Source: Rhodospirillaceae bacterium (GTDB lineage: Bacteria > Pseudomonadota > Alphaproteobacteria > Rhodospirillales > JABHCV01). Taken from it: DNA of 33,196 nucleotides. Location of the stretch: positions 1 to 33,196 of the forward strand of contig JABHGV010000028.1 of the NCBI GenBank assembly GCA_018671895.1, read 5' to 3'. Positions 1-33,196 of this stretch are shown in pieces. Position numbers and translations under genes: made by a program. Positions within the stretch are counted from its first letter, which is position 1. Each line of letters begins with the position of its first letter. Under the pieces are notes generated by a model that ran no database searches, was not told where the DNA came from, and saw only the letters and a list, made by a program, of their open reading frames with translations.

Positions 1-222
1 CTTGCAGAAAAAATTTACTAATAATAACAAATAGTTACAAAGTCTTTGTGAGCACCGTTCCGTAAGCTTTAAGTAGTTAATTCGTATAACAGTTCAAGTC
101 CTACCATTAGACGATTCCCCATCCGGTTCGGGCGATTATATAGACCCGCTTTGCCCGGAGGGAAAGGGTACAAAGAGCACCAGAGGGCAAGGGCTGACAC
201 GGCACCAGACAATACCCACGAT
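1..222. other. Left-edge intergenic region without a recognisable gene
   Basis: No open frame of useful length and no tRNA or rRNA could be recognised here. The first 100 bases are AT-rich. They hold a short near-palindrome, ACAAAG-T-CTTTGT, at 37-49. The rest is GC-richer and holds TATATA near 137-142. The neighbouring gene on the left lies outside the window, so this could be the shared upstream region of a divergent gene or the tail of a convergent one. I cannot decide between these. Confidence 0.5.
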
Positions 223-236
223 TTGACCATGGTCAA
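223..236. promoter_or_regulatory. FNR/FnrL-type operator upstream of the PhyH-family gene
   Basis: The sequence TTGACCATGGTCAA is a perfect 14-bp palindrome of the form TTGAY-N4-RTCAA, the consensus of FNR/FnrL/Anr oxygen-sensing regulators. Its end lies 77 bases before the chosen ATG at 314, a normal distance for an activator site. No convincing -10 box is seen; CATTTA at 260-265 is only a weak match. The same half-sites, TTGAC and GTCAA, recur at 3655-3668 upstream of ubiT. Binding and the direction of control are inferred. Confidence 0.65.
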
Positions 237-313
237 AGCAAAGGGCCGGACTCCGTGGCCATTTAGTCGGCCGCATTGAAAATGTTCAGTTATTGACAGG
301 GGGAATGGGCGTT

Positions 314-1081
314 ATGTCGTTATCACAAGCGCAGATAGATGAATTTCGCGATAAGGGCTTCGTCGTCGTCGGGGGATTCTTCAACCCCGATGAAGCGGCG
401 AAAATTTCCGCATGGCTCGATGAGATGAGAGACAAGCAACCGGCAGACGGTGAGGAGGCAAAATACTACGAAACCAGCCCGCTGAACGGTGAAAACATTC
501 TGGTCCGCATCGAAAATGTTATCGGCGCGCAAAATCAGGATATGTCGGACCTTGTGATTTCCGACAAGGCCAAAGAGGCCCTGACCCAGCTGATTGGCGA
601 AGCGCCAGTCCTGTTCAAGGAAAAAGCCAATTACAAACTTCCCGGTTGCCGTGCCGACAAGCTGCATCAGGATCAGGCCGCAGGCTGGAACGCCTATTGC
701 GATTTCTTCATTACCATGGGCATCGCGGTGGATGAAAACCGGATCGACAACGGCGCGCTCAGTTTCATGAATTCCGGTAATTACAAAAAAGAACTGATGA
801 CCGATGAATGGAAGCCGTTGACCGAGGATGACCCGCCGTATCAGCCCGAAGACGAATACGTACTGATCGAGGCAAATCCCGGTGATGTGATTTTCTTTGA
901 TGCCTATGTGCCGCACGGCTCGCCGCCGAATACCGGCAGCCGCAGCCGACGCAATATCTTCCTGACCTTCAATCGGGAATCCGACGGCGATATGCGCGAA
1001 AAGTATTATCAGGACAAGTGGGCGAACTATGCGCCGAACCAGTCGGCCGAGGCGCGCACCGACGACTCTTTCAGGGTCTAG
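314..1081 (+). CDS. Phytanoyl-CoA dioxygenase (PhyH) family Fe(II)/2-oxoglutarate oxygenase
   Basis: A 255-residue protein of the PhyH fold. These cytosolic enzymes use O2 and 2-oxoglutarate to hydroxylate a substrate. Visible iron ligands are the HxD motif H118-Q-D120 and the distal H201 in a PHGSPPN segment. R212/R213, followed by NIFLTFN, fit the 2-oxoglutarate-binding arginine region. The substrate cannot be read from the sequence. Relatives act on lipids, ectoine or phosphonates, and a phosphonate pathway lies about 22 kb away, but a link is only a guess. I chose the ATG at 314 because GGGGG at 299-303 is well spaced from it; TTG 293 and ATG 305 fit worse. The stop overlaps that of the convergent ubiV: the palindrome CTAG at 1078-1081 provides TAG on both strands. 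An FNR-type box lies upstream at 223-236. Confidence 0.85.
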   Translation: MSLSQAQIDEFRDKGFVVVGGFFNPDEAAKISAWLDEMRDKQPADGEEAKYYETSPLNGENILVRIENVIGAQNQDMSDLVISDKAKEALTQLIGEAPVLFKEKANYKLPGCRADKLHQDQAAGWNAYCDFFITMGIAVDENRIDNGALSFMNSGNYKKELMTDEWKPLTEDDPPYQPEDEYVLIEANPGDVIFFDAYVPHGSPPNTGSRSRRNIFLTFNRESDGDMREKYYQDKWANYAPNQSAEARTDDSFRV

Positions 1082-1974
1082 CTGAAAGTGTATCCGGTCT
1101 GGTTGTTGATGTAGCCGTTGCAGAACGTCGCATCACCGGCCAGGGCGGAAAGCCGTTCGCTGGCCTCGTCGGGTGCTGTCTTGCCATCAATGACGGCGCG
1201 GTATGTTTCGCTGACCGCCACCATGTCGACGCTGGCATGGGGCGACAGGCGCAGCCGACGGATGCCCAAATCAAGCAGGTCGGGAACGGCGGCGCTTAAA
1301 TCCGTGTAGGCATGTGACAGGGTTTGCACACCATTGATCGCAAGGAACGGCTCGCCATCCAGGGTCTCAACCTCCATCCCGTCGGCATCCTCGATACAGA
1401 CATACTGACACCCGTCCTTGTGCAGGCCGTGGGCGCGGGCGTGGTAACACCGCGCCGAAATCGCCAACGGCAGACGTCCGAACACCATCACTTCCAATTC
1501 TGCCGGGCTGTCCTTGGCCAATGCCCCCAGCGCATCCATACCCAATTCCACCGGCAGGCATACCGAGCGCGCCCCGTTTCGGGCCAGATAGGCCAACGTT
1601 CCTTCGTTGTAGACATTGACGAACGGGCCGACCGCATGGGGCCTGCCACCCAGCAGCGCGACCGCCGAGACGTCGTTGGCCTCGACAATAATGTTGTCTT
1701 CGTCAATCGCCGCGGTGTCGCGAACGCTTTTCATCTCGCGCTTGTTCATGATCAACGCCAGTGTCGATAAAATGACCTGCTTGTCGGCTGCCAGCAGTCG
1801 CTCTATCACGTCAGCCATATAGGGCTCGAAAAAGGGCGCGCGCTTCGAACACACAACCTCGCCGACGCAAACCACATCGACGTCGGCCTCGTCTGCCATG
1901 CGAAAGTGGAAATCTCGCCAGTCTTCCGGTGTCCAGTTGAACAGAACAGGGCCCATGACCAAGGTTGTGTTCAT
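1078..1974 (-). CDS. ubiV: UbiV, U32 peptidase-family iron-sulfur protein of O2-independent ubiquinone synthesis
   Basis: A 298-residue U32-family protein. UbiV forms a complex with UbiU that is needed to hydroxylate the ubiquinone ring without oxygen. It carries a [4Fe-4S] cluster on four cysteines. Here they are C42 (in VCSKR), C176, C189 and C193. The 13- and 4-residue steps between the last three equal those of E. coli UbiV (C180, C193, C197). TTAGGGGA lies 7 bases before the ATG. It is the last gene of ubiT-ubiU-ubiV, 11 bp after ubiU, so the order and the cysteine pattern both separate it from the tRNA-modifying or collagenase-like U32 proteins. It converges on the PhyH-family gene with overlapping stop codons. 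Confidence 0.94.
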   Translation of the reverse strand: MNTTLVMGPVLFNWTPEDWRDFHFRMADEADVDVVCVGEVVCSKRAPFFEPYMADVIERLLAADKQVILSTLALIMNKREMKSVRDTAAIDEDNIIVEANDVSAVALLGGRPHAVGPFVNVYNEGTLAYLARNGARSVCLPVELGMDALGALAKDSPAELEVMVFGRLPLAISARCYHARAHGLHKDGCQYVCIEDADGMEVETLDGEPFLAINGVQTLSHAYTDLSAAVPDLLDLGIRRLRLSPHASVDMVAVSETYRAVIDGKTAPDEASERLSALAGDATFCNGYINNQTGYTFS

Positions 1975-1985
1975 TCGACGATCCC

Positions 1986-2972
1986 CTAACGCCAGGTTTT
2001 CTGATAGGCACCGGCGGTCTTGCGTTGACCTTCGGTGATCTCGGTCAGATCGGTTTCAACGACGGCTCCGTCATCCATCGAATCGACGGCTCGGCGAAAC
2101 GATGTCACGACCTTCGCGATATAGGCCTTGCCGCGCTGGCGGCCCTCGATCTTCAGGCCCGTCACTCCGGCCTTGGCCAAATCGGGCAGGATCGATGCGG
2201 CATTCAGGCTGACCGGGTCTTCGAACAAATACGATGCTTCGCCGTTGGCAACGAACCGTCCCTTGCACAGGGTCGGATAGCCCGCCGCCTCATCGGCCTC
2301 AAACGCGTTGATGGTGAAATCACCCAGCTTCGAGACCATGCGGCCGTTTTCGTCTTCGTCATAGCGCACGGCGCAGGCCGGGGAGCAGACGCCGTTGGTG
2401 TTGGGCGACTGGCCGGTGGCGTAAGACGACAACGCACAGCGGCCCTCGGCCATGACGCACAGACCTCCGAATACGAAGACCTCGGTCTCAACATCGATCT
2501 CCTTGTTCAGGGCGGCGATCTCGGCGACGCTCAGCACTCGTGGCAGAACCACGCGTTTGACGTCGAAGGCATCTTGATAAAAACGAATGGCCTCGGGGTT
2601 TGACGCGGACGCCTGCACCGACAGATGGCGACGCAGATCGGGATGTTTGCGGCTCGCATAATCAAGCATGCCGATATCGGCCAGGATAACCGCATCGACG
2701 CCAAGACTGGCGCCGTCGTCGACCGCCTGATGCCAGGCGGTGCTGTCGCCCGCCGTCGGGAAGGTATTGATGGCCAGGAATATCTTGCAGCCATTGTCAT
2801 GGGCATGGTCGATGCCTTGCTGCAATTCATCGCGGCTGAAATTCAGGCCGGGAAAATTGCGGGCATTGGTGGCGTCGCGAAACCCCAGATAGACGGCATC
2901 CGCACCACTGCTGACCGCGGCCTTCAACGCCGCCGGGGTTCCGGCCGGGCATACAAGTTCCAATGCGGTCAT
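1986..2972 (-). CDS. ubiU: UbiU, U32 peptidase-family iron-sulfur protein of O2-independent ubiquinone synthesis
   Basis: A 328-residue U32-family protein, the usual length for UbiU. With UbiV it carries out or enables the oxygen-independent hydroxylations that replace the flavin mono-oxygenases UbiI, UbiH and UbiF. The four expected cluster ligands are seen at C172, C179, C196 and C236. Their spacing of 7, 17 and 40 closely follows E. coli UbiU (C169, C176, C193, C232). The N-terminus ELVCPAGTPAALKAAV is typical of the family. The start codon overlaps the ubiT stop (ATGA at 2969-2972), indicating translational coupling. RlhA/YegQ-like U32 hydroxylases are related, but the UbiT and UbiV neighbours settle the call. 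Confidence 0.95.
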   Translation of the reverse strand: MTALELVCPAGTPAALKAAVSSGADAVYLGFRDATNARNFPGLNFSRDELQQGIDHAHDNGCKIFLAINTFPTAGDSTAWHQAVDDGASLGVDAVILADIGMLDYASRKHPDLRRHLSVQASASNPEAIRFYQDAFDVKRVVLPRVLSVAEIAALNKEIDVETEVFVFGGLCVMAEGRCALSSYATGQSPNTNGVCSPACAVRYDEDENGRMVSKLGDFTINAFEADEAAGYPTLCKGRFVANGEASYLFEDPVSLNAASILPDLAKAGVTGLKIEGRQRGKAYIAKVVTSFRRAVDSMDDGAVVETDLTEITEGQRKTAGAYQKTWR

Positions 2973-3562
2973 GCTTCAGGCGCTTTGGGAATTCTGGATT
3001 GCGGGGCCAGTGCGCAGTCTTTCAGAAACTCAAGATCGTCGTTCAGTCGTGAATACAGGCGTTCACCAAGGCCGAACGCATGGCGCGCGGGCATTGCAAA
3101 CGGACCCAGGAAATCCAGCAGGTCGCGTTTGACGTCGATACCGGCATCGTCGACGGCATTGCGCAAGGCGACGACGGCCTCTGTATCGCCTTCGATGGAC
3201 AGGGTGCGCGAGAAAAACATCGCGTCGCCGTCGATGCGGCCTTCCAACAGGTCAATCAATGTCAGCAAGGGGCCACGGATCGTCGCCACCGCCCGGTCGG
3301 CGTCTTCACGCGCTGCCGTCAGGCGCGGATGTTCCGGGTCGGCATCAAGAATGAAGACCAGGGGAAGGTCGATGGGGTCAATCAGGAAAACAGTTTCGTT
3401 CAGGCATGACAGCCTTTCGAACAGTCCGGGATGGCTGCGGTTCAGGATCGCAAATATGGCATCAAGGGCCGGTTGTAACAGTCGCGGCGACAGGGGTCGC
3501 GCCAGCAGGCCGGCCAAAAGCACCGGGGACAAGGGCGGCGTCTTTCCATGGGTGGGAAACAA
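2969..3562 (-). CDS. ubiT: UbiT, SCP2-domain lipid-binding accessory factor for O2-independent ubiquinone synthesis
   Basis: A 197-residue protein of the SCP2/UbiJ-like lipid-binding type. UbiT is the anaerobic counterpart of UbiJ and is thought to hold the hydrophobic ubiquinone intermediates. Visible traits are a proline-rich N-terminal stretch, a mixed alpha/beta SCP2-like core with a segment around GRIDGDAMFFSRTLSIEGDTE, and a length close to E. coli UbiT. The start is TTG at 3562: AAAGGAG lies 8 bases upstream and no better ATG exists. It is the first gene of ubiTUV. An FNR-type box and a CATTAT -10 lie 67-106 bp upstream, so expression under low oxygen is likely. Confidence 0.9.
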   Translation of the reverse strand: MFPTHGKTPPLSPVLLAGLLARPLSPRLLQPALDAIFAILNRSHPGLFERLSCLNETVFLIDPIDLPLVFILDADPEHPRLTAAREDADRAVATIRGPLLTLIDLLEGRIDGDAMFFSRTLSIEGDTEAVVALRNAVDDAGIDVKRDLLDFLGPFAMPARHAFGLGERLYSRLNDDLEFLKDCALAPQSRIPKAPEA

Positions 3563-3628
3563 CGGTGTGGCTCCTTTGTCGCGTCTTCAATCAGGGACGA
3601 TCCCATTGCGGGCAAATGACGCAACACC

Positions 3629-3668
3629 ATAATGTCAAAGGGACTCCTCAGTGCTTGACCGCCGTCAA
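3629..3668 (-). promoter_or_regulatory. FNR-type operator and promoter of ubiTUV
   Basis: TTGACCGCCGTCAA at 3655-3668 is TTGAC-N4-GTCAA, matching TTGAY-N4-RTCAA in both halves. On the minus strand CATTAT lies at 3634-3629, 20 bases past the box. A start near 3622 puts the box centre at about -40, the class II position from which FNR-type proteins activate. The leader to the TTG start would be about 60 nt. The same box lies 118 bp before the permease gene on the other strand and could also affect that gene. The geometry is read from sequence; binding is inferred. Confidence 0.7.
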
Positions 3669-3785
3669 ATGCGGCTTCACCCCCCGATGATGCGCGTATC
3701 GGTTGTTTTCACAGTTAAGCAGACAAATATATCAAGCCATTGCTATGCTTGTATTTCGGCTCGACGGATATGGGTGGGTGAACGG

Positions 3786-5636
3786 ATGACGGCAGATCTT
3801 GCCTCAGGCGCGGCCAATACGATGCAGATGTGGGCGGCGTTCGCCCTGATCCTTGGCGCGCTGGCGCTGTACGTGTCGGAACGGCTGTCCATCGAAGTCA
3901 CGTCCGTCGGCGTCATCTGTATCCTGATCGTATTCTTTCAATTGTTCCCGGTCATCGGCGTTGACGGTCGCAACGTGCTGTCGGCCGAGCGCCTGTTGCT
4001 GGGCTTCGCCAACCCCGCCCTGATTACGGTGCTGGCGCTGCTCGTCGTCGGCCAGGGCATGGTGCGAACAGGTGCCCTTGATCGTGCCGCCTTGGTGTTG
4101 TTAAAGGCCGGGGCCGGATCGCCTTTGTTGTCGGTCGGTATCGTCATGGTCGTCGCCATGCTGATCAGCGGCGTGCTCAATAACATTCCCGTGGTCGTGA
4201 TTTTCATTCCCGTCATCCAGATGCTGGCCGACAAGCTGGACCGCCCGGCCAGCAAGATGATGATGGGGCTCAGCTTTACCGCCGTGCTTGGCGGCTCGGT
4301 CACGTTGATCGGCTCGGGCTCGAACCTGCTGGTTTCCTCAGCGCTGATCGAACTGGGATACAAGCCTTTTGATTTCTTCGACTTTACGGTGCCGGGGCTG
4401 GTGCTGGCGGCGGCCGGGTTGGTCTATGTGCTGGGCGTCTTGCCGTTCTTGTTGCCGGACCGGACCTCGCTGGCCTATCGCATCATGAGCCGTTCGCCGA
4501 AACACTTTTTGACCCAGATCGCGGTCGCCGAGGATTCGCGTCTCCTCGGCGCGAAAGCCGTCGGCGGAGTCATCGAAGGGCTGCCCGACGTGCGCGTCCG
4601 CATGATCATTCGGGGCGAGGCGGTAATGACGCCGCCCTATCATGATTTCATTGTCGAGGCCGGGGATATGATCGTCGCGGCTGCCTCGCGCAAGGCCATG
4701 TCGGCGGCGATGAGCGACGACCCGGGATTTCTCGAGGCCGTCGCCGACGAGCCGGGCGGCGAGGAAGCCCTGAATAAAACCGAACGGGTCATGGCCGAAG
4801 TGATGATCGCACCGGCGTCCTCGATGATCGGGCTCAGGTTGCGCCAGACCGGGTTTCAGTTGCGCACCCGCTGTTTCGTGCTCGGCGTGCAGCGCCGCGC
4901 CCACATGGTTCGCAGTCGGCTGTCGGAAATGGTGCTGGAAGCCGGTGACGTGCTGCTGGTGCAAGGCGAGCCCGATGATATTCGCGCACTCGGCGCTGAC
5001 CGCAACATTGTTTTAATGGAAGGCTCGGCAGAGGAAATGCCGGTGGTCCATCATGCCAAGCGGGCCGGGCTTATTTTTCTGGGCGTCGTCGCGCTGGCAT
5101 CCAGCGGCATGTTTCCGGTCGTCGGCGCGGCCCTGCTGGGCGCCGTCGGCATGGTGCTGACAGGCGCACTGAAAGTGCAACAGGCGACCCGTTCCTTAGA
5201 TAGCAAGATCGTCACCATGATCCCGGCGGCCTTGGCCATGGGGGTGGCGATGCAGGAAACCGGCGGCGCACAGTTTCTGGCCGCCTCAATGACATCGCTG
5301 GTCGCCGGATCGTCGCCCGCCGTCATATTGTCGGGCACCTTTATGATGGCCGCCGTGCTCGCCAACGTCATCGGCTCGAACGCGTGCGCGGTTCTGTTCA
5401 CGCCGATTGCCGTCGGCCTGGCGGCCGAGGCCGGGGTCGACCCGCACGTCTTCGCCATCGCCGTGGTGTTTGCTGCCAATGCAGGGCTGGCAACGCCGAT
5501 CGGTTATCAGACCAATGTGCTGGTGATGGGGCCGGGGCATTACCGGTTCGTTGATTTCATCCGTGGCGGCGCACCGCTGGTGCTGGTCCTGTGGCTGGTG
5601 TTCAGCCTGTTCGCGCCATGGTATTACGGGGTTTAG
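3786..5636 (+). CDS. SLC13/DASS-type anion permease with two RCK_C (TrkA_C) domains
   Basis: A 616-residue inner-membrane transporter. Hydrophobic helices fill about residues 10-210 and 420-616. Between them lie two soluble RCK_C/TrkA_C-like modules (roughly 225-300 and 330-400), each ending in an EAGD-type motif (EAGDMIVAA, EAGDVLLVQ). The paired motifs GSGSN in the first half and QTN before VMGPGHY in the second match the two substrate-binding SNT-like loops of the divalent anion/Na+ symporter superfamily. Sulfate, dicarboxylate or another anion are all possible. The longest frame begins at 3651, but ATG 3786 is preferred: it follows a GGGTGGGTGA stretch and begins just before the first helix. 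It is divergent from ubiT, and the FNR-type box lies between them. Confidence 0.85.
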   Translation: MTADLASGAANTMQMWAAFALILGALALYVSERLSIEVTSVGVICILIVFFQLFPVIGVDGRNVLSAERLLLGFANPALITVLALLVVGQGMVRTGALDRAALVLLKAGAGSPLLSVGIVMVVAMLISGVLNNIPVVVIFIPVIQMLADKLDRPASKMMMGLSFTAVLGGSVTLIGSGSNLLVSSALIELGYKPFDFFDFTVPGLVLAAAGLVYVLGVLPFLLPDRTSLAYRIMSRSPKHFLTQIAVAEDSRLLGAKAVGGVIEGLPDVRVRMIIRGEAVMTPPYHDFIVEAGDMIVAAASRKAMSAAMSDDPGFLEAVADEPGGEEALNKTERVMAEVMIAPASSMIGLRLRQTGFQLRTRCFVLGVQRRAHMVRSRLSEMVLEAGDVLLVQGEPDDIRALGADRNIVLMEGSAEEMPVVHHAKRAGLIFLGVVALASSGMFPVVGAALLGAVGMVLTGALKVQQATRSLDSKIVTMIPAALAMGVAMQETGGAQFLAASMTSLVAGSSPAVILSGTFMMAAVLANVIGSNACAVLFTPIAVGLAAEAGVDPHVFAIAVVFAANAGLATPIGYQTNVLVMGPGHYRFVDFIRGGAPLVLVLWLVFSLFAPWYYGV

Positions 5637-5665
5637 GCACGCTTGTTTTGTGACTATGATCGCGC

Positions 5666-6955
5666 ATGTCCACATCCACCGATCATTCAGCCTTTCCCCT
5701 GAAGCGGCATTTTTACCGACGCATTGTGCCGATGCTGGTCGCCTTCGTCGTCACGCTGGTCGTTGTTTCCAGTCTCAGTGCGCGCGATGTAATGAAGACG
5801 ATCTATCTGGAACAGGCCCAGCAGCGGGCCGGTCTGGTCGCCGATGGTCTTCATGAACACGCCCCGGACGCATGGGCGGCGCTGCTGGACAACAAGCTGG
5901 GCGACGATATCGCGACATCGAAAAACGGGCGGAAATTGTCCACGGCAATTGCCCGCGAAATTGAGTCACTGGGCATTGTTCGCATCAAGGTCTATGACGT
6001 TTCCGGGCGTACGCTCTATTCGACGGAACCGGGTGCCGTCATCGGTAAACTGGAAACGCAAGGCGAGGCCCTGCGTACGGCCATTCTGGACCTGAAACCG
6101 GCGTTGGATGTTCAAAATGAGCCGGATGGATCCACCCTGTATGAAGTTTATGTGCCGATCATGGATGCCACCGGCGATCTGCTTGCCATTTTCGAGCTGT
6201 ATGAAAAACCCGAAGCCCTGAACACACTGCTTGGCAATGCCATGATCACGGCGGCGCTGCCATCGGCGCTGCTGTTCGCGATTTTAGTCATCGGGCTTTT
6301 CTGGATGGTGTCGCGCGCTCAAGCCGACCTGAACAGGCACAATGCCCGGCTTCGGCAATTGCAGGATCAGCTGTCCAGTCTGGTGTCGGATTCAGCGGTC
6401 GCAGCCGCCCAGCAGGCAGGCGAGGGCGGAGAATTGCCGGTGCAGCGCAGGGTCGAGACCATTTTCTATTCCGACATTCGCGACTTCACGTCCTATTCAG
6501 AAGCCAATTCGCCGGAAAACGTTATCGGGTTTTTGAATGAAATCATGGAAATTCAGATCGGGGCTATTCGCGATGCCGGGGGCGATGTCGATAAACTGAT
6601 TGGCGATGCGGTGCTGGCCCGGTTCGATGGCAGCGACGCCGAACGGCTGGCCATGGAAACCGCCAGCCTGATCCATCAACGCATCTCTGATGCCGATTTG
6701 CCGCGGCGTGTCGGCATTGGCATTTTTACCGGCGAGGTTATCGCCGGGGCCGTTGGTTCCGCAGCCCGGCACGATTACACCGTTATCGGCGATACCGTGA
6801 ACGTGGCGGCGCGTTTGTGTACCGAAGCCGGGACCGAGGAAACGGTTGTCGATCTGGGCACCGCCCGTCGCTCGCAGATGGAAGATCTTGGCGATGAATC
6901 AAAAATTACCGTCAAGGGGCGCGACGAACCGCTGGTCATCTATCGCCGTCGTTGA
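5666..6955 (+). CDS. Membrane-bound class III adenylate/guanylate cyclase
   Basis: A 429-residue protein with a membrane helix at about residues 20-40, a likely periplasmic sensor segment of some 150 residues, and a second helix at about 195-215. A short coiled linker leads into a C-terminal class III cyclase domain. The domain has both metal-binding aspartates (FYSDIRDFT and KLIGDAVLARF), the purine-contacting lysine in DKLIGD, and the transition-state pair N and R in NVAARL. It should therefore be active. The lysine favours ATP, so cAMP is the likely product, though this is not certain. The periplasmic part resembles the extracellular sensors of other cyclases, but I cannot name its ligand. 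It begins 29 bp after the permease stop and may be co-transcribed with it. Confidence 0.88.
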   Translation: MSTSTDHSAFPLKRHFYRRIVPMLVAFVVTLVVVSSLSARDVMKTIYLEQAQQRAGLVADGLHEHAPDAWAALLDNKLGDDIATSKNGRKLSTAIAREIESLGIVRIKVYDVSGRTLYSTEPGAVIGKLETQGEALRTAILDLKPALDVQNEPDGSTLYEVYVPIMDATGDLLAIFELYEKPEALNTLLGNAMITAALPSALLFAILVIGLFWMVSRAQADLNRHNARLRQLQDQLSSLVSDSAVAAAQQAGEGGELPVQRRVETIFYSDIRDFTSYSEANSPENVIGFLNEIMEIQIGAIRDAGGDVDKLIGDAVLARFDGSDAERLAMETASLIHQRISDADLPRRVGIGIFTGEVIAGAVGSAARHDYTVIGDTVNVAARLCTEAGTEETVVDLGTARRSQMEDLGDESKITVKGRDEPLVIYRRR

Positions 6956-7004
6956 GTGGAACTCTCTGATTCAAATCGTTAAAAACCCCACCCAAAATGG
7001 GTCA

Positions 7005-7033
7005 TTGACGCAGTGCAGCATTGCTCCTATAAG
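7005..7033 (+). promoter_or_regulatory. Sigma-70 promoter of serC-serA
   Basis: TTGACG at 7005-7010 and TATAAG at 7028-7033 are separated by exactly 17 bases, a near-consensus housekeeping promoter. Transcription would start near 7040, giving a leader of about 53 nt before the serC ATG at 7093. The cyclase gene ends at 6955, so the serine genes do not depend on it. Confidence 0.75.
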
Positions 7034-7040
7034 CGCGGTG

Positions 7041-7087
7041 GGCCAGCGTTCCCCAACGAACGCCAGCTCTTCTGTAAGGAAGGGAGT
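7041..7087 (+). ncRNA. Two-hairpin leader RNA of serC, candidate serC motif
   Basis: The leader begins right after the promoter. It can form a first hairpin, GCGTT (7046-7050) with AACGC (7059-7063); a shorter alternative pairs CGTT with AACG at 7055-7058. A second hairpin pairs CTTC (7069-7072) with GAAG (7079-7082). The second overlaps the ribosome-binding stretch GGAAGGGAG at 7078-7086, so folding could hide it. A conserved alphaproteobacterial 'serC' RNA motif is known in front of serC-serA operons and has two hairpins. Position and shape fit, but I matched it from memory and not against a covariance model. Confidence 0.55.
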
Positions 7088-7092
7088 TAGAA

Positions 7093-8277
7093 ATGACAAC
7101 ACCACAGAAGCCGGACATGCGTCCGGCAAATCCCAATTTTTCATCAGGTCCCTGCGCCAAACGTCCGGGTTGGTCAGTCGATGCTCTTGCCGATGTTCTG
7201 GACGGGCGTTCGCATCGTTCCGGGCCCGGCAAGGCGAAACTGGCCGAAGTCATCGACCGCACCCGTGCCGTTCTTGGCATCCCCGACGATTACCGCATCG
7301 GCATCGTGCCGGCATCCGATACCGGTGCCGTCGAGATGGCGCTGTGGTCGATGCTCGGGCCCAGGCCAATCGACATGCTGGTCTGGGAAAGCTTCGGCGC
7401 CGGATGGGCCAGCGATGTCACCAAGCAGTTGAAGCTGGATGATGTGCGCGTCATGGATGCGCCATACGGCCAGTTGCCTGACTTGGGCAAAGTTGATTTC
7501 AACCGCGATGTGGTCTTTGCCTGGAACGGCACCACGTCTGGCGTTTGTGTGCCCGATGGCGACTGGATTGACGGCGGGCGCGAAGGCCTGACACTGTGCG
7601 ATGCGACGTCTGCGGTTTATGCCTACGACCTGCCGTGGGACAAGCTGGATGTCACCACATGGTCCTGGCAAAAAGTCATGGGTGGTGAAGCCGCGCACGG
7701 CATGCTGGTCTTGAGCCCGCGTGCTGTTGAGCGTTTGCAAAGTCATACGCCAACCTGGCCGATGCCGAAGATTTTCCGCCTGACCAAGTCAGGCAAATTG
7801 ATCGAAGGCATCTTCCGGGGCGAGACCATCAACACACCGTCCATGCTCGCCGTCGAAGACGCACTGGACGGCCTGAAATGGGCCGAAGGCTTAGTGGGTG
7901 GAAGTGGGGGCGGCGGGAAAGCTCTGCAAGACCGTACCAAAGCCAATCTGGCCGCCATTGAAGCCTGGGTTGATCGTACCGATTGGGTCGGTTTTTTGGC
8001 GACCGATGCGGCCCAACGCTCGCGCACCTCGGTTTGCCTGATGGTCACTGACGACTGGTTTGCCGGGCTTGACGCCGATGCTCAAGGCAAAGCGGCAAAA
8101 CGTCTGGCCAAGTTGCTCGACGAGGAAAGTGCGGCTTACGACATCGGCGGCTATCGCGATGCACCACCGGGCCTGCGCCTGTGGGCGGGATCGACCGTCG
8201 AGACCGCCGATCTTGTTGCCCTTTTCCCATGGCTTGACTGGGCGTTTGCCGCCGTTAAAGCCGAGATGACTTCTTAA
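7093..8277 (+). CDS. serC: Phosphoserine aminotransferase SerC
   Basis: A 394-residue PLP enzyme that turns 3-phosphohydroxypyruvate and glutamate into phosphoserine, the second step of serine synthesis. It belongs to the alphaproteobacterial type: N-terminal [13 protein letters not shown], the [10 protein letters not shown] stretch, and the PLP lysine in [10 protein letters not shown]. The family may also act on the related pyridoxine-pathway substrate. GGAAGGGAG lies 6 bases before the ATG. A glycine-rich run (GGSGGGG, about residues 272-278) sits in a loop where relatives are usually shorter; it should not touch the active site. serA follows 18 bp downstream, forming a two-gene serine operon behind a strong promoter and a structured leader. 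Confidence 0.96.
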
Positions 8278-8295
8278 GAATATAGGAATACCGAA

Positions 8296-9873
8296 ATGCC
8301 TAAAGTCCTGATTTCCGACAAAATGAGCCCGCTGGCCGCCGATATTTTCAAAGATCGCGGCGTTGACGTTGATGTAAAGCCGGGTATGACACCTGAAGAA
8401 CTGATCGCCTGCATTGGCGAATACGATGGCCTCGCCGTGCGTTCGGCGACCAAGGCAACGGCCGAGGTTCTGGCGGCTGCAACCAACATGAAAGTCATCG
8501 GTCGTGCCGGAATCGGTGTCGATAACATCGACGTCAATGAGGCGACGGGGCGCGGCATCGTCGTCATGAACACGCCGTTCGGCAATTCCATCACCACGGC
8601 GGAACACGCCATCGCCATGATCATGTCCCTGTCCAGAATGATCCCCCAGGCCAACGAATCGACCCGGGCTGGCAAGTGGGAAAAATCCAAATTCATGGGT
8701 GTCGAATTGATGGGCAAGGTACTGGGCATCATCGGTTGCGGCAACATTGGTGCCGTCGTTGCCGACCGTGCGCAAGGCCTGAAAATGCGGGTCATCGCGT
8801 TTGACCCCTACCTGTCGGCAGAACGGGCCGAAGAACTGGGCATCGAAAAAGTCGAACTGGATGATATGTTCGCCCGTGCTGACTTTATTTCTCTGCACAC
8901 GCCGCTGACCGATTCCACCCGTGGCATCATTGATGCCGCGGCAATTGCCAAAATGAAACCGGGCGTACGCATTGTGAACTGCGCGCGGGGCGGCCTGATC
9001 GTCGAAGAAGACCTGAAGGTCGGGCTTGAAAATGGTCAGGTAGCGGCTGCCGGGCTGGACGTGTTCGCCAGTGAACCGGCGACCGAAAACCCGCTGTTTG
9101 ATCTGGAAAACATGGTGGCGACGCCGCATCTGGGCGCTTCGACCACGGAAGCTCAGGAAAAGGTTGCCGAACAAGTAGCCGAACAAATGGCCGATTATCT
9201 GATGTCGGGTGCCGTGACCAATGCGCTGAACATGCCGTCTGTGACGGCCGAGGAAGCGCCCCGCCTGATGCCGTATATGAAGCTGGCCGAACAACTGGGC
9301 AGTTTCATCGGTCAGGTGACCAATACAGGCCCTGAATCCGTCACCATCGAATACGAAGGCAACGTCGCCGAACTGAATACCCGACCGTTGACCGCCATCG
9401 TCTTGCAGGGCCTGCTGTCGCCGCTGCTGGAATCGGTCAACATGGTCAGCGCGCCGGTGATCGCCAAGGAACGCGATATCGACGTATCAGAGGTCAAACA
9501 TGACCGGGCCGGGGCCTATCAGACCCTGATCAAGCTGACGGTCAAAAGCGAGAACCAGACCCGTTCCATTGCTGGCACCCTGTTTGCCGGTGCCCATCCG
9601 CGCATTGTCGAGATCAAAGGCATCCCCATGGATGCCGAATTGGGCCCGAACATGCTGTTCATCACCAACAAGGACAAACCGGGGCTTATTGGTGGGCTCG
9701 GCACAACCTTGGGCGATGCCGGGATCAACATTGCCACCTTCCATCTTGGTCGTGCAGAACAGGGCGGTGACGCCATCGCCCTGATCGAGATCGATCAGGA
9801 ACCGGATACAGAGGTGATGGACGCCATCCGTGATCTGGAACAGGTCAAATGGCTGACGGCATTGACGTTCTAA
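8296..9873 (+). CDS. serA: D-3-phosphoglycerate dehydrogenase SerA
   Basis: A 525-residue NAD-dependent dehydrogenase that makes 3-phosphohydroxypyruvate, the committed step of serine synthesis. It is the long three-domain form: a catalytic and nucleotide-binding region with GIIGCGNIG (about residues 148-156), the signature NCARGGLIVEE, and a catalytic histidine region at TPHLGAST. An intervening allosteric substrate-binding-like domain (about 320-440) and a C-terminal ACT domain that begins around FITNKDKPGLIGGLG complete it. ACT domains of this family usually sense serine. It follows serC in the same operon, with a TAGGAA sequence before the ATG. Confidence 0.97.
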   Translation: MPKVLISDKMSPLAADIFKDRGVDVDVKPGMTPEELIACIGEYDGLAVRSATKATAEVLAAATNMKVIGRAGIGVDNIDVNEATGRGIVVMNTPFGNSITTAEHAIAMIMSLSRMIPQANESTRAGKWEKSKFMGVELMGKVLGIIGCGNIGAVVADRAQGLKMRVIAFDPYLSAERAEELGIEKVELDDMFARADFISLHTPLTDSTRGIIDAAAIAKMKPGVRIVNCARGGLIVEEDLKVGLENGQVAAAGLDVFASEPATENPLFDLENMVATPHLGASTTEAQEKVAEQVAEQMADYLMSGAVTNALNMPSVTAEEAPRLMPYMKLAEQLGSFIGQVTNTGPESVTIEYEGNVAELNTRPLTAIVLQGLLSPLLESVNMVSAPVIAKERDIDVSEVKHDRAGAYQTLIKLTVKSENQTRSIAGTLFAGAHPRIVEIKGIPMDAELGPNMLFITNKDKPGLIGGLGTTLGDAGINIATFHLGRAEQGGDAIALIEIDQEPDTEVMDAIRDLEQVKWLTALTF

Positions 9874-9893
9874 ACCATTTTCGCATTGCGGAA

Positions 9894-9937
9894 TTAGCCC
9901 TGATTTCGGTTGCGTCTGACCGGTAAAAGAGGGCTAA
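9894..9937 (+). promoter_or_regulatory. Nested inverted repeat between serA and aorA
   Basis: TTAGCCCT (9894-9901) and AGGGCTAA (9930-9937) are perfect complements. Inside them CGGT (9907-9910) pairs with ACCG (9919-9922). No T-run follows, so it is a poor Rho-independent terminator. It lies 20-70 bp upstream of a CATAAT sequence at 9962-9967 that could be the aor -10. It may be an operator, a leader structure, or a Rho-assisted end for serA. I found no FNR-type box here. Confidence 0.3.
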
Positions 9938-9990
9938 ATATCTCTGTTAAGAAGCTCGAAGCATAATCGGGCTCGAACAGGGATGGATAT

Positions 9991-10470
9991 ATGGTCAAGG
10001 CACTTCACATCGTGGTCGATGACTGCACCGGCTGTCAGCAATGCGAGATGGCATGCAGTTACAAGCACGAAGGTGTTTTCAATCCGGCTAAATCCCGGAT
10101 CAAGGTCTTCGAATTCAAGGATCAGGGACGCAGCGTTCCCTATACATGTACCCAGTGCTCCGACGCCTGGTGCATGCAGGCCTGTCCGGTCGATGCCATT
10201 TCCGTTAACACCCAAACGGGCGCGAAAGAGGTCTCGGGCGACCTGTGTGTCGGCTGCAAGGTCTGCACCATCGCGTGTCCGTTCGGCACCATCAATTACA
10301 ACCACACCTCTGGCAAGGTCGATAAGTGCGACCTGTGCGGGGGCGAGCCGGCCTGTGTCGAAATATGTCCGACACCGGCTTTGACGTTCATCGATGCCGA
10401 AACGACCGGCATGGAAAAAATGCGCTATTGGGCTGAGAAAACTGATCAGGGCCAGACGGCGCAAACCTGA
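9991..10470 (+). CDS. aorA: AorA, four-cluster ferredoxin subunit of aldehyde oxidoreductase
   Basis: A 159-residue polyferredoxin of the DMSO-reductase beta-subunit kind. Sixteen cysteines form four sets: C12/15/18/22, C53/56/61/65, C86/89/92/96 and C113/116/122/126. This allows four [4Fe-4S] clusters to pass electrons between the tungsten subunit and the flavoprotein. No signal sequence is seen, so the complex should be cytoplasmic. AGGG lies about 10 bases before the ATG. The order ferredoxin, large subunit, FAD subunit, MoaD-like protein is that of the aldehyde oxidoreductase of Aromatoleum aromaticum, and the gene name is taken from there. It is the first gene of the operon. Confidence 0.85.
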   Translation: MVKALHIVVDDCTGCQQCEMACSYKHEGVFNPAKSRIKVFEFKDQGRSVPYTCTQCSDAWCMQACPVDAISVNTQTGAKEVSGDLCVGCKVCTIACPFGTINYNHTSGKVDKCDLCGGEPACVEICPTPALTFIDAETTGMEKMRYWAEKTDQGQTAQT

Positions 10471-10506
10471 GTTCAACAAACGACAGTAAATGGGGAGGAT
10501 TTGACG

Positions 10507-12354
10507 ATGGCTTTAACGAATAAAGTATTGAGAGTGAACCTGAGCAACGGCACTTGCGAAAGCGAGGCGACGAATGCGGAATGGGCTAAAAAATATCTGG
10601 GGCAACGTGGGCTTGCGACCAAGTATATGGTTGAAGAAGTCGACCCCAAGGTCGATGCCCTGTCAGCCGATAACAAACTGATCTTTGCCACTGGTCCGTT
10701 GACCGGCACCGCCGCCCCGACATCCGGGCGCTGGTCGGTGATTACCAAAAGCCCGTTGACCGGAGCCATCGCGTGCTCCAACTCCGGCGGTTTCTTTGGT
10801 GCCGAAATGAAAAATGCCGGCTGGGACATGATCATTTTCGAAGGCAAGTCCGACGGCCCGGTTTATCTGGATATCACCAATGATCAGGCGGAACTGAAAG
10901 ACGCCTCGAACATGTGGGGAAAGACGGTCTGGGAGACCGAAGACATGCTGCGCGAAATTCGTGGCGACAATGACATTCGCTGCGCATCCATCGGCCCGGC
11001 CGGTGAAAGCGGCGTACTGTTTGCCGCTGTCGTTAACGACAAGGACCGTGCCGCCGGGCGTTCCGGTGTTGGTACCGTGATGGGCTCGAAGAACCTGAAG
11101 GCCATCGCCGTTCGCGGCACCGTCGGCACACAGGTCGGCGACGCCATGAAGTTCATGCAGGCAGCCGGTGCAGCCAAACAGATTTTGGCCGATAACGCCG
11201 TTACCGGCGAAGGACTGCCGACATACGGCACCCAGGTGCTGATGAACGTCATCAACGAAACCGGTGCACTGCCAACCCGTAACGCCAACGATGTACAGTT
11301 CGAAGGCGCATCGAAAATTGGCGGCGAGGCCATGCACGAAATTCGCGAAAGCGACGGGCAGGCCAATCTGGTCTCCAACAACGCCTGTTTCGGTTGTCCC
11401 ATATCGTGTGCGCGTATCTCGAAGATCGATCCCGAGCACTTCACGGTCAAGGGGCGGCCCGAGTATCAGATCAACAGTGGCGGTCTGGAATATGAATCGG
11501 CGTGGTCTCTGGGGGCCGCGACCGGGGTGGATGATCTCGAAGCCCTGACCTATTGCAATTTCATTTGCAACGAACTGGGTATGGACCCGATTTCGCTGGG
11601 TTCGACCATTGCCGCGGCGATGGACCTGTACAAGGAAGGCGCCATCACCGATGAAGATACCGGTGGCATGAAGCTTGAATTCGGCAACACGAAAGCCTTG
11701 GTGGCAATCGTCGAGGCGACCGGCCGTGGTGAAGGCTTCGGTGTCGAAATCGGACAGGGCTCGCGTCGTATGTGTGAAAAGTACGGCAGGCCGGAACTGT
11801 CGATGACGGTCAAGAGCCAGGAGTTCCCGGCGTATGATCCGCGCGGCATTCAGGGCATGGGCCTGACCTATGCCACATCGAACCGTGGGGCATGTCATCT
11901 GCGCAGCTACACGGTGGCCTCGGAAGTGCTGGGCATTCCTGAAAAAACCGATCCGCTGACGCCTGATGGCAAGGCCGGTCTGGTCAAGGCTTTCCAGGAT
12001 GCAACCGCGGTGGTCGATTCGTCGGGCACCTGCATCTTCACCACCTTCGCGCTGACCATGGATGACATCGCACCGATGATCGATGCCGATCTGGAAGGGG
12101 ACTGGTCGTCAGAAACCCTGATGGAACTGGGCGAACGTGTCTGGAACCTGGAACGCAAGTTCAACATGGATGCCGGTCTTACGGCTGCTGATGACACCCT
12201 GCCGCAGCGATTGCTCAAGGAAGCGGCCAAAACCGGCCCGGCCAAAGGCAAGGTCAACGAACTGGACAAGATGTTGCCGGAATACTACGAGCTTCGTGGC
12301 TGGACCGCCGATGGCGTGCCATCAAACGAAACTCTGGACCGGTTGAAACTTTAG
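10507..12354 (+). CDS. aorB: AorB, tungsten-pterin aldehyde ferredoxin oxidoreductase large subunit
   Basis: A 615-residue catalytic subunit that oxidises aldehydes to acids at a bis-tungstopterin site; relatives can run in reverse. The family signature RAAGRSGVGTVMGSKNLKAI region is present. The proximal [4Fe-4S] cluster ligands are C294, C297 and C301 (CxxCxxxC) plus a distant cysteine, probably C509 in SSGTC. E328 or E330 in GLEYES and H464 in RGACHLRS sit where the Pyrococcus enzyme has its active-site glutamate and histidine; this alignment is by eye. The start is ATG 10507, 8 bases after GGAGG; an in-frame TTG at 10501 is less likely. Tungsten rather than molybdenum is inferred from the family. 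A strong terminator follows at once. Confidence 0.93.
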   Translation: MALTNKVLRVNLSNGTCESEATNAEWAKKYLGQRGLATKYMVEEVDPKVDALSADNKLIFATGPLTGTAAPTSGRWSVITKSPLTGAIACSNSGGFFGAEMKNAGWDMIIFEGKSDGPVYLDITNDQAELKDASNMWGKTVWETEDMLREIRGDNDIRCASIGPAGESGVLFAAVVNDKDRAAGRSGVGTVMGSKNLKAIAVRGTVGTQVGDAMKFMQAAGAAKQILADNAVTGEGLPTYGTQVLMNVINETGALPTRNANDVQFEGASKIGGEAMHEIRESDGQANLVSNNACFGCPISCARISKIDPEHFTVKGRPEYQINSGGLEYESAWSLGAATGVDDLEALTYCNFICNELGMDPISLGSTIAAAMDLYKEGAITDEDTGGMKLEFGNTKALVAIVEATGRGEGFGVEIGQGSRRMCEKYGRPELSMTVKSQEFPAYDPRGIQGMGLTYATSNRGACHLRSYTVASEVLGIPEKTDPLTPDGKAGLVKAFQDATAVVDSSGTCIFTTFALTMDDIAPMIDADLEGDWSSETLMELGERVWNLERKFNMDAGLTAADDTLPQRLLKEAAKTGPAKGKVNELDKMLPEYYELRGWTADGVPSNETLDRLKL

Positions 12355-12375
12355 GGCCGGTCTTTAAAAGGAACA

Positions 12376-12412
12376 AGCCGCGCCCTTGGTTCAAGCAGGG
12401 CGCGGCTTTTTC
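12376..12412 (+). terminator. Strong Rho-independent terminator between aorB and aorC
   Basis: AGCCGCGCCC (12376-12385) and GGGCGCGGCT (12398-12407) form a perfect 10-bp GC-rich stem with a 12-nt loop, followed by TTTTT to 12411. It lies only 21 bp after the aorB stop and 17 bp before the aorC start. There is little room for a new promoter behind it, so aorC and later genes probably depend on read-through. Confidence 0.85.
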
Positions 12413-12428
12413 ATTCTGGGAAGCGGAT

Positions 12429-13667
12429 ATGAAACACGTGATTGTCGGTGCCGGTCCTGCGGGTGTTACCGCGGCAGAGACCCTTCGCAAAGCCGACCCG
12501 GACGGCGAGGTCACCCTCGTCGGCGGCGAGGCCGACCCGCCGTACGGGCGCATGGCCATTCCGTATTTCCTGATTGGTAACATCGCCGACAGCGGTACCT
12601 TCCTTCGGAAATCAGACGACCCTTACGACGGGCAGGGCATTCGCTATGTACAAGGCATTGCCGAAGACCTCGCGGCCGATGACGGCAAGCTGACACTGGC
12701 CGACGGTCAGCAGCTGGATTTCGACAAATTGCTGATCTCTACCGGTTCGCACCCGATCAAGCCGCCCATCGACGGCCTTGATCTACCCGCCGTCCATCAT
12801 TGCTGGACGTTGCAGGACGCCCGCGATATTTGCGGCCTGATCGGCGAGGGCAAAGACGTGGTGCTGATGGGGGCCGGGTTCATCGGCTGCATTATTATGG
12901 AGGCGCTGGCTCTATCGGGCAGCAACCTGACGGTAATCGAGGCTCAGGACCGGATGGTTCCCCGCATGATGAACAAGACGGCAGGCGACATGATCGCCAA
13001 CTGGTGCCGCAGCAAGGGCGTCAATGTGATGACGTCGGCCAAGGTAACGGGCGTGGCAGAAGACGGGGGCAAATTGTCGATCACTGTCGATAATGGCGAG
13101 ACACTCCCCGCCGACCTTCTGGTCGTCGCCACAGGCGTGCGCTCGAATATGGATTTTGCCTCAGGCTCGGGCATTGATATGGATATCGGCATCAAGGTCG
13201 ACGACCATCTGCAAAGCAGCATCAATAGCATCTATGCCGCCGGTGACGTCGCCCAGGGGCCGGATTTCTCGACCGGCGGCTGGGATGTGCATGCGGTGCA
13301 GCCGACCTCCGTCGACCATGGCCGCATCGCGGCACTGAACATGGCCGGGCACGACGTCACCTATCAGGGTAGCCTGAACATGAACGTCCTCGACACGGTC
13401 GGACTGATTTCGTGTTCGTTTGGTCTGTGGCAGGGGGTTGAAGGTGGTGACAGTTCCGAAAAAGTGGACACCGCCAACAGCCGCTATACGTTGCTCAACT
13501 TCGATGGCGACCTGCTGGTCGGTGCCGTCACTTTGGGGCGTACCGATCATATCGGCGTGCTGCGCGGACTTATACAATCGCGGATCCGTCTTCGCGGCTG
13601 GAAAGACAAGCTGATGGAAGATCCCAATTTGTTTGTCGAAGCCTATGTTGACCTGACCCGCACATGA
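12429..13667 (+). CDS. aorC: AorC, FAD/NAD(P)-dependent oxidoreductase subunit
   Basis: A 412-residue flavoprotein of the pyridine nucleotide-disulfide oxidoreductase fold, without a redox-active CxxxxC pair. It shows an FAD-binding IVGAGPAG near the N-terminus, a second dinucleotide site VVLMGAGFIG at about residues 148-157, and the FAD signature IYAAGDVAQG. In three-subunit aldehyde oxidoreductases this subunit links the ferredoxin to NAD, so the complex here can probably use NAD+ or NADH directly. GGGAAG lies just before the start. The aorD start overlaps its stop (ATGA at 13664-13667). Confidence 0.87.
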   Translation: MKHVIVGAGPAGVTAAETLRKADPDGEVTLVGGEADPPYGRMAIPYFLIGNIADSGTFLRKSDDPYDGQGIRYVQGIAEDLAADDGKLTLADGQQLDFDKLLISTGSHPIKPPIDGLDLPAVHHCWTLQDARDICGLIGEGKDVVLMGAGFIGCIIMEALALSGSNLTVIEAQDRMVPRMMNKTAGDMIANWCRSKGVNVMTSAKVTGVAEDGGKLSITVDNGETLPADLLVVATGVRSNMDFASGSGIDMDIGIKVDDHLQSSINSIYAAGDVAQGPDFSTGGWDVHAVQPTSVDHGRIAALNMAGHDVTYQGSLNMNVLDTVGLISCSFGLWQGVEGGDSSEKVDTANSRYTLLNFDGDLLVGAVTLGRTDHIGVLRGLIQSRIRLRGWKDKLMEDPNLFVEAYVDLTRT

Positions 13668-13915
13668 AGATCACGCTGAAGCTCTATGCGTCGTTGACCC
13701 AGTACCTGCCTGATGGCGCGGTACGCGGTGAAATCGATATCGACGTTGATGATGCGTCCAGCATCGCAGCCGTGCTCGACAGTCATGGGGTGCCGCCGGA
13801 ACATTGCCATCTTGTCCTGCATAACGGCCTGTATGTAGGGCCCAGCGAACGCGCTGATGCAGTCCTTGGCGACGGCGATGCGCTTGCCGTCTGGCCGCCT
13901 GTCGCCGGGGGATAG
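13664..13915 (+). CDS. aorD: AorD, MoaD/ThiS-like ubiquitin-fold protein
   Basis: An 83-residue beta-grasp protein ending in PPVAGG. The C-terminal GG is the tail that MoaD and ThiS proteins use to carry sulfur after adenylation and thiocarboxylation. Next to an aldehyde oxidoreductase it probably supplies dithiolene sulfur for the tungstopterin, a standard inference for such operons. Translation is coupled to aorC by a 4-bp overlap. No dedicated MoeB-like activating enzyme is in the window, so a housekeeping one would be needed. Confidence 0.8.
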   Translation: MKITLKLYASLTQYLPDGAVRGEIDIDVDDASSIAAVLDSHGVPPEHCHLVLHNGLYVGPSERADAVLGDGDALAVWPPVAGG

Positions 13916-13917
13916 AG

Positions 13918-14205
13918 ATGACAGGCGATACCATTATCGAAAAAGAAATGGGCATCACCCATGATGAATTCTTCCGCAACATCGCCCGGGTTCTGGATGA
14001 TTACCAACAAAGTGACAGCGGCGTCATTGTAGAGGACGCGGGCCGCACCATTAATATATCCATCGGTGCCGAGGGCGAACGCCGCATCGCCTTGATGCGC
14101 ATTCCGATCACTCCGGTAACGCTGACGTTCAGCGGTTACGCAGAGGCGGAAATCAGTGAGTTCCTGACCACCTTCGATTCAATCTTCCGGCGCGGCGGCG
14201 GCTGA
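13918..14205 (+). CDS. Small unrecognised aor-operon protein with a Gly-Gly-Gly tail
   Basis: A 95-residue protein that starts 2 bp after the aorD stop and closes the operon. I do not recognise a named domain. It has a helical N-terminal third (THDEFFRNIARVLDDY), a central strand-rich part around TINISIGAEGERRIALMRIP, and a helical end, EISEFLTTFDSIFRR, before the terminal GGG. There is no cysteine, signal peptide or membrane segment. Its place suggests a role in cofactor insertion or assembly of the tungsten enzyme. The glycine tail, right after a MoaD-like protein that also ends in GG, is unusual. Its stop codon abuts that of the convergent der with no spacer. Confidence 0.75.
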   Translation: MTGDTIIEKEMGITHDEFFRNIARVLDDYQQSDSGVIVEDAGRTINISIGAEGERRIALMRIPITPVTLTFSGYAEAEISEFLTTFDSIFRRGGG

Positions 14206-15555
14206 TTACTTTTTATTGGCGTACGGGTTCGCACCCTTTTTTGTGTGCAGGCGAATGGGAATACCGGCCAACTTGAAGTCGTCACGCAGTGCATTGACCA
14301 GATAGCGTGAATATGATTCCGGCAATCCTTCCGGACGGCTGGCGAAAACAACAAATGTCGGCGGCCGGGTCTTGGCCTGTGTCATGTAGCGCAACTTGAT
14401 GCGCTTGCCCTTGGTCAGGGGCGGCGGGTGATGTTCCAGGATCAGGTCGAGCCAGCGGTTCAACGCACCGGTCGAGATGCGGCGGTTCCACAGTTCATGG
14501 GTTTCCAGAACAGCGGGCAGCAGGTACTGCGTTCCCTTACCGGTTTTTGCCGACAGGGTAACAACGGGAATGCCGCGTACTTGCGGCAGCGATGTCTGCA
14601 AGCGGTCGGTCAGGCGACCCATCGCCTCTTTCTGGTCTTTCACAAGATCCCATTTATTGACCGCGAGGATCAGCACCCGGCCTTCGTCGACGACGCGCCG
14701 GGCGATGGTCAGATCCTGTTTTTCCAGCATGTCGGCGGAATCGAGCACCAGCACAACGACCTCTGCATACTTGATGGCGCGAATAGAATCCGACGTCGAT
14801 AATCCTTCGACCTTTTCCGTCACCCTGGCTTTGCGGCGCAGTCCGGCGGTGTCGACCAGCTTGATGTCGCGCCCTTCATATTGCCAGGCAGATGCGATGG
14901 AATCGCGTGTGATGCCCGCTTCCGGGCCGGTCAGCATGCGATCTTCGCCAAGCAGCCGATTGACCAGCGTCGACTTGCCAACATTGGGCCGCCCGACAAT
15001 GGCCAGGCTCAACGGGCCGCCTTCTTCCGGGAAGTCCTCGTCATCATCGGCCACGGCATGTTCGGCGGCAAAAGGCTCAAGGGCGTCGTAAAGCTCGCCA
15101 ATGCCTTCGCCGTGTTCCGACGAAATAGCGACCGGCTCGCCGATGCCAAGGCCATAGGCTTCCGCAAGCCCGGCTGAACCCGCACGGCCCTCGCATTTGT
15201 TTGCAAGCAGGATGACGGGGACGTTTTTCCGGCGAATCCACTTGGCGAAGTGGGCATCCAGTGGCGTCACTCCGGCCCGCGCGTCGATCAGCATCAGCGC
15301 CACATCGGCGTCGTCGATGGCGCGTTCCGTCTGTTCGCGCATGCGCGCTTCCAGCGATTGATCGGTGGCGTCTTCCAGCCCTGCGGTGTCGATAATGGTG
15401 AATGATATGTCGGCGATACGGCCTTCGCCTTCGCGACGGTCGCGGGTAACACCCGGCGTGTCGTCGACAATCGCCAATCGCTTGCCAACAAGGCGATTGA
15501 ACAGGGTCGACTTGCCGACGTTCGGTCGGCCGACGATGGCGACTGTGAAACTCAT
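14206..15555 (-). CDS. der: Ribosome-assembly GTPase Der (EngA)
   Basis: A 449-residue tandem GTPase that acts in maturation of the 50S ribosomal subunit. Two G domains are seen, each with GRPNVGKST (near residues 8-16 and about 190) and a DTAGL switch. A C-terminal KH-like domain follows, with [24 protein letters not shown]. The start is taken at ATG 15555 ([12 protein letters not shown]); a longer frame upstream would run into bamB. It follows bamB by 13 bp, and YfgM-BamB-Der is a well-known neighbourhood in proteobacteria. Confidence 0.96.
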
Positions 15556-15564
15556 AGGCTTATA

Positions 15565-15576
15565 ACCGTTAACGGT
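15565..15576. repeat. Perfect 12-bp palindrome across the bamB stop
   Basis: ACCGTTAACGGT is its own reverse complement. It spans the bamB stop codon and ends 10 bp before the der start. It may be chance, a small mRNA hairpin in the bamB-der junction, or a protein site. No T-run is associated. Confidence 0.3.
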
Positions 15577-16939
15577 AAGCGACCAACGTCGCGCTGTTGG
15601 CCAGGAAATAGACACTGCCACCGGCGACGATGGGCGGCACGGAAATACCAGACGGCATTTCGACGCTGCCCATAATGTCTCCGCTGTATGGCGAAACGGA
15701 ATATACCTCGCCGTGCGATCCGGTAATGATCAAACGGTCGCTGGCCAGAACCGGTCCGGTCCACACGATCGGGCTGTCCTTTTCGACCGGGTCTTCGAAA
15801 CGCGGCAAGGTCTGAACCCAGAAGATGCTGCCGTTTTCGCGCGAAATAGCGGCGACTTCGGCATCATTGGTCAGCAGGAAGATGTAGTCGCCAGCAACCC
15901 ACGGGCTTGCCAGTCCGCCAATTTCCTTGTCCCAGATGCGCCGTCCACTGCGCAGGTCGATGGACACCATCAGACCGCCATGCGAGATGGCGAAAACGCG
16001 ACCGCGATCAATAATTGGCCGACCGCGAATGTGCGACAGGGTCGAAACCACGTCCGTGCGGCGTCGTGATGTCAGGGAATCGGTCCACAGAATGCGCCCG
16101 TTTTCGGCCTTCAACGCGACCAGTTCACCCGATGCAAACGGGGCGACCACGACGCCTTGATCGACTGCCGGGCTGGCGCCGCCAAGCAGGCTGGCGACCT
16201 CGGCAATGCCGGTATAGTTCCACAGCTCTTCACCGGTGGTGGCGCTCAGCGCAAAGACACGGCTGTCGACGGTAATGGCAAAGACTCTGCCGCCGCGTGC
16301 CGTTGGTGCACTGCGCATGGGCCCGGGCAGGGATTTCCGCCACAACAGGGCACCGTTACCGGCATCCAGAGCAACCACCTGGGCAAACCCGGTGGTAACG
16401 AACACCCGACCGTTTTCATAGGCCAGGCCGCCACTGATATGGTCGTCTTCTTCCTCTTCTGGCGTCAGTTCGACCGTCCATAACCGCTTGCCGTTCCCGG
16501 CGTCAAAGGCGCTGACGTTGGACAGCGAATCCATGGCATAGGCCCGTCCGTCGGCGACGATGGGCGAGCCAACAATACGCACTTCATCATCCGACGCATC
16601 GCCGACATCGGCACGCCAGACGTTGCTGATGGTCTCGTTGATGGCGATGTGATGCATGGCGTGGCTGGCGGTGCCACCGGCCTGCGGCCAGTTGGTGTTG
16701 GGGGTCGGGGCGGGCAGGGTGATTTCCTTGCCGGCAATTTCCGGATCGGGATTAAGCGAGCGCTGGTGCAAAAGCACGGAAATACGTTCACCGGGAAGCG
16801 GCACCTTCAGGTCCGGGCCGAACGGAGCCCCTGGCCCGGTCAGGGATTCACAACCGCCGAGCATGCCAAGCGCACTAACCATCAATACTGCGGCAAGGGC
16901 GTTCAGGCTTTTTCCTTTGGCTTTGATGCGAACGGACAT
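15569..16939 (-). CDS. bamB: BamB, lipoprotein of the outer-membrane assembly complex
   Basis: A 456-residue lipoprotein with a basic N-terminus, a hydrophobic stretch at about residues 12-26 and a lipobox LGGC with the lipidated cysteine at C30. The rest is made of PQQ-type beta-propeller repeats, seen as recurring AxDxxxGxxxW and GRVF segments (for example [42 protein letters not shown]). BamB helps BamA insert outer-membrane proteins from the periplasmic side. It is longer at the N-terminus than E. coli BamB, by a linker of about 50 residues before the first repeat. It lies 15 bp after the YfgM-like gene and 13 bp before der. Confidence 0.92.
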
Positions 16940-16954
16940 AATGCAGTTATTCCC

Positions 16955-17620
16955 TTATTCACCCAGTGCTGCAAGCATTTCGCCAGCGCGGTTTCTGATT
17001 CCATTCGGCACGCTGCGGTCTGCGATCAGGGCCGCTAGCAGTTCTTTGGCCTTGGCCCGGTCGCCGGACTGTTCGGCCAGAACGGCGATCAGTTCACGCG
17101 CACTGTGCCGCCACGGGTTGTCGTCGGCTGCCAGTTGCGCCAGTCGGCTGCTTAACGCGGGGGCGTCCATACCATCCATGTTCATGCGCACGATGCTTCC
17201 CAGAATGACGCCAAGATCGCGATACAGGGGGTCGATGGATGAATCGGCGCTGATCCGATCATAGGCATCGGCTGCGGCGCTGGAATTGCCTTCAAGGCTC
17301 AGCACATGGGCGCTCTGGAACTGCGACAGCATGGCATAGCCACTGCCCGAAGTTGTTTGCAGCGCGTTTAGCGCATCGACGGCCTGGGCGGTCTTTTTGT
17401 CGTCCGATAATTGCAGTGCGGCTGCGTACTCGATGCCCTGTTGGCTGCGTTGCTTCAGGTCATAGTCCTGCCATGCCTTGTATCCAGCAACGCTGGCGAC
17501 CATAACAATGGCTCCGCCAATGATGAAGTTTCCGTATTTTTTCCATAGCTTGGCGAAATTCTCCTGACGAAGTTCTTCGTCAATTTCGCGTAAAAAGCCG
17601 TCTTCAACCGGTTCAGCCAC
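16955..17620 (-). CDS. YfgM-like single-span protein with a TPR-like periplasmic domain
   Basis: A 221-residue protein. A cytoplasmic N-terminus (about 1-28) with LREIDEELRQENFAKLWKKYG is followed by one membrane helix (about 30-47) and a helical, TPR-like periplasmic part. In gammaproteobacteria YfgM is an ancillary SecYEG partner involved in handing proteins to periplasmic chaperones, and it is encoded just before bamB as here. The start is GTG at 17620 with AGGAG 6 bases upstream. Function is transferred from family and synteny. Confidence 0.82.
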   Translation of the reverse strand: MAEPVEDGFLREIDEELRQENFAKLWKKYGNFIIGGAIVMVASVAGYKAWQDYDLKQRSQQGIEYAAALQLSDDKKTAQAVDALNALQTTSGSGYAMLSQFQSAHVLSLEGNSSAAADAYDRISADSSIDPLYRDLGVILGSIVRMNMDGMDAPALSSRLAQLAADDNPWRHSARELIAVLAEQSGDRAKAKELLAALIADRSVPNGIRNRAGEMLAALGE

Positions 17621-17687
17621 TATCTTCTCCTATAAGCGGACTTCAAAGTATCCGTACCTTGGGCGCAAGGCAAACGCTGTGTTGGGT

Positions 17688-18242
17688 TTATTCAATCCAC
17701 TTGATGGAACAGCCCATGGAAGCGATTTGGTCTGCCGGGCCTTTGCCGGTCTCTGCGACTTCGCTCATGGCTTCGAAAAGGTCGCGTTTGGCATCGATGG
17801 CGCCGGGTTCCTTGCGGGATTCATCCAGCCGCCCACGGTATTGCAGTTCCAGGTCCTTGTTGAAACCAAAGAAGTCCGGCGTGCAAACGGCATCATAGGC
17901 CTTTGCCGTGCCCTGGGTCGGGTCGATGACATACGGGAAGGTGAAGCCGTTGGTTTCGGAAAACAGCTTCATGTTGTCGAATGAATCTTCGGGATATTCT
18001 GTCGGGTCATTGGACATGATGGCAATCACGCCGATGCCCTTTTCCTGCAGTTCCTTAATGTCGCGAACCAGTCGATCGGTGATCGCCTTGACGTAGGGGC
18101 AGTGGTTGCAGATGAACATGACTAGCGTGCCGTTTGGGCCGCGTGCGTCTTCCAACGTCCAGTTTTTTCCATCAACGCCTTCGAGGTTGAAATCGATGGC
18201 TTTCCAGCCGAAATCACAGATTGGTGGTTGCAACGACACCAT
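17688..18242 (-). CDS. Thioredoxin-fold redoxin with a CNHC motif
   Basis: A 184-residue cytosolic protein of the AhpC/TSA-redoxin type. The active-site motif is C45-N-H-C48-P-Y-V, typical of a group of small thiol-redox proteins often annotated as 'thioredoxin family protein'. Further cysteines are C9, one in AVCTPDFFGF (a segment that resembles the cis-proline region), and one near the C-terminus. No signal peptide is seen. AAGGAG ends directly at the upstream ATG 18251, so translation more likely starts at the second ATG, 18242, which has a 9-base spacing. The partner and substrate are unknown. Confidence 0.82.
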   Translation of the reverse strand: MVSLQPPICDFGWKAIDFNLEGVDGKNWTLEDARGPNGTLVMFICNHCPYVKAITDRLVRDIKELQEKGIGVIAIMSNDPTEYPEDSFDNMKLFSETNGFTFPYVIDPTQGTAKAYDAVCTPDFFGFNKDLELQYRGRLDESRKEPGAIDAKRDLFEAMSEVAETGKGPADQIASMGCSIKWIE

Positions 18243-18281
18243 GTCGGACATCTCCTTGGGATTTAGTGAAATAAGTTGGCC

Positions 18282-18313
18282 CTTGATTAGCGAAAATACG
18301 GTCCCTAATCAAG
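18282..18313. repeat. Inverted repeat between the flagellin-like gene and the redoxin gene
   Basis: CTTGATTAG (18282-18290) and CTAATCAAG (18305-18313) are perfect complements around a 14-nt loop. It begins 3 bp past the stop of the gene at 18317 in the direction of transcription. There is no T-run behind it, so it could be a weak terminator, an mRNA-stabilising hairpin, or an operator of the redoxin gene. Confidence 0.45.
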
Positions 18314-18316
18314 CGG

Positions 18317-19393
18317 TCAGGCGGTTAAATCGATAAGACTCTGGAACACTGGCGAGATGCTTGATGCCGAAAGCAGCTTCGTATACTGGTCACGCACTGC
18401 CTGATTGTTGGCGACGCTCAGCACGGATATATCGTTCAGTGCCGAATATGTGCTTTCCGCTTCCTGCAATTCCAGGGCTTGCGAGATGGTGTAATCGTCG
18501 ATCAGGTTGCGATAGCCGGAAATTGCGGTATCGGCCTTGTCACGATAAAAGGTCGCTGTCGCAAGTTCACCCTTCAGGCGCGCCGCATTGCCTTCCGCCC
18601 AGGCGATGGCGTAATCCAGGTCTTCTTTGGCCTGATCCCTGCCTGTGCTGCTTGCCAGGCCGTCGTAGTACCAGGAATCTCCGACCTTCAGGCCACTGAA
18701 TGTGATGGTCCCGGTAAAGCTTTGGGTGTCGGTGGTGTCGGGGCTGATGGTAAAGCCGACGTTGGATCCGCTCAGGCTGTCGAGCTGCAAACCGGTCGAC
18801 AGGTGCGCATAAAGGCCGGTCGCTGCCGTGGTCGAGTCGTACTGGGTCAGCAGTTTGCTGAACTCGCCGACCCGTTTCCAGGTGTTGCCGCCGGCATCGA
18901 CAATTTCATAATCGGTGCTCAGGTCGGATCGGCTGACGGTTTCCAGTTGGCCAGCAACGGTCGAATAGTACGTGTAGGCAGAGTGCTCGGTGCTGCCCAG
19001 CAGGTTCGGTGTCTCAATTGCGGTATTGGCTGTTGAATTGATGGTTCGGATGATGGCGTCGAAGGCCAGGGAATAGGCCTTGTGGCTGACACCGTCGCCG
19101 GAATTACCCCAGTACTGGGCTTTCCAGACGATGGACCTCAGTTCATCGAGTTTTTTGCTGATTTGCTCGGCGCGATTGGCGGTGCTGGTCAGAAAGGCAA
19201 CGACGTCATCAAGGTCGTCGCTCAGCGCACGGAACTTGTTGGCGTCCAGATTGACTGAATTGACCTTCTGCTGATAGCCATCGGCAATGGTCTGCTGCTC
19301 AGCCGCCAGCTTCAGCTCGTTGTAGCTGGCAAGCTGCAACTGTAGCGTATTGAACCCAACCTGCTGGGTGGAATAAGGCGACAGAACGGTCAT
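18317..19393 (-). CDS. Unrecognised cysteine-free protein with flagellin-like layout
   Basis: I do not recognise a named family. From ATG 19393 it has 358 residues and not one cysteine. About 120 N-terminal and 110 C-terminal residues look like long amphipathic helices rich in A, L, Q, S and D. A central part rich in G, S and T (about 150-245) looks beta-structured. This helix-variable-helix plan without cysteine is that of flagellins, hook-associated proteins and other exported filament proteins, and no signal peptide is seen. The CtrA-type boxes upstream would suit a motility gene. An alternative start at 19465 adds 24 polar residues; the shorter one is preferred because MTVLSPYSTQQ looks like a natural N-terminus. 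It could also be an unrelated coiled-coil protein. Confidence 0.65.
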   Translation of the reverse strand: MTVLSPYSTQQVGFNTLQLQLASYNELKLAAEQQTIADGYQQKVNSVNLDANKFRALSDDLDDVVAFLTSTANRAEQISKKLDELRSIVWKAQYWGNSGDGVSHKAYSLAFDAIIRTINSTANTAIETPNLLGSTEHSAYTYYSTVAGQLETVSRSDLSTDYEIVDAGGNTWKRVGEFSKLLTQYDSTTAATGLYAHLSTGLQLDSLSGSNVGFTISPDTTDTQSFTGTITFSGLKVGDSWYYDGLASSTGRDQAKEDLDYAIAWAEGNAARLKGELATATFYRDKADTAISGYRNLIDDYTISQALELQEAESTYSALNDISVLSVANNQAVRDQYTKLLSASSISPVFQSLIDLTA

Positions 19394-19533
19394 TGGACTT
19401 CGTGGCTCGCGATCCCGGTCCGCCGACTTCTGCCGTGGCCCTTTCTCCGCAAATGGCGATTCCATGGCGTATGATTCTCATGCGCATGGTCAATCACCCG
19501 GTATTTTTCGACCGACGCCCGACTTCTTGGGCG

Positions 19534-19549
19534 TTAACCCTTTGTTAAC
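19534..19549. promoter_or_regulatory. CtrA-type box 1 between divergent genes
   Basis: TTAACCCTTTGTTAAC fits TTAA-N7-TTAAC. Because both ends are part of GTTAAC, the full consensus also reads on the other strand. On + it lies exactly in the 17-bp spacer of a possible promoter, TTGGGC (19527-19532) and TATAAA (19550-19555), where a bound protein would compete with RNA polymerase. It is 69 bp from the longer start (19465) and 141 bp from the preferred start (19393) of the flagellin-like gene. Confidence 0.55.
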
Positions 19550-19603
19550 TATAAAGATTTTCTGGAGAAAAAGCACGTCTTCCCTGAGGCTTCGGCATAA
19601 CAG

Positions 19604-19619
19604 TCTGTTTTTAAACAGA
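19604..19619. repeat. Short AT-rich inverted repeat in the intergenic region
   Basis: TCTGTTT (19604-19610) and AAACAGA (19613-19619) are perfect complements separated by TT. It lies between the two CtrA-type boxes and could be a regulator site; the loop is too short for a good hairpin. The 320 bp from 19394 to 19713 hold no gene that I can support. Confidence 0.35.
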
Positions 19620-19636
19620 AAAATCAGTATGCACCG

Positions 19637-19652
19637 TTAACCGGGCCTTAAC
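19637..19652. promoter_or_regulatory. CtrA-type box 2 upstream of the small lipoprotein gene
   Basis: TTAACCGGGCCTTAAC again fits TTAA-N7-TTAAC, and its complement fits as well when flanking bases are included. It lies 61 bp before the ATG at 19714. Two perfect sites within 120 bp are unlikely by chance in GC-rich DNA, which supports cell-cycle or motility control by CtrA of one or both divergent genes. Confidence 0.55.
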
Positions 19653-19713
19653 CCTGAACGTCCATGATCAAGGTGGATTTTTGCCGTTTGCGGCGTTGGA
19701 GGTTCTGTCGGAA

Positions 19714-20043
19714 ATGCGTGTTGTATTCTCTGTTGTAGCCCTGTTGATGCTTGGTGCATGCACCATGGCGCCGCCGATTACCGCCGCCGAAGGAGTATCG
19801 GCGGTCGTTACCGGCAAACCGCTTAGCGACTACATCGTCTCGTTTGCCAGCGGCAAGAACTGCTCTACATCACGCACTCAGGCCGGGCAGACCTACTGCG
19901 CAGAAGACGACAGAAACGCCGCTCCCAAGGTCTGGTGCTACAGGACCATCGGTCGGGTGTCGTGTTATGACCGTCCCGATCCGCTTGACGGCAAACAGCG
20001 CAAGGTTGGGCGCAACGACCACAACACTGAATTGGCCCAATAA
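19714..20043 (+). CDS. Small putative lipoprotein of unknown function
   Basis: A 109-residue protein. MRVVFSVVALLMLGAC is a short signal peptide with lipobox LGAC and a lipidated cysteine at position 16, so it should be anchored in a membrane facing the periplasm. The mature part has four cysteines (in KNCSTS, QTYCAED, KVWCYRT, VSCYDRP), which could form two disulfides. I do not recognise the domain. The start at ATG 19714 is chosen for the signal peptide and for GGAGG 11 bases upstream; TTG 19681 would extend it without a signal. CtrA-type boxes lie upstream. Confidence 0.75.
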   Translation: MRVVFSVVALLMLGACTMAPPITAAEGVSAVVTGKPLSDYIVSFASGKNCSTSRTQAGQTYCAEDDRNAAPKVWCYRTIGRVSCYDRPDPLDGKQRKVGRNDHNTELAQ

Positions 20044-20088
20044 TTTCCCTAATTTCCCCGGCGTGAAAAGGCGGTTAGACTGCCGTTA

Positions 20089-20778
20089 ATGAAGCGCCTG
20101 TTAATCCTGTTGATCGTCCTTGCCGCCGCCGGTGGCTGGTGGTTTGCCACCAGTGAGCCGCCGAAACCGATTCCCGCCCACATTCAGAAACTCAAAGCCG
20201 ATGCGCAAGCTGGTGATGTGCGGGCCGAATATGGCCTTGGCCGGGTATACCAATTGGGTGATGGCTTGCCGAAGAACCTGGGGATGGCGATCCCGCTGCT
20301 GAAAAAAGCCGCCAACAAGGGACACAGCGGTGCGCAGTTGGCTCTTGGTCGCCTGCACGAGGCCGGCGAGGGCGTCACCCAGAACATGGGCCGGGCCATG
20401 GAGTGGTATCGCTTGGCGGCGAATCTGGGACGCCTGGCTGACGCCCGTTTCGCCATGGGGCAGATGCATTTCCATGGCCGTGGCGTGCCGCGGGATTATC
20501 CACTGGCATTTGAGTGGTACCAAAAGGCGGCCGCCCAGGGGCATCCGGTTGCCCAGCACCTGCTCGGCGCGATGTATGAAGAAGGCTGGGCGACAGACCG
20601 GGATGTGATTGAAGCTTACAAATGGTACACCTTGGCGATACCGGAAAAAAAACAGGCCTTGGCGGTGAATTCCATTTATGATCCGGAACGCGCACGGGCG
20701 AAACTGGCGAAGAAAATGAACAATTATCAAATCGATCGCGGTGAAAAACGGGCCCGGCAGTGGCGGCGCAAGCCATGA
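20089..20778 (+). CDS. Sel1-repeat protein with an N-terminal membrane anchor
   Basis: A 229-residue protein. A hydrophobic stretch at about residues 4-20, without a clear cleavage site, may anchor it in the inner membrane. About four Sel1-type repeats of 36 residues follow, with the usual AxxGLGRVYxxGxGxxxN and A(M/F)EWYxxAAxxGxxxAQ patterns. Such solenoids bind other proteins; in alphaproteobacteria they occur in envelope, motility and signalling proteins. The C-terminus is basic (EKRARQWRRKP). Its stop overlaps the start of the next gene, so the two are translationally coupled, but no functional tie is obvious. Confidence 0.83.
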   Translation: MKRLLILLIVLAAAGGWWFATSEPPKPIPAHIQKLKADAQAGDVRAEYGLGRVYQLGDGLPKNLGMAIPLLKKAANKGHSGAQLALGRLHEAGEGVTQNMGRAMEWYRLAANLGRLADARFAMGQMHFHGRGVPRDYPLAFEWYQKAAAQGHPVAQHLLGAMYEEGWATDRDVIEAYKWYTLAIPEKKQALAVNSIYDPERARAKLAKKMNNYQIDRGEKRARQWRRKP

Positions 20779-21797
20779 TGGACCGCCCGCACCATTTCCA
20801 GAAAGAACGCGAACACGGTGGTGCGCTGGCGAACGCCGCCGCGATATACGGACGCGATGTCGGCGACTGGGTCGACCTGTCGACCGGCATCAACCCGATC
20901 AGCTATCCAATACCCGTTCTTAGCACTGAGGCCTGGACGCGACTGCCCGAAGCCAATGCCCACCAAGCCTTTCAGGCTGTCGCCGCCGACTATCTGGGGG
21001 TGACTGATCCACACCTGATAACCGCGGCACCCGGCACCCAGTGCCTGATCCAGATGCTGCCCGGATTAAGGCCGGTTTCCAACGTCGCGGTGATATCGCC
21101 GACCTATAACGAACATGCCCATGTGTGGGCGTCCTTCGGTCACCGGGTCGTCGAGGTTAGCGGGCTGGAACAGCTCGATGACAGCATCGATGTCGTCGTT
21201 GTCGTCAATCCCAACAATCCGGATGGCCAGACCTACCAGCCCGACATCCTGCTGGACCTTGCTGACACATTGTCGGCGCGCGGTGGCTGGCTGGTCGTCG
21301 ATGAAGCGTTTGCAGATGTCACACCGGAATTCAGTGTTGCCTCCGCCGCTGGCCGTGCGGGGCTTGTGGTGCTTCGGTCCTTCGGCAAGTTTTTCGGTCT
21401 GGCCGGACTGCGTCTCGGCATGATCCTCGGCTCGCGCGAGATGCAGGGGATGTTCGACCGTCACCTGGGCCCGTGGGCGGTGCCGGGACCGGCGCTTGCC
21501 ATCGGCACGCAAGCCTATACCGATCACCACTGGATAACCGAGACCCGCCAGCGGCTCGGGCGTGACCGGGCGCGTTTGACCTCGCTGCTCAGCAACTGCG
21601 GTTTTGATATTGTCGGGGCGACGGACCTGTTCGTTCTGGCGGCTTCTGACGATGCTACTGAACGTTACCAGCGACTGGCCGAAGACGGCATTTTGTTGCG
21701 CAAGTTCTCGTATGACGAAACGTGGCTCAGGGTCGGTCTGCCCGGCCCTCAAGATCACTGGGACCGTCTCCAAGCCTCGCTTAACCGGGCAACCTAG
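20775..21797 (+). CDS. cobD: Threonine-phosphate decarboxylase / CobC-CobD type aminotransferase
   Basis: A 340-residue class I/II PLP enzyme. The N-terminal EHGGALANAAAIYG and LSTGINP are the hallmark of L-threonine-O-3-phosphate decarboxylase, which makes the aminopropanol phosphate linker of cobalamin. PLP ligands are D176 in VVDEAF and K205 in RSFGKFFGLAGLR. Histidinol-phosphate aminotransferases are close relatives, but the HGG start argues for the cobalamin enzyme (named CobD in Salmonella, CobC in Pseudomonas). The start ATG 20775 overlaps the Sel1 gene stop. No other cobalamin gene is in the window. Confidence 0.86.
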   Translation: MMDRPHHFQKEREHGGALANAAAIYGRDVGDWVDLSTGINPISYPIPVLSTEAWTRLPEANAHQAFQAVAADYLGVTDPHLITAAPGTQCLIQMLPGLRPVSNVAVISPTYNEHAHVWASFGHRVVEVSGLEQLDDSIDVVVVVNPNNPDGQTYQPDILLDLADTLSARGGWLVVDEAFADVTPEFSVASAAGRAGLVVLRSFGKFFGLAGLRLGMILGSREMQGMFDRHLGPWAVPGPALAIGTQAYTDHHWITETRQRLGRDRARLTSLLSNCGFDIVGATDLFVLAASDDATERYQRLAEDGILLRKFSYDETWLRVGLPGPQDHWDRLQASLNRAT

Positions 21798-21862
21798 GGC
21801 AGTTCCGGGTTGTCCTGAATCACCTTTGGTGATTGCTCAACCCGGTAAAACTGCCCGGTTTT
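21797..21862 (+). terminator. Long compound stem-loop after cobD
   Basis: Three nested pairs of perfect arms build one long hairpin: GGGCAGTT (21797-21804) with AACTGCCC (21849-21856), CCGGGTTG (21805-21812) with CAACCCGG (21838-21845), and AATCACC (21818-21824) with GGTGATT (21828-21834). That is 23 pairs with two small internal interruptions. GGTTTT follows, so it can act as terminator for cobD, though the T-run is short. AACCGGGCA at 21783-21791 can compete for the right arm. Confidence 0.55.
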
Positions 21863-21871
21863 ATGAATATC

Positions 21872-21931
21872 GATCGAATTCACAGGATTAATCAAACCAA
21901 CGAAATGGGTTTGATTAATCCTGTTTCGATC
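21872..21931. repeat. Large palindrome at the end of the DUF3253 gene
   Basis: ACAGGATTAATCAAACC (21882-21898) and GGTTTGATTAATCCTGT (21908-21924) are perfect 17-bp complements around a 9-nt loop. Outer arms GATCGAA (21872-21878) and TTCGATC (21925-21931) extend the stem across a 3-nt bulge. The right arm includes the stop codon of the minus-strand gene. There is no T-run, so it is not a classical terminator for that gene. It lies 10 bp from the cobD hairpin. Confidence 0.6.
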
Positions 21932-22214
21932 TAAGCCGGAACAGACCCTTGGCTTCGCGCGGGTCGATGGCTTCGCCTTTACGGATAATCTCGATACGAC
22001 CGGCGCGCGCCATATGGATGGCCTGTTGCTTGACCGCTTTCATATAGCGTCGCCACAGATCGGGGCCGTCCTTGGGTTTCTTTTTTTCGTCGGCGATTTG
22101 CCGGGCGACGTCCTGAACAGTCGGTGTGTTGCCGCCTTGTACGGCGATCATGATCGAGACGACGACGGGGTCGTCCATTTTCACGACTTTTTCTTCTTCA
22201 GTATTTTCGTTCAT
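21915..22214 (-). CDS. DUF3253 family small protein
   Basis: A 99-residue protein whose C-terminal half (RYMKAVKQQAIHMARAGRIEIIRKGEAIDPREAKGLFRLR) has the features of DUF3253, a small winged-helix-like domain of unknown role. The N-terminal part is acidic and then basic (EEEKVVKM, DEKKKPKDG). ATG 22214 is chosen; the TTG at 22226 lies only 1 base from AAGGA. It follows marC by about 20 bp and ends the run that carries the phosphonate genes. I have no evidence that it works in that pathway. Confidence 0.75.
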   Translation of the reverse strand: MNENTEEEKVVKMDDPVVVSIMIAVQGGNTPTVQDVARQIADEKKKPKDGPDLWRRYMKAVKQQAIHMARAGRIEIIRKGEAIDPREAKGLFRLRSKQD

Positions 22215-22235
22215 TGTCTTTTGCAATCCTTCAGA

Positions 22236-22880
22236 TCACCCGAACAGGCCGCTTGATGCGACGCCGTCGAATATAAATTGTACCGCCAGTGCCGCCAGCA
22301 ACACGCCGACGACGCGGGTAATCACGTTCAGGCCCGTCACGCCAAGCAATTTGTGTATGCGTCCGGCCATCATCAACATCACCAGTGTGACGACCAGAAC
22401 CACGATGATGGCGACAATAATCGCAATGTCCAAGTGAATGTCACCCCCGGCCTTGGCAGATAACAGAACCACCGCACCCATGGTGCCGGGCCCGGCGATT
22501 AACGGCGTCGCCAATGGAAAGACGGAAATGTCGTCTTTGCTGCCAGCTTCGCGGGTTTCATCATCGGTCGTCGACGATCCGCCTGACGGCCTTGCGAAAA
22601 CCATGTCGATGGCGATCAGCAACAACAGAATGCCACCCGCCGTCTTCATCGCCGGCAGGGTGATGCCCAGCCGTCCGAGGATTTCGTCACCCAGCAGGGC
22701 AAAGGCCAGCATGATGCCCCCGGCAATCAACGTTCCCTTGATGGCCATGGCGCGACGGTGGTGCGCGTCTGAATCCTTTGTCAGGGCTGCGAACAGGGCG
22801 GCAACGTCGATCGGGCTGATGGTGGCGAAAAGCGTGGTGAAGACCAGCAGACCAAATTCCAGTACGACGGGGTCGATCAC
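22236..22880 (-). CDS. MarC (UPF0056) family integral membrane protein
   Basis: A 214-residue protein with about six membrane helices. The N-terminal LFATISPIDVAALFAALTKD and the second-half FPLATPLIAGPGTMGAVVLLSAK are the inverted-repeat signatures of the MarC/YhgN family. A polar loop (about 97-118) separates the halves. The substrate of this family is not established; the old link of MarC with antibiotic resistance was not upheld. It starts with GTG overlapping the phnW stop (GTGA at 22877-22880), so it is translated together with the phosphonate enzymes. Confidence 0.87.
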   Translation of the reverse strand: MIDPVVLEFGLLVFTTLFATISPIDVAALFAALTKDSDAHHRRAMAIKGTLIAGGIMLAFALLGDEILGRLGITLPAMKTAGGILLLLIAIDMVFARPSGGSSTTDDETREAGSKDDISVFPLATPLIAGPGTMGAVVLLSAKAGGDIHLDIAIIVAIIVVLVVTLVMLMMAGRIHKLLGVTGLNVITRVVGVLLAALAVQFIFDGVASSGLFG

Positions 22881-23980
22881 AGGCTGACCCCCATATCCGA
22901 CAGGGTTTCGCGAACAGCATCCAGCGCGCCGCGCATTTCTATCTCAGTCAAAGCACCGATGCAGCCCATGCGGAAACTGTCAGCCACGGTCAACTTGCCC
23001 GGATAGATAACAAAGCCCTTGTCCTTAAGACCGTCGTAGAAGCTTTGGAAATCGAAGTTTTCATCATCGGGCATATGAAAGGTGATGATGATCGGTGCCT
23101 GCAGGTCATCGTCCAGCAGGGTTTTGAATCCGATCTCGCGCATACCGTCAACGAGGACACGACAGTTGTTGCTGTAACGCGCCAGCCGTCCGGGTTGTCC
23201 GCCCTCAGTGTCAAACAAATCAAGCGCCGCATCGAAAGCAGCAATAACGTGGGTCGGCGGGGTGAACCGCCATTGACCATTGTTTTCCATCGCCTGCCAT
23301 TGATCAAACAGGTCGAGGCTCAGTGAATGGGCGTTGCCTTCGCTGGCTTTAAGAACCGACTGCCGGACAATCACAAAGCCCATACCGGGAACGCCTTCGA
23401 GGCATTTGTTGGACGACGCCATCACCGCATCGAAACGAATGTCATGGGCGCTCAGCTCGATGGCACCGAAGCTGCTCATGGCATCAATCAGCAGCGAGCG
23501 ACCATGTCCGGCGACGACCTCGGCAATGGCCTGAACGGGATTGAGAATGCCCGACGTGGTCTCGCAATGGACAACCAGCACATGGCCGATGTCGGCATCC
23601 GCGGCCAGGATCGCATCAACGTCGTTGGGGTCGGCTGGTGTGTCCTCGTCGGTCTCCAGCGTCACGTAGGCACGGCCTAGAACATCCATGATCCTGGCCA
23701 TGCGCTGACCATAGGCACCGTTAATCAGGATCAGGGTTTTACCGTCCCGCGGGATCAGGGTGCCGATGGCGGCTTCGACAGCGAACGTGCCGCTGCCCTG
23801 TACCGGAACGCAAACGTGCGTCGCCGCGGCTTCGGCGATGTCGAGCAGACGGGCGCGAATGCGGGCGTTGGTGGCGATGAATTCGGCATCGCGCGAGCCG
23901 ACATCGTGCAGCATGGCTTCTTTGGTTTCCCCCGCCGTACTCAACGGACCCGGAGTCAATAACCATGGATCAGTGCTCAT
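22877..23980 (-). CDS. phnW: 2-aminoethylphosphonate:pyruvate transaminase PhnW
   Basis: A 367-residue PLP enzyme that interconverts phosphonoacetaldehyde plus alanine with AEP plus pyruvate. The start LLTPGPLSTAGETKEAML is the PhnW signature. The PLP sites are D166 in LLIDAMSSFG and K192 in MASSNKCLEGVPG. In catabolic operons it works toward phosphonoacetaldehyde. Here it follows PEP mutase and phosphonopyruvate decarboxylase and no PhnX hydrolase is near, so it should make AEP. GGGGAG lies before the ATG, which is 3 bp after the decarboxylase stop. Confidence 0.94.
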   Translation of the reverse strand: MSTDPWLLTPGPLSTAGETKEAMLHDVGSRDAEFIATNARIRARLLDIAEAAATHVCVPVQGSGTFAVEAAIGTLIPRDGKTLILINGAYGQRMARIMDVLGRAYVTLETDEDTPADPNDVDAILAADADIGHVLVVHCETTSGILNPVQAIAEVVAGHGRSLLIDAMSSFGAIELSAHDIRFDAVMASSNKCLEGVPGMGFVIVRQSVLKASEGNAHSLSLDLFDQWQAMENNGQWRFTPPTHVIAAFDAALDLFDTEGGQPGRLARYSNNCRVLVDGMREIGFKTLLDDDLQAPIIITFHMPDDENFDFQSFYDGLKDKGFVIYPGKLTVADSFRMGCIGALTEIEMRGALDAVRETLSDMGVSL

Positions 23981-23983
23981 CGT

Positions 23984-25123
23984 TCACTCCCCACCCAGAA
24001 AACGGCGCAAGCGGCGGGCGACATCGTCGGGCTTGACGGTCGGCCGCGCTAGGTCGTCGATACTGCCGGGGCGGATGGCGACATGGATCATGTGCGGCCC
24101 CGGCGACTTCAAGGCGCTTTCCAGCGTTTCGGTAAAGGCTGCAATGGTGTCGGTGGATGTGGCGCTGACATAACCACAGGCGCTGGCCACTGCGGCGAAA
24201 TCGACGCTGGCCGATACGGTGCTTTGGCCACCGGTGGAATCATGAACGCCGTTGTCGAGCAAAACGTGAACCAGGTTTTCCGGGCCTTGCGCGCCAACGG
24301 TCGCCAGATTGCCCATCTTCATCAGCGCAGCACCATCGCCATCGACGACGATCACCGGCCGTGTCGTGTTCAGCGCTACGCCCAGTCCCATGGCGCTGGC
24401 CCCACCCATGGAGCCGACCTGATACAGGTGCTGTTCGCGATCAGCCAGGGTGAATAATTCGCGTCCGGCCTTGCCGGTGGTGGCGATGACGGGGGCTTCG
24501 TCCGGGATCGTCTTCAACAAGGCCTCAAGCGCCTGCATGCGTTCGGGGCGCTCGCCATTTTTTCTGATGTGACGCGGTGCCGCCGGGGTTGGCAAGGGGC
24601 GCGGGGTTTCGTTCAGTTCCTCGTCGGCAACCGAACCCTTTTCCATAATCAACGCATAGGACAGACCGGTTTCTGACATGTATTTTAAAGCGGTGTCGAG
24701 ACTGCCGCCGATGTCGGCTACATCGGTCGGGAAGGGTGCATGCGGTATCTGCATGTCGTCCAACAGTTGTCCGGTGATCTGGCCCATCAGTTCGTGCTGG
24801 GGCTCGTCCTTCAGGCCCGGCTGGCCGCGCCATGTGACGATCATCAGGGTTGGAATTCTGAACGGCCAGTTCAGCGACGTCAGTGGATTGACTGTATTGC
24901 CAAGCCCGGAATTCTGACACATGACCATGGTTGTCTTGCCAGTCAGCCATGCTCCGGCGGCGATGGCGACGGCCTCGCCCTCGCTGGCGGCACCGACATA
25001 GGCCGCCTCGTCATCGCTGATAACCCGGTTGATCAGCGGCGTCAGGAATGAACACGGCACGCCGGTGAAGAAATCAACGCCGCGGCGCTTGGCTTCATCC
25101 AGGAACTGTTCAGCGGGGATCAT
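23984..25123 (-). CDS. Phosphonopyruvate decarboxylase (Ppd/AepY)
   Basis: A 379-residue thiamine-diphosphate enzyme. It decarboxylates phosphonopyruvate to phosphonoacetaldehyde, the irreversible step that pulls the unfavourable PEP mutase reaction forward. Visible are the family start GVDFFTGVPCSFLTPLIN, a conserved glutamate region SEGEAVAIAAGA (about 48-58), and the ThDP/Mg motif from GDG at 262-264 to N291. Sulfopyruvate decarboxylases are close relatives, but the flanking PEP mutase and PhnW genes decide the substrate. Its start overlaps the PEP mutase stop (ATGA at 25120-25123). Confidence 0.93.
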   Translation of the reverse strand: MIPAEQFLDEAKRRGVDFFTGVPCSFLTPLINRVISDDEAAYVGAASEGEAVAIAAGAWLTGKTTMVMCQNSGLGNTVNPLTSLNWPFRIPTLMIVTWRGQPGLKDEPQHELMGQITGQLLDDMQIPHAPFPTDVADIGGSLDTALKYMSETGLSYALIMEKGSVADEELNETPRPLPTPAAPRHIRKNGERPERMQALEALLKTIPDEAPVIATTGKAGRELFTLADREQHLYQVGSMGGASAMGLGVALNTTRPVIVVDGDGAALMKMGNLATVGAQGPENLVHVLLDNGVHDSTGGQSTVSASVDFAAVASACGYVSATSTDTIAAFTETLESALKSPGPHMIHVAIRPGSIDDLARPTVKPDDVARRLRRFLGGE

Positions 25124-26736
25124 AAGAAGTTGCGGGCGTCGGCCAGATCGAAGGCGTCGTTGACGTCGAGCCAGTGACCGGAGAAATAGGCCACATGCGG
25201 GGTGACGCCGCTTGCGATCAGGCGGTTAAACAGATCCGGCATGTTGGCGGTTGCCAGCGAGCCGTCCTTTTCCATGGTCTCGATTTCCGCTTTTACCAGC
25301 CGTGCGCCTTCGCCGCTCATCTTGACCAGTCCAATCCATTCGCCCTGCGCACCGTCTGCGTCAGATGTCATCTGCTCCAGCAGCACAGGTGCATCATCGA
25401 TGATGTCTTCGGCAAAAGGCTTGCTGCACTTGGCGAAGTCACCGTCGGATTTGCGTACGGTGGCATCGATGGCGACGGTGATGTCGGCGTCTGATCGCAT
25501 AAGGCGATCCAGAATGTGGTTGCGGAACAGGATATCGCCGTAAGAAACCACCACGTTGCCGTCAATGCGGTCTTGGGCACAAGCCAGCGAGGCGACTTCG
25601 CCGGTTGTCTCGTAATCATCGTTGACGACCTTGTTGATGTTGGCCAAATCGACGGCTTCATGCTTGTAGCCGCCAACCACCGTAATGTCGGTGATGCCGC
25701 TGTCGTTCAACGAGTGGGTAAGGCGGCGCAACAGCGGCTTGCCGCGCACATCAAGCATGCATTTCGGCTTTTCAGCCGTCAGGTCGGCCAGTTGATGGCC
25801 CCGGGATGCGGCCAGCAGGATGGCTTTGGTTTCGCCGCCACGATCCGGCAGATAGCGTTTCTCGGCCTCTGCCAGTTCGGTGTTGCCAGCGATGGTGAAG
25901 ACATCGCTGATGCTCGCCACATTTCCTTCAATGTCGCGCAGGCTCTGGCTCTCGTAGATTTTTTCAGACACATCGCGCATCGCCGCCAGCGATGAACGCA
26001 GGTTGTGGTTGGCCCAGATAACCAGCGAGATGTTGGCCGCCCGGAAGGCGTCCGTCGGGGTGTCGTAATATTTTGTCGGCACGATGACCAGCGGCGAGCG
26101 GTTATCCCATTCCTTGGCGAAGGTCAGGACCTCGTCGGCGGTCGATCGCTTGGAATGAATTAAAATGCCGTCGGCTCCGGCGACACGATAGGCCTCGGCC
26201 CGGCGCAGCGCCTCGTCCATGCCTTTGCCTGCAATCAGCGCCTCGACGCGGGCGACGACGGAAAAGTCGTCGTCCAGCTGGCTGTCTTTACCAGCTTTGA
26301 TCTTGCCGCAAAATTCGTCGACGTCGGCCAGTTCCTGATCGCCATCGACGAAGGAATTGGTCTTCGGGAATTGCTTGTCTTCGATGCAGACGGCGGCAAT
26401 GTTGCGCTGGCACAGCTTGCGGACCAGTCGGCGGAAATTGTTGAAGTCGCCATAACCGGTATCGCCGTCGAGCATGATCGGGATTGATGTGGCGTCGGAC
26501 ATGAATTCAAGAACGTCGATGACCTGTGTCCAGGATGCTTCGTTGCGGTCGCGCACACCCAGTGCCGTGGCAATGGACAGTCCGGACCCCCAAATCGCTT
26601 CGAAGCCGGTTTGTTCGACGATCTTTGCCGACAACCCGTCATGGGCTTCCATACAGAACGACAATTCGTCGTTGCCGAGCATGGACCTGAATTTAGCGGC
26701 CTTGGTTTGGCTAGGTGTATTCTTGTTGTCAGACAT
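25120..26736 (-). CDS. pepM: PEP mutase fused to a nucleotidyltransferase domain (PepM-PntC type)
   Basis: A 538-residue two-domain enzyme. Residues about 12-295 are phosphoenolpyruvate mutase, which forms the C-P bond of all common phosphonates: metal-site D90 and D92 in MLDGDTGYGD, and the mutase-specific EDKQFPKTNSF (119-129), which separates it from isocitrate-lyase-like relatives. Residues about 304-538 are a MobA/RmlA-like nucleotidyltransferase starting at ILLAASRGHQLADLTAEKPK. Such fusions are widespread, and the related PntC makes CMP-AEP. A CMP-activated AEP for phosphonolipid or polymer decoration is therefore plausible. The glycine-rich loop has AAS where the broader family has AAG. 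The gene lies 12 bp after the short-chain dehydrogenase gene and overlaps the decarboxylase gene. Confidence 0.93.
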   Translation of the reverse strand: MSDNKNTPSQTKAAKFRSMLGNDELSFCMEAHDGLSAKIVEQTGFEAIWGSGLSIATALGVRDRNEASWTQVIDVLEFMSDATSIPIMLDGDTGYGDFNNFRRLVRKLCQRNIAAVCIEDKQFPKTNSFVDGDQELADVDEFCGKIKAGKDSQLDDDFSVVARVEALIAGKGMDEALRRAEAYRVAGADGILIHSKRSTADEVLTFAKEWDNRSPLVIVPTKYYDTPTDAFRAANISLVIWANHNLRSSLAAMRDVSEKIYESQSLRDIEGNVASISDVFTIAGNTELAEAEKRYLPDRGGETKAILLAASRGHQLADLTAEKPKCMLDVRGKPLLRRLTHSLNDSGITDITVVGGYKHEAVDLANINKVVNDDYETTGEVASLACAQDRIDGNVVVSYGDILFRNHILDRLMRSDADITVAIDATVRKSDGDFAKCSKPFAEDIIDDAPVLLEQMTSDADGAQGEWIGLVKMSGEGARLVKAEIETMEKDGSLATANMPDLFNRLIASGVTPHVAYFSGHWLDVNDAFDLADARNFL

Positions 26737-26748
26737 TTCTGTTTCTTA

Positions 26749-27477
26749 TCATTTAGTGGTTTGTGATTCGACCTGAATGATTTCGCCATTCAGTTGGCAC
26801 GAGGCTTCGGCCAAGTCGACAAAAGCCCCGGTAACTTCTTCCGGTGGCTTGACGGTTTCGGGGTCTTCACCGGGGTAGGCAACGGGCCGCATGCCGGTGC
26901 GGGTCGGCCCCGGATTGAGAATGTTGGCGTTGACGCTGGTTTTCATGTTTTCAGACGCATAGGTCGTGACCATCGTTTCCAGCCCAGCCTTGGATACTAC
27001 ATAGGCTCCCCAATAAGGCCATGTGCCCTGGGTCACGGTGGAGCTGACAAAAATGGCGCGTCCAGCGTCCGATTGTCTTAACAACGGGTCCATGGATCGC
27101 AACAGCCGGTAATTGGCGGTCAGGTTCAGCGCGATGACGCGGTCCCAGTCATTTGGTTTGACTTGCGCCATTGGCGTCAAAGTGGTCAGCAATCCGGCGT
27201 TGCCGACCAGAATATCAAGGCGTCCGAAACGCTCGAACAGGGATGCGCCGATATGATCAATGACCTCGAAGTCGCTTAAGTCGGCGGGCACCAGCGTGGC
27301 GGACTCGCCAGTTGCTTGCAGGATTTCATCGTCCAGTTCTTCCAAAGCCGCCGTGGTACGCGACACCAGCACCAGATGCGCGCCTTCATCGGCGAAGCGT
27401 TTGGCAACGGCACGACCGATGCCGCGCGAAGCGCCGGTCACCAGTGCGATACGGCCCTGTAATCTTTTTGTCGTCAT
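26749..27477 (-). CDS. Short-chain dehydrogenase/reductase (SDR)
   Basis: A 242-residue classical SDR with a cofactor-binding TGASRGIGRAVA (about 14-25), NAGLL, a catalytic serine in FVSSTVT, and Y-x3-K in YVVSKAG. The long frame upstream to 27573 is only overlap with purF, so ATG 27477 is taken, 5 bp after the purF stop. The arginine in the SRTT segment after the second strand suggests NADP. SDR genes commonly follow purF in Rhodospirillales-like genomes, so this one probably belongs to the older operon, but a role on phosphonoacetaldehyde cannot be excluded. Confidence 0.85.
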   Translation of the reverse strand: MTTKRLQGRIALVTGASRGIGRAVAKRFADEGAHLVLVSRTTAALEELDDEILQATGESATLVPADLSDFEVIDHIGASLFERFGRLDILVGNAGLLTTLTPMAQVKPNDWDRVIALNLTANYRLLRSMDPLLRQSDAGRAIFVSSTVTQGTWPYWGAYVVSKAGLETMVTTYASENMKTSVNANILNPGPTRTGMRPVAYPGEDPETVKPPEEVTGAFVDLAEASCQLNGEIIQVESQTTK

Positions 27478-27482
27478 GGTCG

Positions 27483-28952
27483 TTACCCGCGCGTTTTCAG
27501 CAAGGATAACTGGGTCGGTGCGGGTCCGGCCTCGCGGTCGGTCAGGCGGATTGGGTATTCGCCGCTGAAGCACGCGTCGCAGTATTGCGGCATATCAGGG
27601 TTGCGGCCTTCGTGGCCGACTGCCCGGTACAATCCATCGAAGGAAATGAAGGACAGTGTGTCGGCACCGATGGCCTTGCCCATTTCCTCGACGCTCATGC
27701 GCGATGCCAACAACTCGGAACTTTCCGGTGTATCGATGCCATAAAAGCAGGAATGGGTGATCGGCGGGCTGGAAATCCGCATGTGGACTTCTTTGGCACC
27801 GGCGGCGCGTACCATGTCGACGATCTTCATGGATGTGGTGCCGCGCACGATGGAATCGTCAATCAAGACAACCCGCTTGTCCTTCAGGTACTGGCCGTTG
27901 GCGTTGTGCTTCAATTTTACGCCCAGGTTGCGAATTTGCTGGGTCGGTTCGATGAAGGTGCGACCGACATAATGGTTACGAATGATGCCCAGTTCAAACG
28001 GGATGCCGGACTCCTCGGCATAGCCGATGGCGGCGGGCACGCCTGAATCGGGGACCGGCACCACCACATCGGCCTCGATGCCGCTTTCGCGCGCCAGCTC
28101 GGCGCCGATTTCCTTGCGCACCTGATAGACGTTCAGACCGTCGACGTTGCTGTCGGGACGGGCGAAATAGATATATTCGAAAATACAGAACTTGGTCGGC
28201 TGCGGCACGAACGGGGTGAAGCTGTTGACGCCGTTCTTGTCGATGACGATCAGTTCGCCCGGCGCGACGTCGCGCACGAATTCTGCACCGTTGATATCCA
28301 GCGCACAGGTTTCCGACGCCAGAACGTAGGAATCGTCAATGCGGCCCAGCACCAACGGGCGAACGCCCATCGGGTCGCGCACACCGATCAACTTTTCCCG
28401 GGTCATGGCGACCAGCGAATAGGCGCCTTCGACCTGTCTCAGGGCGTCGATAACGCGCTCAACAACGTTGGTTCCCTTGCTGATGGCGATCAGGTGAATG
28501 AAGGCTTCCGTGTCGCTGGTTGATTGGAAAATGCAGCCGCGTTCGACCAGCGAGGTGCGAATAGCGTAGGCGTTGGTCAGGTTGCCGTTATGGGCGATGG
28601 CCAGACCGCCGAACTTGAAGTCGGCAAACAGCGGCTGGACGTTACGCAGGACCGTGTCGCCGGTGGTTGAATAGCGCACATGGCCGACGGCCATTTCGCC
28701 GGGCAGGGTGCGGATGACATCTTCGGAATTGAAGTTGTCGCCAACGTGGCCGAGCGCCCGGTGTGAGTGAAACTGACTGCCATCGTACGAAACAATCCCG
28801 GCGGCTTCCTGTCCGCGATGTTGCAGGGCATGCAGGCCAAGGGCCGCGTGGGCGGCGGCGTCAGTGTGCCGATAGATGCCGAAAACGCCGCACTCGTCGT
28901 GCATGTGGTCGTCTGCATCGGCAGCATGCGGGGTGCGGTCAATCACGGTCAT
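27483..28952 (-). CDS. purF: Amidophosphoribosyltransferase PurF
   Basis: A 489-residue enzyme of the first committed step of purine synthesis, making phosphoribosylamine from PRPP and glutamine. After a short N-terminal extension, ECGVFGIY provides the glutaminase cysteine, which probably becomes N-terminal after processing. The PRPP loop is VVLIDDSIVRGTTS. Cysteines in CIFEYIYFARPDS and near SCFYGIDTP match the Fe-S-bearing, Bacillus-like form. Its start overlaps the cvpA stop (ATGA at 28949-28952), a common arrangement. Confidence 0.97.
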   Translation of the reverse strand: MTVIDRTPHAADADDHMHDECGVFGIYRHTDAAAHAALGLHALQHRGQEAAGIVSYDGSQFHSHRALGHVGDNFNSEDVIRTLPGEMAVGHVRYSTTGDTVLRNVQPLFADFKFGGLAIAHNGNLTNAYAIRTSLVERGCIFQSTSDTEAFIHLIAISKGTNVVERVIDALRQVEGAYSLVAMTREKLIGVRDPMGVRPLVLGRIDDSYVLASETCALDINGAEFVRDVAPGELIVIDKNGVNSFTPFVPQPTKFCIFEYIYFARPDSNVDGLNVYQVRKEIGAELARESGIEADVVVPVPDSGVPAAIGYAEESGIPFELGIIRNHYVGRTFIEPTQQIRNLGVKLKHNANGQYLKDKRVVLIDDSIVRGTTSMKIVDMVRAAGAKEVHMRISSPPITHSCFYGIDTPESSELLASRMSVEEMGKAIGADTLSFISFDGLYRAVGHEGRNPDMPQYCDACFSGEYPIRLTDREAGPAPTQLSLLKTRG

Positions 28953-29620
28953 TTTCCAGAACTGCTTTCGATCAGGCGTTCCATTTCGGTGCGGATCTTG
29001 TCGCCGTAGCCTTCCTGGGCACCGGTGTCCCCACTTTTTGGTTTCGGTGCAATCAAGCCTTCCAGAATTTGCCGGCTTTCTTCGATCAGACGGGCTTTTT
29101 CCTCGGCATTTTTCAAGGCCTTGGCACCGGCGTTGCTGGTGTCTTCGGGAATCAGCATCTTCAGCCAGTCGGCACCGGTTTCAACCAGCGGCATGGCGCG
29201 GGCGCTAGACATCCACGGTGGCTGGTCTTCTTTCGGGATCAACCATTCGACGGCCATATAAATCAGGCATACCAGCACCGCACCCCGGACCAGTCCAAAC
29301 AGGAACCCGAGTGACCGGTCGAGCGCGTTCAAGGCGCTGTTCTGGACGCGGCTGGAAATGGCGCTGGTCAGCAGCGACAGCACGATCAGCGAGATCACGA
29401 AGACAATGGCGGCGGCAGCGATCAGGGCGATCTGGTCGGATGGAACATAATCGCGAATGTGGGGCTGAACGTGCGGGTAGCCATAAATGGCGATCAGGAT
29501 GGCACCGACCCATCCCCCGATTGACAGCACTTCGTGGACGAACCCACGGGCGTAAGCCAGAAATGCCGAAATCAGCAAGATGACGGCAATGGCAATATCG
29601 ATAATGGGGAGGTTATCCAT
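28949..29620 (-). CDS. cvpA: CvpA family membrane protein
   Basis: A 223-residue inner-membrane protein. Four hydrophobic helices fill the first 125 residues, including the family features IDIAIAVILLISAFLAYARGFVHE and LDRSLGFLFGLVRG. A charged cytoplasmic tail of about 90 residues follows (KNAEEKARLIEESRQILEG). CvpA was named for colicin V production and is linked to envelope integrity; it is often encoded with purF. It starts 9 bp after the radA stop. Confidence 0.9.
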   Translation of the reverse strand: MDNLPIIDIAIAVILLISAFLAYARGFVHEVLSIGGWVGAILIAIYGYPHVQPHIRDYVPSDQIALIAAAAIVFVISLIVLSLLTSAISSRVQNSALNALDRSLGFLFGLVRGAVLVCLIYMAVEWLIPKEDQPPWMSSARAMPLVETGADWLKMLIPEDTSNAGAKALKNAEEKARLIEESRQILEGLIAPKPKSGDTGAQEGYGDKIRTEMERLIESSSGK

Positions 29621-29629
29621 GTGTTTCGC

Positions 29630-31027
29630 TTATCCGTGCGCTTGTTTGTTGTTGGATTTGCCGGGCGCGTGAAACAGCGACAGTAGATCGACCAGATGTC
29701 CGATCTCGCGGATTTCCAGGTTTCCAGTCTTTGTTTTCTTTCCGCGTCTTTTCGGCATAACCACTTTCGTGAATCCCAGTTTTTCCGCTTCCTTCAGCCG
29801 GGCGTCGGTATGGGCGACGGACCGTACTTCGCCAGACAGCCCGATTTCGCCGAAAACCACCGTCTCTGGTGGCACCGCAATGCCGCTCAAAGAAGACGCC
29901 AGCGCCGCTGCAACGGCCAGATCGGCGGCCGGTTCGGTTACCCGCAAGCCACCGGCGACGTTTAGGTATACGTCGTTGGCGCCCATGGCAAGCCCGCATC
30001 GTGCTTCCAGCACCGCCAGCACCATCGACAGACGCCCGGAATCCCAACCAACAACGGCGCGCCGGGGTGTTCCAAGCGGGCTGGGGGCGATCAATGTCTG
30101 CAATTCGACCAGCATTGGCCGGGTTCCTTCCATCCCGGCGAAGACGGCGGCGCCGTTGACTTCGCCTTCGTGCTCGGTCAGGAACAGGGCCGATGGATTG
30201 GTCACCTCCATCAGGCCCTTGTCGGTCATTTCGAAGACGCCGATTTCATCGGTCGGCCCGAAGCGGTTTTTGACTGCGCGTAGAATGCGGAACTGGTGGC
30301 TGCGCTCGCCCTCGAAATACAGCACACTGTCGACCATGTGCTCCAAAACGCGCGGACCGGCGATCTGGCCGTCCTTGGTGACGTGGCCGACCAGAATGAC
30401 GCTGAATCCCCGGCGCTTCGCCAGCCGGATCAGTTCCTGTGCCGATGCCCTGACTTGCGTCACCGTGCCCGGTGCGGAATCAAGGGAATCAACAAACATG
30501 GTCTGGATTGAATCGATGATGACGACACCGGCGTCGATGGTCGGGTCGTCCAGTGTGGTGACGATGTCGCGTACCGAGGTCGCGGCCGCCAGCTGCACCG
30601 GCGATTTTGCCAGTCCCAGCCGTTCGGCGCGCATGCGCAATTGATCGATGGCTTCTTCGCCCGATATATAGGCCACAGGGGTGCCACCGGTAGCCAGGGC
30701 CGCTGCCGCCTGCAGCAACACAGTGGATTTACCAATGCCCGGGTCGCCACCGACCAACAGGGCCGAGCCGGGGACCAGCCCGCCGCCGCAAACCCGGTCA
30801 AACTCGCCGATACCGGTAATCCGGCGCGGGGGGCGTGCGCTTTCGCCTTCGAGCCCGACGAAGCCGACCTTGTGGCCTTTGCCGGGTTGCAGGCCCTTTG
30901 GGATAGCCGCCTGGACGGCTTCTTCGACAAGCGTGTTCCAGGCACCACAAGAGTCGCACTGACCGCTCCATTTGCGGTGGGATGCGCCACATTGCTGACA
31001 GCTAAACTGGGTCGATTTCTTGGCCAA
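29630..31027 (-). CDS. radA: DNA repair protein RadA
   Basis: A 465-residue RecA-related helicase that drives branch migration in recombinational repair. Domains in order: a zinc finger (CQQC...CDSC within residues 10-27), a RecA-like ATPase with Walker A GDPGIGKST and the RadA-specific KNRFGPTDE, and a C-terminal Lon-like domain. The start is set to TTG 31027 (MAKKSTQF), because AAGGA lies 6 bases upstream and relatives begin with MAK; the longer frame to 31069 lacks such support. It is the first gene of the long minus-strand run. Confidence 0.95.
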   Translation of the reverse strand: MAKKSTQFSCQQCGASHRKWSGQCDSCGAWNTLVEEAVQAAIPKGLQPGKGHKVGFVGLEGESARPPRRITGIGEFDRVCGGGLVPGSALLVGGDPGIGKSTVLLQAAAALATGGTPVAYISGEEAIDQLRMRAERLGLAKSPVQLAAATSVRDIVTTLDDPTIDAGVVIIDSIQTMFVDSLDSAPGTVTQVRASAQELIRLAKRRGFSVILVGHVTKDGQIAGPRVLEHMVDSVLYFEGERSHQFRILRAVKNRFGPTDEIGVFEMTDKGLMEVTNPSALFLTEHEGEVNGAAVFAGMEGTRPMLVELQTLIAPSPLGTPRRAVVGWDSGRLSMVLAVLEARCGLAMGANDVYLNVAGGLRVTEPAADLAVAAALASSLSGIAVPPETVVFGEIGLSGEVRSVAHTDARLKEAEKLGFTKVVMPKRRGKKTKTGNLEIREIGHLVDLLSLFHAPGKSNNKQAHG

Positions 31028-31144
31028 GATCGGTCCTTGAACGGCTGATCGGGCGGGACGGTTTCCCACCCATCGGGGACCCTGTTCGTTTACGGGATTC
31101 TGGCCGTCTTTACAAGCCGTGGTGGGGCGATATTCAGGCCTTGA

Positions 31145-31498
31145 TCAGGCTTTGTTGGCTGTTGCCTTGCGCTGGGCGTGGTCGTTATCAAGCTGCTGCT
31201 TGCTTTGTTTGGCACCGGCATTCATCTGGGCTGCCGCTTTTGCCGCCGCTCTGGCTTTCAGATGCGGGCTGATCCACATTTCTTTTTGCTCGCCATCGTT
31301 ACCGGGATTCGGGATCCGCAAAACCTTGACGGCCTCGTAATCATTTCCTTCATCCAGGCTTTCGGCCTTCATCAGGGCGCTGCCGAAGGATTGGCCATCA
31401 AACTTGCTGTGGGGCGTCCATTTTCCCTCTTGCTGGATCATGACGCCGAAAAAGAAATCTTCCATTGTTTGCTCATTCAGGTTTGAAAATTGGTCCAT
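31145..31498 (-). CDS. Unrecognised small hydrophilic protein
   Basis: A 117-residue cytosolic protein. The first 80 residues look like a compact domain with aromatic spots (MEDFFFGVMIQQEGKWTPHSKFDGQSFGSAL, then DYEAVKVLRIPN). The last 40 are alanine-, lysine- and glutamine-rich and likely helical. I do not recognise it. No clear ribosome-binding site precedes ATG 31498; ATG 31465 is an alternative. It lies between radA and the terminator of a lost transporter gene and is transcribed from a promoter I could not see. Confidence 0.6.
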   Translation of the reverse strand: MDQFSNLNEQTMEDFFFGVMIQQEGKWTPHSKFDGQSFGSALMKAESLDEGNDYEAVKVLRIPNPGNDGEQKEMWISPHLKARAAAKAAAQMNAGAKQSKQQLDNDHAQRKATANKA

Positions 31499-31504
31499 GA
31501 TTTT

Positions 31505-31541
31505 AAAAAGAAAGTGAAAAAACGAAAGCCTTTTTTTTCAC
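31505..31541 (-). terminator. Rho-independent terminator behind the transporter stub
   Basis: Read on the minus strand, GTGAAAAAA (from 31541) pairs with TTTTTTCAC (to 31514) around an 11-nt loop, followed by TTTCTTTTT. The stem is AT-rich but the T-tail is long. It lies 24 bp past the stop codon of the transporter stub at 31566 and just upstream of the start at 31498. It looks like the original end of the transporter gene. Confidence 0.6.
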
Positions 31542-31565
31542 CTTTTCGATTCAATGACTTGCACG

Positions 31566-31616
31566 TTATCGGGACAAAATAATCGTTTGCGAAAGATTCA
31601 AATGCAAGGCCACGGC
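31566..31616 (-). pseudogene. 3' stub of an ABC transporter ATPase gene
   Basis: On the minus strand these 51 bases encode [16 protein letters not shown] and a stop. The intact ATPase gene ends at 32418-32468 with [16 protein letters not shown] and a stop. By hand count 41 of 51 bases and 13 of 16 residues agree, with no gap, and many of the differences are codon-neutral or conservative. Beyond 31616 the similarity fades. The stub is followed by a terminator at 31541-31505. It is best read as the old end of the transporter gene, cut off from its body by the segment that carries the methyltransferase. Confidence 0.75.
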
Positions 31617-31624
31617 TATATCGT

Positions 31625-31664
31625 GGCTTGACGGTTTATAGCCTATCCTTATAGCGTCAAAGCC
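31625..31664 (+). promoter_or_regulatory. Promoter and possible operator of the methyltransferase gene
   Basis: TTGACG (31628-31633) and TATAGC (31650-31655) are spaced by 16 bases, a fair sigma-70 promoter. It is framed by near-complementary arms, GGCTTGACG (31625-31633) and CGTCAAAGCC (31655-31664). It contains a direct repeat TTATAGC at 31636-31642 and 31649-31655. The symmetry around the promoter suggests a repressor site, but no regulator is known. Confidence 0.5.
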
Positions 31665-31688
31665 CCATAGGCAGGCCGTTGAAATTCC

Positions 31689-32408
31689 ATGCTTTACGTC
31701 GATGTCACCCGCGAAGATTTGCTGAAGCTACTGGAAAAGAACGGCCGGGTGGCTGAAGTTGGAACCTTTCGTGGCGCTTTCGCGGAAAATATCCTGGAGC
31801 TTGTGGTGCCTGATGAACTGCACCTGATTGACCCGTGGGTTCATCAACATCAGCCGGAATATGCCCCGGACGGCAGTAATGTCTCCGATGAACAGCATTT
31901 GGATAATTTTGAACACGTATCTGCGACATTTGCGGATGCTATCAATGACGGCCAGGTGACGCTGCACAGGAAAAAATCAACCGATGCCGTCGACGATTTT
32001 GAGGATGGCTATTTCGATTGGGTCTATATTGATGGCGACCACACTCACGACGCCGTCGCTAGCGATCTTGCCTTGTTTGCCCCCAAGGTGGCACCGGGCG
32101 GCATGATTCTCGGCCATGATTACAATAACAGTGAGCGCTATGGCGTTGAGTTGAATTTCGGCGTCGTCGAGGCGGTCAATGAATTCGTGCTCGAAAACGA
32201 TTGGGAGTTCATCTGCCTGAACACAGACAATGCCGCGACCTATGCATTGGCCCGCAAGCCCCTGTCCAGCCATGGCGAAATGCTTGCCCTGAAACTGCTC
32301 AGAAACATCGGCAGGGTATTCGAGGTGCGTGATTTCCCAAAGCACGGCTTCAACGTCCGCGAGATCGAATTCCCCGACGGCGTCACCCGCCAATTTGCAT
32401 CATTCTAA
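31689..32408 (+). CDS. Class I SAM-dependent methyltransferase, orphan
   Basis: A 239-residue methyltransferase-fold protein of the Methyltransf_24 kind. Motif I is VAEVGTFRGAFA (about 21-32). The acidic strand-end residues are in HLIDPWV and DWVYIDGDHTHDAV, and the motif PGGMILGHDYN follows at about 139. The many aspartates and histidines in IDGDHTHD and GHDY suggest a metal-assisted O-methyltransferase or a sugar/glycolipid methyltransferase; the substrate is unknown. It stands alone on + between minus-strand genes, has its own promoter, and is flanked by two copies of the 3' end of the transporter gene. Confidence 0.82.
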   Translation: MLYVDVTREDLLKLLEKNGRVAEVGTFRGAFAENILELVVPDELHLIDPWVHQHQPEYAPDGSNVSDEQHLDNFEHVSATFADAINDGQVTLHRKKSTDAVDDFEDGYFDWVYIDGDHTHDAVASDLALFAPKVAPGGMILGHDYNNSERYGVELNFGVVEAVNEFVLENDWEFICLNTDNAATYALARKPLSSHGEMLALKLLRNIGRVFEVRDFPKHGFNVREIEFPDGVTRQFASF

Positions 32409-32417
32409 GACTGTCTC

Positions 32418-33196
32418 TTACGTCGACAACACAACCGTCTGCGAAAGGTTCAAGTGCAAGGCCACGGCCTCGCCTTCACCGACCGGCGCAACGCCGGACT
32501 GGTGCGCCTCGTCGACTAGCACCTGATGCGGGCCGACGGCGACAACATAACGAATGGTGCCGCCCAGGAACTCCACATGCACGACGTTGCCGTCAAGGCG
32601 CATACAGTTTTCCATGGTCGGCTCTGCCGCAGGGGTCAAAACCACATTTTGCGGTCTGAACACCAATGCCCGGCCATCTGTTGGCGGGTTGCTGACATCA
32701 ACAGAGATACCGCCGTCGGCCTTGAACGTGGAGCCGTCAACGGTGCCGGAAATAACATTGGCGGTGCCCAGGAAACCGGCGACGAACAGGTTGTCGGGGT
32801 TGTCGTACAGGTCCATCGGCGCGCCGACCTGTTGCAGGATGCCTGCGTCCAGCACCGCCATCCGGTCCGACATGGTGTTGGCTTCTTCCTGATCGTGGGT
32901 CACAAAGATCGTCGTCAGCCCCAGCTTGCGTTGCAGGGTGCGAATTTCATTGCGCATCTGGACCCGCAGATTTGCGTCCAGATTGGACAGCGGTTCGTCC
33001 AGCAGCAGCACCCGGGGGCGCACGACAATGGTGCGGGCCAGTGCGACGCGCTGTTGCTGGCCACCCGACAATTGCGAGGGGCGGCGGTTGGCGTAATCCA
33101 GCAGGCCGACCATCTCCAGCGCCTCATCGACCCGTTCGTTGATTTCGGCTGCTGGCAGATGGCGTTCTTCCAGCCCGAACGCTACATTCTTGCGCA
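32418..33196 (-). CDS. ABC transporter ATP-binding protein, 5' part outside the window
   Basis: Partial: about 259 C-terminal residues, open at the right edge. The signature [15 protein letters not shown], Walker [15 protein letters not shown] and the switch histidine in FVTHDQEEA are present; Walker A lies outside. After the ATPase core come [15 protein letters not shown] and a TOBE-type domain ([12 protein letters not shown] to AVALHLN). This is the MalK/PotA/FbpC class of importers for polyamines, iron, sugars or phosphonates. AEP importers also belong here, but nothing in this part fixes the substrate. It converges on the methyltransferase gene with 9 bp between stops. Confidence 0.93.

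Follow-up and report, generated by a model that had tools for sequence, protein, structure and literature searches.

The window, that is, the whole 33,196-nucleotide stretch of DNA analyzed here, is one of the 98 contigs (C98) of a 2.5-Mb, 98.5% complete host genome (G000), whose nearest named relatives place it in the Alphaproteobacteria. It begins with a stretch without called genes that contains the palindrome TTGACCATGGTCAA. The key features are listed below.

223..236, no strand: FNR/FixK/DNR-type palindrome TTGACCATGGTCAA, perfect, 77 nt upstream of the phyH ATG
314..1081, plus strand: phyH-A, a PhyH-family Fe(II)/2-oxoglutarate oxygenase of 255 aa (by homology, residues and fold), putatively a low-oxygen phosphonate head-group hydroxylase
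1078..1081, no strand: CTAG with both stop codons, that of phyH-A (plus) and that of ubiV (minus), read from the sequence
1078..1974, minus strand: ubiV, O2-independent ubiquinone synthesis (NCBIfam NF047965, 358 bits, cut-off 275)
1986..2972, minus strand: ubiU (NCBIfam NF047963, 521 bits, cut-off 440)
2969..3562, minus strand: ubiT (NCBIfam NF047962, 63.7 bits, cut-off 46.9)
3655..3668, no strand: second box, TTGACCGCCGTCAA, of the same TTGAC/GTCAA type, 92 nt upstream of the called ubiT start
22877..23980, minus strand: phnW, 2-aminoethylphosphonate aminotransferase (NCBIfam TIGR02326, 494 bits, cut-off 401)
23984..25123, minus strand: ppd, phosphonopyruvate decarboxylase (NCBIfam TIGR03297, 440 bits, cut-off 312)
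25120..26736, minus strand: pepM-nucleotidyltransferase fusion for PEP mutase, the enzyme that opens phosphonate biosynthesis (NCBIfam TIGR02320, 386 bits, cut-off 320)

The phyH-A gene starts at the ATG at 314, from which its homologs align (the mechanical open reading frame opens at TTG 293), and ends with the TAG at 1079-1081. The stop codon of the convergent ubiV is the reverse complement of 1078-1080, and the two stops indeed share the CTAG at 1078-1081, as noted in the original prediction, which had also recognized the perfect FNR-type palindrome at 223-236. In the window PepM, the nucleotidyltransferase match spans residues 304-423. Elsewhere in the window, at 9991-13667 on the plus strand, inspection by eye finds three successive genes, one ferredoxin-like, a large one that we take to resemble aldehyde ferredoxin oxidoreductase, and one like those of FAD-dependent reductases; they are possibly another low-oxygen module.

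The window protein passes the Pfam PhyH model (PF05721) with 73.4 bits against a cut-off of 22. Across 35 sequences of PhyH-A and its paralog PhyH-B, H118-x-D120, H201 and R212 are invariant; H118, D120 and H201 presumably form the iron triad, and R212 would be the 2-oxoglutarate arginine. The iron site is of the HxD type, which is typical of hydroxylases and not of halogenases. The predicted model (pLDDT 93) matches the folds of GriE, proline hydroxylase H11, PHYHD1 and EctD at Z 21-24. The residues, the family match and the predicted fold all agree with the enzyme type originally proposed, one that would depend on O2 and 2-oxoglutarate. The libraries searched contain no curated name specific to the PhyH-A subfamily; the commonest curated match, found for all 35 scanned PhyH-A and PhyH-B proteins, is the NCBIfam methylphosphonate hydroxylase NF052437, whose cut-off of 500 the window protein, at 126 bits, does not reach. 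Near phyH-A, three loci contain another small gene, of 220-249 aa, whose product may have an HxD...H pattern (L064:8865-9527, L137:6246-6923 and L163:5346-6095).

An alignment of ten relatives served to scan GTDB for homologous loci, of which the best 80 of 325 were kept. Among these, 46 belong to the phyH-A subfamily at 52-80% identity, the others not exceeding 42%; additional members, above all fragments, may exist. Removal of L160, a 3' fragment without upstream DNA that is excluded from every count, and addition of the window and a locus from genome G007 yield 47 phyH-A loci. Loci are counted out of 47 and genomes out of 43, with L156, L135, L162 and L174 sharing genomes with L149, L131, L161 and L136, respectively; L163 is excluded from the genome-wide searches for PEP mutase, Ubi hydroxylase and Coq7. 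A second sample consists of 100 relatives, 10 of them phyH-A genomes; G113, G122, G123, G125 and G128 of the 43-genome set correspond, judged from contig numbers and coordinates, to G018, G076, G008, G087 and G065 of the relatives. All counts come from related, non-independent MAGs, and the p values serve only as a guide. Family scans of neighbor genes covered ten chosen neighbors per scan, and the 12 gene clusters considered below were likewise chosen by us. Within the best 80 of 325, the carriers of phyH-A preceded by a box are MAGs labeled alpha-, gamma- or unspecified proteobacteria, and some of their isolate names (for example, Arabian12, casp150 and SI036) hint at an origin in low-oxygen waters.

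A perfect TTGAYN4RTCAA lies within 200 nt upstream of phyH-A in 14 of the 47 loci from the best 80 of 325, the window included, which amounts to 14 boxes in 9.4 kb of upstream DNA vs 8 in the other 563 kb of these loci, a density about 105 times higher. Given this recurrence and density, chance is a very unlikely origin of the box. In 13 of the 14 boxed loci, the box starts 72 to 102 nt ahead of the matched gene start; in L127 the distance is 158 nt, and an ATG sits further upstream there. The expectation that the box would be kept in relatives is thus borne out in part only, the perfect box being absent in 33 of the 47 loci, including L119, the closest homolog (80%) among the best 80 of 325. 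Sites with one mismatch (at -77 in L131, L133 and L135, at -124 in L146 and at -117 in L163) were left uncounted. Perfect boxes are absent from the searched DNA ahead of phyH (L125 and L128) and ahead of norB (L121 and L122); the best partial one matches 8 of 10 positions, and L122 has none.

With the box as the anchor of an alignment of the 14 boxed promoters, the TATAAT match is best 21-23 nt downstream, which we take to be the distance of a class II activator. No shuffle out of 5000 attains this match at offsets 20-24, and 3 out of 5000 do so at any offset; the -10 match of the window itself is poor (2 of 6 bases). Because a -10-like element stands at activator distance across the boxed homologs, repression by FNR, one of the possibilities raised originally, becomes less likely.

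The entire host genome contains TTGAYN4RTCAA in 25 places, part of them within called genes, vs 3 for a reversed control pattern. At least six of the 25, judged from box positions and family scans of chosen neighbors, lie before or between low-oxygen genes, namely, nosZ/SCO1, cytochrome cd1 nitrite reductase/cobA, ccoG (upstream only if ccoG starts at the first ATG, internal to the called open reading frame), the gene for NnrS, that for bacteriohemerythrin, and an FnrL-like gene. "FNR-type" is used here as the label of a site, not of a proven sensor, and TTGACCATGGTCAA differs from TTGAT-N4-ATCAA at two positions. The FnrL-like protein, encoded on contig C38, contains C10, C13 and C112 and appears to have no counterpart of E. 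coli FNR C29, which we take to be the third N-terminal cysteine. We considered and rejected a strict equation of the box with FNR, given that this protein, at 74.8 bits, is far below the equivalog cut-off of 300 and its set of cluster cysteines is incomplete. Another candidate for binding such boxes is the product of a gene adjoining nnrS, an FtrB-like member of the Crp family.

The neighborhood with the anaerobic ubiquinone genes recurs, as the original prediction proposed to check: in 4 of the 47 loci from the best 80 of 325, no more than 7 kb separates phyH-A from ubiTUV or ubiUV. The genes converge in the window and in L128, diverge in L125 and run in the same direction in L130, where the neighbors are ubiU and ubiV. 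In L128, the only other convergent locus among the 47, the matches end about 230 nt apart, and the overlap of stop codons is local to the window. In the available DNA of the remaining 43 of these 47 loci, ubiTUV is not found near phyH-A. Other neighbors include a NorB-like gene that precedes phyH-A in L121 and L122 and a UbiM-like hydroxylase encoded directly after phyH-A in L138, with a relative nearby in L126. The proximity of phyH-A and ubiTUV is most simply explained by shared low-oxygen control, with the genes lying together. The box ahead of ubiT is ordinary, given that candidate FNR sites are reported ahead of 1362 of 1566 ubiTUV sets (87%) in the accessible part of PMC11707229.

The host also encodes PhyH-B, at C59:7262-8014, where its neighbors are CDP-alcohol phosphotransferase-like genes as well as hpnM, hpnN, hpnA and hpnH, which are hopanoid genes. 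The two paralogs share about 40% identity and may differ in their substrates; they form two long, fully supported branches in a tree that omits L160-L162 and L174, carries a long-branch warning and has a bootstrap that is not settled. A gene is called PhyH-B when it scores more than 235 bits against the host PhyH-B, a threshold of our own, the next matches being a partial one at 220 bits and then PhyH-A genes. By this measure, PhyH-B is present in 26 of the 43 phyH-A genomes from the best 80 of 325, and specifically in 13 of 13 genomes in which phyH-A is boxed vs 13 of 30 in which it is not (Fisher p 4e-4, kinship ignored), so that PhyH-A would supplement or replace PhyH-B at low oxygen. In the clade where phyH-A lies beside pepM, no PhyH-B accompanies it and the gene is unboxed; L143, from the named strain Rhodospirillaceae LM-1, accordingly has PhyH-A but neither PhyH-B nor a box.

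The gene hemN recurs around both paralogs: it follows phyH-A in L127 and precedes the PhyH-B copy, with phyH-A nearby, in L126 and L130. In the latter two loci, from MAGs labeled gammaproteobacterial, the PhyH-B gene just after hemN (L126:4284-5036 and L130:2034-2786) is 67-68% identical to that of the host, and an FNR-type box precedes hemN in L126 and the PhyH-B gene itself in L130; this PhyH-B may likewise be under low-oxygen control. In the host, a box TTGACCCGTGTCAA at 8134-8147 of contig C59 (L071:8134) lies 116 nt after PhyH-B; another 131 nt separate it from the gene called next on that strand.

The clearest link of these enzymes is to phosphonate biosynthesis. PEP mutase exceeds the cut-off in 37 of the 43 phyH-A genomes from the best 80 of 325, with partial matches just below it in 2 more, and in none of 14 control genomes. 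Among the 100 relatives, it is found in 10 of 10 phyH-A genomes vs 27 of 90 others (Fisher p 2e-5) and, when PhyH-A and PhyH-B are taken together, in 32 of 41 genomes vs 5 of 59 (p 5e-13), that is, 32 genomes with both a PhyH and pepM, 9 with PhyH only, 5 with pepM only and 54 with neither. No more than 0.7 kb separates five of the 10 phyH-A genes of the relatives from pepM. The position divergent to pepM is occupied by PhyH-A in L066-L069 (three of these genomes are also those of L142, L143 and L145) and by PhyH-B in L072, L075 and L232-L235; in L132, phyH-A is located just upstream of pepM on the same strand. Four of the 43 phyH-A genomes have no PEP mutase, namely, G110, G112 and G114 (at most 142 bits) and G134 (no match). 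The first three (loci L229, L230 and L231) retain ppd and CDP-alcohol genes together with PhyH-B, and either their head group may differ or a PEP mutase may have been overlooked. Between ppd and PhyH-B, L230 and L231 contain a gene whose product looks like a membrane protein.

Phosphonate and hopanoid genes also meet. Genes for PepM or Ppd and CDP-alcohol phosphotransferases occur inside or beside hopanoid clusters (hpnN, hpnH, an ispH-like gene and others) in L072, L073, L075 (by eye), L229-L233, L235 and L239, and pepM or ppd accompanies hpnN, hpnH or the ispH-like gene in 7 of the 12 chosen loci (L229-L233, L235 and L239). In genome G002, PhyH-B lies within a hopanoid-like cluster (by eye) without pepM. 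A joint phosphonolipid-hopanoid system may exist; our literature search found no paper that joins phosphonate, pepM and hopanoid.

Taken together, these relationships lead us to favor, by a narrow measure, the interpretation that PhyH-A is a low-oxygen isozyme of a phosphonate-lipid hydroxylase, induced by an activator of the FNR family. The phyH-A product would be an Fe(II)/2-oxoglutarate hydroxylase within a phosphonate-lipid pathway that comprises the PEP mutase-nucleotidyltransferase, Ppd, PhnW and CDP-alcohol phosphotransferases, and would probably hydroxylate the aminoethylphosphonate (AEP) head group, or its precursor, next to the phosphorus. It would be the second isozyme, PhyH-B being encoded in a separate lipid gene cluster of the host. 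As oxygen becomes scarce, the FNR-family activator would bind the box and turn on phyH-A along with ubiTUV and the denitrification genes, so that an O2-dependent lipid modification could be sustained at micro-oxic levels. We infer the substrate, the stage that is hydroxylated (free AEP, CMP-AEP or the finished lipid), the O2 affinity, and the regulator with its signal from the sequence evidence, namely, the observed box and its partial conservation, the catalytic residues, the predicted fold, the co-occurrence with pepM and the exchange of PhyH-A and PhyH-B beside pepM. Among the roles suggested originally, a contribution to the micro-oxic shift fits best, the FNR-type box being kept in 14 of the 47 loci from the best 80 of 325. 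Several observations run contrary to the low-oxygen isozyme interpretation: 33 of these 47 loci, including the closest homolog L119, have no perfect box; the -10 match of the window is poor; the FnrL-like protein appears to lack one of the FNR cysteines; PhyH-A and PhyH-B, at about 40% identity, may act on different substrates; 4 of the 43 phyH-A genomes have no PEP mutase; G002 has PhyH-B in a hopanoid-like cluster but no pepM; pepM does not exceed the cut-off in 9 of the 41 PhyH genomes among the relatives; and phyH-A relatives more often lack a Ubi-family hydroxylase.

The last of these points favors an alternative in which PhyH-A is a micro-oxic ubiquinone hydroxylase, or another quinone-modifying enzyme, that works with or beside UbiTUV. 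A Ubi-family hydroxylase over the cut-off is missing in 8 of 10 phyH-A relatives vs 12 of 90 others (p 2e-5), a gap that made us raise the weight of the quinone role and lower that of the low-oxygen isozyme and of the broader membrane program outlined below. It is also missing in 10 of the 43 phyH-A genomes from the best 80 of 325, 7 of which have no Coq7 over the cut-off either (G039, G113, G122, G123, G125, G128 and G134, the last with a partial 203-bit match; UbiV is present in the other six). The three arrangements in which phyH-A neighbors ubiTUV or ubiUV at 7 kb or less (4 of the 47 loci), and the UbiM-like hydroxylases of L138 and L126, point in the same direction. We nevertheless regard a quinone role as distinctly unlikely. 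No ubiTUV is nearby in 43 of the 47 loci, yet PEP mutase passes in 37 of the 43 genomes, all from the best 80 of 325. Seven of the eight hydroxylase-poor phyH-A relatives belong to only two families (f4 and f14) and, where sampled, to one tree clade. The hydroxylase is missing in 17 of 37 pepM genomes vs 3 of 63 others (p 1e-6), and among the pepM genomes the effect of phyH-A is weak (missing in 8 of 10 with the gene vs 9 of 27 without it, p 0.02). All eight hydroxylase-poor relatives have UbiV, so that ubiquinone can be made without a Ubi-family hydroxylase; the host has one such hydroxylase over the cut-off and one Coq7; and PhyH-A is able to replace PhyH-B beside pepM. The quinone role, which the original prediction had entertained, is hence not the best reading of a gene that tracks pepM across genomes in a host that has both a Ubi-family hydroxylase and Coq7. 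Shared ancestry may account for the frequent lack, in pepM genomes, of the Ubi-family FAD hydroxylase and its O2-dependent step of ubiquinone synthesis.

Within lipid metabolism, PhyH-A might hydroxylate another part of the lipid produced by the same clusters, such as a hopanoid, an acyl chain or a non-phosphonate head group, as suggested by the position of the host PhyH-B among hpnM, hpnN, hpnA, hpnH and CDP-alcohol phosphotransferase-like genes and by the similar cluster without pepM in G002. We consider this unlikely: pepM is the clearest genome-wide partner, the nearest curated family acts on a phosphonate, and half of the phyH-A genes in relatives (5 of 10) are no more than 0.7 kb from pepM. 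That same nearest family, methylphosphonate hydroxylase, would be compatible with a catabolic PhnY*-type enzyme that opens the oxidative breakdown of AEP or methylphosphonate for phosphate. This reading is highly improbable, given that Phn-HD (TIGR03276), which we assume to represent PhnZ, exceeds its cut-off in none of the 43 phyH-A genomes from the best 80 of 325 and has no match in the host (G114 has one strong match below the cut-off, 193 vs 215 bits), and that the phyH genes accompany biosynthetic pepM, ppd and CDP-alcohol genes. As for the regulation, the box could be due to chance, bind a repressor or respond to NO, in which case the gene would not be induced by low oxygen as such. The absence of the box in L119, the closest homolog among the best 80 of 325, the weak -10 of the window, the FtrB-like protein beside nnrS that could read such boxes and the NorB-like gene ahead of phyH-A in L121 and L122 speak for this option, which we find very unlikely in view of the roughly 105-fold upstream enrichment in MAGs labeled alpha- and gammaproteobacterial (best 80 of 325) and the -10-like element at activator spacing.

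The low-oxygen isozyme interpretation can be extended, tentatively and with considerable doubt, to a conserved oxygen-responsive membrane program of low-oxygen proteobacteria, in which an FNR-family activator would swap in a micro-oxic PhyH isozyme and phosphonolipid hydroxylation would be kept or changed; hydroxylated phosphonolipids would then be a possible marker of oxygen-minimum waters. If correct, the scenario answers the paradox posed originally, as an O2-using enzyme under an oxygen-limitation switch would be a low-oxygen isozyme. It would also provide a PhyH subfamily that the searched libraries do not name with a testable function, tie phosphonate lipids to oxygen and denitrification control, predict a lipid to be sought in samples from oxygen-minimum zones, and distinguish co-regulation and shared chemistry in the case of a gene that abuts ubiTUV. 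Of the original prediction as a whole, what stands is the O2-dependent enzyme type behind a box kept in part of the family; the quinone role and repression are the less likely parts.

Several known systems can be compared with this locus. FNR-activated ubiTUV sets have been described (PMC11707229, PMC10470549), and the ubiT box at 3655-3668 conforms to them; the window differs in the presence of a PhyH gene, which the accessible parts of these papers do not mention. The AEP dioxygenase PhnY* yields 1-hydroxy-2-aminoethylphosphonate, according to the available portion of PMC8154272. NF052437 is the nearest curated model for all 35 scanned PhyH-A and PhyH-B proteins, which is the likeness to this enzyme; the difference is that PhnY* is catabolic and paired with PhnZ, whereas PhyH-A occurs in a biosynthetic context with no PhnZ-type partner over the cut-off. 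Lipids with 1-hydroxy-2-aminoethylphosphonate are cited for Bdellovibrio stolpii in the same portion of PMC8154272, where oxygen control is not mentioned, and this membrane head group is the one that PhyH-A would make.

For phosphonate lipids, we found no low-oxygen isozyme pattern in the open-license literature; the pattern is already known for pigment and fatty-acid enzymes of cyanobacteria. In the cyanobacterial ChlR regulon, as described in the accessible text of PMC4500134, the O2-dependent isoforms ChlAII, HO2 and DesF are induced under micro-oxic conditions and are encoded beside hemN. The regulon differs from the system proposed here in that it consists of other enzymes, includes no phosphonate pathway and is controlled by an activator outside the FNR family. 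ChlR is a MarR-type activator. The likeness, so far as that text extends, lies in O2-dependent isozymes that are turned on at low oxygen, cluster with hemN and have an aerobic copy elsewhere, and in DesF, which acts on fatty acids. By this analogy, we read PhyH-A as a putative low-oxygen isozyme comparable to ChlAII, HO2 and DesF.
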